Below are positions 1 to 64,000 of a DNA stretch of 64,000 bases, in pieces. The stretch spans positions 124,001 to 188,000 of the forward strand of contig JAKRSD010000017.1 of the NCBI GenBank assembly GCA_022402535.1, read 5' to 3'. Source of the stretch: Flavobacteriales bacterium (lineage in GTDB: Bacteria > Bacteroidota > Bacteroidia > CAIKAF01). The position numbers were made by a program, and so were the translations under genes. Under the pieces are notes generated by a model. That model had not been told where the DNA came from. It saw nothing but the letters and a program-made list of their open reading frames with translations, and searched no databases. How positions within the stretch are numbered: the first letter of the stretch is position 1; each line of letters begins with the position of its first letter.

Positions 1-887
1 GCTCCTTCCAGTTTTTTTAACGGAGTAAACGAAAGCAGAATACCCAACGTGGAAACTGTTAAGATAACCCAGAAAAAAGAAGAGGAAAGACTGAAACGGT
101 CTAACTCGGGCCAGTTTGTTTTAAAATAGGGCCCTAAAAAATTACCTGCAGCATGTGATACCGCCACGGAAAAAAAGGCTGCTGCTGCCATTTTCATAAT
201 ATCGGTTACGGAAGCAATCCTGGAAGTACTGATTTGAATTTCCTGCATACGCTTTTTCACCAAATCCAAAGCGGTTGTATCCGCTTTCAAAAATCGGTTC
301 ACCCCTTCATTCCGGCTGGCAAAAAACAATAGACCGGCCATAAGCAGATTAGCCATAATCACATCCACGGCAATCATGATAGAAAATAAATCCGCCGAAG
401 GGCCGAATATATCCCGCATAGCTACCTGATTGGCCCCTCCGCCTATCCAACTGCCGGCGATAGCAGCCATGCCCCGCCAAACTTCCTCGGCGCCCACCCC
501 CTGAAAAGCGGATGGCTGTATGATTTTGCAGAGATAAAGCGAAATCGGTCCGCCTAATATTACGCCCAAAGTACCCGCAAAAAAGATGAGAAGGGCTTTC
601 CCTCCAAGTTTTCGCAGCGCCTGTATATCTAAACTGAGCGTAAGCAACACCAAAGAGGCAGGCAACAGATAAGAAGAGGCCATTTTAGGCAAAGCCGACT
701 GGCTTCCTGAAATAATTCCGGCAGAATTTAGTATCCCCGGAATGAAATAACAGAGAAAAAGAGGCGGAATGATTCCATAGAACATTTTCCAACCCTTTTT
801 TTCGGAAGAAGAGGTAGAAAATATAACACCCAAAATGAGCATTAACAACCCAAAAACAATCACATCATTCTTAATCAGACTGCTCAT
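1..887 (-). CDS. DUF819 family membrane protein (3' end cut off by window edge)
   Basis: I read this frame on the minus strand from an ATG at 885-887; it stays open to base 1, so about 295 residues are visible and the C-terminus lies outside the window. The product is a very hydrophobic polytopic inner-membrane protein. A stretch beginning SYLLPASLVLLTLSLDI, followed by a run rich in Gly and Pro (IFFAGTLGVILGGPISL) and GSWIGGGANQVA, resembles the DUF819 (YjcL-like) family, whose members are putative transporters of unknown substrate. It starts 27 nt after the thiL stop on the same strand, so the two may be cotranscribed. The family call rests on motif resemblance; the substrate cannot be inferred. 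Confidence 0.75.
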   Translation of the reverse strand, partial: MSSLIKNDVIVFGLLMLILGVIFSTSSSEKKGWKMFYGIIPPLFLCYFIPGILNSAGIISGSQSALPKMASSYLLPASLVLLTLSLDIQALRKLGGKALLIFFAGTLGVILGGPISLYLCKIIQPSAFQGVGAEEVWRGMAAIAGSWIGGGANQVAMRDIFGPSADLFSIMIAVDVIMANLLMAGLLFFASRNEGVNRFLKADTTALDLVKKRMQEIQISTSRIASVTDIMKMAAAAFFSVAVSHAAGNFLGPYFKTNWPELDRFSLSSSFFWVILTVSTLGILLSFTPLKKLEG

Positions 888-914
888 AAATAAATCGTAA
901 ATTGAAAAAATAAA

Positions 915-1961
915 TTAAGCACCAAACGCATTCCAACCTTTGGATTCCAAATCGTGTTGAATCCCATCGCGGGTTTCCAGTTTCACTCCGTAACTTCTGT
1001 CTGTTATATAGCCAAGAAAAGAAATGCCTTTTACATCTTTTATTTTTTCATAATCGGATGGTTTCAGTGTAAACAGCAGTTCATAATCTTCGCCCCCGTT
1101 CAGGGCTGCCAGCGTGGGATTAATTTTCATTTCTTCCAGAAAAATGGCAGCCTGCGGATCTACCGGAATCCGTTCATCAAAAATACGGGCTCCACAATCA
1201 GATTCTTTACAAATATGATTGATTTCTGAAGCCAATCCGTCCGATACATCAATCATGGCGGTAGGTTTAATTCCCAAACGGGCAAATGTTTCCACCATAT
1301 CGGCCCGAGCTTCAGGTTTTAACTGACGCTCCAATATATAATCGTTCCCTGTAAGATCAGGCTGTACGGAAGCATTTTCCATAAAAATCCGCTTTTCCCT
1401 TTCAAGCAATTGCAAACCTGCATAAGCCGCCCCCAAATCACCCGTTACACAAACAATATCATTGGCCATCGCGCCCGAGCGGTAAACCAGTTCCGACTCT
1501 TCGGCATAACCCACGGCTGTAATGGAAATCATTAACCCCTGTGGAGCCGAAGACGTATCTCCTCCAACCATATCCACACCGTAGTGCGTGCATGCCGCAT
1601 AAATTCCTTCGTAAAGCTCATCAATCGCCTCAAGGGTATAACGGCTCGATACGGCCATACTCACCAGAATATGGGCAGGTTTAGCATTCATGGCAAAAAT
1701 ATCCGAAAGGTTCACCACCACAGATTTATAGCCCAAATGCCTGAGCGGAACATAGGAAATATCAAAGTGAATGCCTTCTACCAGACAATCCGTAGAAATC
1801 ACCGTTTTTTTACCTTTTGAGTCCAATACGGCTGCATCATCTCCAATAGCTTTTATCGTATTTGCTCCAGATGCAGGAGCTGTTTCACGTATTTTATTAA
1901 TGAGTCCAAACTCCCCTACTTCACTGAGCGGTGTTAATCCGCCATGATTTCCTGTATCCAT
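915..1961 (-). CDS. thiL: Thiamine-monophosphate kinase
   Basis: ThiL phosphorylates thiamine monophosphate to thiamine diphosphate with ATP in the cytoplasm, the last step of cofactor synthesis. The 348-residue product has the family's usual length and motifs: an N-terminal SEVGEFGLI segment, GDDAAV at about residues 40-45, STDCLVEGIHFD at 56-67, NLSDIFAMNAKP near 85-95, GGDTS at 133-137 and IDVSDGLASEI near 237. These are the acidic metal- and nucleotide-binding elements of the PurM/ThiL fold. No other thiamine gene is nearby. It is divergent from the suf operon across about 120 nt that hold the suf promoter and a palindrome, and the suf -33 element touches its start codon, so transcription in the two directions could interfere. 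Confidence 0.93.
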   Translation of the reverse strand: MDTGNHGGLTPLSEVGEFGLINKIRETAPASGANTIKAIGDDAAVLDSKGKKTVISTDCLVEGIHFDISYVPLRHLGYKSVVVNLSDIFAMNAKPAHILVSMAVSSRYTLEAIDELYEGIYAACTHYGVDMVGGDTSSAPQGLMISITAVGYAEESELVYRSGAMANDIVCVTGDLGAAYAGLQLLEREKRIFMENASVQPDLTGNDYILERQLKPEARADMVETFARLGIKPTAMIDVSDGLASEINHICKESDCGARIFDERIPVDPQAAIFLEEMKINPTLAALNGGEDYELLFTLKPSDYEKIKDVKGISFLGYITDRSYGVKLETRDGIQHDLESKGWNAFGA

Positions 1962-1994
1962 TTTTGCTGCTTTTAGTAAAGTTTCGTACCTTCG
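1961..1994 (+). promoter_or_regulatory. Predicted promoter of the suf operon
   Basis: TTTTTG at 1961-1966 is followed after exactly 20 nt by TACCTTCG at 1987-1994. This fits the Bacteroidota sigma-A pattern (TTTG, 19-21 nt, TAnnTTTG) with one mismatch in the -7 element. Transcription would start near 2000, about 80 nt before the first suf gene. Confidence 0.6.
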
Positions 1995-2003
1995 CCCTGC
2001 CTT

Positions 2004-2026
2004 TTATTTAGATTTATTCTAAATAA
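2004..2026. promoter_or_regulatory. 23-bp palindrome, candidate operator of the suf promoter
   Basis: The two 9-nt arms TTATTTAGA and TCTAAATAA are perfect inverted repeats around TTTAT. The site begins a few bases after the predicted suf transcription start, where a bound repressor would block initiation. Its A/T-rich TTTAGA...TCTAAA form resembles sites of metal- or peroxide-sensing regulators of the Fur/PerR type, but the cognate regulator is not in this window and its identity is inference. It also lies between thiL and suf and could act on both. Confidence 0.5.
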
Positions 2027-2081
2027 GAAAACAAAGGATGAAGTTAAACGTTAATTGAAGTCACAAACCTAATTAGAAATT

Positions 2082-2408
2082 ATGATTACGGTTACCGATA
2101 GGGCAAAAGAAAAGATAGCCCATTTAATATATGAAGAAGGAAAACCAACAGACAGCTTTGTGCGCGTGGGTGTTGAAGGAGGCGGATGTTCCGGACTTTC
2201 TTATCAATTAGTTTTTGATAATGAACTCAAGGAAGACGACCGCATTTTTGAAGATAAAGGCGTAAAGATTGTAGTAAGCAAAAAGAGTTTTTTATATCTG
2301 GTGGGAACCGAGTTAGATTTCTCCGACGGCTTGAACGGAAAAGGTTTTCAGTTTAATAATCCCAATGCTACCCGAACGTGTGGGTGCGGGGAAAGTTTTT
2401 CTATTTAA
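2082..2408 (+). CDS. sufA: HesB/IscA-type Fe-S cluster assembly scaffold/carrier (SufA-like)
   Basis: A-type carriers receive Fe-S clusters from the SufBCD scaffold and pass them to apoproteins. The 108-residue product has the three family cysteines: Cys36 in GGGCSGL, and Cys100 and Cys102 in a TCGCG motif near the C-terminus. It is the first gene of the suf operon and its stop is 6 nt before the sufB ATG, which supports the SufA assignment; by sequence alone it could equally be called IscA or ErpA. The ATG at 2082 is the natural start because MITVTDRAKEKI aligns with family N-termini. Confidence 0.9.
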   Translation: MITVTDRAKEKIAHLIYEEGKPTDSFVRVGVEGGGCSGLSYQLVFDNELKEDDRIFEDKGVKIVVSKKSFLYLVGTELDFSDGLNGKGFQFNNPNATRTCGCGESFSI

Positions 2409-2414
2409 TACATC

Positions 2415-3860
2415 ATGAGCGACAGCAATCAGATTATAGACGAAGCCGTTCAGTCGGAATATAAATACGGATTTTACACCGATCTGGAAACCGAGTCTGC
2501 CCCAAAAGGACTGACAGAAGATACAATCCGCTTTATCAGCGGAAAAAAGGAAGAACCGGAATGGATGCTCGACTGGCGTCTGAAAGCCTTCAAAAAATGG
2601 CAGGAAATGATTGAACCCGAATGGGCGCATGTTTCCTATCCCAAAATCGATTTTCAGGATATCATCTATTATTCCGCGCCCAAAAATGCACCTAAGTATA
2701 ACAGTTTGGATGAAGTAGATCCGGAAATTCTGGAAACCTTCAAAAAACTGGGCATCTCGCTCGAAGAGCAAAAAGTATTGGCCGGTGTAGCCGTAGATGC
2801 AGTAATTGACAGCGTTTCGGTAAAAACTACGTTCCGCGAAAAACTTTCAGAACTCGGCATCATTTTCTGCTCCATTAGCGAAGCATTGAAAGAACACCCC
2901 GAACTGGTCAAAAAATACATCGGTTCCGTGGTGCCTGTTACCGATAATTATTATGCCGCACTCAACTCAGCCGTTTTCAGCGACGGTTCCTTTGTATATA
3001 TTCCCAAGGGTGTGCGATGTCCCATGGAACTATCTACTTATTTCCGCATTAATGCGATAAATACCGGGCAGTTTGAACGTACACTGATAATTGCCGACGA
3101 AGGCAGCTATGTAAGTTATCTGGAAGGATGTACCGCTCCCATGCGCGATGAAAACCAATTGCATGCCGCCGTGGTGGAATTAGTAGCCATGACGGATGCC
3201 GAAATCAAATACAGCACCGTGCAAAACTGGTATCCCGGCGATAAAGAGGGCAAAGGCGGTATCTATAATTTCGTGACCAAACGCGGAATCTGTAAAGGAG
3301 AACGCAGTAAAATCAGCTGGACACAAGTTGAAACCGGTTCGGCCATCACCTGGAAATATCCTTCGGTGGTGTTGAAAGGCGATCATTCCATCGGTGAGTT
3401 TTACAGCGTAGCGCTCACCAATAATTATCAGCAGGCCGATACGGGAACCAAAATGATTCATTTGGGAAAAAACACCCGCAGCACGATTGTTTCCAAAGGC
3501 ATCAGTGCCGGAAAAAGCAATAACAGTTACCGCGGACTGGTAAAAATAGGCCGCGAAGCCGAAGGTGCCCGAAACTTCTCGCAATGCGACAGCCTGTTGA
3601 TTGGCTCCACCTGCGGAGCACATACGTTTCCGTATATCGAATGTGATCATCCGACGGGTATTGTGGAACATGAAGCCACCACATCCAAAATTGCCGAAGA
3701 CCAAATTTTTTATCTGAATCAACGCGGCATAAACACCGAAAAAGCGGTGGGCCTTATTGTGAATGGATACTGTAAAGAAGTGTTCAATCAATTACCCATG
3801 GAGTTTGCCGTGGAAGCCCAAAAACTGTTAAGCATTTCCTTAGAAGGAAGTGTGGGATAA
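2415..3860 (+). CDS. sufB: Fe-S cluster assembly scaffold SufB
   Basis: SufB is the core subunit of the SufBC2D complex, on which sulfur from SufS/SufE and iron are assembled into clusters in the cytoplasm. At 481 residues it is close to normal family length. Recognisable segments are [20 protein letters not shown] in the N-terminal half, [21 protein letters not shown] in the beta-helix core, and the highly conserved [13 protein letters not shown] near residue 400, followed by [10 protein letters not shown]. It is in the usual order after the A-type carrier, but the next gene is not sufC: a 507-nt stretch carrying a four-helix-bundle gene separates them. Confidence 0.96.
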
Positions 3861-3871
3861 AATTGTTCGCT

Positions 3872-3900
3872 TGTTTTTATGTTTAATTGTTTTAATGTTC
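3872..3900 (+). repeat. Left inverted repeat of the four-helix-bundle insert
   Basis: This 29-nt sequence matches the reverse complement of 4316-4344 at 25 of 29 positions, including a perfect 14-nt block TGTTTTTATGTTTA. It lies 11 nt after the sufB stop. Confidence 0.65.
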
Positions 3901-3922
3901 AATAAAAAAATCAAATCGACAA

Positions 3923-4333
3923 ATGCCTACCATCAACAAGTTCGAGGATTTGGAAATATGGCAATTGGCCAGAGAATTGAACAAAACAATTTGGTTGTTA
4001 ACCATGAAACAAGAACTTAAAAATCATTTTCATTTAAACGAACAATTAAGGAAGGCAAGCATTTCCATTATGAACAATATTTCAGAGGGTTTTGACAGGG
4101 ATGGAAACAAAGAATTTATTCAATTTTTATCAATAGCAAAAGGAAGTGCAGGAGAAGTAAAAAATATGCTTTATGCTCTATCTGATATCGGGATGATTTC
4201 CCAATCCGAATTTGAGGGAACAAGCTCAGAGGTTGAAAAAATCAAAAATAAAATCGGTAAACTCATGAATTACCTGAAAGATTCTGAATTAAAAGGAAAA
4301 AAATTCAAAACATTCGAACACAAGAACAACTAA
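3923..4333 (+). CDS. Four-helix-bundle protein (23S rRNA intervening-sequence protein family)
   Basis: This 136-residue protein has the hallmarks of the small four-helix-bundle family first seen as the protein encoded in 23S rRNA intervening sequences: an N-terminal [14 protein letters not shown] helix, [19 protein letters not shown] in the middle and [20 protein letters not shown] after it. The fold is also that of the Avd accessory proteins of diversity-generating retroelements, but no reverse transcriptase or variable repeat is visible. The function is unknown. The last five codons lie inside the right inverted repeat, so the C-terminus EHKNN is specified by repeat sequence. It is in the same direction as suf and probably cotranscribed, but nothing suggests a role in Fe-S assembly. 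Confidence 0.85.
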
Positions 4334-4369
4334 ACATAAAAACATTCAAACAGAAGAACAACCGAACAT
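4307..4369 (+). repeat. Two tandem 31-nt imperfect direct repeats running into the sufC start codon
   Basis: Units 4307-4337 and 4339-4369 share 27 of 31 bases (both begin AAAACATTC and contain GAAGAACAAC-like or CAAGAACAAC blocks). The second unit ends at the AT of the sufC ATG, so the sequence immediately upstream of sufC is entirely repeat-derived. Confidence 0.65.
4316..4344 (-). repeat. Right inverted repeat of the four-helix-bundle insert
   Basis: This is the inverted partner of 3872-3900 (25 of 29 matches). It overlaps the last five codons and the stop of the four-helix-bundle gene. Confidence 0.65.
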
Positions 4370-5120
4370 GTTAACAATAAAAAACCTCCACGCCAAAATC
4401 GGCGATAAAGAAATCCTGAAAGGCATAAATCTGGAAGTGAAGCCGGGCGAAATCCACGCCATTATGGGACCCAACGGTTCAGGAAAAAGTACCCTTTCGG
4501 CAGTATTGGCCGGCAAAGAAGAGTACGAAGTAACCGATGGTGAAGTGCTCTTCAACGGAAAAAACCTGTTGGATCTGGCTCCCGAAGAAAGAGCCGGTGA
4601 AGGAATATTTCTGGCATTTCAATATCCGGTTGAAATTCCCGGGGTGAGTATGACCAATTTCATGCGTACTGCCGTGAACGAAATACGCCAATACCGTGGA
4701 CAGGATGCCTTGGAAGCCAAAGATTTTTTGAAGCTGAGCAAAGAAAAACAGGCGTTGGTGGAGTTGGACAAAAAACTGGCGGGACGTTCGGTGAATGAAG
4801 GGTTTTCGGGCGGTGAAAAGAAACGCAACGAAATTTATCAGATGGCCATGCTCGAGCCCACACTTTCCGTGTTGGACGAAACCGATTCAGGCTTAGATAT
4901 TGACGCCCTTCGCATCGTGGCCGATGGCGTGAACAAACTGCGCAACGAAAACAATGCATACATTGTAATAACCCATTATCAAAGACTTTTAGACTATATC
5001 GTACCCGATTTTGTGCATGTATTATACAATGGAAAAATTGTAAAATCGGGCGATAAAAACCTTGCTCTGGAACTGGAAGAAAGAGGATACGACCACATAA
5101 AAGCCGAAGTGACTGCATAA
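4368..5120 (+). CDS. sufC: Fe-S cluster assembly ATPase SufC
   Basis: SufC is the ABC-type ATPase that drives conformational change of the SufBC2D scaffold. The 250-residue protein has Walker [10 protein letters not shown] at residues 34-42, a Q-loop FQYP near 84-87, the SufC signature FSGGEKKR at 146-153, Walker B LSVLDE at 166-171 and the H-loop histidine in VITHYQRL. The DETDSGLD variant of the D-loop region is typical of SufC. It starts immediately after the repeat sequence of the upstream insert, so its 5' region differs from the tight spacing elsewhere in the operon; 4 nt separate its stop from sufD. Confidence 0.97.
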
Positions 5121-5124
5121 GATT

Positions 5125-6390
5125 ATGGAAAACACACTGGAAAAAACCGATATCTCACAACGCTTACTGGGCAAGGCTTTAGGCCAAAAGCCCGCGTTGC
5201 CTTTGTCGGAAAATACCATAGAAAAAGCACAATCGGTGCTCAAAAAATTCGGCATTCCCGAGGTGAAAAATGAGCGGTACAAATACGCCAACATCAAAAA
5301 CATTCTCAATAAAACAGTCTTAGAAACCGAAGGAATTTCAGCACGCGAAAACTATCCGATTGCCGACTCCCTTTCGGTGTTGAATGGAAAAAACATGTTG
5401 GTTACCGTTAACGGAAAAGTAGTAAAGCAGGAAATAAGCGAAGCTTTCCACATCGGTACCATACAGGATTATCTGGCTTATGAGCCTCAGATTTCCTTTG
5501 ATGAAGCAGATTCCATGCAGGCGCTGGCGTTGTTGACCGCGCAGGATGGTTTTCATCTGAAAATTGGCCGCGACACAACAGAACCACTTATCTGGCTCAA
5601 CATTACCGATACAAAAACGCCTTCGTACTACGCCACGGTAAACTGCATAGAATCGGCAGCCGGTTCAGCAGCAGAAATCATTGAAATTCGTATAGGCCGC
5701 AATGCCGCTTCGTTTACCAATCAATACACGCTGGTAAAAACGCATGAGCATGCCACGCTCAGAATGGCCGCCACCGATGAAAATCTGCACTCATTTTCGG
5801 GCGTATTTACCGTGCATGGTATTCAGAAAAAAGGCTCCACATTTTCGCACTCCATTTTAGGAACGGGAGCTTCGTTTATGCGTCAGAATATTTCTGCAGA
5901 ACACGAAGACGAAAACTGCCATACGGAACTGAACGGATTTTATGCCGTGGACGGTGAACGTCATGCTGATTTTCAAACCGTGGTAAAACATATGTTTCCG
6001 AATTGCACCAGCGACGAAATGTATAAAGGAATTGCGGCAGGAAAAGGAAAAGCCATATTCAACGGAAAAGTATATGTGGCAAGGGATGCACAAAAAACAA
6101 ATGCTTACCAGTCCAACAAAAATATTCTACTTTCCGACGAAGCTTTAATCCGTTCAAAACCTGAATTGGAAATCTATGCCGACGATGTAAAATGTTCGCA
6201 CGGTAGCACCACAGGACAAACCGACACTAAAAGTCTATTTTATCTTCGAAGCAGAGGGATCCGCGAAAAAGAAGCACAAAAAATGCTGATGCTGGCTTTT
6301 GCGGGTGATGTATTAGACCGAATTTCAAACGAGTCGCTTCGCGAATATTTTTCGTCGGTGGCCGAAAATAAACTCATGCAGTTGATATAA
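5125..6390 (+). CDS. sufD: Fe-S cluster assembly protein SufD
   Basis: SufD is the SufB paralogue that completes the SufBC2D scaffold and is needed for iron entry. The 421-residue product has the weakly conserved N-terminal helical region (LSENTIEKAQSVLKKFGIPE then NERYKYANI) and the conserved C-terminal segment YADDVKCSHGSTTGQTD around residues 350-367, followed by LFYLRSRGI. It sits between sufC and sufS, 4 nt after sufC and 14 nt before the sufS start. Only sequence features typical of the family are seen, with no truncation. Confidence 0.95.
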   Translation: MENTLEKTDISQRLLGKALGQKPALPLSENTIEKAQSVLKKFGIPEVKNERYKYANIKNILNKTVLETEGISARENYPIADSLSVLNGKNMLVTVNGKVVKQEISEAFHIGTIQDYLAYEPQISFDEADSMQALALLTAQDGFHLKIGRDTTEPLIWLNITDTKTPSYYATVNCIESAAGSAAEIIEIRIGRNAASFTNQYTLVKTHEHATLRMAATDENLHSFSGVFTVHGIQKKGSTFSHSILGTGASFMRQNISAEHEDENCHTELNGFYAVDGERHADFQTVVKHMFPNCTSDEMYKGIAAGKGKAIFNGKVYVARDAQKTNAYQSNKNILLSDEALIRSKPELEIYADDVKCSHGSTTGQTDTKSLFYLRSRGIREKEAQKMLMLAFAGDVLDRISNESLREYFSSVAENKLMQLI

Positions 6391-6404
6391 CAATCCCTTC
6401 CGAT

Positions 6405-7634
6405 TTGGAAAAAGTAAATGACATAACTACCCTTTGGAGAAAGCAGTTTCCCATACTTACCCAACAGGTAAACGGGAAACCTCTGGTGTATTTTGACAAT
6501 GCGGCCACTTCGCAAAAACCGCTCAGGGTAATTCAGTCGCTTAGTGATTACTACACCCGATACAACAGCAATGTGCACCGGGGGGTGCATACATTGAGTC
6601 AGATGGCTACCGATGCGTTTGAAGAAGCGCGGGAACTCACGGCATCTTTCATACATGCAGGCGAAAAAGAAGAAGTAATTTTTACCAAAGGAACCACAGA
6701 TTCCATCAATCTGGTGGCCCAATCATTTGGCGAGAAATTTTTACAAGCCGGAAAAGAAATCTGGATTTCGGCCATGGAGCATCATGCGAATATTGTTCCG
6801 TGGCAGATGATTTGCGAAAAGAAGGGCGCTAAACTCAAAGTGATTCCCATGAACCGCGAAGGCGTTCTGCTTACGGAAGAACTTTATCAAAACCTCTCCG
6901 AAAATATTGCGCTGATAGCCGTTACCCATGTTTCCAACTCCCTGGGAACCATAAATCCCGTGAAAGAAATTATTGCACGGGCACATACATTCGGTATTCC
7001 GGTATTGGTGGACGGAGCACAGGCTGTGCCACACATGTCCGTGAATGTGCAGGAGTTGGATTGTGATTTTTACTGTTTTTCCGCCCACAAAATGTATGGC
7101 CCCACCGGTATTGGGGTATTATACGGAAAACGCAAATGGCTGGAAGCCATGCCCCCCTATCAGGGAGGTGGCGATATGATTGAAACCGTAACGTTTGAAA
7201 AAACAGATTACAACGTAATCCCGTTTAAATTTGAAGCCGGCACGCCCCATATTGAAGGCGCCATAGGACTGGCGGAAGCCATTCGCTTTATACAGGAAAC
7301 GGGAATCGAAAATATTGAAAAACGCGAGCAGGAACTGTTGCACTATGCCATGGAAAAACTATCCGAAATAGAGGGCATCACCTATATCGGAACCGCTCCC
7401 GAAAAAGCGGCTGTTATCTCGTTTTTGATTGAAGGGGCACACCCCTATGATGTAGGATTTATTTTGGATAAACAGGGTATTGCCGTGCGCACGGGACATC
7501 ATTGCACACAGCCTGTGATGCAGTTTTTTGATATTCCCGGAACGGTTCGGGCATCTTTTGCGTTTTACAATACCGAAGAAGAAATAGGCCGTCTGGCAGA
7601 AGGCATTCAAAAAGCCAAAAACATGCTATTGTGA
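6405..7634 (+). CDS. sufS: Cysteine desulfurase SufS (group II)
   Basis: SufS is a PLP enzyme that removes sulfur from cysteine as a persulfide and hands it to SufE. The 409-residue protein has the PLP lysine Lys229 in SAHKMYGPTG, the nucleotide and substrate motif DNAATSQKP at 31-39, and catalytic Cys367 in RTGHHCTQP. The start is TTG at 6405: the only nearby ATG (6418) is out of frame, the next in-frame Met is far inside the domain, and MEKVNDITTLWRKQFPIL fits the usual family N-terminus. Its stop overlaps the sufE start (TGATG), which implies coupled translation. Confidence 0.96.
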   Translation: MEKVNDITTLWRKQFPILTQQVNGKPLVYFDNAATSQKPLRVIQSLSDYYTRYNSNVHRGVHTLSQMATDAFEEARELTASFIHAGEKEEVIFTKGTTDSINLVAQSFGEKFLQAGKEIWISAMEHHANIVPWQMICEKKGAKLKVIPMNREGVLLTEELYQNLSENIALIAVTHVSNSLGTINPVKEIIARAHTFGIPVLVDGAQAVPHMSVNVQELDCDFYCFSAHKMYGPTGIGVLYGKRKWLEAMPPYQGGGDMIETVTFEKTDYNVIPFKFEAGTPHIEGAIGLAEAIRFIQETGIENIEKREQELLHYAMEKLSEIEGITYIGTAPEKAAVISFLIEGAHPYDVGFILDKQGIAVRTGHHCTQPVMQFFDIPGTVRASFAFYNTEEEIGRLAEGIQKAKNMLL

Positions 7635-8056
7635 TGAAGATTGAAGAAATAGAAGACGAAATCCGCGAAGAGTTTGCCCTTTTCGACGACTGGGAAGACC
7701 GTTATAACTATATCATTGATATGGGAAAAGACCTTCCGTTGATAGATCCTGCCCTAAAAACAGACGACCGGCTGATAAAAGGCTGTCAGAGCCGGGTATG
7801 GCTCAGGGCCGAGCATCAGGATGGAAAAATTATGTACACGGCTGACAGTGATGCCATCATCACCAAAGGCATTATTTCTATGCTGATTCGCGTGCTTTCC
7901 GGTCAAAAACCCGAAGAGATTGTGCAGTCGCAGGTTACGTTTATAGACGATATCGGCCTGAAAGAGCACCTCTCGCCTACCCGATCCAACGGATTGGTGA
8001 GTATGATACAACACATGAAACATTACGCTTCCCAATACGCATCATTAAAATCGTAA
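7634..8056 (+). CDS. sufE: SufE-family cysteine desulfuration protein
   Basis: SufE takes the persulfide sulfur from SufS and relays it to SufB. The 140-residue product carries the acceptor Cys51 in the conserved loop LIKGCQSRVWL, and other family segments such as LPLIDPALKTDDR and ADSDAIITKGIISML. I place the start at the ATG at 7634, which overlaps the sufS stop by one base; a GTG just upstream would add one residue. Position after sufS matches its role as the SufS partner. Confidence 0.95.
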   Translation: MKIEEIEDEIREEFALFDDWEDRYNYIIDMGKDLPLIDPALKTDDRLIKGCQSRVWLRAEHQDGKIMYTADSDAIITKGIISMLIRVLSGQKPEEIVQSQVTFIDDIGLKEHLSPTRSNGLVSMIQHMKHYASQYASLKS

Positions 8057-8060
8057 CAAC

Positions 8061-8378
8061 ATGGCGGACGAAAAACAATTGCTGGAAGAAGAAATCATCA
8101 AGAGCATAAAAACCATTTATGATCCTGAAATTCCCGTGGATGTATTTGAGCTCGGACTTATTTACGAAATCACAATCAACGAAGACAATTCCGTAAAAAT
8201 ACTGATGACACTTACTTCGCCCAATTGCCCTTCGGCAGAAGAAATTCCGAGAGACATTCAGGAAAAAGTATCGGCTATTGAAGCCGTAAAAAGCGTGAAA
8301 GTAGAAATCACCTTTGACCCGCCCTGGGATAAAGATATGATGAGCGAAGAAGCCCAGCTTGAGCTTGGATTTATGTAA
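8061..8378 (+). CDS. sufT: SufT / MIP18-family Fe-S maturation protein
   Basis: This is a 105-residue, single-domain protein of the DUF59/MIP18 family. Members named SufT help mature Fe-S proteins in other bacteria. The family motif DPEIPVDVFELGLIY is at residues 21-35 and the conserved cysteine Cys56 lies in TSPNCPSAE. It is 4 nt after sufE and inside the operon, which supports an Fe-S role over the phenylacetate-degradation PaaD alternative; the exact step is not known from sequence. Confidence 0.85.
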   Translation: MADEKQLLEEEIIKSIKTIYDPEIPVDVFELGLIYEITINEDNSVKILMTLTSPNCPSAEEIPRDIQEKVSAIEAVKSVKVEITFDPPWDKDMMSEEAQLELGFM

Positions 8379-8386
8379 ACCCACGT

Positions 8387-8890
8387 ATGGACCCAATCAT
8401 TAATAAAGTAGCGGAAAGCGGAATCATTACCCTGGATCTGGCAGAACTGGTAAACCAAGAGCCTGCGTCTGAATTAGATATATCCGTATTTTTATTTGAA
8501 GGTTTAATTCTTCGCGAAAAAGAATTCAGAACCCGGCTCACAGAAACCGACTGGTCGCAATATGCCGATAAATGGGTGGGTGTATATTGCAGCACGGATG
8601 CCATCATTCAAAAATGGGCATGGATGCTCATTGTAAAACAGTTATACCCATTTACAAACCGAATTTTATTTTCAAATCCGGATGAATTAAAAGAAAAAAT
8701 CCTGTTGGAAAAAATTCAACAGTTGGATATAACACCCTATACCGATGCCAGAGTGGTAATAAAAGGCTGTGGTGAAAAATTTGTAACCGAAAAAGCCTAT
8801 CTGCAAATAAGCATACGATTGATTCCTGTGGTTAAAAACCTGATGTATGGAGAGCCATGCAGTACAGTCCCCGTTTACAAAAAGAAATAA
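8387..8890 (+). CDS. DUF2480 family protein at the end of the suf operon
   Basis: A 167-residue soluble protein with segments I recognise as DUF2480, a Bacteroidota family without known function: MDPIINKVAESGIITLDL at the N-terminus, ISVFLFEGLILREKEFR and WAWMLIVKQLYPF. The one notable cysteine motif is KGCGEKFV. It follows sufT by 8 nt and is the last gene of the operon, so a link with Fe-S assembly is plausible by association only. No intrinsic terminator is visible between it and the convergent cysQ, 9 nt away. Confidence 0.8.
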   Translation: MDPIINKVAESGIITLDLAELVNQEPASELDISVFLFEGLILREKEFRTRLTETDWSQYADKWVGVYCSTDAIIQKWAWMLIVKQLYPFTNRILFSNPDELKEKILLEKIQQLDITPYTDARVVIKGCGEKFVTEKAYLQISIRLIPVVKNLMYGEPCSTVPVYKKK

Positions 8891-8899
8891 ACCTGATTT

Positions 8900-9724
8900 T
8901 TAATTGGGAATAAAAGCGGATGCTTTTTGGTAAGTCCAACCTGCACCCAGTGCAATAAAAGGTCCATTCGCCATATTTTCTTTGTTATATCGGAGCGGAA
9001 CTCCGTTTTCGGCATACAGCACATCACCACCCGATTGAATCAACAAAGCATGGCCGGCGGCAGTGTCCCATTCCATAGTGGGCGAAAAACGCGGATAAAC
9101 AGACGCTTTCCCTTCTGCCATCATACAAAACTTAAGCGAACTGCCCGCACTGAGCACTTCGCCCTGAGGATAGGAACTTCTGTACCTCTGAATAAATCCC
9201 TGGGTGGTTTTATCCTGATGAGAAACGCTGGCACAAAGATTTCCGGGGAAAATTTCCGTTTTCCATAAAAAGCAACCCCTTGCATTATGGAATAATCCCT
9301 TTTCATCCTGTTCCAATTCTTCTTTCAGTAAACCGGATTCATCCGTACGGTACAGAAGTCCCAAAGCCGGTGCAAAAACCAGCCCTCCAACAGGGTATCC
9401 CTCTTCTACCAGTGCGATGTTAATTGTAAATTCTCCTGTCCGTTTTATATATTCTTTGGTTCCGTCAAGCGGATCCACAATCCATACTTTTTTCCAATCT
9501 TTTCTTTTTTCGTAAGATTCCAAAGAAGATTCTTCGCTGATTACCGGCAAACCCGTTTCTTTCAGAAACTGGCGTATGAGCTTATCGGCAGCTTTATCTG
9601 CCTCTGTTACCGGCGACAAATCCTCTTTCTGTTCCACAGAAAATCCGCCTTTGTAATACTCCATTATGATGCGGCCTGCTTCCAAAGCGGCGTCATGAAC
9701 TATTTGGGCGTATTCTTTCTGCAT
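8900..9724 (-). CDS. cysQ: 3'(2'),5'-bisphosphate nucleotidase CysQ
   Basis: CysQ hydrolyses 3'-phosphoadenosine 5'-phosphate to AMP, which relieves product inhibition in sulfate assimilation and sulfotransfer. The 274-residue protein belongs to the inositol monophosphatase superfamily: the metal ligands are in ISEES (Glu64-Glu65), DPLDGT at 84-89 followed by KEYIKRTGEFTINIAL, and MEWDTAAGHALL in the C-terminal part. The GTKEYIKR extension after DPLDGT distinguishes CysQ from SuhB. Its start overlaps the ddl stop by one base (TAATG), so it is translated after ddl from one message; there are no sulfate assimilation genes nearby. Confidence 0.9.
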   Translation of the reverse strand: MQKEYAQIVHDAALEAGRIIMEYYKGGFSVEQKEDLSPVTEADKAADKLIRQFLKETGLPVISEESSLESYEKRKDWKKVWIVDPLDGTKEYIKRTGEFTINIALVEEGYPVGGLVFAPALGLLYRTDESGLLKEELEQDEKGLFHNARGCFLWKTEIFPGNLCASVSHQDKTTQGFIQRYRSSYPQGEVLSAGSSLKFCMMAEGKASVYPRFSPTMEWDTAAGHALLIQSGGDVLYAENGVPLRYNKENMANGPFIALGAGWTYQKASAFIPN

Positions 9725-10695
9725 TATCCTTTTACTTTATTTCGGATTAATGAAGTAACCACTTCCATAACATCCAAACCCGCTGCTCTCAACTGCTGCG
9801 GCACAATGCTGGCCTCGCTGAAGCCGGGTACCGTATTTACTTCCATGAAATAGGGTACACCGTCTCTTATGATAAAATCCACCCGTACCATCGCATCGCA
9901 ATGCAACACCCGATACACTTTTCTGGTGAGTTCGTTAATCCATGACTTCAATTCATTAGGTAAGGGAGCGGGCGTAATTTCATCACTTTCGCCCATATAT
10001 TTGGCTTTGTAATCAAAGAACTCGTTATGAGGCCGTATTTCTGTAATGGGCAGACAGACCAATGAGCCGGCATTATCATAAATTCCGCAAGTAATTTCCG
10101 TACCCTGCAAAAATTCTTCAGCCAACACTTCATGGTCGTGTAAACAAGCATCTTCAAAAGCAGCCTGCAGACCGTCAATAGTTTTCACTTTGTGGGTAGC
10201 CACACTGCTTCCACCGCTGTTGGGTTTAATAAATAAAGGCAGAGAAAGTTCTTTCACCAGTTTATCCCAATCGGGTTGTGAGCCTCTGGGTAATATTTTA
10301 GATTTTGCCGTAGGCAAACCGTTTTGCCTGATTAAATCTTTGGAAAGGGATTTGGAAGAAGTGAGCGAACAGCACACAATACCGGGTCCCACATACGGAA
10401 TATTCAACACTTCAAAATAGCCCTGAATGCGCCCGTCTTCACCGGGTGTACCGTGTATAATGAGATATGCACCGTCGAAACGGATTTTTTCGCCTGAAAC
10501 TATTACCGAGAAATCGTCTTTATCAACCGGATATATCTGACCATTTACTTCAGCCGTCCAATCGGTTCCTTTCACCAACACAAAATAGGGCTCGAATTCC
10601 TTAGTATCAATGGACTTCATCACCATCCGGCCACTTTTGACCGAAATATCAAACTCTGCTGAATTACCGCCTGCCACTACGGCAATTTTTTTCAT
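9724..10695 (-). CDS. ddl: D-alanine--D-alanine ligase
   Basis: Ddl joins two D-alanines with ATP for peptidoglycan precursor synthesis. The 323-residue protein starts at the ATG at 10695 (MKKIAVVAGGNSAEFDIS, the usual ligase N-terminus); a longer frame to 10758 adds 21 residues unlike the family and is unlikely. ATP-grasp features are visible: HGTPGEDGRIQGYFE, IKPNSGGSSVATHKV, and the C-terminal EVNTVPGFSEASIVPQQ with metal and substrate residues. It heads the ddl-cysQ pair and is divergent from a PASTA-domain gene, so two peptidoglycan-linked genes share one intergenic region. Confidence 0.94.
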   Translation of the reverse strand: MKKIAVVAGGNSAEFDISVKSGRMVMKSIDTKEFEPYFVLVKGTDWTAEVNGQIYPVDKDDFSVIVSGEKIRFDGAYLIIHGTPGEDGRIQGYFEVLNIPYVGPGIVCCSLTSSKSLSKDLIRQNGLPTAKSKILPRGSQPDWDKLVKELSLPLFIKPNSGGSSVATHKVKTIDGLQAAFEDACLHDHEVLAEEFLQGTEITCGIYDNAGSLVCLPITEIRPHNEFFDYKAKYMGESDEITPAPLPNELKSWINELTRKVYRVLHCDAMVRVDFIIRDGVPYFMEVNTVPGFSEASIVPQQLRAAGLDVMEVVTSLIRNKVKG

Positions 10696-10827
10696 GTGAT
10701 TATACTTACAAAAGCAAAGAAACGTTAATACCCGGTGACAAAAGATGAATAAAAACACAACTTATCAACCCGGAATGGTGAATAACAGAGGGATTACAAA
10801 CAACATATCAATTACCATTGAATTCGT

Positions 10828-10835
10828 TACCTTTG
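10828..10835 (+). promoter_or_regulatory. Predicted -7 element for the PASTA-T9SS-rluD operon
   Basis: TACCTTTG matches the Bacteroidota -7 consensus TAnnTTTG exactly, 40 nt before the PASTA gene ATG. A convincing -33 element at 19-21 nt was not found. Confidence 0.5.
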
Positions 10836-10875
10836 CCCGTATGATAGGTTATAAACACTTCACAATCTGCAAAGC

Positions 10876-11604
10876 ATGAAGCGCGGTTTTTTAGGTCAGT
10901 TTTTAATTGCTTTGGCAGTAATGGGAGTTACGGCATTTATTCTCCTCAAATCGCTCGATTTATATAGCCGACATGGTAATGCCATAGTGGTTCCCCATGT
11001 GGTAGATTTACAGGCAGAAGAAGCCATTAACAAACTGGATGATGAAAATCTTGAAGCGGTAATTACCGATTCCCTGTATCAGGATGGAAAAGAACCCGGT
11101 GTAGTACTGGAACAAAACCCCACAGGGGGCGAAGAAGTAAAAAAAGGGCGCAAAATTTACCTGTTGGTCAGCACGGGAAATCCCCCCATGGTGGAAGTTC
11201 CTGAACTGCGTGACCTGAGTATGAGAGAGGCCAATGCCCTATTGGAAACCAAAGGATTAAAGCTGGGAAAAGTAACCAAAAAACCGGGTCCGGGTGCCGT
11301 GTTGGACATGATGCATAAAGGCAAAAGCATTCCCGCTAAAACCAAAATTCAAAAAGGCATGAGCGTGGATGTGGTTATCGGAACCGGCATGGGCGGGGAA
11401 AAAGTACCTGTTCCCGACCTGAAGGGAATGACCCGAACCGAAGCAATTAACCTCCTTACATCCATGGGTTTAGGACTTGGATTTGAAAAATATGAAAACG
11501 TAAAAGATACGGCAAGAGCGCGTATAACTAAACAATATCCCACAGCCACCGACGAACCTTCCATTACCACGGGTAATGTGGTTGATTTATGGTATGGACA
11601 ATAA
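10876..11604 (+). CDS. Membrane-anchored protein with three PASTA domains
   Basis: The 242-residue protein has an N-terminal membrane helix (residues about 7-26) and then three PASTA repeats, roughly 37-102, 105-171 and 175-241, each starting near a VP..DL or VPEL..L motif (VPHVVDLQAEEA, VPELRDLSMREA, VPVPDLKGMTRTEA). PASTA domains bind peptidoglycan or related ligands, so the protein is probably displayed in the periplasm. There is no kinase or penicillin-binding domain, so it is neither PknB nor a PBP. It is divergent from ddl and heads a run with a T9SS cargo gene and rluD. Confidence 0.87.
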   Translation: MKRGFLGQFLIALAVMGVTAFILLKSLDLYSRHGNAIVVPHVVDLQAEEAINKLDDENLEAVITDSLYQDGKEPGVVLEQNPTGGEEVKKGRKIYLLVSTGNPPMVEVPELRDLSMREANALLETKGLKLGKVTKKPGPGAVLDMMHKGKSIPAKTKIQKGMSVDVVIGTGMGGEKVPVPDLKGMTRTEAINLLTSMGLGLGFEKYENVKDTARARITKQYPTATDEPSITTGNVVDLWYGQ

Positions 11605-11611
11605 ATGTATT

Positions 11612-13945
11612 ATGAAACACAGAAGAATACTGAATCTGAGACTATTTTCTCTCTTCATATTTACGCTATTTCTGAGTAATGCTTACGCGCAGCATCCGCT
11701 CAATCTGGAGCCCCTTTCCACCAATCCGGTGCTGGCCGAAAAACATGCCCTTACGCCAAAAAACTTATTTCCAAACGGAAGTAATGTTTTTTATTTCATG
11801 GACACGCTCTCGCTCCCGTTTATTGATGATTTTTCTACCGATAAATTCAAAGATTTCAGGCTGTATCAATACTCGGGAATCTATTTTGACACGCTGCATT
11901 ACTTTCAGGCTTTCAATTATTCAGAGCCTTTTCCCAACTCCATTGAATATGTGTTTACCAAGCCTGATACCTTTATTGTTACCGGCGACACTACGTTTAT
12001 AACGGCACCTTCTGCCGCGCCACAGTTTAAACTATTGATTTACGACACTCTTTCTAATCCTTATGTGGCCATTGATTCCATTTTTGCCTGGCCATTTATT
12101 CCCAAAATGGTTTCGGTAAACAATTTCATTCCCACCTATGCTGAAGATTTTGTACCCGACGGCGAAATCAACAACCGCGAAAAAATCTATTACATCGTGC
12201 CCACATCGCCTAACGATAAATCGTTGTGGACAGATAGAAATGTGTATGTAAGTAATTCCATGGCGGTAAAACCTCCCACCATCGGCACGGCCGTTTTTGA
12301 TGGGATAGATTACCGGGGAATGCCCTATTCTTCCAATGAAAGTGCGTATGGAATAGCCGATTATCTAACTTCAAAACCGATAGATTTGAGCGGATATTTA
12401 CCGGGCGATTCCCTTTATCTGAGTTTCTACATACAACCTCAGGGGCTGGGATTTTTTCCGGAACCTAAAGACACGTTTGTATTGGAATTTAAAAGCCCTT
12501 CAAACCCAAACTGGAAGTGGGTATGGAGTAAAGCCGGCGGACAATTGGAAGATTTTTCGCACATCATGATACCGATTACGGCCAATGAATGGTTTGTGAA
12601 AGGCTTTCAATTCCGTTTTAAGAACTATGCGGGACTGGCCGCCAATATGGATCACTGGTTGTTGGATTACGTAAGACTGGACGCCAATCGTAACCGTCAG
12701 GACACGCTGTTCAATGATGTTGCTTTTGTAACCCGTCCACAGTCTATTTTAGTACGCTACGAAGAAATGCCGGCGCGCCAGTTTAAGCAGGAAGAAGTGG
12801 ACCAAAAATGGGAAATGGAATCGGCAAACCTTTGGAATACCTGTAAATGGATTACGTACGGACATACGCTGTTTCATCCTAACGGTGATTCGCTCACTTC
12901 TTATCCACAGGATGACCCGCCGCCTCCCGGGGCTTTTGATACATCTTGCGTGAACACCTATTTTCCAGGCATGATATACAACGACAATTACCGGCATTTT
13001 CTCCCTTCGTTTTCCTATTTATTTGATGTGTTCGATGTAAACTGTTGTCCTTATCAGGATAGTATGATGTTTACCGTAAGACACGTAATTAAAAACCTGA
13101 CAGGTCCAAACGGTAATGTGACCATTGATGCTAACCCGGGGAATGACACCGTGTACAAATACCAGAAATTCTACAACTACTTTGCTTACGATGACGGCGA
13201 AGCCGAAAGCTCTTTTTTCTTAGGGTCTACGGGACAAATAGCCTACGAATTCGAAATGAATTTTGCCGACACCCTGCGGGCTATTCAGTTTTACTTTAAT
13301 CCGCAGAAACCAAACGTATCCAACAACAATTTTGAACTGCGGGTATGGAGCAATTTGAGCGACACCCAGGAAGACACGGTTTATGCACAAACCTTTTTAC
13401 AGCCGATTTATAATCCTGCCGGACCGAACCAGTTTACCACTTACATCTTAAACCGCCCCGTGGGGCTTCCTGTAGGTAAGTTTTATGTAGGCTGGAGGCA
13501 GAATACCCAATTTAAAATGAATATCGGCTTTGATAAAAACATCGATAATTCCGATAAAATATTCTACAAAACCACGGGACAATGGTTTCCGTTCAGCGAC
13601 ATTCCGGGATATGAAGGAAGTTTTATGATCCGCCCCATTGTCGGAGATCCCGTTTCGCCCGAAGATTTTGTGAGTGTTTCGGAACCCGTGAAACCCGAAC
13701 CGTCCTCAGTCAGGGTGTTTCCTAATCCTTCTTCAGGCATTTTCAATTATGAAATGAGTTCCGAAATTCCTGCCGATCTTACCATATCCGTAATTGATCT
13801 GAGCGGTAAAAATGTGCTGGACACACAAGCCGATTTTTCGCGCACACTGGATTTAAGCGGACTGAAACCGGGAATTTATTTTGCCCGTTTCGTGTCCAAA
13901 AATGCCTCTTTCCATTCCGTTCAAAAATTAATTCTCACCCAATAA
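11612..13945 (+). CDS. Large secreted protein with T9SS type A sorting domain
   Basis: A 777-residue exported protein. The start is the ATG at 11612, which gives a signal peptide (MKHRRILNLRLFSLF... ending NAYAQ); the frame opens earlier at 11576 inside the PASTA gene, but that extension is not signal-like. The middle is not recognised: beta-rich, with many Tyr/Phe/Pro/Asn residues. The last about 80 residues form a T9SS C-terminal domain: VFPNPSSGIFNYEMS, ISVIDLSGKNVLD, LDLSGLKPGIYFARF. The protein is therefore expected on the cell surface or released. It lies 7 nt after the PASTA gene and 1 nt before rluD, so it belongs to the same transcript. Confidence 0.85.
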   Translation: MKHRRILNLRLFSLFIFTLFLSNAYAQHPLNLEPLSTNPVLAEKHALTPKNLFPNGSNVFYFMDTLSLPFIDDFSTDKFKDFRLYQYSGIYFDTLHYFQAFNYSEPFPNSIEYVFTKPDTFIVTGDTTFITAPSAAPQFKLLIYDTLSNPYVAIDSIFAWPFIPKMVSVNNFIPTYAEDFVPDGEINNREKIYYIVPTSPNDKSLWTDRNVYVSNSMAVKPPTIGTAVFDGIDYRGMPYSSNESAYGIADYLTSKPIDLSGYLPGDSLYLSFYIQPQGLGFFPEPKDTFVLEFKSPSNPNWKWVWSKAGGQLEDFSHIMIPITANEWFVKGFQFRFKNYAGLAANMDHWLLDYVRLDANRNRQDTLFNDVAFVTRPQSILVRYEEMPARQFKQEEVDQKWEMESANLWNTCKWITYGHTLFHPNGDSLTSYPQDDPPPPGAFDTSCVNTYFPGMIYNDNYRHFLPSFSYLFDVFDVNCCPYQDSMMFTVRHVIKNLTGPNGNVTIDANPGNDTVYKYQKFYNYFAYDDGEAESSFFLGSTGQIAYEFEMNFADTLRAIQFYFNPQKPNVSNNNFELRVWSNLSDTQEDTVYAQTFLQPIYNPAGPNQFTTYILNRPVGLPVGKFYVGWRQNTQFKMNIGFDKNIDNSDKIFYKTTGQWFPFSDIPGYEGSFMIRPIVGDPVSPEDFVSVSEPVKPEPSSVRVFPNPSSGIFNYEMSSEIPADLTISVIDLSGKNVLDTQADFSRTLDLSGLKPGIYFARFVSKNASFHSVQKLILTQ

Positions 13946-13946
13946 C

Positions 13947-15038
13947 GTGGAATCAGAACCGGACGAACTCCCCGATTTTCTTTCAGAAGATTCCGATGCA
14001 GGAGATGAGCTGTACGAACATTTCCGCCTGGTGGTGGATAAAGGGCAGAGCCCCATCCGTATCGACCGTTTTTTAACGGCCCGTATGGAAAATAAAAGCC
14101 GAAACCGAATTCAAATTGCGGCCTCGGCAGGTTCCATTTTGGTAAATGGGAAATCGGTTAAATCCAATTACAAGGTAAAACCCTGCGATGAAATTACCAT
14201 CGTACTCTCTACTCCGCCCGTAAACAAGTTTTTGGTTCCCGAAAATATTCCGCTCAATATTATCTACGAAGATGATGATCTGCTGGTGGTGAATAAAAAT
14301 GCCGGTATGGTGGTACATCCCGGGGTAGGTAATTTTTCGGGCACCCTGGTGAATGCCTTATCCTATCATTTTCAAAATCTACCGGTTTCCAAAAGCAACC
14401 GGGTAAATGATACCGATTTACCCAGACCGGGACTGGTGCACAGGATTGATAAAAACACATCTGGACTTTTGGTTATTGCCAAACATGAAGAGGCAATGAC
14501 TTTTCTGGCTAAGCAGTTTTACGACAAAACCGTGGACAGAAAATACATTGCGCTGGTTTGGGGCAATGTAGAAGAGGATTCCGGAACCATTGAAGGAAAC
14601 ATTGGCCGCGATGAAAGGCAGCGCAAACTGTACCGGGTTTTTACGGATGGCAGTTCGGGTAAACCAGCCATTACCCATTACAAAGTAATCAAACGATTTG
14701 GGTATGTAACCCTCTGTGAATGTGTATTGGAAACTGGGCGTACACACCAGATCCGGGTGCATATGAAACACATCGGACATACCCTGTTTAATGACGACCG
14801 CTACGATGGCAACCGGGTATTGAAAGGTCCCAATTCAGGCAGCTACAAACAATTTGTAAGCAACTGTTTTGAATTAGTTCCCGGACAGGCGTTACATGCC
14901 AAAACATTGGGTTTTATTCATCCCTCCACCAAAAAACATCTGCAATTTGATTCCGAATTACCGGAGGGATTTGAAAAAATGCTGGAAAAGTGGGAGAATT
15001 ATGTAACCCACACCCTGAAAGAAGATATTCAGGGCTAA
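13947..15038 (+). CDS. rluD: RluD-family 23S rRNA pseudouridine synthase
   Basis: RluA/RluD enzymes isomerise specific uridines in 23S rRNA to pseudouridine. The 363-residue protein has an N-terminal S4 RNA-binding domain (IRIDRFLTARMENKSRNRIQ, about 37-57) and a catalytic domain with Asp168 in HRIDKNTSGLLV, preceded by VVNKNAGMVVHPG at 114-126. The start is GTG at 13947, directly after the T9SS gene stop; no upstream alternative exists without overlap, and an acidic 25-residue leader precedes the S4 domain. Its stop codon overlaps that of the convergent gene. RluD versus RluA/C subtype is inferred from the S4 domain and length. Confidence 0.9.
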   Translation: MESEPDELPDFLSEDSDAGDELYEHFRLVVDKGQSPIRIDRFLTARMENKSRNRIQIAASAGSILVNGKSVKSNYKVKPCDEITIVLSTPPVNKFLVPENIPLNIIYEDDDLLVVNKNAGMVVHPGVGNFSGTLVNALSYHFQNLPVSKSNRVNDTDLPRPGLVHRIDKNTSGLLVIAKHEEAMTFLAKQFYDKTVDRKYIALVWGNVEEDSGTIEGNIGRDERQRKLYRVFTDGSSGKPAITHYKVIKRFGYVTLCECVLETGRTHQIRVHMKHIGHTLFNDDRYDGNRVLKGPNSGSYKQFVSNCFELVPGQALHAKTLGFIHPSTKKHLQFDSELPEGFEKMLEKWENYVTHTLKEDIQG

Positions 15039-15937
15039 TGTTTCCCTTTTTTCTTTTTGTGTTCGCGGTGGGGCGGCTCATAAATCAAACGCACAAATGC
15101 ACTGAACCGCTCATTTTCCCGTTCAATCGGAATTCCGGCTACTATACCGATCAAGGCTGATTCCGAAATGCCTACCCTCAGTTGGGGGCGGATTACCATA
15201 TCAAAATCGTTTTTATAAATCTCTTTATTGAACTCCACACCCACAAAATTCCTCGTACCGGGAATCATATAATGAATATTGGTGTTTATCTGGTATTCCC
15301 ACGAAAAATGGTTGTTTGAAAAATGTTGGGTAAACACAGGTCCGGTGTAAACTAATGTATGCCAGTTATTTCCCCAGCGTTTTGCCGCCACAAAAAATGG
15401 ATTGTATTTATTCCCTGTCAGGAATGTACCGTTCCTAAGTCGCTTAAATTCATTAATTTCCAATTCATTAATATACCCAAGAGCCATAGATGTTTTCCAC
15501 TTTTCTTTTACTAAAAAACTCCATTGTACGGCGGTTTTTATTCCATTCAGCTTACTGCCCGGAATGCTGTCTTTATTCTGTCCCCGCATGGGGGCAATGA
15601 TGGTAAAAGGGAGTTCCACTTCAAGCCCCAGGCGGTTTATCGGAGCCCATTCGTATTCAACTAAAGCCTGATAAGAATCAAACCTTAGATTATCCGTAAT
15701 ACCCATACCCACATTTAATTCACGTTCCCCTTTTCGGGCTCCCAAATCTCTGATGAGATCAATATATAAAGGTTCGGCATGTAGCACTTTATCACCCCCT
15801 TTTGCGTCTTCTGTCAAAGAGATAAAAATGCTGTCTCTGATTTCCCGTTCAATTTTGACAGAATCAGATATTTGGGCTGACAACGAGCCAAGATAGAAAA
15901 CACAAGAAAAGACAAATAATACGCTTCTTTTTATCAC
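15035..15937 (-). CDS. HAEPLYID family outer-membrane-like protein
   Basis: A 300-residue exported protein with an N-terminal signal peptide (MIKRSVLFVFSCVFYLGSLSAQ). It contains the signature string HAEPLYIDLIRDLGARKGE near residue 53, which names a Bacteroidota family of unknown function. The rest shows alternating hydrophobic/polar strands with aromatic residues (YQALVEYEWAPINRLGLEVE, MALGYINELEIN, FVGVEFNKEIYKN) as in an outer-membrane beta-barrel, and a very basic C-terminal tail (HREHKKKKGKH). The stop codon overlaps the stop of rluD on the other strand. No substrate can be proposed. Confidence 0.75.
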   Translation of the reverse strand: MIKRSVLFVFSCVFYLGSLSAQISDSVKIEREIRDSIFISLTEDAKGGDKVLHAEPLYIDLIRDLGARKGERELNVGMGITDNLRFDSYQALVEYEWAPINRLGLEVELPFTIIAPMRGQNKDSIPGSKLNGIKTAVQWSFLVKEKWKTSMALGYINELEINEFKRLRNGTFLTGNKYNPFFVAAKRWGNNWHTLVYTGPVFTQHFSNNHFSWEYQINTNIHYMIPGTRNFVGVEFNKEIYKNDFDMVIRPQLRVGISESALIGIVAGIPIERENERFSAFVRLIYEPPHREHKKKKGKH

Positions 15938-16004
15938 CCTTCAACACTTAAAGGCGCTAAAATAGATGTGCAGATTTTTATTTGCCGTTAAAAAAGGGTT
16001 AATC

Positions 16005-16994
16005 TTAATCTTTTTTGAAGGAGGCAATCAAACGGAATCCCACATAACAATGTGTGGAATCGGCATGAAGCGGTTTACGGCGGCTTATGTATTGATCTTT
16101 ATACATGTCTGCCCAAGAGCCCCCTTTGAGGGTATAAATGCCTTCTTTTATCTCAGATTTCCATTCTGCGGGATTGGTGCCTTCAATACGATTATATTCG
16201 ATGAACACATCAGAAACCCACTCCGAAACATTACCCACCATATCATACAATCCATACGGATTGGGTGCATAACTCATCACGGGGCAGGTTTGAAAACAGC
16301 GGTCGCTTATAAAATTTCCCTCGTCGGTTTTGTAATTCCCTCTAAACAATTTCTTTTTGGCATCGTAAAGCCCGAAAACACCACAGTCATACAGCCATTT
16401 ATCTGAATTATCAAAACCATAACAGGTTCTTTCCAATCCGCCGGACGCTGCATATTGCCATTCGGCTGCGCTCGGAAGCCTGACTTCGCCATATACCTGC
16501 TTGGCGGCAGGTAAAGTACTTATGTATGCTTTCACTTTTTGATTGGCCCACTCACAAAAGGCATTGGCTTTTGTAAAATTCACACCCACTACCGGATAAT
16601 TATTGTAAGCTTCATTTTGAAAATAATTCAGCTTCAACGGTTCATTATAGCTGTATGAAAAATCATTTACCCACGAAAGCGTATCGGGCAGTAACAAAAT
16701 GGCTTTAGCGGGCTCGGTTTTCGCCACATCATGCAAAAAACGTCTGTACCAAAGGTTAGTGACCTCGCGGTTCTGTATGTAGAAAGAATTCAATGTAACC
16801 AGTTGAGATGGAGAACGGCCCTGATCTCCATCGAGTTTAAACGTTCCTCCGGGAATGAAAACCAGTTCATTCAAAATGGATTTCCCCGGGTTTTTCAGTT
16901 CCAGGCCCGGATTACTGATATAATCGGGCACTTTTTGACTTTGGGCAAAAAGTGAACTAAAAAGTGCTGCTGTAAAAAAGTACATTGTTTTCAT
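16005..16994 (-). CDS. SUMF1/formylglycine-generating-enzyme fold protein, probably non-catalytic
   Basis: The start is placed at 16994, giving a 329-residue protein with a signal peptide (MKTMYFFTAALFSSLFAQSQ). The mature part has the SUMF1 fold motifs: FIPGGTFKLDG, FYIQNREVTN, NYPVVGVNFTKANAFCEWAN, RLPSAAEWQYAASGG, YDMVGNVSEWVSD and LKGGSWADMYKDQYISRR ending YVGFRL. The catalytic cysteine pair of true formylglycine-generating enzymes, expected just after GGSW, is absent, so a structural role like the gliding proteins GldJ/GldK is more likely than sulfatase activation. No other gld gene is seen nearby, so I do not use a gld symbol. Confidence 0.8.
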   Translation of the reverse strand: MKTMYFFTAALFSSLFAQSQKVPDYISNPGLELKNPGKSILNELVFIPGGTFKLDGDQGRSPSQLVTLNSFYIQNREVTNLWYRRFLHDVAKTEPAKAILLLPDTLSWVNDFSYSYNEPLKLNYFQNEAYNNYPVVGVNFTKANAFCEWANQKVKAYISTLPAAKQVYGEVRLPSAAEWQYAASGGLERTCYGFDNSDKWLYDCGVFGLYDAKKKLFRGNYKTDEGNFISDRCFQTCPVMSYAPNPYGLYDMVGNVSEWVSDVFIEYNRIEGTNPAEWKSEIKEGIYTLKGGSWADMYKDQYISRRKPLHADSTHCYVGFRLIASFKKD

Positions 16995-17092
16995 ATGGTA
17001 AGTTACTGATTGGACTAAATAAACTGAATAGGGCAAAACTTACCTAAGAATTTCAAGTTTTTTAAGGAATTAAAACAGTGTGCTAAAAAAAA

Positions 17093-17953
17093 TCAGTACT
17101 TTAATATTTTCTGGGGTTTCAGGTCTGTTTCAGGAAAACGGATGATATACCACCCGGGAGCAAATGCATCAGCATGTAAAATTCTTTCTCCGTCAGTAAC
17201 ATAGCCCGAGTGAAGCAGTTTCCCCTCCATGGAATAAATTTGAATCTGTAATTTCTCGATCTGATTTTGGATAGAAACGATTGCCCCTTCTTGGGTTGGA
17301 TTGGGAAATAGAGAAACAGAGACACCGTTTTCTACGTGTTGCTCATTGGATACATTCTGTATGGCAAAAATCCCCGACAAAGCCCAAAAGTCAAAATTAA
17401 TACCCGAAGATTGTGCCTGATAAAACCGAAGTTTAGTGTTATTGGTTAATCCTGCGGCGGGCAACTGGGCATATATGGTTGTCCAGTTTAAAAAAGGAGT
17501 AATACCGCCACCGGATATCGGAGAATTCAGATACGTTTCTGAATCTATACCTGCCGGATGTAAATGACGAAACGTACTCCAAGTAGCTCCATCATTAATT
17601 GAATACTGTAACTGCAAGCCTTCCGCATTCAAGTCAGGACCGTCACATGAAGTACTTCCCCCCTGAGGTGAATATTTAAACGTGAAAATCACTTTAACGC
17701 CCACTGATTGCGAAAAATCCATCGATGGAGATTGAAATGATGGCTGACTCACGGGATTTCCGCCTAAGGACATCCACATATAATTTTCATTTCCGTTTTC
17801 CGTGAGACAGGTATTTCCAAACCCGTAATTCCCGGTAGTGGTCCATCCTGCAGGTAGAGTTCCACTATTAAAATCTACATTGAAATACGATTGTGCGTGA
17901 GCGCCCATTGCCACACATGTAATTAACATGGAAATCAAAAAGGTATTTTTCAT
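17093..17953 (-). CDS. Small secreted protein with T9SS type A sorting domain
   Basis: A 286-residue exported protein: signal peptide MKNTFLISMLITCVAMGAHAQ, then a beta-sandwich-like region (FNSGTLPAGWTTTG, SMDFSQSVGVKVIFTFKYS, LQLQYSINDGATWSTFRHL) similar to reelin/jelly-roll modules common in surface proteins, and a C-terminal sorting domain of about 75 residues (VSLFPNPTQEGAIVSI, LQIQIYSMEGKLLHSG, FAPGWYIIRF). The substrate or ligand is unknown. Its start is 24 nt from the poly-T end of the clpB terminator, so it is transcribed separately from clpB. Confidence 0.82.
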   Translation of the reverse strand: MKNTFLISMLITCVAMGAHAQSYFNVDFNSGTLPAGWTTTGNYGFGNTCLTENGNENYMWMSLGGNPVSQPSFQSPSMDFSQSVGVKVIFTFKYSPQGGSTSCDGPDLNAEGLQLQYSINDGATWSTFRHLHPAGIDSETYLNSPISGGGITPFLNWTTIYAQLPAAGLTNNTKLRFYQAQSSGINFDFWALSGIFAIQNVSNEQHVENGVSVSLFPNPTQEGAIVSIQNQIEKLQIQIYSMEGKLLHSGYVTDGERILHADAFAPGWYIIRFPETDLKPQKILKY

Positions 17954-17976
17954 AATTAAACGTTTTGACCAAAATA

Positions 17977-18022
17977 CAAAAAAAAAGAAACCGGGACCCG
18001 CTTTTTGGAGAGCGAATCCCGG
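17977..18022 (-). terminator. Intrinsic terminator of clpB
   Basis: On the minus strand CCGGGA-TT-CGCT pairs with AGCG-GG-TCCCGG around an 8-nt loop (17991-18022), a 6+4 bp stem with a 2x2 internal loop, followed by a T-rich run at 17976-17990. Confidence 0.8.
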
Positions 18023-18136
18023 TAACCCTTAACCCTAACCTATGAAAACTTTATGAAAAATCTACGCATGAATATTTACAAGTACCGTACCATAAAAACT
18101 TAACGAATTGTTAGAATTTTATTAAAATCTGCCTTT

Positions 18137-20731
18137 TTACTCATTTCTAAACACAATCTGTCCGTCGAACTGGTCAATGATAATCTTGCGGTCTTTATCC
18201 ACTTTACCGGCTAAAATCATTTTAGACAGTTCGTTCATCACTTTTTTCTGCAATACCCGTTTCAGCGGGCGGGCGCCAAATGTAGGATCGTACCCCAACT
18301 GCGCCAACCAATCTAATGCATCCGGTGTGAATCCGAGCTGGATTCCATTATTTTCCATCAACATTTTAGAAATTCCACGAAGCTGCAGTTCTACAATTTT
18401 GTGAATGTCATCCCGGTTCAGCGGAGTAAACAATATGGTTTCGTCTATCCGGTTCAAAAATTCGGGACGAAGCGTTTTTCGGAGTAGTTCAAATACTTCC
18501 GTTTTAGTTCTTGCAATCACCTCTTCTTCGTTGGCCGGAGTAAGCTCCGAATAATTCTCCTGAATGATATGTGAGCCCAGGTTGGAGGTAAGAATGATAA
18601 TCGTGTTTTTAAAATTGGCCAACCGGCCTTTATTATCTGTAAGCCTTCCATCATCTAATACCTGCAGCAATATGTTGAATACATCCGGATGCGCTTTTTC
18701 GATTTCATCGAGCAATACCACACTGTAGGGTTTTCTGCGCACGGCTTCGGTAAGCTGTCCGCCTTCATCATATCCCACGTATCCCGGAGGCGCTCCCACC
18801 AATCGGGAAACACTATGTTTTTCCTGATATTCGCTCATATCGATACGGGTCAGCGCATCTTCATTATCAAACAGGTATTCGGCGAGGGCCTTAGCCAGTT
18901 CTGTTTTACCCACGCCCGTACTACCCAGAAAAATAAACGATCCGATAGGCCGTTTGGGATCCTGCAGACCGGCGCGGTTTCTTCTTACGGCATCGGCCAC
19001 CGCTTCAATGGCTTCCTCCTGTCCCACCACGCGTTTATGCAATTCATCTTCGAGATGAAGTAATTTTTCACGCTCACTCTGCAGCATTTTGCTTACCGGG
19101 ATTCCCGTCCAGCGGGAAACCACATCGGCAATATCCTCTGCGGTAACTTCCTCTTTGATCAGTGACTTGTTGTCGGATTGCATTTCGCTTAAACGGGCCT
19201 GCGCATCGGTAAGACGGGTTTCTGCTTCGCGGATTTGTCCGTAGCGGATTTCGGCCACTTTACCAAAATCGCCTTCTCTTTCCGCCTGTTCCGCTTTGAA
19301 TTTGAGTTGCTCTATTTCCGCTTTCGTTTTCTGGATATTTTCAACCACTTCTTTCTCTGAACTCCAGCGGGCATTGATGGCGTTGCGTTTTTCGGTAAGC
19401 TCGGCAATATCCTTTGATAATTTATCTACTTTTTCGTTGTCTCCTTCGCGGCGGATGGCTTCCCGCTCAATTTCAAGACGGAAAATTTCGCGCTCCACCG
19501 CATCCAATTCCTCGGGTTTGGAGTTGATTTCAATCCGTAATTTGGCGCAGGCCTCATCCATCAGGTCAATGGCTTTATCGGGCAAAAAACGGTCGGTAAT
19601 ATAGCGTTGTGAAAACTCCACCGAGGCCACCACGGCTTCATCTTTGATGCGTACTTTATGGTGTGTTTCGTATTTTTCTTTGATTCCCCTCAAAATAGAA
19701 ATGGCATCTTCGGTTGAAGGTTCATCTACCTGCACCTTTTGAAAACGGCGTTCAAGCGCTTTATCACTTTCAAAATATTTTTGAAACTCATCCAACGTAG
19801 TGGCACCTATGGCTCTCAATTCGCCACGGGCCAGGGCCGGTTTTAAAATATTGGCGGCATCCATGGCTCCCTGTCCTCCACCGGCGCCCACGAGTGTGTG
19901 TATTTCATCAATGAACAGAATGATTTCTCCATCGGAATTTTGCACTTCCTTCACTACGGATTTGAGCCTGTCTTCAAATTCGCCTTTGTATTTTGCACCC
20001 GCAATCAGCGCTCCCATATCCAGCGAATAAATCGTTTTCGACATCAGGTTTTCAGGCACATCTCCTTTTATGATGCGATGAGCCAACCCTTCGGCGATGG
20101 CTGTTTTACCCACCCCGGGTTCACCGATGAGCACCGGATTGTTTTTGGTTCTGCGGGAAAGGATATGCAACACGCGACGAATTTCTTCGTCTCTTCCGAT
20201 TACGGGATCCAATTTACCCGACTTGGCCGCTGCATTTAAGTTCCGTGCATATTTGGAAAGGGCATTATAGGTTTCCTCAGATCCGGAGCCGGTAACTTTT
20301 GCGCCCTTACGCAAATCTGCAATAGCTGCTTTGAGCCCTTTATCCGTAACACCCTGATCTTTCAAAATCTGTGAAACTCTGTCGTTAAGCGACAAAAGCC
20401 CCTGCATCAACATTTCAACGGCAACAAAATCATCTCCCGCTTCCTTGGCAAAATGTTGGGCTTTGGCAATCGCTTTAGCCACATCCTGAGAAACGTGTAC
20501 CTGTCCGGACGATTTTGGAAAAGTGGCGATGATTTCATCCATTTTCTTTTCTACCAATTCCGGATTAACCTGTTGTTTTTTTAACAGAAACGGGGTTACT
20601 TCTTTGTCTTCCTGAAGAAGCGCTTTAAGAAGGTGGGCCGTTTCCATAACCGGATTATCCAAAGCCATCGCTTGTTGTTGGGCGGCCTGTAGAATTTCCT
20701 GTGCTTTTGTGGTGAATTTTTCTAAATTCAT
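18137..20731 (-). CDS. clpB: ATP-dependent disaggregase ClpB
   Basis: ClpB is the Hsp100 hexamer that extracts polypeptides from aggregates together with DnaK. The 864-residue protein has all expected parts: N-terminal Clp repeats (residues about 1-145), a first AAA+ domain with Walker [10 protein letters not shown] near 203 and Walker [11 protein letters not shown], a charged coiled-coil middle domain from about 400 to 525 rich in Glu/Arg/Lys, and a second AAA+ domain with GSTGVGKTE near 605 and [14 protein letters not shown]. There is no ClpP-docking IGF/IGL loop visible, in line with ClpB rather than ClpA. It is a single-gene unit with its own promoter and terminator; no CIRCE element was seen. 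Confidence 0.97.
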
Positions 20732-20766
20732 GTGTAATCTGATTAATTTTCTTTTTGCTTTTTACT

Positions 20767-20796
20767 CAAAAGTACTGCCGTAAAAAATAAGGCAAA
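20767..20796 (-). promoter_or_regulatory. Predicted clpB promoter
   Basis: On the minus strand TTTG (20793-20796) and TACTTTTG (20767-20774) are separated by 18 nt, close to the Bacteroidota sigma-A pattern, with an exact -7 match. The -7 element is 35 nt from the clpB ATG. Confidence 0.6.
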
Positions 20797-20969
20797 TATC
20801 AATTATTTGATTTTCTGATATTTACCATATTACAACAAAAACATATTCGCGACAATATGACAGCAAGTGCTTCATTTATATGAAAATATGGCATTATAAA
20901 AAAATTAATTATCCTCTTCTTGCATACCAAAATTACGTTACATTTATGACGAATTATTAAGCACACTAC

Positions 20970-22457
20970 ATGAAGAAAATTGTACTGACACTTCTGACGG
21001 GTTTATTTCTTGTGACCCTGCACGCTCAGAATGTAGGAATCGGGACAAACACACCCGACAACACCGCGATTCTTGATTTGTATTCGGACAGTACGGGCTT
21101 TTTGGCTCCGCGGCTCACCAAAATACAACGGGATGGTATTACGGCTCCTGCTCATGGTCTGATTATTTTTAATGTGACAGACAGCACACTCGAATATTGG
21201 AATGGACAGTGTTGGCTGCGTTCTTATCAGGAAGATTGTAATGCCTGCTATTTTGATGTAAACATGAGTGCACTGGCCGACACCATTGACCGTGTAATTT
21301 CTGATTCAGTTCTAATAACGGCGAATATTGTTCAGACTTCGGGTACACCTACTTCGGTGGGTTTTGGCGTATTGACGCCGCTGCCTCCCGGTGTTACGGT
21401 TTCTTTTTCCAACAATCCGATTACACCACCGGGCTCCACGGACATTGTGTTCCATGCCACTCCTTTTGCGCCTGCCGGTACGTACAATATCATCATTCAG
21501 TTCTTCTGCGGCTCTTCTTTTCAAAATATTGTTTTCAACCTAACCATAGAACCCTGTTATATTCTCAATGTCATCAACAGTACATTGAATTATAACATGT
21601 CCACAGACCTATATAATACATATCCCAATGCCCCTACCAATCAGCCTATTTGTGTGGTGGCTATTGTAGGTACTGGCGTAGAAATATCCAGCACCTCCAC
21701 GGCACAACCAGCTTTTACCACAGGTAACTTACCGGCGGGTTCTTTAGTGGGCATTTTAAATAATGGTAACATCCTCGGAAAAGGTGGCAACGGCGGCACG
21801 GCATTTAATCCGGCCACGGGTTCTACCGGTGCAGGATTTAACGGCGGAAATGCCATTAACCTGACCTTGCCGGCAACCATAGACAACAATTTCAACATCT
21901 ATGGTGGAGGCGGTGGTGGAAATGCGATGGCTTTTGCACTTACCCAACAGATTCCTGTGGTTAACATCAACTTCGGAATATTTGTGGGCTCAGGCGGTGG
22001 CGGTGGAGCCGGTGGTCCATTCGGAGGGCCCGGTGGATTAGGAGGTACTTCGGGACCTGTGGTGGGAATTTCTTACTATACCCCCGGACAAAACGGTACG
22101 GCCGGACAGTTCGGTGTGGGTGGACTTGGAGGTATTTTAAATTTCCCGATTCCTATCCAATTGGGTCCGGTAACCATTGGACTTAATCCCAATACGGCGG
22201 GAGGTAATGGAGGCGCTTACGGATTTCCAGGAACTCAGGGTGTATTCCAGCTAACGCTTTCGGCAAGTGCCAATATTAATATTCCCTTTATCGGAACTAT
22301 AACCGTAACCTTATTGAACGGAATTAACATACCCATTCCTGTTCCGCCCCCTGCGGCAGGTTTAGGCGGTTTTGCCATCAAGAGAAACGGAAACAACTGC
22401 AATATTCCTGACAACAATTACACTACCTCAAACTTAAAAGGTCAAGTAGGAAACTAA
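20970..22457 (+). CDS. Glycine-rich secreted protein of unknown function
   Basis: A 495-residue exported protein with signal peptide MKKIVLTLLTGLFLVTLHAQ. Residues 21-85 hold the NVGIGTNTPDNTAILDLYS and GFLAPRLTKIQRD pattern found at the start of many Bacteroidota surface and fibre-like proteins. Residues about 110-190 look like an immunoglobulin-like module, and from about 245 to 470 the chain becomes glycine-rich (GGGGGGNAM, GSGGGGGAGG, GGPGGLGGTSG) with interspersed hydrophobic strands. There is no T9SS sorting domain at the C-terminus, so export beyond the periplasm is uncertain. It is followed after 13 nt by a DUF4412-like gene. Confidence 0.75.
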   Translation: MKKIVLTLLTGLFLVTLHAQNVGIGTNTPDNTAILDLYSDSTGFLAPRLTKIQRDGITAPAHGLIIFNVTDSTLEYWNGQCWLRSYQEDCNACYFDVNMSALADTIDRVISDSVLITANIVQTSGTPTSVGFGVLTPLPPGVTVSFSNNPITPPGSTDIVFHATPFAPAGTYNIIIQFFCGSSFQNIVFNLTIEPCYILNVINSTLNYNMSTDLYNTYPNAPTNQPICVVAIVGTGVEISSTSTAQPAFTTGNLPAGSLVGILNNGNILGKGGNGGTAFNPATGSTGAGFNGGNAINLTLPATIDNNFNIYGGGGGGNAMAFALTQQIPVVNINFGIFVGSGGGGGAGGPFGGPGGLGGTSGPVVGISYYTPGQNGTAGQFGVGGLGGILNFPIPIQLGPVTIGLNPNTAGGNGGAYGFPGTQGVFQLTLSASANINIPFIGTITVTLLNGINIPIPVPPPAAGLGGFAIKRNGNNCNIPDNNYTTSNLKGQVGN

Positions 22458-22470
22458 ATCTGTACGAATT

Positions 22471-23100
22471 ATGTTAAAGTTCATCTATACATCACTCATT
22501 ATTTCGGGCGCTTTTATAGCGTCATATGCTCAGGCTCCTTTTCAGGGAACGATCCAGTTTAAAGCAGAAAATAAAGCCATCAGCGAAACTTCTACCATAA
22601 ACTGGCTGGTGAAAGAAGGAAACAGCCGGTTAGACATACGCTCCAAAACTCCGGAAACCCAGTCCGAAATGAGTTTATACTTCATTAAAGGCAAGGGCGA
22701 CGTGAAAATGGTAAGCACGGATCAAGGAAAACAAATGGTGTATGATATTCCATATGCCTCCTTTGCAAACACGGAATTTTCTTCTGCATTTTCAGCGGAA
22801 GCTACGGGTAACAAAGGCAACTATGCCGGGTTTAACTGCGATGAGTACATTATTCAAACAGTCAATGGAACCGTTTCGTGCTGGGTAAGCAATGCCACAG
22901 GAATTGCCCCTTCTTCTTTCCCATCGGTCATCTTAGGACGTGGTGTTTTCTCCGTTTTACAGAGAAATAACATTCAGGGAATACCCGTAAAAATTACCAC
23001 CAAAGACTTTGCAGGAAATGTAGTGCTGGATCAGGAAATGATTTCGGTTCAGGCGGGAAGTTTAGGCGACAACCTTTTTGTCGTTCCTGATGCTAAATAG
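22471..23100 (+). CDS. Exported DUF4412-like protein
   Basis: A 209-residue protein with a signal peptide (MLKFIYTSLIISGAFIASYAQ) and then a beta-rich domain: FQGTIQFKAENK, INWLVKEGNSRLDIRSKTPE, KQMVYDIPYASF, NYAGFNCDEYIIQTVNGTVSCWVS, IPVKITTKDFAGNVVLDQEM. This resembles DUF4412, a family of periplasmic or lipoprotein beta proteins of unknown function. The two cysteines (near residues 129 and 142) could form a disulfide. It is the second gene of a two-gene unit that ends at a good terminator. Confidence 0.65.
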   Translation: MLKFIYTSLIISGAFIASYAQAPFQGTIQFKAENKAISETSTINWLVKEGNSRLDIRSKTPETQSEMSLYFIKGKGDVKMVSTDQGKQMVYDIPYASFANTEFSSAFSAEATGNKGNYAGFNCDEYIIQTVNGTVSCWVSNATGIAPSSFPSVILGRGVFSVLQRNNIQGIPVKITTKDFAGNVVLDQEMISVQAGSLGDNLFVVPDAK

Positions 23101-23121
23101 TTAATCCATAAACGCATTGGA

Positions 23122-23148
23122 AAGCTCACCTTCGGGTGGGCTTTTTTT
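23122..23148 (+). terminator. Intrinsic terminator after the glycine-rich/DUF4412 pair
   Basis: AGCTCACC and GGTGGGCT form an 8-bp stem (one G-T pair) around a TTCG tetraloop, followed by seven T. Confidence 0.85.
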
Positions 23149-23154
23149 ATGATT

Positions 23155-24318
23155 CTAGTCGAGTTTCTGTCGGTAAATCAAGGTACTTCCCTGGGCATTC
23201 ACCGAGATAAACTCAGCCCATTTTTCACCGTTCGAATATATATTCACCACTACAAATCCATTGCCTGCTAAGCCAAAATCCAGATAGTCTTTTCGAACCA
23301 CGTGAGAAATATGTGAGGCCGAACCGCTGGTGATGTAATTCACTTTATTTTTTCTTATCAGCTGCAGCGAATGGTCATGCCCATTCACATAAACCGTACC
23401 AGGATACTCTTCAAACACCGTTTGAAAAGCAATTCGCATCCGCTTGTAGTGTTTATTGGGTGTATCCTGAATATATTTGGCCGACTTGCGGGCAAACACA
23501 TAAATACCGCCCAAAATGGGTAAAGGAACCCATAACTTTCGATTAAATTCCAATAGTGGAAAAAAGTGAGAACGCAAGGGATACTTGCCGCCATGAGGAC
23601 CGCAGGTTTCCATAGGATGATGCGCTGCCACAAAAATGGTTTTACCGGTGTGTTTAGAAAATTCTGCACGAAGGGCATTGGTCAGTTCTTCTTCGGTTGA
23701 AACGCCACATAGCGATTTATCCTTGGGTTTTTCGTATTGATGAAGCCACCATTGTGTATCAATAACCAGTAAAACCGAATTATCATTCAATGCAATCGCC
23801 GAAGGACCCGGGCAGGCACTGTCGGGAAAATAAATATTCCCCCTACCCGATTTGGCCTCAATATACCGCTCCTGATTCAGTCTTTTATCTAATCCCTCCG
23901 AATGGCCGTCGTCCCAATCATGGTTACCGGCAACCCAAAATACTTTTCCCTTAAAATCTGAATAGGCGTGCATTTGATCATCGAGCACTTTTTCGCACGT
24001 TTTTCTTTTGGGATCCGCTGCCGAAGGAAGTCCCGAGGGGTAAATATTATCACCTAAAAAAATCACGGCCGAATTAGTATCCTGGGCATTCAGGCTTTTT
24101 TTGAGCTCTTGGAGATAAGGATCTGTACCATCGGGAAGTGGCTCTCCTCCGTCTCCCGATAGGAAAAATGAAAATATTGGCGCTTCGGCTGGTGGCATGT
24201 TGGATTGCCAATCTGCATGTTGTTTATGAATAATCGGTTTGGATAGGTTACAACTTGAAAACCCTAATAATACAATCCATACAAATGCTAAACATTTAAT
24301 TTTCAACACATTTATCAT
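23155..24318 (-). CDS. Metallophosphoesterase lipoprotein
   Basis: A 387-residue protein with a lipoprotein signal (LLGFSSC, lipid-modified Cys near residue 23) and a calcineurin-like phosphoesterase domain. The metal-binding motifs are complete: SGDGG, IFLGDNIYPSG, VAGNHDWDDG, VAAHHPME and NGHDHSLQL. The substrate is not evident; the domain resembles purple-acid-phosphatase-like and other extracytoplasmic phosphoesterases. Its start overlaps the stop of the SpoIIE-type phosphatase by 4 nt, so it is the last gene of the lpxD-like, phosphatase, phosphoesterase operon and is expected to sit in the envelope. Confidence 0.85.
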   Translation of the reverse strand: MINVLKIKCLAFVWIVLLGFSSCNLSKPIIHKQHADWQSNMPPAEAPIFSFFLSGDGGEPLPDGTDPYLQELKKSLNAQDTNSAVIFLGDNIYPSGLPSAADPKRKTCEKVLDDQMHAYSDFKGKVFWVAGNHDWDDGHSEGLDKRLNQERYIEAKSGRGNIYFPDSACPGPSAIALNDNSVLLVIDTQWWLHQYEKPKDKSLCGVSTEEELTNALRAEFSKHTGKTIFVAAHHPMETCGPHGGKYPLRSHFFPLLEFNRKLWVPLPILGGIYVFARKSAKYIQDTPNKHYKRMRIAFQTVFEEYPGTVYVNGHDHSLQLIRKNKVNYITSGSASHISHVVRKDYLDFGLAGNGFVVVNIYSNGEKWAEFISVNAQGSTLIYRQKLD

Positions 24319-25595
24319 TTTTCATCCGAATTATTGAATCTACAGGTGAGCAATGCCACATCATCCTGAAATTTATTTTTATCATGTACGAATCCATTCA
24401 ATTTCAACATGATTTCATGGTTAATTTCTGAGGGACTCAGATAATTATTGGACAATACAATTTCTTTCAGATTTTCCTGTCCGAAGTGAGACCCGTTTTG
24501 GTTTTCGCACTCCGTAATACCATCCGTGTAACACACCAAAATGGTATCGGATTCTATCAACAGAGAAAAAGCATCCGTATATTTTAACGAAGGCAGCATA
24601 CCCAAACCGGGCAAACCTTCCGAGAGCCAGCGACAGTGTTTGCCCTTTACCAGCAGTGGCGGATTGTGACCGCAATTTATATAAGTCAGTTTTCTGTTTG
24701 AAGCATTATATTTTGCCAGAAAAACCGTAATAAATTTTTCTCCCTTGGCACTGGAATCCACCTGTTCATTCAATATTACCGCCAACTTGCCCAAATCCTG
24801 TTCATAGCGGAAAAGCGAACGTACAGCCGCCTGAAAATTGGACATCAGAAGCGCTGCTGATACTCCTTTGCCCGAAACATCGGCAATGCAAAAAGCAGTT
24901 TCTGTTTCTGAAATAGAAAAGAAATCATAATAATCACCCCCTACATCCGTAAAGGTTTTGTGAAATGCGTCAATTTCCATTTTTCCTTTACCCGCATTCC
25001 ATTCCGGTGGAAAAAGCATAGCCTGGAGCTCAGAAGCCAATTCCATTTCCTTTTTCAAAATTTCCTGATTCAAATTTTCCTTGGCCAACACTTTGTTTTC
25101 GAGAGCCACAAACACCACGTTTGTAAGGGTTTGAATAAACTCGATATCGGCTTTTTCGTTTTCGGAAAGTGACCGGGTATCACTGAAATCATGCTCTGTT
25201 TTAGCCGCTAAAAAAGCAAGTAATTTACCTTTATGGTGGGCAGGAATGAGCAGGTTGTAAAATACCGAGTCGCTGGGTGGAAAAAATTTGACTTCCTCTG
25301 CATTTCCTAGCAATGAAACCAATTTTTCGGTAGAAAATCCGGCGAGTTCCTGTTCGTTTATTCCTTGAGAAAATTCGGGAAAAGGCTCACCCATTCTCAC
25401 GGTAAACAATACAAAACTGTTTATGAAAGGTCTGTTTTTGAGCACCTTTTCATAAATACCCAACAATTGGGTCCGCGAAAAATTATTGTTAATAGCCTGG
25501 GTTACCTGTAAAAGAGACTTCAGCTTGAGGCGGTCATCCCTTCTTTCGTTTTCCAGATTCTGTGCGTTTTCAAATATGTTTTTTTCTTCAGCCAA
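24315..25595 (-). CDS. GAF-like plus SpoIIE/PP2C protein phosphatase (RsbU type)
   Basis: A 426-residue cytoplasmic protein. Residues about 25-170 are a GAF-like sensor region (LLQVTQAINNNFSRTQLLGIYE, FIQTLTNVVFVALENK), residues about 170-195 a linker helix (EILKKEMELASELQAMLFP), and residues about 205-420 a SpoIIE/PP2C-type phosphatase with the metal ligands in FTDVGGDYYDFF, IADVSGKGVSAALLMS, CGHNPPLL, CYTDGITECE and FQDDVALL. Such proteins dephosphorylate anti-sigma antagonists in partner-switching pathways; no STAS or HATPase partner is encoded in this window. It lies between the lpxD-like gene and the phosphoesterase in one operon. Confidence 0.88.
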   Translation of the reverse strand: MAEEKNIFENAQNLENERRDDRLKLKSLLQVTQAINNNFSRTQLLGIYEKVLKNRPFINSFVLFTVRMGEPFPEFSQGINEQELAGFSTEKLVSLLGNAEEVKFFPPSDSVFYNLLIPAHHKGKLLAFLAAKTEHDFSDTRSLSENEKADIEFIQTLTNVVFVALENKVLAKENLNQEILKKEMELASELQAMLFPPEWNAGKGKMEIDAFHKTFTDVGGDYYDFFSISETETAFCIADVSGKGVSAALLMSNFQAAVRSLFRYEQDLGKLAVILNEQVDSSAKGEKFITVFLAKYNASNRKLTYINCGHNPPLLVKGKHCRWLSEGLPGLGMLPSLKYTDAFSLLIESDTILVCYTDGITECENQNGSHFGQENLKEIVLSNNYLSPSEINHEIMLKLNGFVHDKNKFQDDVALLTCRFNNSDEK

Positions 25596-25598
25596 AAT

Positions 25599-26531
25599 TT
25601 AAATTCCTGATTTTCTGAATAATTCGGGCAGTTTTTTAAGCAATGCCCATTCGCGGTTTTTGGTGAATGCTTCAGAAGTGGGATTTCCCAGATAACGTTT
25701 TCCGGGTTCCAGGTTTTGGATAACCCCGGATTTTGCTAACACCTGGGCTCCTTTTCCGATGTGAATTTCTTTAGTGATGCCAACCTGTCCCCACAGGATT
25801 ACATCATCTTCAATAGTAACCACACCCGCCACGGCACATTGCGCTGCCATGAGCACATTTTTGCCGATTACCGTATCGTGTCCGATATGCATCTGGTTAT
25901 CGAACTTAGTACCATCACCGATAACCGTGTCGCCGGTTACCCCACGGTCTATTGTACAAAGAGCTCCTATTTCTACATTATTTCCTATGATTACACGGCC
26001 ACAGGTAGTGAACTTTTCGTAACCATGCGGTTCTTTTTTATAATAAAATGCATCCGCACCAATCACCGTTCCGGCATGAATAATCACATTGTTGCCAATG
26101 TGGGTATCACCATATATAACCACATTGGGATGGATAATACAGTTATCCCCGATTATACATCGCTCACCGATGTGAACATTAGGACCGATTACAACATTTT
26201 CACCGAGCACCAAATCACTGCTGAATGAGTGGTTTATCGGGTTTAATGTAGTTTGGGATTTAATTAGGATATTGAAATCACGAAAAGGCCTTTCGGACAG
26301 AATAAGCGTTTTGCCAAAGTTATCTTCGGGTATGGCATTAATGAGCACCACGGATGCTTTGGACTGTAACGACTTTTTGAAGTATTTGGGATGATCGGTA
26401 AAGGTGATGTCGCCTTCTTCTACCATGTGTATTTCGTTTAAGCCCAATACGGGAAGATGTTCATCCCCGACTACTTTACCTCCGATAATTTCAGCTACCT
26501 CTTTGGCTGATAAAGGCTTTTTAAACTTCAT
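25599..26531 (-). CDS. lpxD: LpxD-like UDP-3-O-acylglucosamine N-acyltransferase
   Basis: LpxD adds the N-linked acyl chain in lipid A synthesis. The 310-residue protein has an N-terminal substrate-binding domain (LSAKEVAEIIGGKVVGDEH, GDITFTDHPKYFKKS) and a long left-handed beta-helix of hexapeptide repeats (VVIGPNVHIGERCIIGDNCI onward), with the expected histidine in DNQMHIGHDTVIG. A helical C-terminal tail follows. In Bacteroidota the lipid A gene lpxD is usually near lpxC/fabZ, which are not here, so this could be a second, divergent copy; the symbol is therefore tentative. It is first in an operon with two phosphatase genes. Confidence 0.82.
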   Translation of the reverse strand: MKFKKPLSAKEVAEIIGGKVVGDEHLPVLGLNEIHMVEEGDITFTDHPKYFKKSLQSKASVVLINAIPEDNFGKTLILSERPFRDFNILIKSQTTLNPINHSFSSDLVLGENVVIGPNVHIGERCIIGDNCIIHPNVVIYGDTHIGNNVIIHAGTVIGADAFYYKKEPHGYEKFTTCGRVIIGNNVEIGALCTIDRGVTGDTVIGDGTKFDNQMHIGHDTVIGKNVLMAAQCAVAGVVTIEDDVILWGQVGITKEIHIGKGAQVLAKSGVIQNLEPGKRYLGNPTSEAFTKNREWALLKKLPELFRKSGI

Positions 26532-26555
26532 TTTTCTGCCATTTTTATAATGCGC

Positions 26556-26586
26556 TAAAGGTAGTTTTGCCCATTTGATTTGCCAA
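26556..26586 (-). promoter_or_regulatory. Predicted promoter of the lpxD-like operon
   Basis: On the minus strand TTG (26584-26586), 20 nt, then TACCTTTA (26556-26563; one mismatch to TAnnTTTG), 24 nt before the ATG. It begins just after the upstream gene's terminator. Confidence 0.5.
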
Positions 26587-26593
26587 CCTTTTC

Positions 26594-26624
26594 AAAAAAA
26601 AAGGTTCTGCAAATTGCAGAACCT
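26594..26624 (-). terminator. Intrinsic terminator of the 26650-27300 gene
   Basis: AGGTTCTGC and GCAGAACCT form a perfect 9-bp stem around a 5-nt loop, followed on the minus strand by eight T. Confidence 0.85.
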
Positions 26625-26649
26625 TTGAAATATCGAACGAGGAATCCGC

Positions 26650-27300
26650 TTAGCGGCCGCGTTTGTGTTTGATGAGTTTCACAATTCCTACAGCAAGGAG
26701 TGCAAGACCGGCAAACCAGGACAACACCCCTAACACTATAAATAAAATATAAATCCATGCATTATAACCAGAGCTTAGGAAAACAACCGTGCCTACAACC
26801 CATAAAATAATAGCAACACCCATCAATACGGAGCCTATTATAATGAATAACATGCCGGGCTGCAATTCTGCGGATTTCTCGGGGGATAGCATTTTTCCAA
26901 ATTTAGAATCGGAAATGGCCTTGCTGGAGAACACCAATGAAGATGCGGTTTCGGCCAACTCTTTTTCGTTGAACAGGTTTTTCACTTTCACCTGTTTCAC
27001 CTGCTTCACGAATGAGGCTTTTTTATTCTCATTTGAAGCAACTGCGGTTACGTCATTTTCTGTTTTTTCTATTTCAGCTGTTTCTTCAACCCATTGTTGG
27101 GTTACGGGTGACGAATCAAGCTCCTTGGGTTCTGCTTCCTTAACTGATTTTTTTTCAGTTTTGGTTTTTACCAGAATTCCTTCCTCTGTTTTTGCTTTTT
27201 TCAGGTGTTTATACCGCTTTTGGGCTGAGGCATCCTGCATTACGAAAAACACAGAAAACATCATTAAAAAAACACTGTACAAGGTCAATCTCTTTTTCAT
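26650..27300 (-). CDS. Hypothetical exported membrane protein with charged linker and two C-terminal helices
   Basis: I do not recognise the family. With the start at 27300 (a second ATG, two codons into the frame) it is about 216 residues. It has a signal-like N-terminus (MKKRLTLYSVFLMMFSVFFVMQDASAQ), a Lys/Glu-rich and probably disordered section to about residue 145, and two hydrophobic helices (LFIIIGSVLMGVAIILWVVG and the segment starting WIYILFIVLGVLSW) ending in a basic tail KHKRGR. The short lumenal gap between the helices fits a hairpin membrane anchor. It is a single-gene unit with its own promoter and a strong terminator. Confidence 0.7.
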   Translation of the reverse strand: MKKRLTLYSVFLMMFSVFFVMQDASAQKRYKHLKKAKTEEGILVKTKTEKKSVKEAEPKELDSSPVTQQWVEETAEIEKTENDVTAVASNENKKASFVKQVKQVKVKNLFNEKELAETASSLVFSSKAISDSKFGKMLSPEKSAELQPGMLFIIIGSVLMGVAIILWVVGTVVFLSSGYNAWIYILFIVLGVLSWFAGLALLAVGIVKLIKHKRGR

Positions 27301-27328
27301 ACGCATACTTTTAATTGATTAATGTGAC

Positions 27329-27359
27329 CAAATATACCCATACCCGTTTATTTATGAAA
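27329..27359 (-). promoter_or_regulatory. Predicted promoter of the 26650-27300 gene
   Basis: On the minus strand TTTC, 19 nt, then TATATTTG (27329-27336; exact -7 consensus), 28 nt before the start codon. Confidence 0.45.
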
Positions 27360-27376
27360 GATAAATGAGTAAACGG
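27344..27376 (-). other. Hairpin just after the PrpE/ApaH-like gene
   Basis: CCGTTTA (27344-27350) with TTTAT pairs with ATAAA and TAAACGG (27370-27376), leaving a 4-nt bulge and a GAAAG loop. It starts 4 nt after the stop codon of the upstream minus-strand gene but lacks a T run, so it is a weak terminator candidate or an mRNA-end structure; it also overlaps the next promoter. Confidence 0.35.
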
Positions 27377-27380
27377 TTAA

Positions 27381-28097
27381 TTATTCGCAGTTACGGACAA
27401 AAATATGCGTACAATCGGTAAAATCATAGGCACTCAAATAGCCATAACCGGGCCTGTCTCTGTATACACAACCGGTATCCAGCGGCATATACCCCAAACC
27501 CGATTTTGAAAGGCAAACCTGCAAAAACTCCAGCGGAACCGGTACATGCCCATGAACCACCTTTTTTCCCTGTGCTTTGTTTGCATCGTACTCAAACTCG
27601 CGAATCCAAAGCATGGCATGTGTATCGGAAAGCATATCTTTTTCTTCAAAATTAAACCCGGCATGCACAAACCATTCCTTATCGGATGTATGATACAACA
27701 CAGTTTCCCGTATCCATTTTTCATGGTCAGGTAAAAACGATTTTAAATCCTGTATACCGTAAGAATCCAAACAAATTTTCCCTCCAAATCCATCGCGCCA
27801 GCTTATAAACACATCGTTTTTCGGTTTGGAAAAAAAACTTTTTTTCATGTTGCGTTCCGCATCCAGCGCATTCAGCAAAGTCTGCTCGTGATTACCCCGC
27901 AAAAACACACAGCGAAAATTTTGTTTTTCCAGCTGTATCAGATAGTCTATCACCCCTTTTGAATCAGGACCGCGATCTATATAATCGCCCAAAAAAATGA
28001 GTGTATCCTCTTCGGCGGGTTTTAATTTTTCTTCAATCAATACCCGCAGGGTTTTTAAACATCCGTGAATGTCGCCTATGGCGATCAACCTTCCCAT
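27381..28097 (-). CDS. PrpE/ApaH-like serine/threonine-type metallophosphatase
   Basis: A 238-residue cytoplasmic enzyme of the PPP metallophosphatase family. The metal motifs are at the N-terminus: IAIGDIHGC, FLGDYIDRGPDS and FLRGNHEQTLLN, followed by WFVHAGFN and VVHGHVPV. This arrangement and size fit the bacterial protein-serine/threonine phosphatase or diadenosine tetraphosphatase-like group (PrpE, ApaH, lambda phosphatase); the substrate cannot be chosen from sequence. It starts 4 nt after the gpmA stop, so it is cotranscribed with gpmA. Confidence 0.88.
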   Translation of the reverse strand: MGRLIAIGDIHGCLKTLRVLIEEKLKPAEEDTLIFLGDYIDRGPDSKGVIDYLIQLEKQNFRCVFLRGNHEQTLLNALDAERNMKKSFFSKPKNDVFISWRDGFGGKICLDSYGIQDLKSFLPDHEKWIRETVLYHTSDKEWFVHAGFNFEEKDMLSDTHAMLWIREFEYDANKAQGKKVVHGHVPVPLEFLQVCLSKSGLGYMPLDTGCVYRDRPGYGYLSAYDFTDCTHIFVRNCE

Positions 28098-28101
28098 GTC
28101 A

Positions 28102-28845
28102 TTATTTTTTACCCTGATTGGCTACTTCGGCCATCATAGCGGAAAGCGTGGCTTCATCAGCCAAAAAGTAATCTTTCTGCAGGTTCATGTTATCATCAAA
28201 CTCAAACACATACGGAATACCCGTGGGCATATTGAGCTCCAGAATTTCTTCTTCGGTCATGCCTTTCAACATTTTTACAATTCCTCTCAGGCTGTTTCCA
28301 TGAGCCGAAACCAACACTTCGTTTTTGGCAATCAGCGTGGGTTTAATTTCATTTTCCCAATACGGAAGCAGCCTGTTAATGCAATCTTTCAACGATTCCG
28401 TAAGCGGAATTTCGTGGCGCGGTATGGCTTTGTATTTAGGGTCGTTTATCGGACTGAACTCATTGTTTTCATCAATGGGCGGGGGAGCAATGGCAAAACC
28501 CCTTCTCCACAGTAACACCTGCTCATCGCCATATTTGGCGGCAGTTTCTGACTTATTGAGTCCGGTAAGCATTCCGTAATGCTTTTCATTCAGTCTCCAC
28601 GAATTAGAAACAGGAATATACATCAGATCCATTTCTTCCAAAGCTAACCACAGCGTTTTAATGGCTCTTTTTAAGTAAGAAGTATAAGCCGCTTCAAACT
28701 TAAATCCGGCTTCGCGCATGGCTTTTCCACCTGCAATGGCTTCATCAATTCCTCTGGGCGAGAGCGCCACATCGGTCCAACCCGTAAAGCGGTTATCTTT
28801 ATTCCATTCACTTTGTCCGTGTCGTATAAGCACCAATCTTTTCAT
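28102..28845 (-). CDS. gpmA: 2,3-bisphosphoglycerate-dependent phosphoglycerate mutase
   Basis: GpmA interconverts 3- and 2-phosphoglycerate in glycolysis. The start at 28845 gives 247 residues, the standard family length; the 13 extra codons upstream do not belong to the fold. The phosphohistidine motif LVLIRHGQSEWN is at the N-terminus, with FTGWTDVALS, YTSYLKRAIKT, RLNEKHYGMLTGLNK and the second catalytic histidine in VLVSAHGNSLRG. It is followed immediately by a PPP-type phosphatase gene and is divergent from ccmB. Confidence 0.95.
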   Translation of the reverse strand: MKRLVLIRHGQSEWNKDNRFTGWTDVALSPRGIDEAIAGGKAMREAGFKFEAAYTSYLKRAIKTLWLALEEMDLMYIPVSNSWRLNEKHYGMLTGLNKSETAAKYGDEQVLLWRRGFAIAPPPIDENNEFSPINDPKYKAIPRHEIPLTESLKDCINRLLPYWENEIKPTLIAKNEVLVSAHGNSLRGIVKMLKGMTEEEILELNMPTGIPYVFEFDDNMNLQKDYFLADEATLSAMMAEVANQGKK

Positions 28846-28945
28846 TTCATCAGAATTTGGGATAAAGGTATATGGATTTGGCAAAAACAGAACCTTTTCT
28901 TCCGTTTAACCCAGAACACACATTTCATTTGGAATGGGAAATACA

Positions 28946-28953
28946 TAGCTTTG
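28946..28953 (+). promoter_or_regulatory. Predicted -7 element for the ccm operon
   Basis: TAGCTTTG is an exact match to TAnnTTTG, but it ends only 4 nt before the ccmB ATG, so the transcript would be leaderless or nearly so. Confidence 0.4.
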
Positions 28954-28957
28954 CGAC

Positions 28958-29614
28958 ATGGTATCGCGCATACTCTATCTAATAAAATATGAGGCCCTGC
29001 TGGAGTTTAGAAATAAAGCGCTCACGGGTTCGCTTTTTGTGTATGTGATTTCTACCGTATTCGTCTGCTACCGCTCGTTTCGCAGTGTAGAAAATGCCGA
29101 AACCTGGAATGCCCTGTTTTGGATTGTGGTGCTGTTTTCATCTACCAATGCCGTGCTCCGTTCCTTTCAGCGCGAAAACAAAAATCAGGCATTATACCTA
29201 TATCAAACTTTGAAACCGGGCGAGGTGATTCTCTCTAAAATTGCTTTTAACTACATTTTAACGCTGGCTTTAATCGGAGGCACATTGCCTGTTTTTGCCC
29301 TGCTTTTAGGCAATCCCGTGAGAGATATCTGGACATTTGTTTTAATCGCATTCTTAGCAGCCGGAGCCTTCTCTGCCACGCTTACCCTGGTTTCTGCCAT
29401 GGCCGGAAAAACGGGTAATGCGGCAGGACTTACCCCCGTTTTGGGTTTCCCGGTAATTCTGCCCGTTTTAATGGTGGCAATTAAAGCGGCGGGCAAGGCT
29501 GCTGCGGGTGAAGCGTTTACAGCTTATTGGGATTTGGCTGTAGTTTTAGCCGCTTTTAATGCGGTAATCGTCATACTTTCCTTTCTATTATTTCCCTACC
29601 TTTGGCGGGATTAA
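28958..29614 (+). CDS. ccmB: Haem exporter permease CcmB
   Basis: CcmB is the permease that works with the ATPase CcmA in the ABC complex releasing haem-loaded CcmE. The 218-residue protein has about six membrane helices and family-like segments: LIKYEALLEFRNKALTGSL at the N-terminus, LFWIVVLFSSTNAVLRSFQRE, and LKPGEVILSKIAFNYILTLAL. No ccmA lies next to it; upstream is divergent gpmA, so the ATPase must be encoded elsewhere. It is the first gene of the operon that continues with ccmC 24 nt downstream. Confidence 0.88.
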   Translation: MVSRILYLIKYEALLEFRNKALTGSLFVYVISTVFVCYRSFRSVENAETWNALFWIVVLFSSTNAVLRSFQRENKNQALYLYQTLKPGEVILSKIAFNYILTLALIGGTLPVFALLLGNPVRDIWTFVLIAFLAAGAFSATLTLVSAMAGKTGNAAGLTPVLGFPVILPVLMVAIKAAGKAAAGEAFTAYWDLAVVLAAFNAVIVILSFLLFPYLWRD

Positions 29615-29638
29615 AAATACACAAACCCAAATAGGTTT

Positions 29639-30325
29639 ATGAGGGGCGGATTTGCAGCAAACTGGTGGAAATTTTTAGGAGTCGGTCTCTTGTTATTCGC
29701 CATTCCCATGGCTTGGCTCGGAAATGTTTCCGTTCAGGTTATTTTACATGAAACCATCCGCAATCTGTATTTCCATGTAACCATGTGGTTTGCCATGATT
29801 GCCGTATTTGCAGGTTCTGTTTTTTATTCCATAAAAGCACTTCGAACAGGCAACCGCCTACATGATATCCGGGCAGAACAATTTGCTCAAACTGGTATGA
29901 TGTTCGGTTTTATTGGAATTACCACCGGGATGATGTGGGCCAATTACACCTGGGGTGCTCCCTGGGTAGATGATCCTAAACTGAATGGTTCTGCCGTGAG
30001 TCTGCTGATTTACATGGCTTATTTTGTGCTCAGAGGCTCGCTGAACGACCCGATCCGAAGACTGAGAGCTGCCGGTGCCTACAATATTTTTGCGTTTGTG
30101 ATGCTCATTCTGCTCATCGGACTTATGCCGCGTATTAATGACAGCCTTCATCCCGGTAATGGGGGAAACCCCGGTTTTGGCGGTTATGATCTTAAAAACG
30201 AAATGAAATGGGTATTTTACCCTTCCGTGCTGGGGTGGATTTTAATCGGTTTCTGGATTGCCGGCATCAAATCCAAATCAGCCATTGCCAAATACACGCT
30301 TGAAGAAGAAATCACTGAATCATGA
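29639..30325 (+). CDS. ccmC: Cytochrome c maturation protein CcmC
   Basis: CcmC loads haem onto CcmE at the periplasmic face of the membrane. The 228-residue, six-helix protein belongs to the haem-handling protein superfamily; the tryptophan-rich signature is present as WGAPWVDDP in the middle, with flanking histidines in NLYFHVTMWF and the helix ending GGYDLKNEMKW. Its stop overlaps the start of the next gene by 4 nt, implying translational coupling. Together with ccmB, ccmE and ccmF it identifies a System I type pathway. Confidence 0.9.
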   Translation: MRGGFAANWWKFLGVGLLLFAIPMAWLGNVSVQVILHETIRNLYFHVTMWFAMIAVFAGSVFYSIKALRTGNRLHDIRAEQFAQTGMMFGFIGITTGMMWANYTWGAPWVDDPKLNGSAVSLLIYMAYFVLRGSLNDPIRRLRAAGAYNIFAFVMLILLIGLMPRINDSLHPGNGGNPGFGGYDLKNEMKWVFYPSVLGWILIGFWIAGIKSKSAIAKYTLEEEITES

Positions 30326-30843
30326 AAATCGTTCACTCCTTTTTACTTGTTTTTTTCACGGGATTATCGGCTTTTGCCACCCAGGAACCAATCTCTGCTG
30401 CCGCAAATTCCACTATAACAGAATCCGTCTCTGTTTTTCCGGATACGTTGGTGGATCTGAACCGGCAGTTCGGCGGGTTGAAATCGGTGGTGGTTGCCAA
30501 AGAAGTAGTGATTCCCGAAGCCATTGAAATTACCCCCTCGGGACTTATTATTTTAACTTCTGACGAACTCTTAAAAGCCGAAGCGTATTCGTTTGAAGTA
30601 AAAGCCGAAGCTTCAGACAACGAGGTGTACATCATTTCTGTACGCATCAAAAAATCAAATGGTAAAATTTTAGTTTCCACCGTAGCCGATAAAATTGACA
30701 TGGCATCGGGCTTCAGAGCCGAAGGAAAAATTTATGTGGTGGTGGCCGTGTCCATGATTCTGTTTTTTGTCATCATCGGATACCTGTTTGTGCTGGACAG
30801 AAGAATGAACCGCATTCAGTCCGAAATTAAAAACCGTAAATAA
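30322..30843 (+). CDS. CcmD-like protein with an added extracytoplasmic N-terminal domain
   Basis: The 173-residue product has a signal peptide (MKIVHSFLLVFFTGLSAFAT), a beta-rich section of about 110 residues (LVDLNRQFGGLKSVVV, EITPSGLIILTSDELLKA, VYIISVRIKKSNGKILV) that I do not recognise, and a single C-terminal membrane helix at about 137-157 followed by DRRMNRIQSEIKNRK. That last section (GKIYVVVAVSMILFF plus a basic tail) is what small CcmD proteins of Bacteroidota look like; classic CcmD is only about 50-70 residues. Its place between ccmC and ccmE is the usual one for CcmD, which stabilises the CcmABC-CcmE complex. The overlapping start supports coexpression. Confidence 0.6.
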   Translation: MKIVHSFLLVFFTGLSAFATQEPISAAANSTITESVSVFPDTLVDLNRQFGGLKSVVVAKEVVIPEAIEITPSGLIILTSDELLKAEAYSFEVKAEASDNEVYIISVRIKKSNGKILVSTVADKIDMASGFRAEGKIYVVVAVSMILFFVIIGYLFVLDRRMNRIQSEIKNRK

Positions 30844-30863
30844 AAATATCTGTTATATCTGAT

Positions 30864-31265
30864 ATGAAAAAGTCTTACATTTTCCTGATAGCCATTTTAG
30901 CCTCGGCTGTAGGTATTATATATTGGTCGGTAAGTAATGCCGGCAGTTTTGCCTCTTTTGAAGAAGCCAAAAAATCGGAAGGAAAAGAATTTCAGGTGGC
31001 GGGCGTACTGAACAAGGATAAAGAAATGGTGTATGACCCCGCGGTAAACACTGATTTATTTACTTTCTACATGGTAGATAAAGAAGGCAACGAACAAAAA
31101 GTACTGTACAAGGGTTCTAAACCGCAAGATTTTGAAAAAAGTGAAGAAGTGGTCATTCACGGTAAAATGGAGGGCGAGGTTTTTCTGGCCCATAAAATAC
31201 TGATGAAATGTCCCTCAAAATATAATGATACGGGAAGCGAGTTTAAGGAAGTTTCCATGAATTAA
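30864..31265 (+). CDS. ccmE: Haem chaperone CcmE, CXXXY variant
   Basis: CcmE binds haem covalently and delivers it to apocytochrome c through CcmF. The 133-residue protein has the N-terminal membrane anchor (IFLIAILASAVGIIYWSV) and the OB-fold (FQVAGVLNKDKEMVYDP, VVIHGKM, VFLAHKILMKC). The haem-binding site differs from the classic HXXXY: the segment reads LMKCPSKYND, with Cys116 and Tyr120, i.e. CXXXY. This form is known from the variant System I* of archaea and some bacteria. The operon has no ccmG or ccmH gene next to it, which also fits. The replacement of His by Cys is visible in the sequence; the System I* label is inference. Confidence 0.9.
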   Translation: MKKSYIFLIAILASAVGIIYWSVSNAGSFASFEEAKKSEGKEFQVAGVLNKDKEMVYDPAVNTDLFTFYMVDKEGNEQKVLYKGSKPQDFEKSEEVVIHGKMEGEVFLAHKILMKCPSKYNDTGSEFKEVSMN

Positions 31266-31276
31266 GCAATATTCGA

Positions 31277-33925
31277 ATGAACGACATACAATTTCAGGGA
31301 GAGTGGCTCTGGGCAGGCACTTTAGGCAACGGATTGATAGCGCTGGCATTTGCATCGGCGCTTTTTAGTGTATTTGCATGGTATAATGCGGAGAAAAAAA
31401 CACCCGAAGGTTGGTTTTCATGGCAGGGAGCCGGTAAGGTTTCCTTTTGGATTCATACCCTTTCGGTAATCAGCATCATCGGTCTTATCTTGTTTTTATT
31501 GTTCAACCACCGTTTTGAATACCATTACGTTTGGCAGCACAGTAATAAGTCCATGCAGATGAAATACATTCTCTCCTGCTTGTGGGAAGGACAGGAAGGC
31601 AGTTTTCTGCTTTGGATGTTCTGGCATGTGATATTGGGTACCATCATTATGTATTCCGTAAAAGAATGGAAAGCGCCCGTCATGTTCATTGTGGCCCTGG
31701 TTCAGGTTTTTCTGGTTTCCATGATTGTGGGTGTGGTACTGGAATTCCCCACGTTTGATTATAAAATCGGAAGCAATCCGTTCATTCTGCTGCGCGAACA
31801 CGAAACCATGCGCAACATGCCCTTTGTACAGATTCCCGACTACCTGAGTAAAATTGATGGTCGTGGACTGAATCCGCTTTTACAAAATTATTGGATGACC
31901 ATACACCCTCCTACCCTGTTTTTAGGGTTTGCCTCTACGGTGGTTCCTTTTGCTTTTGCCATTGCCGGTTTGTGGCGCAGGCAATTTACCGAATGGATAA
32001 AACCGGCTCTTCCCTGGACTTTTTTCGGGGTGATGATTTTAGGATTGGGAATCCTGATGGGTGGTGCATGGGCTTATGAAGCACTCAGCTTTGGCGGTTT
32101 CTGGGCTTGGGATCCGGTAGAAAATGCTTCGCTGGTGCCATGGCTTACTTTGGTGGCAGGTGCCCACCTCATGTTGGTTTTCCGCAACAAGGGAACCTCA
32201 CTGCTTTGGGCGTTTATACTTATTATCTTATCGTTTGTGCTCATTCTGTATTCAACCTTCCTCACACGCAGCGGCGTGTTGGGCGAATCGAGCGTGCATG
32301 CATTCACCGATTTGGGCATGAGCGGACAGCTTTTGTTTTATCTGTTGTTTTTTGCCTGGTTGCCGGTGGTCATTTTCACTTACAACACCAAACTGCGCAA
32401 CAATTACCTGTTAATCACGGCCTGCCTGTTTATCCTGACCTTGATTTTCGGTTTCAATGCCTACATCACCATAGGCTATCTGGCATTTGCGCTCTTTTCC
32501 ATTTTCCTGTTGGTGGTTAATTACAAAGCCTATTTTCCGCAGAACGAAAAAGAAGACGGTTTCTCCTCACGCGAATTTTGGATGTTCATGGGCGCATTGG
32601 TACTGCTGTTGTCTGCCTTCCAGATATCGGTAGAAACCTCACTGCCTGCCTTTGGAAAAGCCTTTGGCGAAGTCCCCGGTTTGCAAAAACTCTTTCCTTC
32701 GAACATTACTTCTTCTTCCGAAGCCATTGAAATATACAATGCCTGGCAGATTCCGTTTGCCGTGCTGATTGCCCTGTTGATGGCCGTCGGTCAGTTTTTC
32801 CGCTACCGCGAAACCGATATGAAAGAGTGGCTGAAAAACATGGCCGTTTCATTGCTTGTATCCGCTGCGGTAACAGCCGCCTGTATGTTATTTACAGACA
32901 TGTTCCGCAGGCCGTTTTATTTCCTGTTGTTATTTACCACCGTTTTTGCCATCACGGCTAATCTTGATTATCTGGCCCGATTCGTAAAATTCAAATGGCG
33001 GCTAGCCGCTCCTTCTGTGGCGCATGTGGGGTTTGCACTTATTATGCTGGGCTCTCTGGTTTCGGCCGGGCACAAAAAAATTATATCTCAAAACGCCTTT
33101 GAAGCTATTAATCTGGAAGCGTTGAACGCCGATTTCCGTAACAATGAAAATATCCTACTGCAAAAAGGAGATACCGTTCCCATGGGCGAATACTTAATCA
33201 GCTACCGGTCCGACAGTGTTTCGGGATTGAACGTATATACCGTGATAGATTATTTCCATAAAAATGAAAACGGATCACTTGAAAAAGCCTTTACGTTGAA
33301 TCCGATTCTGCAGACCAATCCTCAATTTGGCAATGTGGCAGAACCTTCCACGCGGCATTTCTGGAATAAAGACATATACACACACCTAACCTATATTGAC
33401 CCTGAAAAGGTAAATAAACTGTTGGCAGGAAGCGACTCATCAAACGAAGAAAAAACGGATGAATTCCGCGAAATCATGCATTATGAAATCGCCGACGGGG
33501 ACACAATGTACACCACCAACTGCTTTATCGTGTATATGGGTTTAAAATCACTCTCTGAAATTGATACCACAAAAGCAGCTGAAAATACACGATTAGACTT
33601 ACAAGGCAAATTCTTAATTGGTGATGTGAAAGGTAACTTCTATGAAGTAAAACCCGGTTTAGCCATTGTGGATAATGCCTACCAGACCTTCCCGGCCATG
33701 AACGAGGAAACCGGTGTAAAAGTGGAAATGCTTTCCATTAACCCCGAAGCCCGCAAAGTGGAAGTTTCCATTCAGCAGAAAGTAGAAGCACAGAGCAATG
33801 ATTTCATTATCATGAAAGCCATTGTATTCCCTGGAATCAACCTGCTTTGGCTGGGTTCGATTTTAATGGTAATCGGTTCAGGAATGGCGGTTGCGGCAAG
33901 AGTGAAAAGAAAGCCTTCTGCCTGA
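31277..33925 (+). CDS. ccmF: Cytochrome c haem lyase subunit CcmF
   Basis: CcmF is the large integral-membrane component that transfers haem from CcmE to cytochrome c. The 882-residue protein has more than ten membrane helices and the tryptophan-rich haem-handling signature GGFWAWDPVENASLVPWL near residues 275-292, with nearby family strings IHPPTLFLGFASTVVPFAFA and LYSTFLTRSGVLGESSVHAF. The last part (about 600-850) is a large periplasmic region typical of CcmF and closes with one more helix. It lies 11 nt after ccmE. Total length is larger than E. coli CcmF but common in the phylum. Confidence 0.94.
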   Translation: MNDIQFQGEWLWAGTLGNGLIALAFASALFSVFAWYNAEKKTPEGWFSWQGAGKVSFWIHTLSVISIIGLILFLLFNHRFEYHYVWQHSNKSMQMKYILSCLWEGQEGSFLLWMFWHVILGTIIMYSVKEWKAPVMFIVALVQVFLVSMIVGVVLEFPTFDYKIGSNPFILLREHETMRNMPFVQIPDYLSKIDGRGLNPLLQNYWMTIHPPTLFLGFASTVVPFAFAIAGLWRRQFTEWIKPALPWTFFGVMILGLGILMGGAWAYEALSFGGFWAWDPVENASLVPWLTLVAGAHLMLVFRNKGTSLLWAFILIILSFVLILYSTFLTRSGVLGESSVHAFTDLGMSGQLLFYLLFFAWLPVVIFTYNTKLRNNYLLITACLFILTLIFGFNAYITIGYLAFALFSIFLLVVNYKAYFPQNEKEDGFSSREFWMFMGALVLLLSAFQISVETSLPAFGKAFGEVPGLQKLFPSNITSSSEAIEIYNAWQIPFAVLIALLMAVGQFFRYRETDMKEWLKNMAVSLLVSAAVTAACMLFTDMFRRPFYFLLLFTTVFAITANLDYLARFVKFKWRLAAPSVAHVGFALIMLGSLVSAGHKKIISQNAFEAINLEALNADFRNNENILLQKGDTVPMGEYLISYRSDSVSGLNVYTVIDYFHKNENGSLEKAFTLNPILQTNPQFGNVAEPSTRHFWNKDIYTHLTYIDPEKVNKLLAGSDSSNEEKTDEFREIMHYEIADGDTMYTTNCFIVYMGLKSLSEIDTTKAAENTRLDLQGKFLIGDVKGNFYEVKPGLAIVDNAYQTFPAMNEETGVKVEMLSINPEARKVEVSIQQKVEAQSNDFIIMKAIVFPGINLLWLGSILMVIGSGMAVAARVKRKPSA

Positions 33926-33932
33926 TTTTTTA

Positions 33933-33940
33933 TATGTTTG
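33933..33940 (+). promoter_or_regulatory. Predicted -7 element for fabI
   Basis: TATGTTTG matches TAnnTTTG exactly, 25 nt before the fabI ATG; no good -33 element at the usual spacing. Confidence 0.4.
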
Positions 33941-33965
33941 TATCAACAGAAAAATCTCAAAACCT

Positions 33966-34781
33966 ATGGCAAATCAATTATTAGCAGGCAAACGCGGTAT
34001 TATCACCGGTGCATTAGACGAAAACTCAATCGCCTGGAAAGTAGCCCAAAAATGTAAAGAACAAGGCGCTACTTTTACGCTGACAAATGCCCCCGTAGCC
34101 ATGCGTATGGGAGCCATAAACCGCTTAGCCGAAGAGTGCGGCACCAAAATAATTCCTGCTGATGCCACCTCGTTGGAAGATCTGGAAAAACTATATGCCG
34201 AAAGTGTGGATTACCTTGGCGGAAAATTAGATTTCGTATTGCATAGTATCGGTATGTCGCCCAACGTGCGTAAGGGAAAACCCTATACCGACCTGAATTA
34301 TGATTTTTATGGCAAAACCCTCGACATTTCTGCAGGTTCATTCCACAAAATGATTCAGACTTCGCACAAGCTGGATGCTATGAACGAATGGGGTAGTTTT
34401 GTAGGCCTTACATACATCGCCGCTCAGCGTATATTCCCTGATTATGGAGATATGGCCGATGCCAAATCCCTGTTGGAAAGCATCGCACGCGGATGGGGTT
34501 ATCACTACGGACAATCGAAAAAAGTGCGCGTGAATACCATTTCGCAATCACCTACCAAAACCACTGCCGGAAGCGGTGTTGGCGGTTTTGATGCTTTTTT
34601 CAGTTACGCCGATCAAATGTCGCCTTTGGGTAATGCCTCGGCAGATGCCTGTGCCGACTATTGTGTCTTTATGTTCTCAGATCTTTCGCGCATGATTACC
34701 ATGCAGAATTTATATCATGACGGAGGTTTCAGCAATATGGGAATTGCACCCCAGATTGTTGAGAAATTTTCCGGTCAATAA
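33966..34781 (+). CDS. fabI: Enoyl-[acyl-carrier-protein] reductase (NADH)
   Basis: FabI reduces the trans-2-enoyl-ACP in each fatty acid elongation cycle. The 271-residue protein is a short-chain dehydrogenase with the FabI-specific features: N-terminal GKRGIITGALDENSIAW cofactor site, LDFVLHSIGMSP, and the catalytic pattern Tyr-X9-Tyr-X6-Lys read in YIAAQRIFPDYGDMADAK. It ends with MITMQNLYHDGGFSNMG. A small lipoprotein gene follows 15 nt later. It could be transcribed from its own promoter behind the ccm operon, since an exact -7 element lies just upstream. Confidence 0.94.
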   Translation: MANQLLAGKRGIITGALDENSIAWKVAQKCKEQGATFTLTNAPVAMRMGAINRLAEECGTKIIPADATSLEDLEKLYAESVDYLGGKLDFVLHSIGMSPNVRKGKPYTDLNYDFYGKTLDISAGSFHKMIQTSHKLDAMNEWGSFVGLTYIAAQRIFPDYGDMADAKSLLESIARGWGYHYGQSKKVRVNTISQSPTKTTAGSGVGGFDAFFSYADQMSPLGNASADACADYCVFMFSDLSRMITMQNLYHDGGFSNMGIAPQIVEKFSGQ

Positions 34782-34796
34782 TACGTTACCTATCGG

Positions 34797-35036
34797 ATGA
34801 ATCGGGGTAAAAATAAAATTGTTCAGGTTTTTTGGGTGTTTATCGGCATACTCTCATTGTATTCCTGTAAGCCCAAGTGCTACGATTGTATTTATACCAA
34901 CCCCGATACACAGATTAAAGACACCATCAATACCGTTTGCTCTGACGAACCGCAATACACGGGTTCTTATCTGCAAAGCTGGAAAGTGGCTTGTCAGGTG
35001 GCCGGCGGCGAAACAGTGGGACGAGATAAAGAATAA
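34797..35036 (+). CDS. Small cysteine-containing lipoprotein, unknown
   Basis: A 79-residue ORF with a lipoprotein signal: hydrophobic core (VQVFWVFIGILSL) and a lipobox ending YSC at residue 24, so the mature part is about 55 residues. Mature cysteines appear in KPKCYDC, NTVCSDE and KVACQV, enough for disulfides or a metal site. I do not recognise the family. It is 15 nt after fabI and ahead of a strong terminator, so it probably ends the fabI transcript. The intact signal and tight position argue for a real gene. Confidence 0.65.
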   Translation: MNRGKNKIVQVFWVFIGILSLYSCKPKCYDCIYTNPDTQIKDTINTVCSDEPQYTGSYLQSWKVACQVAGGETVGRDKE

Positions 35037-35058
35037 GTTCTTATCCAATATTTACATA

Positions 35059-35085
35059 AAAAAAGGTCGGAATTCCGACCTTTTT
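35059..35085. terminator. Bidirectional intrinsic terminator
   Basis: AGGTCGG and CCGACCT pair around AATT, flanked by a run of A on the left and T on the right. It can end both the fabI-lipoprotein transcript and the convergent DUF4290 gene. Confidence 0.85.
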
Positions 35086-35101
35086 CATTTTATGCTTTTG
35101 T

Positions 35102-35755
35102 TTAAAATCTTTTCTTCTTTTTATTACCCGGTTTGAAGGCCTTTTTATTTCCTCCGCCTACTTTTTGAGAAACATGTCCTGCCTGACTGTTTACTTTATT
35201 CTGCTGCAATATTTCGGAGGTAGACATCAGCCTGAAATCTTCTTTCAGATTCAGTTTACCCGCCGAAAGTTCTTTGAGCTGCTCCTTAATCATTTCATCA
35301 TTCACTGAATCGCGGTTCCAGTTCAGGTAATTGCGCTTCATCATATTAGCCACTACCTGGGCAAGTGCTTCTTTTTCGGGCCCTTCTTCTAATTCTGTCC
35401 CTTTTTTAATAAATCCTTCAACCAGATTACCATAATGCGCAAAACGCATTTTTCTTTTGGGATAGTTGGGTTTATTGCCTTTGGGTTTTGTGGCCGATGG
35501 ATCGGGCATGGGATACGGACAATCCACATCCAATTCAAAATGCGCAATGGTATGTAGATGATCCCAAAGTTTACGCTCATAATTTTCTTCTTCGCGCACC
35601 TGAGGGGTCATTATAGCCATGAGTTGTATGATAGAACGGGCTGCCCGATTGCGGGTTTCACGATCTTTAATTTCACAGGCCAATTCAGCCATGATCTGAA
35701 TATTTCTTCCATATTCAGAAATGATCAACTTACTGCGTTGTGTATTATACTCCAT
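35102..35755 (-). CDS. DUF4290 domain-containing protein
   Basis: A 217-residue soluble protein; I place the start at 35755 (MEYNTQRSKLIISEYGRNIQ), the usual family N-terminus, instead of the longer frame to 35785. DUF4290 is a Bacteroidota family of unknown function; further conserved strings are WDHLHTIAHFELDVDCPYP, KRKMRFAHYGNLVEGFI and ANMMKRNYLNWNRDSVNDE. The C-terminal about 40 residues are low-complexity and very basic (HVSQKVGGGNKKAFKPGNKK then KKRF), suggesting nucleic acid or membrane contact. It is a single-gene unit ending at the bidirectional terminator. Confidence 0.82.
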   Translation of the reverse strand: MEYNTQRSKLIISEYGRNIQIMAELACEIKDRETRNRAARSIIQLMAIMTPQVREEENYERKLWDHLHTIAHFELDVDCPYPMPDPSATKPKGNKPNYPKRKMRFAHYGNLVEGFIKKGTELEEGPEKEALAQVVANMMKRNYLNWNRDSVNDEMIKEQLKELSAGKLNLKEDFRLMSTSEILQQNKVNSQAGHVSQKVGGGNKKAFKPGNKKKKRF

Positions 35756-35893
35756 GATAATGTTTAGTAGATGGAATCCGGACAACCTCGTATGGGGAAT
35801 AAGAACGTATTTGAGGTCTCAAATTCTTTGCAAGTATAGAAATATAAATCGAAACCGCATCCACCCTGAATGTAAAATTGTGCTAAAACAGGC

Positions 35894-38176
35894 TTATTTT
35901 TTGATTTTCAGTTTGGCGAACTTCAACAGGATTTTTTTGTCGCCAATCCCTTCAAAGTGGATGGTTGCCAGTCTTTCCCCGGCTTTTCCTTCAATCTGTT
36001 TTACCAGGCCGTTTCCAAAACGGGCATGTTCCACTTCCATACCTTCCTGTATGGAATCGGGATTATCGCCTTTAAAATCGGCAGTAATTCCGGCTGAAGG
36101 ACGTGCATTTTCTTTAGGCGTAAAACCGGGAGGCGGGGTATAATTATATGAAGGTTTTGAATAGCGGTTTCGCTCTTCCGTGGCTCCATCAAAATCGGCT
36201 TCGCGGGTATTGGCAAAGCGTACATCCAGTACCGTCTGATCCATTTCTGCCAAAAAGCGGCTGGGTTCGCAATAGGTGATCTGTCCCCAACGATAGCGAC
36301 TTTGGGCAAAACTCAGACTCACCTTTTTCATGGCACGGGTAAGGGCCACATAAAACAGGCGGCGTTCCTCTTCCAACTCTTCGCGCGAGGTTACCGAAAG
36401 CTGCGAAGGAAAAAGGTTTTCTTCCAATCCTACTATGAAAACATAGGGAAACTCCAACCCTTTGGAAGCATGAATCGTCATCATATTCACGCGGTCGTCG
36501 TCTTCATCGTCGGAATTATCGGCATCGGTATAGAGTGCCACCTCGGCCATGAATTTATCCAGTGTGTTGGTGGTCCCTTCTTCCAAAGGCGGCTGTTCGG
36601 TAAATTCTTTGATTCCGTTCAGCAACTCCTGAATATTTTCGTAGCGGCTCACCCCCTCGGGAGTTCGGTCTGTGTAGAGATCCTTCAACACGCCCGATTC
36701 GGCAGCAATACGGTGTGCGGCGTCGTAGGCATTGGCGGTTTTGGCCAATACCCCGAAACTTTGAATCATCACCGAAAAATCACTGATTTTTTTTCGTGTT
36801 CCGGAGTTGATGGTATTCTCCACGCGGGTAATATTTTCCGCAATAGTCCAAAGGTCGGTATTTTTTTTATCGGCAAGTACCACCAATTTTTCTATGGAAG
36901 TATTGCCGATTCCGCGGGCCGGATAATTAATTACCCGTTTAAGTGCCTCTTCGTCTTTCGGGTTGAGCGAAAGCCTGAAATACGCCAACAGGTCTTTGAT
37001 TTCTTTGCGCTGATAAAACGAAACGCCCCCGTAAATGCGGTAGGGAATGTTCAGTTTGCGGAGGGCTTCCTCCATGGAGCGCGACTGCGAATTGGTTCTG
37101 TACAATATGGCAAATTCCTTATTGGCCGCCTTGCTCAGCATGCGCTCTTCAAAAATGGCCTGCGCCACCATACGCCCTTCTTCGTTGTCGGTGAGTGCCT
37201 TATATACCGCAATGCGTTCGCCCGTTTCGTTGTCGGTATAAACTGTTTTTTTAAGCTGATATTTATTTTTGGCAATGATGGCGTTGGCACTTTCCACAAT
37301 GGTTTTGGTGCTGCGGTAGTTCTGTTCCAACTTGAAGGTTTTCAGGTCAGGATAATCCCGCTCAAAATTGAGGATGTTTTGAATATCGGCACCGCGAAAA
37401 GCGTAGATACTCTGTGCATCATCGCCCACCACGCAGATATTTTCAAAAAGTGCCGCCAGTTTTTTCACGATGGTGTACTGCGCGAAATTGGTGTCCTGAT
37501 ACTCATCCACCATGATAAACTTGAAACGCTGCTGGTATTTATATAACACATCCGGAAAGCGTTCAAACAGTTCATAGGTTTTAAAAAGCAGATCATCAAA
37601 ATCCATAGCGCCCGCTTTAAACAACCGTTTCTGATAATTCAGATATACTTCAGCCAGTTTGGGCCTGCCCGAAGCCACATCATCAGATACCAGTTCTTCG
37701 TTTTTGGCGTATCCGGTGGCAGAAATCAGGTTGTTTTTGGCCGACGAAATACGATTATGCACCACATTGGGTTTGTAAATCTTTTCATCCAGATTCATTT
37801 CCTTGATGATGGTTTTCAGCAGACTGCGACTGTCATCGGTATCATAAATGGAAAAATTCTGCGGAAAATTCAGCTTATCGGCTTCTACCCGGAGTATGCG
37901 CGAAAAAATGGAGTGAAACGTTCCGGTCCACAAATTTTTGGCTTCGTGTTCGCCCGTGATTTTGGCAATCCGCTCCTTCATTTCACGGGCGGCTTTGTTG
38001 GTAAACGTGAGGGTAAGAATATTAAATGCGTCGGCTCCGTGGTTCAAAAGATGTACAATCCGGTAAGTAATTACGCGCGTTTTACCCGAACCGGCACCGG
38101 CTATTATCATACTGGGGCCTTCAATACATTCTACGGCAGCTCGTTGCGACGGATTTAACTCTTCGAGATAATTCAT
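35894..38176 (-). CDS. UvrD/PcrA-type superfamily I DNA helicase
   Basis: A 760-residue 3'-5' DNA helicase for excision repair and replication. The start at 38176 (MNYLEELNPSQRAAVECIEG) gives the family N-terminus. Helicase motifs appear in order: Q motif LNPSQRAAV, motif I AGAGSGKTRVITYRI, Ia LTFTNKAAREMKERI, II MVDEYQDTN, III GDDAQSIYAFRGAD, IV-V LRKLNIPYRIYGG, and VI VALTRAMKKVSLSFAQ. The C-terminal part (residues about 640-760) contains a PcrA-like tail with GMEVEHARFGNGLVKQIEG. UvrD versus PcrA is not resolvable by eye. A long antisense frame over it is a shadow. Confidence 0.94.
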   Translation of the reverse strand: MNYLEELNPSQRAAVECIEGPSMIIAGAGSGKTRVITYRIVHLLNHGADAFNILTLTFTNKAAREMKERIAKITGEHEAKNLWTGTFHSIFSRILRVEADKLNFPQNFSIYDTDDSRSLLKTIIKEMNLDEKIYKPNVVHNRISSAKNNLISATGYAKNEELVSDDVASGRPKLAEVYLNYQKRLFKAGAMDFDDLLFKTYELFERFPDVLYKYQQRFKFIMVDEYQDTNFAQYTIVKKLAALFENICVVGDDAQSIYAFRGADIQNILNFERDYPDLKTFKLEQNYRSTKTIVESANAIIAKNKYQLKKTVYTDNETGERIAVYKALTDNEEGRMVAQAIFEERMLSKAANKEFAILYRTNSQSRSMEEALRKLNIPYRIYGGVSFYQRKEIKDLLAYFRLSLNPKDEEALKRVINYPARGIGNTSIEKLVVLADKKNTDLWTIAENITRVENTINSGTRKKISDFSVMIQSFGVLAKTANAYDAAHRIAAESGVLKDLYTDRTPEGVSRYENIQELLNGIKEFTEQPPLEEGTTNTLDKFMAEVALYTDADNSDDEDDDRVNMMTIHASKGLEFPYVFIVGLEENLFPSQLSVTSREELEEERRLFYVALTRAMKKVSLSFAQSRYRWGQITYCEPSRFLAEMDQTVLDVRFANTREADFDGATEERNRYSKPSYNYTPPPGFTPKENARPSAGITADFKGDNPDSIQEGMEVEHARFGNGLVKQIEGKAGERLATIHFEGIGDKKILLKFAKLKIKK

Positions 38177-38256
38177 ATTCGATTGCAAAAGTCGCATTTT
38201 TAAAGGAGAAAACGGGGGGATTTTTTGAACAAATCTCAGAAATTACCCCCCGATCA

Positions 38257-38287
38257 TTTGCTTTTTATACCGGTTCTTTTACTTTCG
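38257..38287 (+). promoter_or_regulatory. Predicted promoter of the 38308-38955 gene
   Basis: TTTG (38257-38260), exactly 19 nt, then TACTTTCG (38280-38287; one mismatch to TAnnTTTG), 20 nt before the ATG. Confidence 0.6.
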
Positions 38288-38307
38288 TAAAAACTATCCT
38301 ATTTTTA

Positions 38308-38955
38308 ATGAAAAAAATAACTTTACTCCTCCTCAGCACTGTATGTATAATGCAAATTCAAGCCCAGAAAGTATTTAATGATATAGCTGTAGGGGTTTGT
38401 GATTGTTTAAAGGCAAAAAACTTTTATGAAAATGCCAAAGAAAAAAACATGGAAGTTGAACTGGGTTTATGCCTGTTAGAGCAAGCCAACATTCATAAAG
38501 CCGGACTGAAAAAAGCCGGCTACAAAACCGAAAATCCCGATATATATGAAAAAATCGGGGAGCTTGTTGGCGTACAGCTTGCGTACTCCTGTCCTGAATT
38601 TCTCGCCTATGTAACCGAAAATATGGAAGATGAAGAATCAGAATTATCTGTTAAGGTTCAGGAGCGATTAAACGCGAAAAATGAATTAGCGATACTAGAA
38701 ATGAATGGAATCGTTCACACAGTTGAATTTGGAGATTTCGTGCGGATTACATTACGGGGAGAAGACGGCCGCAAAAAAGAATTTTACTGGATCCGGCCTT
38801 TCGACGGCGATGATTTTCTGATTAAAGAAACTGATCTGGCCAAAAAGCTGAATAATCAACACGCCAAAGTAAAATATACCGAAGAAGAAGTGTTTTTCTA
38901 CAAGGTTAATGCCTACCTTAAAATCAATATCATTTACTCTTTGATGGTGAAATAA
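38308..38955 (+). CDS. Hypothetical exported protein
   Basis: A 215-residue protein with a signal peptide (MKKITLLLLSTVCIMQIQAQ). I do not recognise a named family. The N-terminal half is helical with four cysteines (VGVCDCLKAKNF, VELGLCLLEQAN, AYSCPEFLAY), a spacing seen in several Bacteroidota exported proteins, suggesting disulfide bonding; the C-terminal half contains beta segments (VHTVEFGDFVRITLRGEDGR, KEFYWIRPFDGDDFLI). It has its own good promoter and is a single-gene unit facing the NIF3 gene, with 2 nt between the stop codons. Confidence 0.7.
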   Translation: MKKITLLLLSTVCIMQIQAQKVFNDIAVGVCDCLKAKNFYENAKEKNMEVELGLCLLEQANIHKAGLKKAGYKTENPDIYEKIGELVGVQLAYSCPEFLAYVTENMEDEESELSVKVQERLNAKNELAILEMNGIVHTVEFGDFVRITLRGEDGRKKEFYWIRPFDGDDFLIKETDLAKKLNNQHAKVKYTEEEVFFYKVNAYLKINIIYSLMVK

Positions 38956-38957
38956 AA

Positions 38958-40049
38958 TCACAGATACCTCACCGGATTAGTATTCGTATCGCTTACCGAT
39001 ACAGGAATTTTTACTTTTTCAGATAAACGGTCGGCTATCAGATTTTTGGTGAATTGTTCACTTTCGTAATGCCCGATATCAGCAAGGATAATTTTGCCGT
39101 CTGCATCGAAAAACTCGTGGTATTTCACATCCGAAGTAATAAAAATATCGGCACCTGCAGCCATTGCCGTGGGTAACAGAAAAAATCCGGCACCCCCGCA
39201 TACCGCCACTTTGCTGATGGTATTTTTGGTGATATCGGTATGTTTGATAACCCCGCAGCCGAATATTTTTTTCACCCGTTCCAAAAATTGACCCGTTTCT
39301 TCGGGCACAGCTAGTGTTCCCACCATACCCGAGCCTACTTCCTGGTTAGTATTTTCGAGTAAAATCAACTTATAGTCAAACTCTTCATAGGGGTGAACCT
39401 GCCTGAGTGCGCTCAGAATGCCCGATTTTAAATAGGTGGGAAAAATGAATTCCAGTTTCATTTCGGGTTTACTCATGTAATGTTCTATCTTTCCTATGGT
39501 GGGACTGGCACCTGCTTTGGGTTTAAAACCTGCCGTACCCTGCACACCAAACCATCCGTCGGAATAATTACCCAAGTCTCCTGCTCCCGCCTCAAAAACA
39601 GCCTGTTTTATGGGTTCTACGGCTTCTTCAGGACTCGCCACTTCCAGCTTCATTAATTTGTGCGGAGAAGCGGATAAAATCTGCGGATTACGGAGGCCCA
39701 ATAAATCCGAAATTTTGCGGTTTACCCCGGTGTGGATATTATCTAAATTGGTATGCAGCGCATACAAAGCAATATCATGTTTGATGGCTTTGATGATTGT
39801 ACGCTCCACATAATTTTTACCGGTGAGACTCTTTAATCCGCTGAAGAGAATGGGATGATGCGCCACAATGAGGTTGCAGTTATTAGCAATGGCTTCATCC
39901 ACCACCGATTCCACACAATCCAAACTGACCAATACGCCCGTTATTTCCATATCTGCATTCCCCGTAAGCAGGCGACTGTTATCGTACGATTCCTGATAGG
40001 CGGGCGGAGCCCATTCTTCTATAATCCGAATGATCTGTTTCAGTTTCAT
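38958..40049 (-). CDS. NIF3-like dinuclear metal center protein
   Basis: A 363-residue member of the NIF3/DUF34 family (YbgI, YqfO). The metal-binding residues are recognisable in the N-terminal half (NCNLIVAHHPILFSGLKSL and ALHTNLDNIHTGVN) and near the C-terminus (DVKYHEFFDADGKIILADIG followed by HYESEQF). At 363 residues it is the long form, in which about 100 residues are inserted between the two halves; here they run from about residue 133 to 230 and contain the PII/CutA-like pattern. The biochemical role of the family is not settled. A -7 element sits only 4 nt before its ATG. Confidence 0.88.
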   Translation of the reverse strand: MKLKQIIRIIEEWAPPAYQESYDNSRLLTGNADMEITGVLVSLDCVESVVDEAIANNCNLIVAHHPILFSGLKSLTGKNYVERTIIKAIKHDIALYALHTNLDNIHTGVNRKISDLLGLRNPQILSASPHKLMKLEVASPEEAVEPIKQAVFEAGAGDLGNYSDGWFGVQGTAGFKPKAGASPTIGKIEHYMSKPEMKLEFIFPTYLKSGILSALRQVHPYEEFDYKLILLENTNQEVGSGMVGTLAVPEETGQFLERVKKIFGCGVIKHTDITKNTISKVAVCGGAGFFLLPTAMAAGADIFITSDVKYHEFFDADGKIILADIGHYESEQFTKNLIADRLSEKVKIPVSVSDTNTNPVRYL

Positions 40050-40053
40050 ACTC

Positions 40054-40061
40054 CAAAAGTA
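40054..40061 (-). promoter_or_regulatory. Predicted -7 element for the NIF3 gene
   Basis: TACTTTTG on the minus strand, exact -7 consensus, ends 4 nt before the ATG at 40049, so the mRNA would be leaderless or nearly so. Confidence 0.4.
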
Positions 40062-40104
40062 GGCTGATTTCCTGAGGAAAAAAGCCTATCCTTTTTTTAT
40101 ATTT

Positions 40105-40112
40105 TACCTTTG
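40105..40112 (+). promoter_or_regulatory. Predicted -7 element for the truncated haemoglobin gene
   Basis: TACCTTTG, exact match to TAnnTTTG, 20 nt before the ATG at 40133. Confidence 0.45.
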
Positions 40113-40132
40113 TACCAAATTGTTGATTGTGT

Positions 40133-40528
40133 ATGGAAAAGAGAGAAATCAAATCGATGGATGATATCCGTTTTATGGTGGACAGTTTTTATGAAAACGT
40201 ACGAAAAGATGAACTTATCGGGCCTATTTTTCATGAACGCATCGGCAACACATGGCCCGAACACCTGGAAAAAATGTACCGCTTTTGGCAAACCTTATTG
40301 TTAGACGAACATACTTATCACGGTGCTCCTTTTGCGCCGCATGCCACCATGCCCGTTTTTGAAGAGCACTTTGCCCGCTGGCTTCAACTGTTTGAAGAAA
40401 ACCTGAACCGACATTTTATAGGAGAAGTGGCCGAAGAAGCCTTGAAACGGGCCGCCAATATTGCCCGAATTTTTCACTCCAAGCGCGAAACCATCCGCAA
40501 AATAGAGCAACAGGAAAGCGGATTATGA
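40133..40528 (+). CDS. Group III truncated haemoglobin
   Basis: A 131-residue haem protein of the 2-over-2 globin fold, group III. Visible features are FMVDSFYENVRKDELIGPIF in the N-terminal half, YRFWQTLLLDEHTYHGAPFAPH at about 49-70, and MPVFEEHFARWLQLFEENL at 73-91 with the proximal His at about residue 79. The start at 40133 (ATG) is preferred over a TTG two codons upstream. Such proteins bind oxygen or NO, but the role here is not determined. It overlaps nothing upstream but its stop abuts the stop of the convergent polymerase-like gene. Confidence 0.92.
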   Translation: MEKREIKSMDDIRFMVDSFYENVRKDELIGPIFHERIGNTWPEHLEKMYRFWQTLLLDEHTYHGAPFAPHATMPVFEEHFARWLQLFEENLNRHFIGEVAEEALKRAANIARIFHSKRETIRKIEQQESGL

Positions 40529-41968
40529 AGCCGGAAAATTCTTTTTGGAAGGGGAATGAAACAGGTGTATGGCCACCAGAATCGCCGTAAATCCCCAATA
40601 AGGAACCGAACCTTTATCCAGTTCAAGAAAGTTGTTCAGCAAACCGTGAATCCAATACGTAACCAGTCCCAGACCCACCCATAAACCCACCCTTCGCAGG
40701 CGGATATCGTGGGCATGGTAATACACTTTACCAATGGTCCACACGGTAGTGAAAATGATAATCAAAAACCAAAGCGGACCCAAAATGCCCTGTTCCGAAA
40801 GCGGACCTAAATATTCGCTATGGGCGGTTCCGCGGTTACCGGCATTGGTAGAAATCAGGGTTTTATCTTTTGCCCTTTGATAGGCCGCATATTCAAATTT
40901 ATAGGTTCCCGGCCCGAACCCGAGCCAGGGCCGGTCTTCAAACATGCGGATGGCACTGTTCCACCGGTTTATTCGCTCCAGGTTACTGGCATCCGTGCGG
41001 ATGTTGGAAATGGATTGCACGTGTTCTTCCAGGTTTTCGGATGAATCCTGCTTATTGCGTCCCAGACTGATAAACAGCTGTTCCTGAATGCTCATAAACC
41101 CGAGCAGACCCACGACGGCCGTTATCAGAACCACATACCAGCGTATGCGCAGCCTGAACAGAAAATACACCCCGATGGCCAAAATCACACTGAGCCACGC
41201 CGCACGCGAGTTGGATAAACGGAATGCAACGATATACGATATAAAAAGTGCAAAGAGCAAAATTTTATTGAACAGACTCAGGCGGTTAAAAAAAGTGAGT
41301 CCCGTAACAATCGGCAGAAAAAGGGCGAGAATCATGCCATAGGCCGTATGATCGTGGTAAAACGGATCCATTACCCAGTGCCCCGGACCTTTTTCGAATC
41401 CCCAGGTCCAATGCACGTAGGTGGTGTACACAATCACACAAAACAGCCCGAAAATGTGTGCCCACAAAAAGCGGTAGATATTCTCTTTTTTCCGAAAAAT
41501 TTCAGCCCCCAGAAAAAAGAAGGTAAGCACAAACCAAAGCCGGGAAGCCAAAAATTTAAACGAAACCAAAGGTAAGGATGAGGTTACCGAAGTAATGAGC
41601 ATCCAGGAAAGCTGCAATAGAATGGCAATGGCAATGGGATGCCGGAGTATGCGCACATCATATTTTCCGTCGAATAAGAATTTGATGACAAACAGCATCA
41701 TGGCCGAAATGATCATCGGTTCCGAAGGCAGGCTGAGTGCCGCCCCCACGCCTTCATCTTCCAGATTTATGGAAAGTGGAGTCAGAAACGCAATCAGAAT
41801 CACAAACTGATCTAACGACAACACCGCTAACAATCCGATTCCGATTAATACGGGAATGGCGGGCAGCCAGAAAAACTCCTGCCAGATGAGCAGTCCGTTT
41901 ATGGCGGCAAACAAACCCAGCAGAAGCCAAAAAACAACCGGGGTTTTATGTGTGTCGGATTTTATCAC
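40523..41968 (-). CDS. O-antigen ligase/polymerase family membrane protein
   Basis: A 481-residue polytopic protein with about 12 membrane helices and the Wzy_C/WaaL core: a large periplasmic loop in the second half with ERINRWNSAIRMFEDRPWLGFGPGTYKFEY, followed by NRGTAHSEYLGPLSEQGILGPL. These are the recurring signatures of O-antigen ligases and polymerases, which cannot be told apart from sequence. It lies directly downstream of the Wzz-like gene (1 nt apart) on the same strand, so the pair likely polymerises and length-controls a surface polysaccharide. Confidence 0.85.
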   Translation of the reverse strand: MIKSDTHKTPVVFWLLLGLFAAINGLLIWQEFFWLPAIPVLIGIGLLAVLSLDQFVILIAFLTPLSINLEDEGVGAALSLPSEPMIISAMMLFVIKFLFDGKYDVRILRHPIAIAILLQLSWMLITSVTSSLPLVSFKFLASRLWFVLTFFFLGAEIFRKKENIYRFLWAHIFGLFCVIVYTTYVHWTWGFEKGPGHWVMDPFYHDHTAYGMILALFLPIVTGLTFFNRLSLFNKILLFALFISYIVAFRLSNSRAAWLSVILAIGVYFLFRLRIRWYVVLITAVVGLLGFMSIQEQLFISLGRNKQDSSENLEEHVQSISNIRTDASNLERINRWNSAIRMFEDRPWLGFGPGTYKFEYAAYQRAKDKTLISTNAGNRGTAHSEYLGPLSEQGILGPLWFLIIIFTTVWTIGKVYYHAHDIRLRRVGLWVGLGLVTYWIHGLLNNFLELDKGSVPYWGFTAILVAIHLFHSPSKKNFPAS

Positions 41969-43003
41969 CTATTTCTGTTCGCTTAGAGAAGCTTTGTAAG
42001 TGCGCCAGTTTTCGATGCCGATAATCACAAAAAGTGAAAGTAAAAAGGCACCCAATGCCGTTCCGATCACAATCAGACTGCGGCGCGGATAGGTTTTCTT
42101 TTCGGCAGGAAAGGCATGGTTTACCACAAACTTGTGCGAAATAGGCTGCGTGGCATCCAGGCGGGCTTCTTTTAACTTCACTTTCAACAGACTCAGCTGT
42201 TCGCGATACAGCTCCAACCCTTCCTTCAGGGCCACATATTCTCCCCCGTATTCCGAAAGAATTTCCAGTTTTTCTTCCAGGGCTTTAATGGCCCGCTGAT
42301 CGCCTTTGGCCAATGCCGTAGCATATTCCTTATTCAATACTTCGGCCTGCGATTCGTAGTCATTGATGCCCTTGCGGCGTATCACTTTAAGCGAATCCTC
42401 CATCGATTTTATGAAAGCCGACTGCTCATCAAACTCCTGTTGCACAATGTATAACCCTTCAATGGCCCGCTCTTTTTGCATCCTGTTTTTTACCGTATCG
42501 AGCTGGGCCGCAATCTCATTGGCAATGGCGGCGGCCATATTGGGGTCAGTATCCATTACATCTACCCTTACCGATAGGTATTCGGTGCGTTTGAAACTGA
42601 TATTCCCTTCATATTCCTTGCGCAGTTTGGTCTGGGCTAATTTACCTTCGGGGTTGATGTCGTAGTGGTTCATCAGATCGAACTTCTCCACGATTTTGCG
42701 GTAGATTTCGTCTGAATTCAAAATCTGCACCATCTGGTCGGCATCTTCTTCCATACCGAACTCCAGTAAGTCGGCTTTGGAAGCGCCCTGCACATCAATC
42801 AGCGCCTTAGAGATGGAGTGTGTGGTAGACGGAAACATGACCACGGTAGATTTATACTTGTTTTTGATAAACAGCGAACCCACTGCCGCCAGCACTGCCG
42901 CTGCAAAGGTGACAATAAAGATGGGTTTCCACCATTTTACGATAAATCCGATAAGTTTTACCGAACTGAATTCAAAACCTTGGGCCGAATGATTTTCAGA
43001 CAT
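41969..43003 (-). CDS. Wzz-type polysaccharide chain-length regulator
   Basis: A 344-residue inner-membrane protein of the Wzz/polysaccharide co-polymerase family: two membrane helices (about residues 23-45, FIVTFAAAVLAAVGSLFI, and 313-337, LIVIGTALGAFLLSLFVII) enclosing a periplasmic coiled-coil-rich domain (AAAIANEIAAQLDTVKNRMQ, KALEEKLEILSEYGGEYVALK). The PRRSLIVIG motif before the second helix is the usual proline-containing one. There is no tyrosine-kinase domain, so it is the bacterial LPS-type rather than the Wzc type. The start is placed at 43003 (MSENHSAQGF). Confidence 0.85.
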   Translation of the reverse strand: MSENHSAQGFEFSSVKLIGFIVKWWKPIFIVTFAAAVLAAVGSLFIKNKYKSTVVMFPSTTHSISKALIDVQGASKADLLEFGMEEDADQMVQILNSDEIYRKIVEKFDLMNHYDINPEGKLAQTKLRKEYEGNISFKRTEYLSVRVDVMDTDPNMAAAIANEIAAQLDTVKNRMQKERAIEGLYIVQQEFDEQSAFIKSMEDSLKVIRRKGINDYESQAEVLNKEYATALAKGDQRAIKALEEKLEILSEYGGEYVALKEGLELYREQLSLLKVKLKEARLDATQPISHKFVVNHAFPAEKKTYPRRSLIVIGTALGAFLLSLFVIIGIENWRTYKASLSEQK

Positions 43004-43026
43004 GGATGTTTGATTTATGTGTAGCG

Positions 43027-43034
43027 CAAAAGTA
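43027..43034 (-). promoter_or_regulatory. Predicted -7 element for the wzz-wzy pair
   Basis: TACTTTTG on the minus strand, exact -7 consensus, 23 nt before the Wzz-like start codon. Confidence 0.4.
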
Positions 43035-43203
43035 GGAGAAACCGGCAAAGAATGTAATCCCCTGCCAAAAAAGCATGCTACTGCCTTATTGGGGAAAGTT
43101 GTGTGGAATTAAATTAAGTGATTACATGCTTTCTGATTTTACAATGCACAACGGCGCATGAAGTAAATTCGGAAGAGCAGATATCCTGAAGATCGGGGTA
43201 ATT

Positions 43204-43875
43204 TCATTTAATTTTATACAAAATAACATCATTATTAAACATTAATGTATTGTAATTTATGATGCGTAAACTTTGATTGAAATAAAATTTTGAAAAATCA
43301 AATGTAACAGAGTTGTACCTATGAAAAACATCAATTTCAATATATTTCACTACAGAAGTTACAGGAATTTCTGGATAGACTCCTGATAAATGTGACCCAA
43401 ACAATCTAAACCATTTAATTTTGTGATTAATTTTAAAATTAAAATTATCAACATTGTTTGGAATTTTATATCTAACGCCTTTAGAGTCTTCAATAAAAAT
43501 CCAGGGATAATTAAATAAGAATTTAGATAAACTGTCTTGATAAAAATTAATTTTCACTTCAAGCCCTTTATTTCCCTCTGATTCATACTTTTTAATTTTC
43601 AAATCTTCCCAATAATGTGGCTGTTTAAAGGCATTTAACAGAATATTTTCCCCATCTCTTTTCCAAGTACCATCTATAAAAATGTTTTTAGAGGGGCTCC
43701 CTATACCTGAAAATTTTAAATCTCTATGAACAGAAAAGAAACCACTTTTATCAATGTACAATACAGTATCCTTACAGCTATGGAAACTGTAAACACCATG
43801 TATTTTTTCTGCTGTTCTACATTGAAAAAAAAGAACAACACATACAGCTAAGAATGTATAAAAAACATACTTCAT
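43204..43875 (-). CDS. AT-rich hypothetical lipoprotein in the polysaccharide region
   Basis: A 223-residue protein with a lipoprotein signal (VVLFFQC, Cys near residue 19) and a mature domain of beta character: KDTVLYIDKSGFFSVHRDL, NIFIDGTWKRDGENILLNA, GNKGLEVKINFYQD, WIFIEDSKGVRYKIPNN. The pattern of small beta strands after a KIHGVYSF start resembles lipocalin-like lipoproteins of Bacteroidota, but I cannot name a family. The gene is visibly richer in A+T than the genes on both sides, suggesting a later arrival. It is separated from its neighbours by about 200 nt on each side. Confidence 0.65.
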   Translation of the reverse strand: MKYVFYTFLAVCVVLFFQCRTAEKIHGVYSFHSCKDTVLYIDKSGFFSVHRDLKFSGIGSPSKNIFIDGTWKRDGENILLNAFKQPHYWEDLKIKKYESEGNKGLEVKINFYQDSLSKFLFNYPWIFIEDSKGVRYKIPNNVDNFNFKINHKIKWFRLFGSHLSGVYPEIPVTSVVKYIEIDVFHRYNSVTFDFSKFYFNQSLRIINYNTLMFNNDVILYKIK

Positions 43876-44037
43876 TCTTTAAAATTTATATTTCAATCAA
43901 GTTATATATTTATTTCCATTAAAACGAGTGCTTTCAAAAGTAAAGAATGAGATTTTTCATCGGACTTCCTAAATATTTTTATTGGGAAAATCATAATGTA
44001 GTCAGGGTTTTTAAATAATACAATACGCAGCCCAACA

Positions 44038-44069
44038 TTCTTTCGGAGGTAAAGAGAAATCCGAAAGAA
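44038..44069 (-). other. 9-bp inverted repeat after the larger polymerase-like gene
   Basis: TTCTTTCGG (44038-44046) and CCGAAAGAA (44061-44069) are perfect inverted repeats with a 14-nt loop, 4 nt beyond the stop of the minus-strand gene. No T run follows, so a Rho-independent terminator is not certain. The rest of 43876-44073 is AT-rich with no other recognisable feature. Confidence 0.4.
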
Positions 44070-44073
44070 ATAT

Positions 44074-45681
44074 TCAACTTTCATTATCCTCCCTCTTATC
44101 GGCCAGCAGCATGTGATAGGCAAACGCAAAAAAAGTAACCGAAGCCTGGGTTTCAAAAATATCCTCGTTCAGGGCGGCTAAAAGCAGCAGACCCAGCAGG
44201 GTGTAAAACAAATAAGTGGGTTTGTATTTTTTGTAAAAAAACAGGGGCGAAAAAAAGGCAAACAGCATCCAGAGCAGTCCGGGAATTCCTAATGCCAGCG
44301 CCGTGGCCAGGTATTGATTGTGCGGCCCGAACTGTCCGTAATACACCAGTTTCGAATCATTTTGGATTAACTGCTTTTTGATTGCTTGGCGCACATCGCC
44401 CGTTCCATAGCCCGAACCCGGGTTTTCGCCGATGGCCCTTAGGGCGGTTTTCCATAATTCCACCCTGGCCGACAGCGATTTTCCGTTCGGGTCGCCCGTG
44501 CCTTTGTAAGCCTCCCATTCCCAAAGGGTTTCGTATATGCGTCCTTTTATGTTGAATGAACGGGCATACAGGTAATTGGGCACTCCGTTTTCGATATCAT
44601 GAATTTCTTTATCGCTGAGGGCTTGTATGCCTTCGGCATCGCGGGGCAGATTGCGCGAAGCCAGATAACGGCAAAGCGTGGCTTTGAGCACATTTCCCTT
44701 GTTGTCGTTTCCGCTGTAGGGCAATGTACTGCGGAGATTCCAGGCGCGTTCCAGTTCGGCAAATTCCAGATACCGCCATACATAGTTTCCGTTTTCGGTA
44801 TCATGGAGGGTAGTATCGTGCAGATAGGGATTTCCTTCGCGGGTATATACGGGCAGCGACGAAAAGGGTTCATCATTCACCCGGTAAAAAGAAAGTACCG
44901 TATGGGTAAGGTAAAAGGCCGTTCCCGTCACCCCGATAAGGATAAACACCACCAAGGCCCTGCGCATCGGCCATGAAATATTGTGCAGCAGAAAATATAA
45001 TCCCACAGCCGGCACCAGTATGGCAAAAAACAGAATTCCCGTGAGCGAATTCAGATAAAAAAGCCAAAGCAGAAAGGCTGTACCCAATAAGGCATAGACT
45101 GCCCGGGGCAAGAGCCTGAGGGGCTTTTTCAACAGCATGAAACGCAAAATCAGAAACAGCGAAAACGTGAGATAAATACCCAGCCGGATATGTGAAACCA
45201 TGGGCGATAACTGCCGGTAATCGGAGATATCGGTAAACAGCAGATTATACAGTCCGGCGGCAGAGGCCAGAAACGTTCCTGCCAAAAAACAATGCAGCAC
45301 AAAATGCACCTTTTTTTGTTCGAGCTGCGGCATCAGGGCCAGCGCCACGGGCAATACCCAAATAGGCATTTTGGTGCGGAGTTCTTTCAGAAAATAGTCT
45401 GTATCGGCCGACTGAAAGCCACCGAGCATAAACAGAAAATACAACCCGAGCCAAATAAGGGCAACAGGATTGCTGAACAGACGCCTGAGTTTAGCCACAT
45501 AATCAGGTACGGCAAACACAGCCACACCAAAACCAAACTGGGCAACCGACATAAACACGGTAGATGTGGGAATACCAAACGCCAACACACAGAGCGACAC
45601 CCAGAATAGGGTTTCAAAAAAACGACGGTATGTCTCTGAAATTTGTATCTGCACAGGAATTGAGCGGGTAAATTTGCACAT
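44074..45681 (-). CDS. O-antigen ligase/polymerase family membrane protein (larger paralogue)
   Basis: A 535-residue polytopic membrane protein, again of the Wzy_C/WaaL superfamily. It has about 12 hydrophobic segments and a long periplasmic loop (about residues 270-440) with ENGNYVWRYLEFAELERAWN and SARVELWKTALRAIGENPGSGYG, then GQFGPHNQYLATALALGIPGLL, the last two being the conserved part of this family. The start at 45681 gives MCKFTRS; the upstream gap to the divergent glycosyltransferase is only 24 nt. It is not adjacent to a Wzz gene. Whether it ligates or polymerises is not known. Confidence 0.83.
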   Translation of the reverse strand: MCKFTRSIPVQIQISETYRRFFETLFWVSLCVLAFGIPTSTVFMSVAQFGFGVAVFAVPDYVAKLRRLFSNPVALIWLGLYFLFMLGGFQSADTDYFLKELRTKMPIWVLPVALALMPQLEQKKVHFVLHCFLAGTFLASAAGLYNLLFTDISDYRQLSPMVSHIRLGIYLTFSLFLILRFMLLKKPLRLLPRAVYALLGTAFLLWLFYLNSLTGILFFAILVPAVGLYFLLHNISWPMRRALVVFILIGVTGTAFYLTHTVLSFYRVNDEPFSSLPVYTREGNPYLHDTTLHDTENGNYVWRYLEFAELERAWNLRSTLPYSGNDNKGNVLKATLCRYLASRNLPRDAEGIQALSDKEIHDIENGVPNYLYARSFNIKGRIYETLWEWEAYKGTGDPNGKSLSARVELWKTALRAIGENPGSGYGTGDVRQAIKKQLIQNDSKLVYYGQFGPHNQYLATALALGIPGLLWMLFAFFSPLFFYKKYKPTYLFYTLLGLLLLAALNEDIFETQASVTFFAFAYHMLLADKREDNES

Positions 45682-45705
45682 TCAAACGGGGAAATCCATT
45701 TCTTT

Positions 45706-46860
45706 GTGCAAAGAAGCCAAAAAAAAGTGCACATCGCCATAAACACCCGACTCCTGCAAGATGCCCCTCTGGACGGCATAGGACGTTTTGGCTATGAAAT
45801 TACGCGCCGGCTGGCGCTGCATAATCCGCAGGACACGTTTTCGCTGGCGTTTGACAGGCCTTTTCCCGAAAAATACATTACACAAAAAAACATGAAAGGT
45901 TATGTGGTAAATCCACCCACGCGGCTACCGCTGCTTATCAATCTGTTTTTCAATTGGGGATTGCCGCGATTATTTTCTCAAATTCGTCCCGATGTGTTTT
46001 TTTCGCCAGACGGATGGGTGTCACTCAGGTCAAAAGTACCCACCGTGAGCGTGGTGCACGATTTAAATTTTATGCACATGCCCGAAAACCTTCCCTGGAT
46101 ATGGAGAAGACATTATCTGCGGCAGTTTCCAAAATATATCGGGCGGGCTGATCATCTGATTACGGTTTCAGAGTTTTCGAAACAGGATATTATCAATCAT
46201 TTCGGCATCCGTCCCGAAAAAATATCGGTGGTGTATAACGACACGGGAGAAGGATTTAAACCCGCCCAAAGCGCTGAAGAAATACAGGAAATTCAACAGG
46301 AATTTTCGGGGGGAAATCCTTATTTTTTGTTTGTGGGACTCATTCACGCCCGCAAAAATCTGGGCGGTTTGATGCTGGCCTTTGATCTGTATAAAAAACA
46401 AAGTAAAAGCCCTGCAAAACTCATTATTGCCGGAAACAAAAAATGGTGGTCGGCCGAGTTAGAAAACACTTATCAACATTGTGCATTCCGCATGGATATT
46501 ATATTCACGGGAAGAGTTGCGGACAGCGACCTGCAAAGGCTTTACAGAGCCTGCGAAGCCTTGGTATATCCTTCCTTTTTTGAAGGATTCGGCATTCCCA
46601 TTCTGGAAGCATTCAAAAGCGGAGTACCCGTAATTACATCAAACACCACCGCCATGCCCGAAGTAGGCGGAGAAGCTGCTCTGTATGCAAATCCCCATGA
46701 ACCGACATCCATTGCGGAACAGATGCTTCTGCTCGAAAATACACCTGGTCTTCGCGAACAATGTATTCAAAAAGGATTTGAGCGAACCGCGCTTTTTTCA
46801 TGGGACCTGGGTGCTGAAACCGTTGCACAGATTCTTCACCAAACAGCTTCGAAACCATGA
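45706..46860 (+). CDS. Glycosyltransferase family 4 (GT-B)
   Basis: A 384-residue cytoplasmic retaining glycosyltransferase. N-terminal features: VHIAINTRLL, DGIGRFGYEITRRL; the C-terminal donor-binding half: YFLFVGLIHARKNLGGLMLAF, IFTGRVADSDLQRLYRACEAL, and the conserved E-X7-E region FFEGFGIPILEAFKSG followed by VPVITSNTTAMPEVGGEAAL. The sugar is not known. The first possible start is GTG at 45706; a second GTG at 45727 would remove seven non-conserved residues (QRSQKK) and fits family N-termini equally well. It overlaps rnhB by 4 nt. Confidence 0.88.
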   Translation: MQRSQKKVHIAINTRLLQDAPLDGIGRFGYEITRRLALHNPQDTFSLAFDRPFPEKYITQKNMKGYVVNPPTRLPLLINLFFNWGLPRLFSQIRPDVFFSPDGWVSLRSKVPTVSVVHDLNFMHMPENLPWIWRRHYLRQFPKYIGRADHLITVSEFSKQDIINHFGIRPEKISVVYNDTGEGFKPAQSAEEIQEIQQEFSGGNPYFLFVGLIHARKNLGGLMLAFDLYKKQSKSPAKLIIAGNKKWWSAELENTYQHCAFRMDIIFTGRVADSDLQRLYRACEALVYPSFFEGFGIPILEAFKSGVPVITSNTTAMPEVGGEAALYANPHEPTSIAEQMLLLENTPGLREQCIQKGFERTALFSWDLGAETVAQILHQTASKP

Positions 46861-47459
46861 GCCTGCTGCCCTATCTGGAAATGGGAAGAACCGAAGCCGG
46901 ATGCGATGAAGCCGGACGGGGTTGCCTGGCAGGACCCGTGGTAGCAGCGGCCGTTATTTTGCCGGCAGATTTTTATCATCCGCTGCTGAATGATTCCAAA
47001 CAGCTTTCGGAAAGTAAACGGCTTCTGCTCCGCGAAATCATTCTGCAGGAAGCCGAAAGTTATGCCATCGGCATCTGCACACCCGCCGAAATTGACAAAC
47101 TGAATATTCTCTGGGCTTCCGTGGCTGCCATGCATAAAGCCCTTCAATTATTGACCTTGAAACCCGCACATATTCTGGTCGATGGCAACCGTTTTAAGCC
47201 CTTTGGCAAAACGCCTCATACCTGTGTGGTGAAGGGAGACTCCAAATTTGCCTCCATTGCGGCAGCATCCATTTTGGCCAAAACCACACGCGATGCAATG
47301 ATGGAAAACCTGCATGAAGAATTCCCGGTGTATGGATGGAATAAAAACAAAGGCTACCCTACGCAAGATCACAGAGAAGGCATCAAATCTTATGGAGCCT
47401 GTGTACATCATCGAAAAAGTTTTGCCCTGTTGCCAGTGCAAACCCGACTGGAATTATAA
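46857..47459 (+). CDS. rnhB: Ribonuclease HII
   Basis: RnhB cleaves RNA in RNA-DNA hybrids, including single ribonucleotides in DNA. The 200-residue protein has the catalytic acidic residues in AGCDEAGRGCLAGPVVAAAV (Asp17, Glu18), LNDSKQLSESKR, and ILVDGNRFKPF, and the conserved KGDSKFASIAAASILAKTTRD. Its start ATGA overlaps the end of the glycosyltransferase gene, so translation may be coupled although the functions are unrelated. Confidence 0.95.
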   Translation: MSLLPYLEMGRTEAGCDEAGRGCLAGPVVAAAVILPADFYHPLLNDSKQLSESKRLLLREIILQEAESYAIGICTPAEIDKLNILWASVAAMHKALQLLTLKPAHILVDGNRFKPFGKTPHTCVVKGDSKFASIAAASILAKTTRDAMMENLHEEFPVYGWNKNKGYPTQDHREGIKSYGACVHHRKSFALLPVQTRLEL

Positions 47460-47497
47460 GCTGAGTTTTTTCATATTATTTATCCGGATTCTTCATA

Positions 47498-47505
47498 TAC
47501 CTTTG
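47498..47505 (+). promoter_or_regulatory. Predicted -7 element for the OmpA-family gene
   Basis: TACCTTTG, exact match to TAnnTTTG, 34 nt before the ATG at 47540. Confidence 0.45.
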
Positions 47506-47539
47506 TCCTACCAAACACCGGTAAAAACTTAATTTATTC

Positions 47540-49987
47540 ATGCTTATGAGAAAATTGTACTTAATCTTAGGACTTCTCGCTTTGCTTATATTGCCTGCTG
47601 CTCATGCGCAGGATTATATCGGGTTTACCACAAGCAATTATGCGGGAGTAAACAAACTGTTATATAACCCGGCTTCCATTGCTGACAGCCGCTTTAAGGC
47701 AGACATCAGTTTATTCGGTTTCAGCACATTTGTGGGGAATAACTATGTGGGTATTTCTCGCTCAGCTATTTTTAATCCGGATTTATTCAACGACCCGGAT
47801 TTTGGCAATAAATATCTGCCCCGTTCCACAAACAGAAAAGCTTACAGTGCCTACGTGGGGTTAAATTTACAGCTTCCCTCGTTTATGGTTACACTCACCA
47901 AGAACGATGCGATTGCCTTCTCAGGCAGAATTCGAAGTATTACTAACGTCAATGGTTTGGGTCAGGAATTTTTGGATCTGGCATGGGAAGGGTTTAAACT
48001 AGAACCTAATTGGAATCAAAATTTCAGTCAGAAAAGATTGGAATTACAATCCAATACCTGGGCCGAATACGGACTTTCATATGGTAGGGTGATCCTAAAC
48101 AAAAACGAGCATTTTTTAAAAGGCGGTATCACTTTAAAACTCCTTCAGGGTCTTGGTGCAGCTTACTTATTTGGAAAAGATATAGAGTATAATTTTAAGA
48201 ACTCCGATACACTCTCCTTATTTAATGCTAACATCTCATACGGTCACTCCGAAACATTTGACATTCAAAATGCCAACGAATTTAACTTTAACTTTAACGG
48301 AAGACCGACCCTCGGAGTGGATTTTGGTTTTGAATACGAATGGCGGCCTAAATACATGGATTATCAATACGAAATGGATGGTAAAAAAGAGCTTTGGCGA
48401 AGAGATCAAAATAAATATAAACTGAAAGCCGGTTTTGCCATTACCGACATAGGGGGAATACGTTACAACAAAGGAGCCAATTCAGGAAATTTTAATGCAA
48501 ATGTTACCAATTTACCAACCGAAGTTTTTGATAATGTATCGAATGTACAAACGTTAGACAGTACATTAAACAACGTTTTTATAAATACGCCTGATAAAGG
48601 TACATTCCGCATGGGACTGCCTACCATGTTAAGTTTACAGGTAGATTACAACGTATGGAAAGGATTTTACATCAACTTTTCGCCTTTCATCAGCCTTACT
48701 TCTGGCCGCAGAGACGATTCTAAAGTGCGTATGTGGAATAATTACGCGTTAACTCCGCGCTACGAAATGAAATGGTTCGGGGTATATTTACCCAACTCCT
48801 ACAACACACTCACGGGTTTCAATTCCGGAATTTCATTACGTTTAGGCCCTGTGGTGATTGGTTCGGGAACGGTATTCAGCAGTCTGGGTAAAAAAGCTTT
48901 CCGCGAAACAGACATTCATATGCTGTTTAAAATTCCGATACCCTACGGAAAACCGAAAGACCGAGATAACGATAAAGTTTCCGACAGAAAAGATAAATGC
49001 CGGGATTTGCCCGGAGTATGGGAATTCAGAGGATGTCCGGACACAGACGGGGATGGAATCCAAGATATTGAAGATGATTGCCCGACAGAACCTGGTCCTA
49101 AGGAGTTTAAAGGATGTCCTGACCGCGACGGAGACGGCATTCCTGACAAATCCGATGCCTGTCCGGATAATCCGGGGCCTGCTGATTTAATGGGCTGTCC
49201 TGACCGTGATGGTGACGGAATTATTGATAATAAAGACGATTGCCCGGATACGAGAGGCCTTGCCGAATTTAACGGATGTCCTGATACGGATGGCGACGGT
49301 CTCCCCGATCATTTAGACCAATGTCCTACGTTGCCCGGTCCTAAAGAAAAATTTGGTTGTCCCGACCGTGACGGAGACGGCATTACCGATGATAAAGACG
49401 CCTGTCCGGATGAGCCCGGATTGGCCGAAAATAATGGTTGTCCATTCAAAGACAGCGATGGTGACGGAATCCGTGATATTGATGACAAATGTCCCGAAAA
49501 AGCAGGTCCGATTGAAAATGGCGGATGTCCTTATGCCGATACGGACGGAGATGGCATTATCGACTTAGAAGATAAATGCCCCAACACTCCGGGTGTACCC
49601 GAAAACTTCGGTTGTCCGCCGATTGCCAAAGAAGAACAGGAAGTGATTCAGGCGGCCTTTGATAATTTGGAATTTGCCACCGGAAAAGCGATAATCCGCA
49701 CTACATCCTACGAATCGTTGGACGGACTAGCCGAACTTCTGAAAAAGAAAAAGGATTACAATCTCTTGATTGAAGGCCATACCGACAATGTGGGTAAACG
49801 CGAAAGCAACCTGACTTTATCTAAGAACCGCGCCGAAGCCGTGAAAACGTATCTGATGAAGAAAGGTGTACCGGGCAGCCGTTTGAAAACGAAATTCTAC
49901 GGACCCGACAAACCGATAGATGACAATAACACTGAAGCGGGTCGTCAACGCAACCGCAGGGTTGAGATGACCATCATTTTTGAATAA
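47540..49987 (+). CDS. OmpA-family outer-membrane protein with TSP type-3 repeats
   Basis: An 815-residue protein with a signal peptide ending AHAQ near residue 24. Residues about 25-470 form a beta-barrel-like N-terminal domain (YNPASIADSRFKADISLFGF, YVGISRSAIF; DUF5723-like by resemblance). Residues about 473-690 contain eight thrombospondin type-3 Ca-binding repeats, each with a D-X-DGDG-X-X-D core and a cysteine, for example DTDGDGIQDIEDDC and DRDGDGIPDKSDAC, at a spacing of about 27-30 residues. Residues about 700-815 are an OmpA-like peptidoglycan-binding domain (LIEGHTDNVGKRESNLTLSK, RAEAVKTYLMKKG). The protein probably bridges the outer membrane and the cell wall. Promoter and terminator are its own. 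Confidence 0.9.
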   Translation: MLMRKLYLILGLLALLILPAAHAQDYIGFTTSNYAGVNKLLYNPASIADSRFKADISLFGFSTFVGNNYVGISRSAIFNPDLFNDPDFGNKYLPRSTNRKAYSAYVGLNLQLPSFMVTLTKNDAIAFSGRIRSITNVNGLGQEFLDLAWEGFKLEPNWNQNFSQKRLELQSNTWAEYGLSYGRVILNKNEHFLKGGITLKLLQGLGAAYLFGKDIEYNFKNSDTLSLFNANISYGHSETFDIQNANEFNFNFNGRPTLGVDFGFEYEWRPKYMDYQYEMDGKKELWRRDQNKYKLKAGFAITDIGGIRYNKGANSGNFNANVTNLPTEVFDNVSNVQTLDSTLNNVFINTPDKGTFRMGLPTMLSLQVDYNVWKGFYINFSPFISLTSGRRDDSKVRMWNNYALTPRYEMKWFGVYLPNSYNTLTGFNSGISLRLGPVVIGSGTVFSSLGKKAFRETDIHMLFKIPIPYGKPKDRDNDKVSDRKDKCRDLPGVWEFRGCPDTDGDGIQDIEDDCPTEPGPKEFKGCPDRDGDGIPDKSDACPDNPGPADLMGCPDRDGDGIIDNKDDCPDTRGLAEFNGCPDTDGDGLPDHLDQCPTLPGPKEKFGCPDRDGDGITDDKDACPDEPGLAENNGCPFKDSDGDGIRDIDDKCPEKAGPIENGGCPYADTDGDGIIDLEDKCPNTPGVPENFGCPPIAKEEQEVIQAAFDNLEFATGKAIIRTTSYESLDGLAELLKKKKDYNLLIEGHTDNVGKRESNLTLSKNRAEAVKTYLMKKGVPGSRLKTKFYGPDKPIDDNNTEAGRQRNRRVEMTIIFE

Positions 49988-49993
49988 TTTCAG

Positions 49994-50028
49994 TCAGGGC
50001 TTATCGAAGGGTAAGCCCTGATTTTTTT
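49994..50028 (+). terminator. Intrinsic terminator of the OmpA-family gene
   Basis: TCAGGGCTTA and TAAGCCCTGA form a perfect 10-bp stem around an 8-nt loop, followed by seven T. Confidence 0.9.
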
Positions 50029-50071
50029 AATGAATGTTTGACTTAGGATATTAGCTAAAATGAAAACAGCG

Positions 50072-50102
50072 TTGAAGTAATTATGAATAATTATTATCTT
50101 CG
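50072..50102 (+). promoter_or_regulatory. Predicted tRNA-Arg promoter
   Basis: TTG (50072-50074), 20 nt, then TATCTTCG (50095-50102; one mismatch to TAnnTTTG), 14 nt before the mature tRNA 5' end. Confidence 0.5.
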
Positions 50103-50116
50103 CGCCCGCTTTATCA

Positions 50117-50190
50117 GGTCCGGTAGCTCAGCTGGATAGAGCAACAGCCTTCTAAGCTGTGGGTCACAGGTTCGAATCCTGTCCGGATCA
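50117..50190 (+). tRNA. tRNA-Arg (anticodon UCU)
   Basis: The sequence folds as a cloverleaf. The acceptor stem pairs GGTCCGG with CCGGATC (one G-U), the D arm is AGCTCAGCTGGATAGAGC, and ACAGC pairs with GCTGT around the loop CTTCTAA, giving anticodon TCT. The T arm CAGGTTCGAATCCTG has the canonical TTCGAAT loop. The discriminator base is A and CCA is not encoded. TCT reads AGA and AGG, hence arginine. Confidence 0.96.
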
Positions 50191-50201
50191 CTTTTGAAAA
50201 T

Positions 50202-50227
50202 GCCTCTCTGTATGAGAGGCTTTTTTT
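50202..50227 (+). terminator. Intrinsic terminator of the tRNA-Arg transcript
   Basis: GCCTCTC and GAGAGGC form a 7-bp stem around TGTAT, followed by seven T, directly downstream of the tRNA. Confidence 0.85.
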
Positions 50228-50352
50228 ATGGATTAAATCCAGGTTATATAAAGCATTTTTACCACCTTGTATATCAAAAGTTGCGTTTCATAAAATTAAT
50301 TCATTTTAGGTTGTTTGATTTTATAAATTTGATAATTCCAATACTAAACAAT

Positions 50353-51876
50353 ATGAAAAAAAGAATTTTACTACCAATGGCCTTTGCGGCTGTTTCATTC
50401 ACCGCAGTGGCACAATGCCCCGAAATCATCTGCAATAAAAACATTTTCATCACAAGCCCTTTAGGAGCTTGCGGCACAACGTACAATTTTGATACTCCTA
50501 CCGCACAAGACTTATGCAAGTTCGACAGTGTGCAATTTACATTTACGGGCGGAGTGCAAACTTTTACCGTTCCCGCTGGTGTTACTTCCGTAAGAATCAA
50601 CACATGGGGAGCCAAAGGAGGATATGGATCGCCGGCAAATCATCAGGGCGGTAATGGCGGTTTTGCCACAGGTTTATTAAGCGTAACTCCAGGACAGATA
50701 CTCAATGTATATGTGGGAGGAGTGGGAGCAAACGCTGATGCTTCAACTGCAGCACCAGGCGGTTTTAATGGAGGAGGAACAGGAGGACTCTTCCCTGCCA
50801 ATTATGGCGGTGGTGGGGGTGGTGGCGCTTCTGACGTCAGAATCTCACCTTATAATCTTGCAGACAGAGTCATTGTTGCCGGCGGTGGTGGCGGTGGAGG
50901 ATTCAATTACTCCCAAACTGATTTTGACCGTGGTGGAGCCGGCGGTGGTTTAACGGGCGAAACAGGTTATGGCGGGGATATACAAGGAAATACTGGAGCC
51001 GCAACAGGTGGAACCCAATCCTTAGGAGGAACCGCAGGCACCTATCCAAGCTGGTGTACAGGTTTTGACGGTTCATTAGGACTGGGCGGTAATGCCGGTA
51101 CTTGTTCTAATGGCGGCGGCGGTGGCGGTGGTGGCTACTACGGTGGCGGCGGAGCTACCTGGTCCGGTGGCGGTGGCGGCTCTTCTTATATAGGAGGTGT
51201 CACGAGTGGTTCCACCATAATGGGAATAAACAGCGGCGCTGGAAAAATTGCCATCTCTTGGGCTAATCCCACAATAAATGTAGTTCAAACTACCGGTTTA
51301 CCCAGCGGTGCCCAGTATCCTGTAGGCACTACCACCAATACGTTTTCAGCCACAGGTGGCGACGGAACAGTTGTTACCTGCTCATTTACGGTTACGGTTG
51401 AAGCCAACCTGAATACTGGAGTAACTGAGTCAGGCACCACGCTGACCTCACAACAGAACGGTGCAACATATCAATGGTTTAACTGCACAACCAACACTCC
51501 TATTCCAAACGAAACCAACCAATCTTTTACAGCAACCCAAAACGGGTTATATGGGGTTTCCATTACCGTGGGAAGCTGCGTCGATACTTCATTCTGTGCA
51601 CAGATTTCAACCGTGAGCGTAGTTGAAAATCCTGATTTAATCCATATGAACGTATTCCCCAATCCCACTAATGGAGAGTTTACGGTAAACTTTGGTAATA
51701 CCGTATCCAAAGCTCAGGTAAGAATACTTGATGTGCAAGGCAGAATAATCGAAAGCCGTCAACTAATCAATACATCCATGCTTACTTTTGATATTTCCTC
51801 GGCTTCGCAGGGAATTTATGTGGTGGAAGTACAAACCGATAATGGCCGTGCGCTTTTCAAAATCGTAAAACAATAA
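50353..51876 (+). CDS. Secreted T9SS protein with a glycine-rich region inserted in a HYR-like domain
   Basis: A 507-residue protein; the start is the ATG at 50353 because it gives a signal peptide (MKKRILLPMAFAAVSFTAVAQ), while the longer frame to 50194 runs through the tRNA terminator. Residues about 22-56 (CPEIICNKNIFITSPLGACG, FDTPTAQDLC) and about 306-349 (TINVVQTTGLPSGAQYPVGT, VVTCSFTVTVE) look like the two halves of one HYR domain. Between them, residues about 57-304 are glycine-rich (GGGGGGGASDVRISPYNLAD, RVIVAGGGGGGG, GGGGGSSYIGG), similar to the ALK-type Gly-rich domain. An Ig-like stretch follows, and a T9SS sorting domain (VFPNPTNGEFTVNFGN, VRILDVQGRIIES, ASQGIYVVEV) ends the chain. 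It is expected on the cell surface. Confidence 0.82.
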   Translation: MKKRILLPMAFAAVSFTAVAQCPEIICNKNIFITSPLGACGTTYNFDTPTAQDLCKFDSVQFTFTGGVQTFTVPAGVTSVRINTWGAKGGYGSPANHQGGNGGFATGLLSVTPGQILNVYVGGVGANADASTAAPGGFNGGGTGGLFPANYGGGGGGGASDVRISPYNLADRVIVAGGGGGGGFNYSQTDFDRGGAGGGLTGETGYGGDIQGNTGAATGGTQSLGGTAGTYPSWCTGFDGSLGLGGNAGTCSNGGGGGGGGYYGGGGATWSGGGGGSSYIGGVTSGSTIMGINSGAGKIAISWANPTINVVQTTGLPSGAQYPVGTTTNTFSATGGDGTVVTCSFTVTVEANLNTGVTESGTTLTSQQNGATYQWFNCTTNTPIPNETNQSFTATQNGLYGVSITVGSCVDTSFCAQISTVSVVENPDLIHMNVFPNPTNGEFTVNFGNTVSKAQVRILDVQGRIIESRQLINTSMLTFDISSASQGIYVVEVQTDNGRALFKIVKQ

Positions 51877-51898
51877 TTCATCTTAATTTTTATAAAAA

Positions 51899-51925
51899 GG
51901 GTCGGCAATTGCCGGCCCTTTTTTT
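51899..51925 (+). terminator. Intrinsic terminator of the glycine-rich T9SS gene
   Basis: GGGTCGGC and GCCGGCCC form an 8-bp stem (one T-G pair) around AATT, followed by seven T. Confidence 0.85.
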
Positions 51926-51952
51926 ATGCGCCTTTATTTGAAAAGGTGCATG

Positions 51953-51960
51953 TATCTTTG
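51953..51960 (+). promoter_or_regulatory. Predicted -7 element for the M16 peptidase gene
   Basis: TATCTTTG, exact match to TAnnTTTG, 28 nt before the TTG start at 51989. Confidence 0.4.
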
Positions 51961-51988
51961 ACACACAAAAATCTAAAGCATACTATTC

Positions 51989-53221
51989 TTGTCACACGAA
52001 TTTTTCACCCTGCAACTGCCTAACGGAGTACATATGGTTCACATGAAGGCCAAAATGGCTTCTGCACGTTGCGGTATTCTAATAAACTCGGGGTCGCGCG
52101 ATGAAAACGGACTAAGAGGAACCGCCCACTTTTTGGAACATATGTTCTTTAAGGGCACTCAAAAGCGTAAAGCTTTTCATATTCTTTCTGTAATTGACAA
52201 TTCAGGCGGTGAACTGAATGCATATACCACCAAAGAAGAAACTTTTGTATATGCGTCCTGCCTTAAAGGCGATATGCGCAAAGCCATCGGTATCATAGCC
52301 GATGTGGTGCAAAATTCCGTATTTCCGGAAAAAGAAATTGAAAAAGAACGCGGAGTGATTCTGGATGAAATCAATTCATACAAAGACGACCCCGCCGAAG
52401 ATATTCTGGATTGTTTTGAAGAACATTGGTTTGCAGGACATGAATTGGGGTCCAACATTCTGGGAACCGTAGATGATGTTAAAAAAATCGGACGAAAAAC
52501 CATCGTAGATTTCATTGATCAATGTTATGCCAACGACCAGATTGTATTTTGCAGCGTAGGACAATTTTCTCTTGAAAAAATGGTGCAGTTGGTCTCCCCT
52601 TTTTTAAATTCGTTCCAGTTCAATGCCCAAAAGAGAGCCCGCAGTCCTTTTATATTCAACGGAAATACCTTTAACCGGATTGAAAAACGACCCATTTACG
52701 GCGCACATTGCCTGATGGGCTTTCCGGGTATTTCCAGAAATGATGAAGACCGAATTGTTTGTGGGGTACTGAATAATCTGCTGGGCGGTCCTTCCATGAA
52801 CTCCCTGCTGAGTATGACGCTTCGCGAAAAACATGGTATCTGCTACCAGATAGACAGCCAACTTCTGTCTTACATAGATACGGGTATATGGACTATTTAC
52901 CTGAATACCGATCCGGGCAAAATGGACAAAGCCGTTCAACTTACATTAGATGAGATTAAAAAACTGAGAACGCAAACGTTGAGCTCCTTAAAAGTGCATC
53001 AGGCAAAAAAACAGGTGAAAGGGAAATTGGCACTCTCCCACGAAAACCCGGGCAATATGATTCATATTATGGGGAAAAGTTATCTGCACAGAGGGTCGAT
53101 TGAAACCTTAAAAGAAATCATACACGAAGTAGATAAAATTACCCCCGAAAAGATTTTGGAAGCCGCCAACAAGTATTTGAATGCAGATAAAATGAGCAGC
53201 CTGATTCTTAGTCCTGCTTAA
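51989..53221 (+). CDS. M16 family zinc peptidase
   Basis: A 410-residue peptidase of the pitrilysin/processing-peptidase clan. The inverted zinc motif HXXEH is read in HFLEHMFFKGT at about residues 49-59, followed by SGGELNAYTTKEETFVYASC and the third zinc ligand in IEKERGVILDEINSY. The C-terminal half (GFPGISRNDEDRIVCGVLNN, LLGGPSMNSLLSMTLREKHG) is the regular inactive domain. The start is TTG at 51989 (SHEFFTLQLPNGVH), since the first ATG would remove the conserved start. No signal peptide is visible. Its stop overlaps the stop of the convergent DUF6134-like gene. Confidence 0.92.
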   Translation: MSHEFFTLQLPNGVHMVHMKAKMASARCGILINSGSRDENGLRGTAHFLEHMFFKGTQKRKAFHILSVIDNSGGELNAYTTKEETFVYASCLKGDMRKAIGIIADVVQNSVFPEKEIEKERGVILDEINSYKDDPAEDILDCFEEHWFAGHELGSNILGTVDDVKKIGRKTIVDFIDQCYANDQIVFCSVGQFSLEKMVQLVSPFLNSFQFNAQKRARSPFIFNGNTFNRIEKRPIYGAHCLMGFPGISRNDEDRIVCGVLNNLLGGPSMNSLLSMTLREKHGICYQIDSQLLSYIDTGIWTIYLNTDPGKMDKAVQLTLDEIKKLRTQTLSSLKVHQAKKQVKGKLALSHENPGNMIHIMGKSYLHRGSIETLKEIIHEVDKITPEKILEAANKYLNADKMSSLILSPA

Positions 53222-53811
53222 GACTTGGGTTTAAGCTTAACGGTGGCAATGGAAGTATGAAATTCGCCCAATTCTAATTTTCCGTTATTATACACATATA
53301 CATTACGGCTGCCGTCGGGGGTTTTATATTCGTAAGTATTGGGTTTTATCCATTTGAAGTCGGTATACTCTCCCCAGGCTTCGTTAAACATTTTCTGCTT
53401 GGAAGAAGGCTCTTTAAAATACACATGCAAAAGGCCATAATCAGCACCCGATGGGGCTTCAAATTTTCCATTTTTATGATGATGAACCTGATATTTCCCG
53501 GATGCGGATTTTGAAATTTTGCAATACTTTTCTACTACCCCATTTTCTTTATGCTCATAATACGAATCCACCATTTCTCCATTTACAAATGTGATGGTAA
53601 AACGGGTTTCGGCATCAATGTTTTTCCATAAAATTTTTGAGCTTGCTTTACTGAACAGGGTGTACATTTCAATTCCATTGGCACCTACCTTTCGCTCAGC
53701 ATCTAAATACCCGATGCTCTTTCCGAATAGTATCAAATCGAAGGACCTTTTCTGTGCATTGTTATGCAAAAAAATCAGTCCGAATACAATAAAAAACAAT
53801 GCTCTTTTCAT
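53218..53811 (-). CDS. DUF6134-like exported protein, copy 1 (last in the tandem)
   Basis: A 197-residue protein with a signal peptide (MKRALFFIVFGLIFLHNNAQ). Conserved strings shared with its two upstream neighbours are FDLILFGKSIGYLDAERKVG, KILWKNIDAETRFTITFVNG, SYYEHKENGVVEKYCKIS and EAWGEYTDFKWIKPNTYEYK, then VYVYNNGKLE. This matches a family I know as DUF6134, of unknown function. It starts 2 nt after the stop of copy 2, and its stop codon overlaps that of the M16 peptidase on the other strand. Three such genes in a row are unusual. Confidence 0.7.
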   Translation of the reverse strand: MKRALFFIVFGLIFLHNNAQKRSFDLILFGKSIGYLDAERKVGANGIEMYTLFSKASSKILWKNIDAETRFTITFVNGEMVDSYYEHKENGVVEKYCKISKSASGKYQVHHHKNGKFEAPSGADYGLLHVYFKEPSSKQKMFNEAWGEYTDFKWIKPNTYEYKTPDGSRNVYVYNNGKLELGEFHTSIATVKLKPKS

Positions 53812-53813
53812 GA

Positions 53814-54416
53814 TTAAACTTTGGGTTTCATTCTCACGGTTACGATCGAGGTATGGAATTCGGCATCTGTCATTTTACCCTGCTGAAACCGGTAAATGTA
53901 TTTGCTTCCATCCGGTGTTTTAAACTCATATTGATTTGCTCCCGATTTTTTCACTTTCACGTACTCTCCCCATCCTTCATTGAGCAAACTTGCTCCATCA
54001 GAAGGTTCGTTATAATACATCTTCAGTAAACAAAACTCGGCCATGTTTTGCACTTCAAATTTTCCCGTTTTAGAATGATGAACTGAGTATCCGCCGGCGT
54101 TCTCTTTTACTTTACAAAACTTTTCAATTTCGCCATTTTCTTTATGCTCAAAATATGATTCCTGCAGCTTTCCCGATTTAAAAACGACATGATAAGTGGT
54201 ATATGTTGAGATGGTTTTCCAAAGTATGGTTGAAGTGGCCGTACTGGTCATCGTATATACTTCAATATCTCCTTTTACTTTTTTATCCGTGACAATACTC
54301 CCTATTTTCTTACCTGCCAAAAACATGTCAAACTCCCGGGTTTGCGCCCAAGAGTTTGACAATATCAATAGAAAAAAAACGGGTAATGTTTTTTTAAGAC
54401 TCAAGAAAGAAGGCAT
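53814..54416 (-). CDS. DUF6134-like exported protein, copy 2
   Basis: A 200-residue paralogue of the neighbouring genes with its own signal peptide (MPSFLSLKKTLPVFFLLILSNSWAQ). It shares the family core: FDMFLAGKKIGSIVTDKKVK, STILWKTISTYTTYHVVFKS, SYFEHKENGEIEKFCKVKEN and NEGWGEYVKVKKSGANQYEF, with FRQQGKM-type ends. Its start codon overlaps the stop of copy 3 by one base (TAATG). Copies 1 and 2 are more alike than either is to copy 3, judging from the FEHKENG and ILWK motifs. Function unknown. Confidence 0.7.
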   Translation of the reverse strand: MPSFLSLKKTLPVFFLLILSNSWAQTREFDMFLAGKKIGSIVTDKKVKGDIEVYTMTSTATSTILWKTISTYTTYHVVFKSGKLQESYFEHKENGEIEKFCKVKENAGGYSVHHSKTGKFEVQNMAEFCLLKMYYNEPSDGASLLNEGWGEYVKVKKSGANQYEFKTPDGSKYIYRFQQGKMTDAEFHTSIVTVRMKPKV

Positions 54417-55003
54417 TATTTAACGAGCTTTACGTAAACCGTTCCTATAATTGTTTTTCTTTCCGTTTCAACCAATTCGCCGTTTTTGTATACATACACG
54501 TTTTTATCTCCGTTGGGAATTTTATACTCATACTTTCCAGAACCTAAATCGGTAAGCGGATATACTTCTCCGATTCTTTCCGTGAAGAGTTGTGTCATCC
54601 CTTTAGGCTCTGAAAAATACAATGATATTACACTGTATTTCACCTGAGTAGGATGAGTGAATTTTTTCTTCTCGTTGGTTATATTGTATTTGCTTCCATC
54701 CCAGTTAATACTGGCATAATTATCCACTTCATCATTGATTTCATTTTTACAGTAAGAGGAAACCAATATTCCATCTTTATAGGTAACATCCATTAAAACA
54801 TAATTCTTCTTGGTGCTGAATAAAACCTTAGCTTCTGATTTACTTTCAAGTTTGTATGTGGTAAAAGCCCCTTTTACGGTTTTGGTTGCCGTGAGCTCCC
54901 CTATTTTATTTCCCGATAATACCACTTCATATTTACGGGTTTGGGCATTTGCCTGAAGCATTCCAAACATGCCGACTGTAAGAAAAAATAATTTGATGTT
55001 CAT
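54416..55003 (-). CDS. DUF6134-like exported protein, copy 3 (first in the tandem)
   Basis: A 195-residue protein with signal peptide MNIKLFFLTVGMFGMLQANAQ. It keeps the family frame (YEVVLSGNKIGELTATKTVK, YVLMDVTYKDGILVSSYCKN, YNITNEKKKFTHPTQVKYSV, YEYKIPNGDKNVYVYKNGEL) but is the most divergent of the three. It begins 33 nt after the stop of the subtilase on the same strand, with no terminator between them, so the four genes are probably one transcript. Function unknown. Confidence 0.7.
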   Translation of the reverse strand: MNIKLFFLTVGMFGMLQANAQTRKYEVVLSGNKIGELTATKTVKGAFTTYKLESKSEAKVLFSTKKNYVLMDVTYKDGILVSSYCKNEINDEVDNYASINWDGSKYNITNEKKKFTHPTQVKYSVISLYFSEPKGMTQLFTERIGEVYPLTDLGSGKYEYKIPNGDKNVYVYKNGELVETERKTIIGTVYVKLVK

Positions 55004-55036
55004 AAATGTATGTTTTTGATAAAATTAAAACTTAGT

Positions 55037-56968
55037 TCACTGTTTAACAAATTTCATGCTAACAGGTTCAATATAATCCCAAATGCACAAAAAATAAATT
55101 CCTGATTTTAAATCTTCTATGCTTATAGTCTGAATAAATTCATTGTTTGAATGAATATTAAAATTCCCCGAACCCACTTCTATTCCTGCAATATTTACCA
55201 ATTTATAAGGATACATTCCCGTTTCCCATCCATGCATCATAATCTGAATGTCATGTTTTGCCGGATTAGGGAATAAATGAATCGAGCGTGTTTCTTCCGG
55301 CAATGAAGTCGTGCTTAAATAAGGTGCTCCCAAGAGAGCTTGATGGGCATTGATTCTTCCGGACCCCAATTGGGGACTCCATGTACCGTATGCCACATGG
55401 GTACTGTCGTAATTATACCCTCCTACCCGTTCGGCTGTTACTCTCATCAATGTTCTCACTTCATTAAATGTAAAATCAGGATAAAGACTTAAAATAAGAC
55501 CGGCCACTCCGGCTGCATTGGGGCATGCCGCTGAAGTGCCTCCGAACTCAAGATAATAATCGCCGTTGGAATAGCCATAGTTGCCCGACATATCGGTTGT
55601 GGTAACCTGCACACCCGGAGCTGATAAATCTAAGCCGGTTCCATAGCAACTGAAAGAAGCTCTTTTATCTTTATTGGTTGTAGCTCCCACGGAAATATTA
55701 TTAAACAATGAGGCGGGCCAAATTAATGCCGCATTTTCATTACCAGATGAGAACATCTGAATAGCTCCTTTTCCATTTCGTCCCTGAGCCCTGGCCAGAT
55801 TCAAAGCTTCCATTACCACAAATTGATCTACGGGGGCAAATGGGAGTAAATCGGGAGGAAGTCCCCAAGAATTACTTAATATATCAGCCCCTGCGGTTTG
55901 CCAGGCCCACGTAGTACCTGCTACCATAAAATCGGTCTCAGAATAGGGAATTTCATAAAGCATCGTATCTATAAATCCAGGAATAAAAATGCTGGTGTCC
56001 ACATAAAAAAACATTTTCACAGGGACTATACTGCAATCGTAAGCCACACCGGCCACTCCAATTTGGTTATTTCCCTTCGCGGCGGCAATACCGGCACAGG
56101 CCGTTCCGTGGCCGTCACTTGGGAAATTCAAATTAGGATAGCCATGGCTGTTTCCTCCCGTGGCGTCAAAACCGGGAAGTAAGTTTGGCATCAAATCCGG
56201 GTGAAGTGTATCTACACCGGAATCGAGTATTGCAATTTTTATGGATGGGTTTCCTGTAGTCAGTGTCCATGCATTTACCACATCCATATCAGCACCCGCA
56301 GTTCCGCTCCACTGCAATGCGTTTCCATTATTCTGTAACGACCATTGACGGGGAAAAAGTGAATCGTTTACGCTGTTTACAATCGGGAAAAAGGCAAAGT
56401 TTACGTCCGTAAATTCGATTTGAGGTAAATCGCTCAATAAGATAGAAGCTTCCAAAGCATTACATAAAGAGTGTTTAGAAAAACGTAAAACATATACATT
56501 AGGCAACCAGGGACTTTTGCCAATAAACGTTGCTGCAAAATCCTCTGCCAATCCGGTTAAATATTCTTCAGGATTTAAGTTATCTGAAGCGCGTAATTTA
56601 ACGTACAATTCTTCCAGCACGCCTCGTTCATTCCCTCCCGAGTCTTTCAGCCAGGGAGTAACTGAATTTATTTGCTCTTTCGTTTTCAATTCGTCAGCCG
56701 CCTTTTGAATGCCATATTCTTTTTTTACGGTCACCAGCCAGCGCCCGGGCTTCAATGGCCTTAGGGTTTGGTGGGTTTGTAGTCCTTCACAAGCAGAAAA
56801 CAAAGCCTTCATTTCTGTTTCAGTAATGGAAACATCATAACTGACCAACAACTTGTCCGTGAGAACACTTTTATATTCCGGCAGACTATACAGAGAAGGA
56901 AATGTAAGCTTTTGGGAATATGCAGCCAAAGCAAAAAGAATCCCAAACAGTGTAATAAGTTTTTTCAT
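55037..56968 (-). CDS. Subtilisin-family (S8) protease with T9SS sorting domain
   Basis: A 643-residue secreted serine protease. A signal peptide (MKKLITLFGILFALAAYSQ) is followed by a propeptide of about 200 residues and the S8 catalytic domain: Asp249 in AILDSGVDTLHPD, His287 in DGHGTACAGIAAAKGN, oxyanion Asn410 in FSSGNENA, and Ser479 in FGGTSAACPNAAGVAG. The last about 80 residues are a T9SS sorting domain (IHLFPNPAKHDIQIMMHG, LVNIAGIEVGSG, LKSGIYFLC). It is likely cotranscribed with the three DUF6134-like genes that follow. The predicted -7 element sits 5 nt before its ATG. Confidence 0.93.
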   Translation of the reverse strand: MKKLITLFGILFALAAYSQKLTFPSLYSLPEYKSVLTDKLLVSYDVSITETEMKALFSACEGLQTHQTLRPLKPGRWLVTVKKEYGIQKAADELKTKEQINSVTPWLKDSGGNERGVLEELYVKLRASDNLNPEEYLTGLAEDFAATFIGKSPWLPNVYVLRFSKHSLCNALEASILLSDLPQIEFTDVNFAFFPIVNSVNDSLFPRQWSLQNNGNALQWSGTAGADMDVVNAWTLTTGNPSIKIAILDSGVDTLHPDLMPNLLPGFDATGGNSHGYPNLNFPSDGHGTACAGIAAAKGNNQIGVAGVAYDCSIVPVKMFFYVDTSIFIPGFIDTMLYEIPYSETDFMVAGTTWAWQTAGADILSNSWGLPPDLLPFAPVDQFVVMEALNLARAQGRNGKGAIQMFSSGNENAALIWPASLFNNISVGATTNKDKRASFSCYGTGLDLSAPGVQVTTTDMSGNYGYSNGDYYLEFGGTSAACPNAAGVAGLILSLYPDFTFNEVRTLMRVTAERVGGYNYDSTHVAYGTWSPQLGSGRINAHQALLGAPYLSTTSLPEETRSIHLFPNPAKHDIQIMMHGWETGMYPYKLVNIAGIEVGSGNFNIHSNNEFIQTISIEDLKSGIYFLCIWDYIEPVSMKFVKQ

Positions 56969-56973
56969 GGAAA

Positions 56974-56981
56974 TAAAGGTA
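56974..56981 (-). promoter_or_regulatory. Predicted -7 element for the subtilase operon
   Basis: TACCTTTA on the minus strand (one mismatch to TAnnTTTG) with TTTG 21 nt upstream (57003-57006). It ends 5 nt before the ATG at 56968, so a leaderless mRNA is possible. Confidence 0.4.
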
Positions 56982-57003
56982 AAAATTCATGGCATACAAA
57001 CAC

Positions 57004-57030
57004 AAAAAAAAGGCGCCGGATTCCGACGCC
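57004..57030 (-). terminator. Intrinsic terminator of the M43 metalloprotease gene
   Basis: GGCGCCGG pairs with CCGACGCC (one mismatch) around a 3-nt loop at 57012-57030, and on the minus strand eight T follow. Confidence 0.75.
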
Positions 57031-57052
57031 TTTTCTCTTCAGCTTAATATGT

Positions 57053-59251
57053 TTATTGAACAATAATTTTTTCTGTGAAAGATTTTCCGTTCAGATCCAT
57101 ACGAACAAAATAAACACCGCCTACACCGAGTTCACTGCGGTTGAGTGTAAAATTTTGTGACCCAGATGGTAGTTCACCGGTAAATACATTGGCTACAAAA
57201 CGACCGGTGATATCATATACACCAATATTGGCTTTTGAAGCAGCCTCTGGCAACGTGAATGTAATTTGCGCATTGTCAGTTACCGGATTCGGATAAACCT
57301 TGAATTCCAAATTCTCTACAGTTGCCTCATCAATCGACACGGCAGCTGTGCTGGTAGAGATAATAATGTCATCAATAAATAAGTTATTGTTTACATCACC
57401 ACCCGAAGTAAATTCAAGTTTAAAACGCACATCAGATCCAGAGCCTGATGCACCTGAAAGGTTCACCGAAAGTTCTTTCCAAAGATTTAAATCTGTAGGA
57501 TTAAAGCTTTCAGGACTTAAGCCGCCTGATAAAATTTCAGTGCGGGTAAAGTTTTTCACGGTTGACCAGGTTGCACCACAGTTCGTAGAACGCGAAAGCG
57601 TTAAACGGTCATTTACCACAGGCATAAACATCTGAAGATTCATATCATAGTAGAACTCTTCATTTGTTCTTAGTGCGTAAGCCACTTTGAATTTAAATAC
57701 TTTGCTTCCACCCTGAATCGCATCTAAATCCAAAGGAGGAGAAATTAATGCTGAGTTATTATCACGGGTATTTCCAAAATTGTCCATTTTAATGGAGTAG
57801 AAACCGGAGTAAGCAATATTATCCGGACCGATTTTCCATTGTTTTCCATTTTCAGTCTGGTCATTTACCACAGTCCAACGACCCTGATCCCAGTATTGTC
57901 CGGATTCAAAGCCTTCATAATATCCCCAAGGTTTCGACTCAACAACGTCATTTAAGATAAAAACAACATTTTGTTTGGTACGTGTGGTAAATTCACCATT
58001 TGCGTTAGACACTTTAAGTGTTACCGAATAGGTTCCTGGATTTGCGTACGTAACCGTAGGATTTGCTACTGTACTTGTGGCAGGAGTACCTCCTTCAAAA
58101 GTCCATTCGTAAGAAGCCGGTGTTCCGTTAAATGAACCGTCTTTGAAACTTACAGATGAACCCGGACAAGTAATCGGATTTTCTGCCCAAAACTCGGCTA
58201 CAGGAATCAGATTGGTACAAGCAGGAGCGCCGTCATTTACGCCGGCAGCGATAACATTGGCTTCGGTTACCACATTTTTACGGAATGGATAGAACTCCAA
58301 TGTGGCGTTCATTCTATCTACCTGACCTTTTGTAAACATATTAGGACAATTGTAATTGTTTACATAGTCCATGTAGTTCTGATAGTTTTCACCGATTCCA
58401 TAACGTAGTAAAGAATCACGGTAATTATCAATTACGTTTTCGTAACAGGTAGCTTCTTTAATTAATGTATCGCAAGGATTAGCCCATGCAAAATTCACGT
58501 CACGGGCAATCGGAGTGTCATCCACCTGGTCATCACCACAGATTTGGTCGCCCCAAACGTGAATAAGATTCAAATGGTGACCAATTTCGTGAGCCGCCAC
58601 GGCATTGGTGGTCATGGCTTGATAAGCAATGGTAGCTCCATCTCTCAGTGCGGGAGCTGTTCCCGGAAACAGACAATATCCTAATATCTGTCCTGCAGAA
58701 GTTTCTGAAGGATCTTTGATATTACGGGTAATCCAAATATTCAGGTATTTGGCTCTATCCCAATAGGAAAGGCTTTTATGTTTTTTATCGTCATACGCAT
58801 CTTTCGATTTGTGTGGCGAATATATTCTTCGGATACCGTTGGTACAATTACCCAGTGGATCTTTGGCTGCTAAACGGAATTCAATTTTAGCATCTGTGGC
58901 AATAGTATCAAAACGCTGTGGCAATGTTCCTATGTTAGGTGCATTGCGGTTATATGCCTGATTCATTTTGGTAATCATGGTGTTGATGGTGGCATCAGAT
59001 ATGTTAGATGCTCCCCCGTCATGAATTACGTGAACCACAACGGGCATGATTCTGAGTTCCCCGCTACGGGATTCTGCCTGCTGGGCATATTGTTGCACAT
59101 AGGCATTAAATGCGGCAAAATCGGTAACAAAATCATCGTTCTCCAACGCTACATTCAGATGTGTTCCACATCCCGGATGGTGAACATGCTGAGCCGTAAC
59201 CCCTGTAAATAAGCCTCCTATTGCGGCAGCAGCTAATAAAAATCTCTTCAT
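57053..59251 (-). CDS. M43 (pappalysin-type) zinc metalloprotease with PKD and T9SS domains
   Basis: A 732-residue secreted protease. After the signal peptide (MKRFLLAAAAIGGLFTGVTAQ) comes the catalytic domain, with zinc site HEIGHHLNLIHVWGD at 221-235 (His221, Glu222, His225, His231) and downstream NYQNYMDYVNNYNCPNMFTK with the Met-turn. The family motif is HExxHxxGxxH; here the seventh position after His221 is Asn, a change seen in many relatives. Residues about 345-430 are a PKD-like domain (CPGSSVSFKDGS, YEWTFEGG, PGTYSVTLKVSN), followed by a jelly-roll-like part, and the C-terminal 75 residues are a T9SS sorting domain (VYPNPVTDNAQITFTLPEAA). Eight or more cysteines are in the mature part. 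Confidence 0.93.
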   Translation of the reverse strand: MKRFLLAAAAIGGLFTGVTAQHVHHPGCGTHLNVALENDDFVTDFAAFNAYVQQYAQQAESRSGELRIMPVVVHVIHDGGASNISDATINTMITKMNQAYNRNAPNIGTLPQRFDTIATDAKIEFRLAAKDPLGNCTNGIRRIYSPHKSKDAYDDKKHKSLSYWDRAKYLNIWITRNIKDPSETSAGQILGYCLFPGTAPALRDGATIAYQAMTTNAVAAHEIGHHLNLIHVWGDQICGDDQVDDTPIARDVNFAWANPCDTLIKEATCYENVIDNYRDSLLRYGIGENYQNYMDYVNNYNCPNMFTKGQVDRMNATLEFYPFRKNVVTEANVIAAGVNDGAPACTNLIPVAEFWAENPITCPGSSVSFKDGSFNGTPASYEWTFEGGTPATSTVANPTVTYANPGTYSVTLKVSNANGEFTTRTKQNVVFILNDVVESKPWGYYEGFESGQYWDQGRWTVVNDQTENGKQWKIGPDNIAYSGFYSIKMDNFGNTRDNNSALISPPLDLDAIQGGSKVFKFKVAYALRTNEEFYYDMNLQMFMPVVNDRLTLSRSTNCGATWSTVKNFTRTEILSGGLSPESFNPTDLNLWKELSVNLSGASGSGSDVRFKLEFTSGGDVNNNLFIDDIIISTSTAAVSIDEATVENLEFKVYPNPVTDNAQITFTLPEAASKANIGVYDITGRFVANVFTGELPSGSQNFTLNRSELGVGGVYFVRMDLNGKSFTEKIIVQ

Positions 59252-59278
59252 AACTGTTTCTTTAACAATTTTTCAAGT

Positions 59279-59308
59279 CAAAATTAATTTCTTCTTATCA
59301 TAAAACAA
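59279..59308 (-). promoter_or_regulatory. Predicted M43 metalloprotease promoter
   Basis: On the minus strand TTG (59306-59308), exactly 19 nt, then TAATTTTG (59279-59286), an exact -7 match, 27 nt before the ATG. Confidence 0.6.
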
Positions 59309-59364
59309 CTGACAAATTTTAATGTTTGTCGGAAAAGTTTCAATCGACAATAATAATACAAAAT

Positions 59365-60423
<1,059 letters not shown>

Positions 60424-60611
60424 TTTATAATTAAACTGGTAGTATTTGTAAATTTCGGGGTATAGAAATTTCATTAGTGGCATAGTGAAACATCAGGCTC
60501 TTTGGGCAATGTTTGAAGTTTGTGGACTGGCCGTTTGCATTGAAAATTTCATTTACACGCAGATAAAAACGGCATAGTCATTGAATTAAATCGATCATGT
60601 AGGTGACAAAT

Positions 60612-61031
60612 ATGAATCAATTTATCAGCATATTCCTTTATATTTTACTAAAATGCCCAACAGTGGTTACAAATCAATGTGAAAGCCGTGTAGTAGAAAG
60701 TAAATATGGAAATGGTTTTAAAATTGAGACTACTTTTTTTTACAACAACTGTGAGTTGCAATACAAAGAAACCGAATATCAAGACGAACATCGGGTAACC
60801 TATAAACTTGAAAAGACTTCTTTCCGACAAAACGGCAATAAAAGATGGGAGGCTCTTTATTTATCGCAAAATTTAAGCTCATTCACACGATACAATAATG
60901 AAGGAGATGTTAGCTTAAATAAACGATTTACTTATGATTTTTGCGGAGAACTACTTCGCATCGATATAGAACGAGGCCTTGATAAAAAATCACAAACCTT
61001 CGAAACTAACTGCCAAAACATTTACAGATAA
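60612..61031 (+). CDS. Orphan hypothetical protein
   Basis: A 139-residue ORF read from the ATG at 60612 (a GTG three codons upstream is possible). The N-terminus is hydrophobic (MNQFISIFLYILLKC) and may be a signal peptide. The remainder is charged and beta-like (GNGFKIETTFFYNNCELQYK, RFTYDFCGELLRIDIERGLD), with cysteines near residues 15, 23, 47, 111 and 135. I recognise no family. The gene and the preceding 180 nt (60424-60611), where I see no other feature, are AT-rich, and it meets lpxH tail to tail with adjoining stop codons. Confidence 0.5.
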   Translation: MNQFISIFLYILLKCPTVVTNQCESRVVESKYGNGFKIETTFFYNNCELQYKETEYQDEHRVTYKLEKTSFRQNGNKRWEALYLSQNLSSFTRYNNEGDVSLNKRFTYDFCGELLRIDIERGLDKKSQTFETNCQNIYR

Positions 61032-61793
61032 CTAATTTTCGAAATTGTGCACGTGCACTTTTTGCCCATCAAAAACGGCATAAGAAAAATGAGAAATCCA
61101 ATCGCCCAGGTTGATATACGTTGATTTTTCGTTCAGCGGAATTTTTAGCGGTAAATGCCTGTGGCCAAACACGAAATAGTCGTAGTTTTCTCCTTGTGAA
61201 ATCTGCTCTTTGCAATACACAATCAGCCATTCATTTTCTTCACCCAAGAATTTTTGATCGGCGGAATAATTGGCATCCCTGCTTTTGCCCGAAAAATAGT
61301 TCGCCAAACGGATGCCCATGTCGGGATGAATCTGCCGGAAACACCACTGGAAAAACGGGGATGTAAACACCTTTTTTATGAACTTGTATCCATGATCACC
61401 AGGACCTAATCCGTCGCCATGGCCGATGAAAAATGATTTACCGCCAAAGTTTCTTTGAATGGGCTGTTTATGAATAATCACCCCGGTTTCTTCTTCCAGG
61501 TATCCAAACATCCATAAATCATGATTTCCCGTGATAATGTGCACGGGAATGCCCGCATCACATATTTGTGCCAGTTTGCCTAATAGCCTTACAAAACCTT
61601 TTGGAACCACCTTTTTGTATTCAAACCAAAAGTCAAAAATATCGCCCAGTAAGTAAATTTCTTCGGAGTCTGCAGCCCGTTCATCCAACCATTTCACCAA
61701 CAATTCTTCACGTTGGCGGCTTGTTTTGGAATCAGGCACACCCAGATGAAAATCAGAGGCAAAAGCAGCTTTGTATGGTTTGGTTGCCGTCAT
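61032..61793 (-). CDS. lpxH: UDP-2,3-diacylglucosamine diphosphatase LpxH-like
   Basis: LpxH hydrolyses UDP-2,3-diacylglucosamine to lipid X and UMP in lipid A synthesis. The start is the ATG at 61793 (MTATKPYKAAFASDFHLGVP), giving 253 residues; the earlier frame to 61877 overlaps the divergent hddA start and adds nothing family-like. The metallophosphoesterase motifs are complete: ASDFHLG, YLLGDIFDFWFEYK, ITGNHDLWMFGYL, IGHGDGLGPGDHG and FVFGHRHLPLKI. It is divergent from a heptose kinase gene, so two LPS-type genes share a 76-nt region. Confidence 0.88.
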   Translation of the reverse strand: MTATKPYKAAFASDFHLGVPDSKTSRQREELLVKWLDERAADSEEIYLLGDIFDFWFEYKKVVPKGFVRLLGKLAQICDAGIPVHIITGNHDLWMFGYLEEETGVIIHKQPIQRNFGGKSFFIGHGDGLGPGDHGYKFIKKVFTSPFFQWCFRQIHPDMGIRLANYFSGKSRDANYSADQKFLGEENEWLIVYCKEQISQGENYDYFVFGHRHLPLKIPLNEKSTYINLGDWISHFSYAVFDGQKVHVHNFEN

Positions 61794-61869
61794 ATTCGGG
61801 AGGGCAATATTATGCAAATCCTCAAAATACCGTTGTTTTTTGCTTTTTTTGTTCTCTGAATTCAGCAAA

Positions 61870-62850
61870 ATGATCATTACACAAACCCCTTTCAGAGTAA
61901 GTTTTGTGGGCGGGGGCAGCGATATGGCTGCATTCTACGAAAAACACGAGGGGGCAGTGCTCAGTTGCACTATTGATAAGTATATGTACTTATCTTCTCA
62001 CCGTTTTTTTGAACCCGACAAAATCAGGGCAAAATATTCCAAAACCGAAACCGTAGGCAACCCTTCGGAACTGGAACACCCCATTATCAGAACTGTTCTT
62101 GAAAAATTCGGAATATCAGGCGGTATCGAAATCAGTTCCATTGCAGATGTTCCGGCCGGTACGGGCATGGGTTCTTCTTCTTCATTTACCGTAGGACTTC
62201 TGCATAATATTTATGCGCTCAAAGGGATTACACCATCCAAAGAACAATTGGCTGCCGAGGCTTGTGAAATTGAAATCGACATCTTAAAAGAACCCATCGG
62301 AAAACAGGACCAATACGCTGCGGCCTATGGTGGATTTAATATTTTCCGTTTCCAAAAGGACGGTTCCGTAGTAACTGAAAACCTTAACATAGAAACATCT
62401 GTTTTGCAAGCCCTGAAAAACAACCTGGTTATGTTTTACACGGGGGTTCAGCGCAGTGCATCGGGTATATTGGCCGAACAGCGGGCCACGCTTTCGCAGG
62501 AGGATAAATTTAACCGGGTGAAGGCCATGACTTTGTTGGTGGATGATCTGAAAAGTTGTCTGCAGAAAGGTGAACTGGACCATTTTGGCAAAATACTGCA
62601 CGAAAACTGGATACTCAAACAACAACTTACCGATTCCATATCAAACGCCCCCATAAACGAAGCATACAACGCCGCCCTTGAAAGTGGTGCCACAGGAGGA
62701 AAACTGTTGGGAGCAGGAGGTGGTGGTTTTTTATTGTTTTATTGTCCGCAAAACAAACAGGACAGGCTCAAAGAAGCTTTAAAAAAATTACGTTACTTTG
62801 AATTTGATTTTGAGTCTGAAGGCTCACAAGTAATTTACTCACCAAAATGA
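61870..62850 (+). CDS. hddA: GHMP-family sugar kinase, D-glycero-D-manno-heptose 7-phosphate kinase-like
   Basis: The 326-residue kinase starts at the ATG at 61870 (MIITQTPFRVSFVGGGSDMA, the usual start of the GDP-heptose/fucose-type sugar kinases); a longer frame to 61771 lies antisense to lpxH. The GHMP motif is VPAGTGMGSSSSFTVGLL, and the closing motif LGAGGGGFLLFYCP is at the C-terminus. HddA makes heptose 1,7-bisphosphate (alpha anomer) for GDP-D-glycero-D-manno-heptose. The next gene is gmhA, the isomerase of the same route, which decides the substrate call. Confidence 0.85.
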   Translation: MIITQTPFRVSFVGGGSDMAAFYEKHEGAVLSCTIDKYMYLSSHRFFEPDKIRAKYSKTETVGNPSELEHPIIRTVLEKFGISGGIEISSIADVPAGTGMGSSSSFTVGLLHNIYALKGITPSKEQLAAEACEIEIDILKEPIGKQDQYAAAYGGFNIFRFQKDGSVVTENLNIETSVLQALKNNLVMFYTGVQRSASGILAEQRATLSQEDKFNRVKAMTLLVDDLKSCLQKGELDHFGKILHENWILKQQLTDSISNAPINEAYNAALESGATGGKLLGAGGGGFLLFYCPQNKQDRLKEALKKLRYFEFDFESEGSQVIYSPK

Positions 62851-63473
62851 ACAGCCGATTATTGCATACCGAATATTTAAACCTGCTGAAATCCACACTG
62901 GATAAGCTGAGTGCAGAAAACTTAGAAAAAGTTACCGAAGCGTTTCTGGAAACGTACCAAAACGGCGGAACTTTTTATGTATTCGGAAACGGCGGAAGTG
63001 CCGCTACGGCAAGCCACATGGCCGGAGATTTTGTGAAAGGCGCTTCTTCGGGGTTGGAAAACCGGTTTCGTTTTATCTGCCTGAACGATAACATGAGTGC
63101 TTTGATGGCCATCGCCAACGACATTTCTTATGATGATGTGTTTATGGAGCAGCTCAAAAATTTTGTACGGAAAGAGGATCTGGTCATCGGTATTTCAGGA
63201 AGCGGAAATTCAACCAATGTGGTTAAAGCGCTTGCCTATGCCAATGAAATAGGCGCTAAAACCCTGGCATTGTGCGGATACTCAGGCGGAAAAATTAAAG
63301 AAATTTCAATGTATTGCATACATGCCGAGGTACATGACATGGAAGTGGCAGAAGATGTACATATGGTCATTTTTCACACCATTAAACAGGCACTGATTAA
63401 ACATCTGCACGGAGAAAAATCCGTGAGCATGGGCAAAGTGTACGATGAACGTATCAAAGGAAAAACAGAATAA
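62847..63473 (+). CDS. gmhA: Sedoheptulose 7-phosphate isomerase GmhA
   Basis: GmhA converts sedoheptulose 7-phosphate to D-glycero-D-manno-heptose 7-phosphate, the first step of bacterial heptose synthesis. The 208-residue protein is a SIS-domain isomerase: NGGTFYVFGNGGSAATASHM, VIGISGSGNSTNVVKALAYA, TLALCGYSGGKIKEIS and MEVAEDVHMVIFHTIKQAL with the catalytic residues. Its ATG overlaps the hddA stop by 4 nt (ATGA). The pair gives two consecutive steps toward a nucleotide-activated heptose; the phosphatase gmhB and the nucleotidyltransferase are not seen in the window. Confidence 0.92.
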   Translation: MNSRLLHTEYLNLLKSTLDKLSAENLEKVTEAFLETYQNGGTFYVFGNGGSAATASHMAGDFVKGASSGLENRFRFICLNDNMSALMAIANDISYDDVFMEQLKNFVRKEDLVIGISGSGNSTNVVKALAYANEIGAKTLALCGYSGGKIKEISMYCIHAEVHDMEVAEDVHMVIFHTIKQALIKHLHGEKSVSMGKVYDERIKGKTE

Positions 63474-63490
63474 ACACGCATTTAGTAGAC

Positions 63491-64000
63491 ATGATTTATC
63501 CAATAGTGGCATACGGTGATCCGGTGTTGAGAAGAAAAGCAGAGGAAATAGACGAGAACTATCCGGATCTGGACACATTTATCGCAAACATGTTTGAAAC
63601 CATGTATGCATCCAATGGAGTGGGGTTGGCGGCTCCGCAGGTGGGAAAATCCATCCGCCTGTTTGTCATGGATGCTGATACTTTTTCTGATGAAGAACCC
63701 GAGCTGGCCGATTTTAAAAAAGTGTTTATCAATCCGATAATCATTGAAGAAACGGGCGAAAAATGGGCATTTAATGAGGGTTGTCTGAGTATTCCGAAAA
63801 TACGGGAAGATATATGGCGTGAACCGGAAATTGTGGTGGAATACTACGATGAAAACTGGATATTGCACGAAGAAACTTTTAAAGGTATGGCCGCCCGGAT
63901 CATTCAGCATGAATACGACCACCTGGACGGTATCCTTTTTATTGACCACATTAATCCGCTGCGCAAAAAAATGCTGAGCAGCCGGCTGAAGGATATTTCC
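63491..64000 (+). CDS. def: Peptide deformylase (3' end cut off by window edge)
   Basis: Deformylase removes the formyl group from the initiator methionine of nascent proteins. The frame opens at the ATG at 63491 and is open to base 64000, so 170 residues are visible and the C-terminus is missing. The three metal and active-site motifs are complete: GVGLAAPQVG near residue 43, EGCLSIP near 96, and QHEYDHLDG near 140 with the HEXXH zinc/iron site. It follows gmhA by 17 nt on the same strand and may be cotranscribed. Confidence 0.94.
   Translation, partial: MIYPIVAYGDPVLRRKAEEIDENYPDLDTFIANMFETMYASNGVGLAAPQVGKSIRLFVMDADTFSDEEPELADFKKVFINPIIIEETGEKWAFNEGCLSIPKIREDIWREPEIVVEYYDENWILHEETFKGMAARIIQHEYDHLDGILFIDHINPLRKKMLSSRLKDIS

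What the first reader, a model, noticed from the sequence alone, without database searches (positions are those of the whole stretch)
53218..56968. Subtilase followed by three tandem DUF6134-like genes
Three exported paralogues with overlapping or 2-nt spaced ends directly follow a T9SS-exported subtilase, with no terminator between. Copy 3 is more divergent than copies 1 and 2, which points to two duplication steps. The consistent pairing with a secreted protease suggests protease substrates, inhibitors or assembly factors. This could be an undescribed envelope module.
Basis: inference. Interest (0 to 1): 0.5.

Follow-up and report, generated by a model that had tools for sequence, protein, structure and literature searches.

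The report
Subtilase gene with tripled DUF6134 neighbours
A bacterium of the phylum Bacteroidota (judged from its relatives) carries an exported-protease gene followed by three copies of an unstudied protein whose predicted shape resembles EipB, a cell-envelope protein known from another phylum, but the tie to the protease is seen only in close relatives.

Summary
The observation largely holds: 53218-56968 (-) carries an S8 subtilase with a T9SS tail, then three DUF6134 (PF19630) genes, spaced 33 nt, 1-nt overlap and 2 nt. DUF6134 is in 62 of 395 sampled genomes of the class; only this genome shows it in tandem. An S8 of this type lies near DUF6134 in 2 of 60 other loci (both one sister genus); the other neighbours looked at are varied. 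In the two genera with the pair it is tight while the two flank genes checked differ, so it is a real but lineage-limited gene pair. The main new result is structural: AlphaFold models of two copies (pLDDT 91.1, 89.8) have 14 and 15 strands, and their best VIA-align match among solved structures is EipB (DUF1849, 6NTR; Z 13.2 and 13.9). Foldseek ranks EipB first for one copy (E 5.5e-5), not within its first 50 for the other. No sequence method finds the link. I read DUF6134 as a periplasmic carrier or chaperone of hydrophobic cargo (inferred). A strong terminator-like hairpin lies inside the middle copy. The copy beside the subtilase is the ortholog-like one; the other two are sisters.

The parts
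55037..56968 (-). S8 subtilase, 643 aa; motifs LDSGVD at 248, GHGTA at 286, GTSAACP at 477; T9SS C-terminal tail
   Evidence: PF00082 160.5 bits, PF18962 34.3 bits; motif positions
54416..55003 (-). D1: DUF6134 copy beside the subtilase, 195 aa, ortholog-like copy
   Evidence: PF19630 78.6 bits; groups with single copies of G001, G002, G006 (83/83); AF2 pLDDT 91.1
53814..54416 (-). D2: DUF6134 copy, 200 aa; start overlaps D1 stop by 1 nt
   Evidence: PF19630 63.4 bits; AF2 pLDDT 89.8, top Foldseek match EipB
53218..53811 (-). D3: DUF6134 copy, 197 aa; 2 nt after D2; sister of D2; its stop overlaps the stop of the convergent M16 gene
   Evidence: PF19630 53.5 bits; D2+D3 100/100
54326..54361 (-). 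Terminator-like hairpin inside the D2 coding sequence: 15 contiguous pairs, loop 6, then TGTTTTTGG
   Evidence: dG -24.6 kcal/mol, z -6.6; in 240 kb of this genome one of two such hairpins inside a called ORF, and the one with a T-rich tail
57004..57038 (-). Terminator-like hairpin 15 nt after the upstream M43 gene; likely 5' edge of the transcription unit
   Evidence: 16 pairs with a T-rich 3' arm
56975..57005 (-). Candidate promoter before the subtilase (loose Bacteroidota-type match, consensus recalled)
   Evidence: pattern match only, no chance control
55021..55050 (-). Second loose promoter-like match, just before D1; would argue against one shared message if real
   Evidence: pattern match only, no chance control
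51989..53221 (+). M16 peptidase, convergent neighbour; 3' boundary, not part of the unit
   Evidence: PF00675/PF05193; its homolog is about 45 kb from DUF6134 in G001, no match at E 1e-20 in G002/G006

Best explanation
DUF6134 proteins are Sec-exported, periplasmic beta-spiral proteins of the EipB shape (about 14 antiparallel strands rolled into an open cylinder, with a short helix). Most likely they carry or shield a hydrophobic envelope cargo (lipid, lipoprotein acyl chain, or unfolded outer-membrane or secreted protein) in the periplasm. Here the ancestral-type copy D1 is made from the same message as a T9SS-exported subtilase, so that the two rise and fall together; D2 and D3 are extra copies that arose by duplication and lie at or beyond a hairpin that may lower their dose. 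Shown: genes, spacing, family, distribution, hairpin sequence. Predicted: fold. Inferred: export site, shared message, cargo role, effect of the hairpin.
For: Two AF2 models of high confidence, built on the 3 window proteins plus proteins of 10 public loci. Best VIA match for both is EipB 6NTR: Z 13.2, rmsd 3.5, 173 aligned of a 195-residue model; Z 13.9, rmsd 3.9, 176 of 200. Foldseek for D2 ranks three 6NTR chains first, E 5.5e-5 to 1.4e-4. A review describes EipB as periplasmic, 14 antiparallel strands in a spiral-like cylinder; its deletion makes cells sensitive to envelope-disrupting compounds; a LolB-like or outer-membrane-protein chaperone role is raised but not shown (PMC10787603, passages read). 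Some lower matches are lipid or lipoprotein carriers (LmcA Z 9.9, LolA up to 7.7, LolB 6.8). Strands such as 47-60, 63-76, 92-101 and 187-193 alternate hydrophobic and polar; median pI 8.9 over 63 members. The S8-DUF6134 pair is kept in two genera although two flank genes differ.
Against: Fold similarity shows no function. For D1 Foldseek found nothing under E 0.001, its best was LolA (E 0.003), and its first 50 rows do not show 6NTR. The two models share the same 13 sequences, so they are not independent. No sequence link to EipB: none of D1-D3 matches PF08904 at E 1, and the part shown of the 56-member scan (25 of 44 families) does not list it. 9FQR chain Xh, from a sperm axoneme entry, scores nearly as well (Z 12.8, 12.5), so part of the match may be a common beta meander. 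Other matches above or near the carriers are not carriers: KdgM porin 9.3, DUF1089 8.8, VioE 7.7, a designed barrel 7.7. The face pattern is unclear in several strands (32-44, 79-89, 146-154, 167-173). A loose promoter-like match lies before D1. Co-transcription and cargo were not tested.
Confidence: 0.45

Rival explanations
1. DUF6134 is an accessory of the subtilase itself: a periplasmic foldase, holdase or inhibitor that keeps the zymogen quiet until T9SS export, multiplied here for dose.
For: DUF6134 directly follows each of the three best-matching subtilases of the class sample. In genus g5 it follows an M16 protease pair (gaps 96, 24, 12 nt in L049-L051; a signal peptide on the nearer M16 read by eye), a second protease context.
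Against: 58 of 60 other DUF6134 loci show no such S8; 27 of 30 best S8 loci have no DUF6134. Other neighbours include DivIC, a helicase, a class II tRNA synthetase, YebC and more and, named by eye, RpoN and AsnRS.
Confidence: 0.2
2. The neighbourhood is inherited by two related genera without a functional tie; D1-D3 do a stand-alone envelope job and were duplicated neutrally or for dose.
For: Only one lineage shows the S8 link, and DUF6134 has varied neighbours elsewhere.
Against: The pair stayed adjacent although the subtilases match at only 56% and 50% identity and two checked flank genes are elsewhere or not found.
Confidence: 0.3
3. DUF6134 is a diverged DUF3108 (YmcC-fold) protein that replaces DUF3108 where that is missing.
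For: 15 of 16 genomes of the window's family have no DUF3108 match, and 14 of these 15 have DUF6134. One genome has the two side by side (L078).
Against: Profile comparison gives 2% probability; the match to 3FZX is only Z 6.3 and 7.1. 38 of 45 carriers outside the family have DUF3108; the 7 without are six f10 genomes and G190. Three further f10 genomes (G104, G136, G221) lack DUF3108 too and are not among the carriers listed.
Confidence: 0.05

Closest known systems
EipB (DUF1849, PF08904), PDB 6NTR
   Same: Best VIA match for both models; strand number close (14 in EipB, 14 and 15 listed in the models); both look exported to the periplasm (PMC10787603, passages)
   Different: No detectable sequence similarity; other phylum; eipB sits near bamA, and none of the 39 DUF6134 neighbours scanned with Pfam is a BamA-type protein; 195-200 residues against 236-242 in the solved chains; among D1 positions no cysteine column is filled in more than 16 of 63 members
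DUF6134, PF19630
   Same: All three window proteins are full-length members over the cut-off
   Different: Three in a row, seen in 1 of 62 carriers
LolA/LolB and LmcA/LprG lipid or lipoprotein carriers
   Same: Envelope proteins with a curled beta-sheet; VIA Z 5.7-7.7 for LolA/LolB, 9.9 for LmcA; LprG only in the Foldseek lists
   Different: LolA/LolB scores lie in the range the tool calls a common arrangement; no Pfam match
S8 subtilases with a T9SS tail
   Same: Catalytic motifs and tail
   Different: Nothing unusual in the protease itself was found

Membership tests
DUF6134 (PF19630) | Score over the curated cut-off along the whole profile | tested here: met
   78.6, 63.4, 53.5 bits against 27.9; profile 1-183 of 184
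EipB_like (PF08904) | Match to the family profile | tested here: not met
   D1-D3: no PF08904 at E 1; own genome: none, but the control rang nowhere; 56 members: not among the 25 families shown of 44
EipB_like (PF08904) | 14-strand beta-spiral fold | tested here: met
   On predicted models only: VIA Z 13.2 and 13.9 to 6NTR; Foldseek top for D2, not in the first 50 for D1. Likeness of fold, not membership
EipB_like (PF08904) | Role in envelope integrity | not testable with these tools
   needs a mutant
LolA/LolB | Fold and sequence | tested here: inconclusive
   Z 5.7-7.7; no Pfam match for D1-D3 at E 1
DUF3108 (PF11306) | Profile or fold likeness | tested here: inconclusive
   hhalign probability 2%; no Pfam match at E 1; 3FZX Z 6.3 and 7.1
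Peptidase S8 | Profile and Asp-His-Ser motifs | tested here: met
   160.5 bits; motifs
T9SS type A cargo | C-terminal sorting domain | tested here: met
   PF18962 34.3 bits over 27, but TIGR04183 19.7 under 23; in the G006 and G002 subtilases PF18962 is 26.0 and 20.7, both under 27

The most novel reading that the evidence does not exclude
DUF6134 is the Bacteroidota counterpart of EipB, a general periplasmic holdase or lipid carrier; in this lineage one copy was wired to a type 9 secreted protease as its periplasmic escort, then tripled, with an in-gene terminator hairpin setting how much of copies 2 and 3 is made.
Probability: 0.12. Interest if true: 0.6.

Novelty: new variant of a known kind. 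Interest (0 to 1): 0.33.

Why it matters
No paper naming DUF6134 was found in the library searched, and the family has no assigned role, yet it is in 62 of 395 sampled genomes of the class. A confident predicted fold and a named look-alike give a first testable function, and would carry the open question of what the EipB beta-spiral does into a second phylum.

Tried and rejected
Rejected or left open: (1) 'Consistent pairing with a secreted protease'. (2) DUF3108 replacement: among 80 relatives DUF6134 is in 16 of 18 genomes without DUF3108 and 10 of 62 with it (counted), but these are essentially two clades (f1, f10), and f10 genomes lack DUF3108 with or without DUF6134; hhalign 2%. (3) A local origin of all three copies is neither shown nor excluded: holding D1-D3 together p-AU 0.121; holding D1 with G002/G006 p-AU 0.087. 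In the 63-row tree a long-branched second copy of G068 (L077) joins D2/D3 (99/97); not followed up, and left out of the tree, which held only rows of the window's family. (4) Phage origin: best PHROG match E 0.044; one viral-contig scan found no relative. (5) Sequence searches of solved structures gave nothing under E 0.08. (6) What 9FQR chain Xh is could not be found (passages). (7) Sigma-70-type promoter sites: 13 found, 11.6 expected.

Rows dropped: one search lists 69 DUF6134 places; 3 are the window, 60 were fetched for the neighbour survey, 6 were not (G247, G291, G166, the second of G368, and the two under cut-off, G332 and G158). Pfam was run on 28 upstream and 11 downstream neighbours, not on all 60 loci. 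The S8 scan used a profile of 23 subtilases like the window's; very different S8 proteins could be missed. Of the 30 best S8 loci the places below rank 30 were not looked at, among them G082 (51% over a part). Several genomes are drafts, so a tandem split over contigs could be missed. My ORF picker misplaced some ORFs in crowded loci (L067 corrected).
Full report
What is there. On the minus strand, 56968 down to 53218, four genes read the same way: a 643-aa S8 subtilase, then three DUF6134 genes, D1 (54416-55003), D2 (53814-54416) and D3 (53218-53811). The subtilase has the Asp, His and Ser motifs and a T9SS tail over the Pfam cut-off but under the NCBIfam one; the genome has SprA. A terminator-like hairpin (57004-57038) follows the M43 gene upstream, and D3 meets an M16 gene end to end. 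Gaps are 33 nt, a 1-nt overlap and 2 nt.

The other four hairpins of at least 13 pairs and 5 G-C pairs in the window lie outside called genes, 5 to 114 nt after a same-strand stop. In 240 kb of this genome two such hairpins lie inside a called ORF, and the other (in L195) has no T run. On the looser terminator scan the region has no excess of sites (4 against 4.4 expected). The hairpin may reduce reading into the rest of D2 and D3; whether it ends transcription is not known. A loose promoter-like match before D1 (55021-55050) is a point against a single message (no control).

Distribution. DUF6134 is in 26 of 80 relatives, 62 of 395 genomes of the class (60 over the cut-off) and 11 of 395 drawn from the phylum. 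In one search only the window's genome has two or more on one contig, and no further copy was found among the ORFs called in 60 fetched loci. So the tandem is unique in these samples, drafts allowing.

Pairing with a subtilase. After the window's own, the best subtilase matches in the class sample are G002 (56% identity) and G006 (50%), one sister genus, and there DUF6134 follows directly. G006 leaves 20 nt; in G002 all ATG/GTG/TTG starts found in frame overlap the subtilase's end, the nearest by 20 nt. The gene after DUF6134 there, an FAA hydrolase in G006, has its homolog on another contig of the window's genome, and the M16 gene beside the window's array has its homolog about 45 kb from DUF6134 in G001 and no match at E 1e-20 in G002/G006. 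So the pair stayed while these flanks changed. Beyond these genera it fails: 2 of 60 loci, each fetched as 4-15 kb, hold such an S8, and 27 of the 30 best S8 loci hold no DUF6134. In genus g5 DUF6134 follows an M16 pair (3 of 60 loci directly, a fourth within 1 kb). A second copy in two g5 genomes overlaps a gene of M19 type on one side and of amidohydrolase type on the other; the domains were scanned in L057 only, and neither protein has a signal peptide by eye. The other neighbours scanned are varied.

History of the copies. D2 and D3 are sisters (100/100); D1 groups with the single copies of G001, G002 and G006 (83/83). Two duplication steps fit, but whether both were local is open (p-AU 0.121).

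Fold and likely job. AF2 gave pLDDT 91.1 for D1 and 89.8 for D2. VIA ranks EipB (6NTR) first for both, Z 13.2 and 13.9; 9FQR Xh is second (12.8, 12.5), and the third match is well below (8.6 and 9.9). Foldseek ranks EipB first for D2 (E 5.5e-5); for D1 it has nothing under E 0.001 and 6NTR is not in its first 50. No sequence method found the link. A review describes EipB as a periplasmic 14-strand spiral whose loss weakens the envelope, with Lol-like or outer-membrane chaperone roles proposed and unproven (PMC10787603, passages); the original paper was not held. From the fold, the signal peptide, the alternating faces of some strands and the basic pI I infer a periplasmic carrier or chaperone of hydrophobic cargo.

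Verdict. A real, lineage-limited gene pair with a tandem unique in the samples; ordinary as gene order, of some interest for the predicted structural tie of DUF6134 to EipB. No paper naming DUF6134 was found; of four papers holding '6NTR', seen as a listing, one is on topic by title, that review.

Noticed in passing
window 54326-54361 (-): Terminator-like hairpin inside the D2 coding sequence, one of two such in-gene hairpins in 240 kb and the one with a T-rich tail.
   Followed up: partly
L057 3254-6535 and L064 5535-8816: In two g5 genomes a second DUF6134 gene overlaps, on either side, a gene of M19 peptidase type and one of amidohydrolase type (domains scanned in L057 only).
   Followed up: no
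L049-L051, L053: In genus g5 DUF6134 follows a pair of M16 peptidase genes.
   Followed up: partly
L078 5876-8175: DUF3108, DUF6134 and a sigma-70 family factor gene lie in a row in G212, with gaps of 96 and 14 nt.
   Followed up: partly
L118, L122, L124-L127, downstream of the subtilase: In genus g9 the related subtilase is followed by a small lipoprotein-like gene (by eye) with a shared motif, a different partner from DUF6134.
   Followed up: no
genomes of families f1 and f10: DUF3108, found in 62 of 80 relatives, gave no match in 15 of 16 f1 genomes and in all 9 f10 genomes tested, some of them incomplete.
   Followed up: partly
L077 6983-7576 (-): A second DUF6134 copy of G068, from another family, joins D2/D3 in the 63-row tree on a long branch.
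   Followed up: no
L198 8474-8508: 16-bp inverted repeat outside called genes on contig C12 of the same genome.
   Followed up: no
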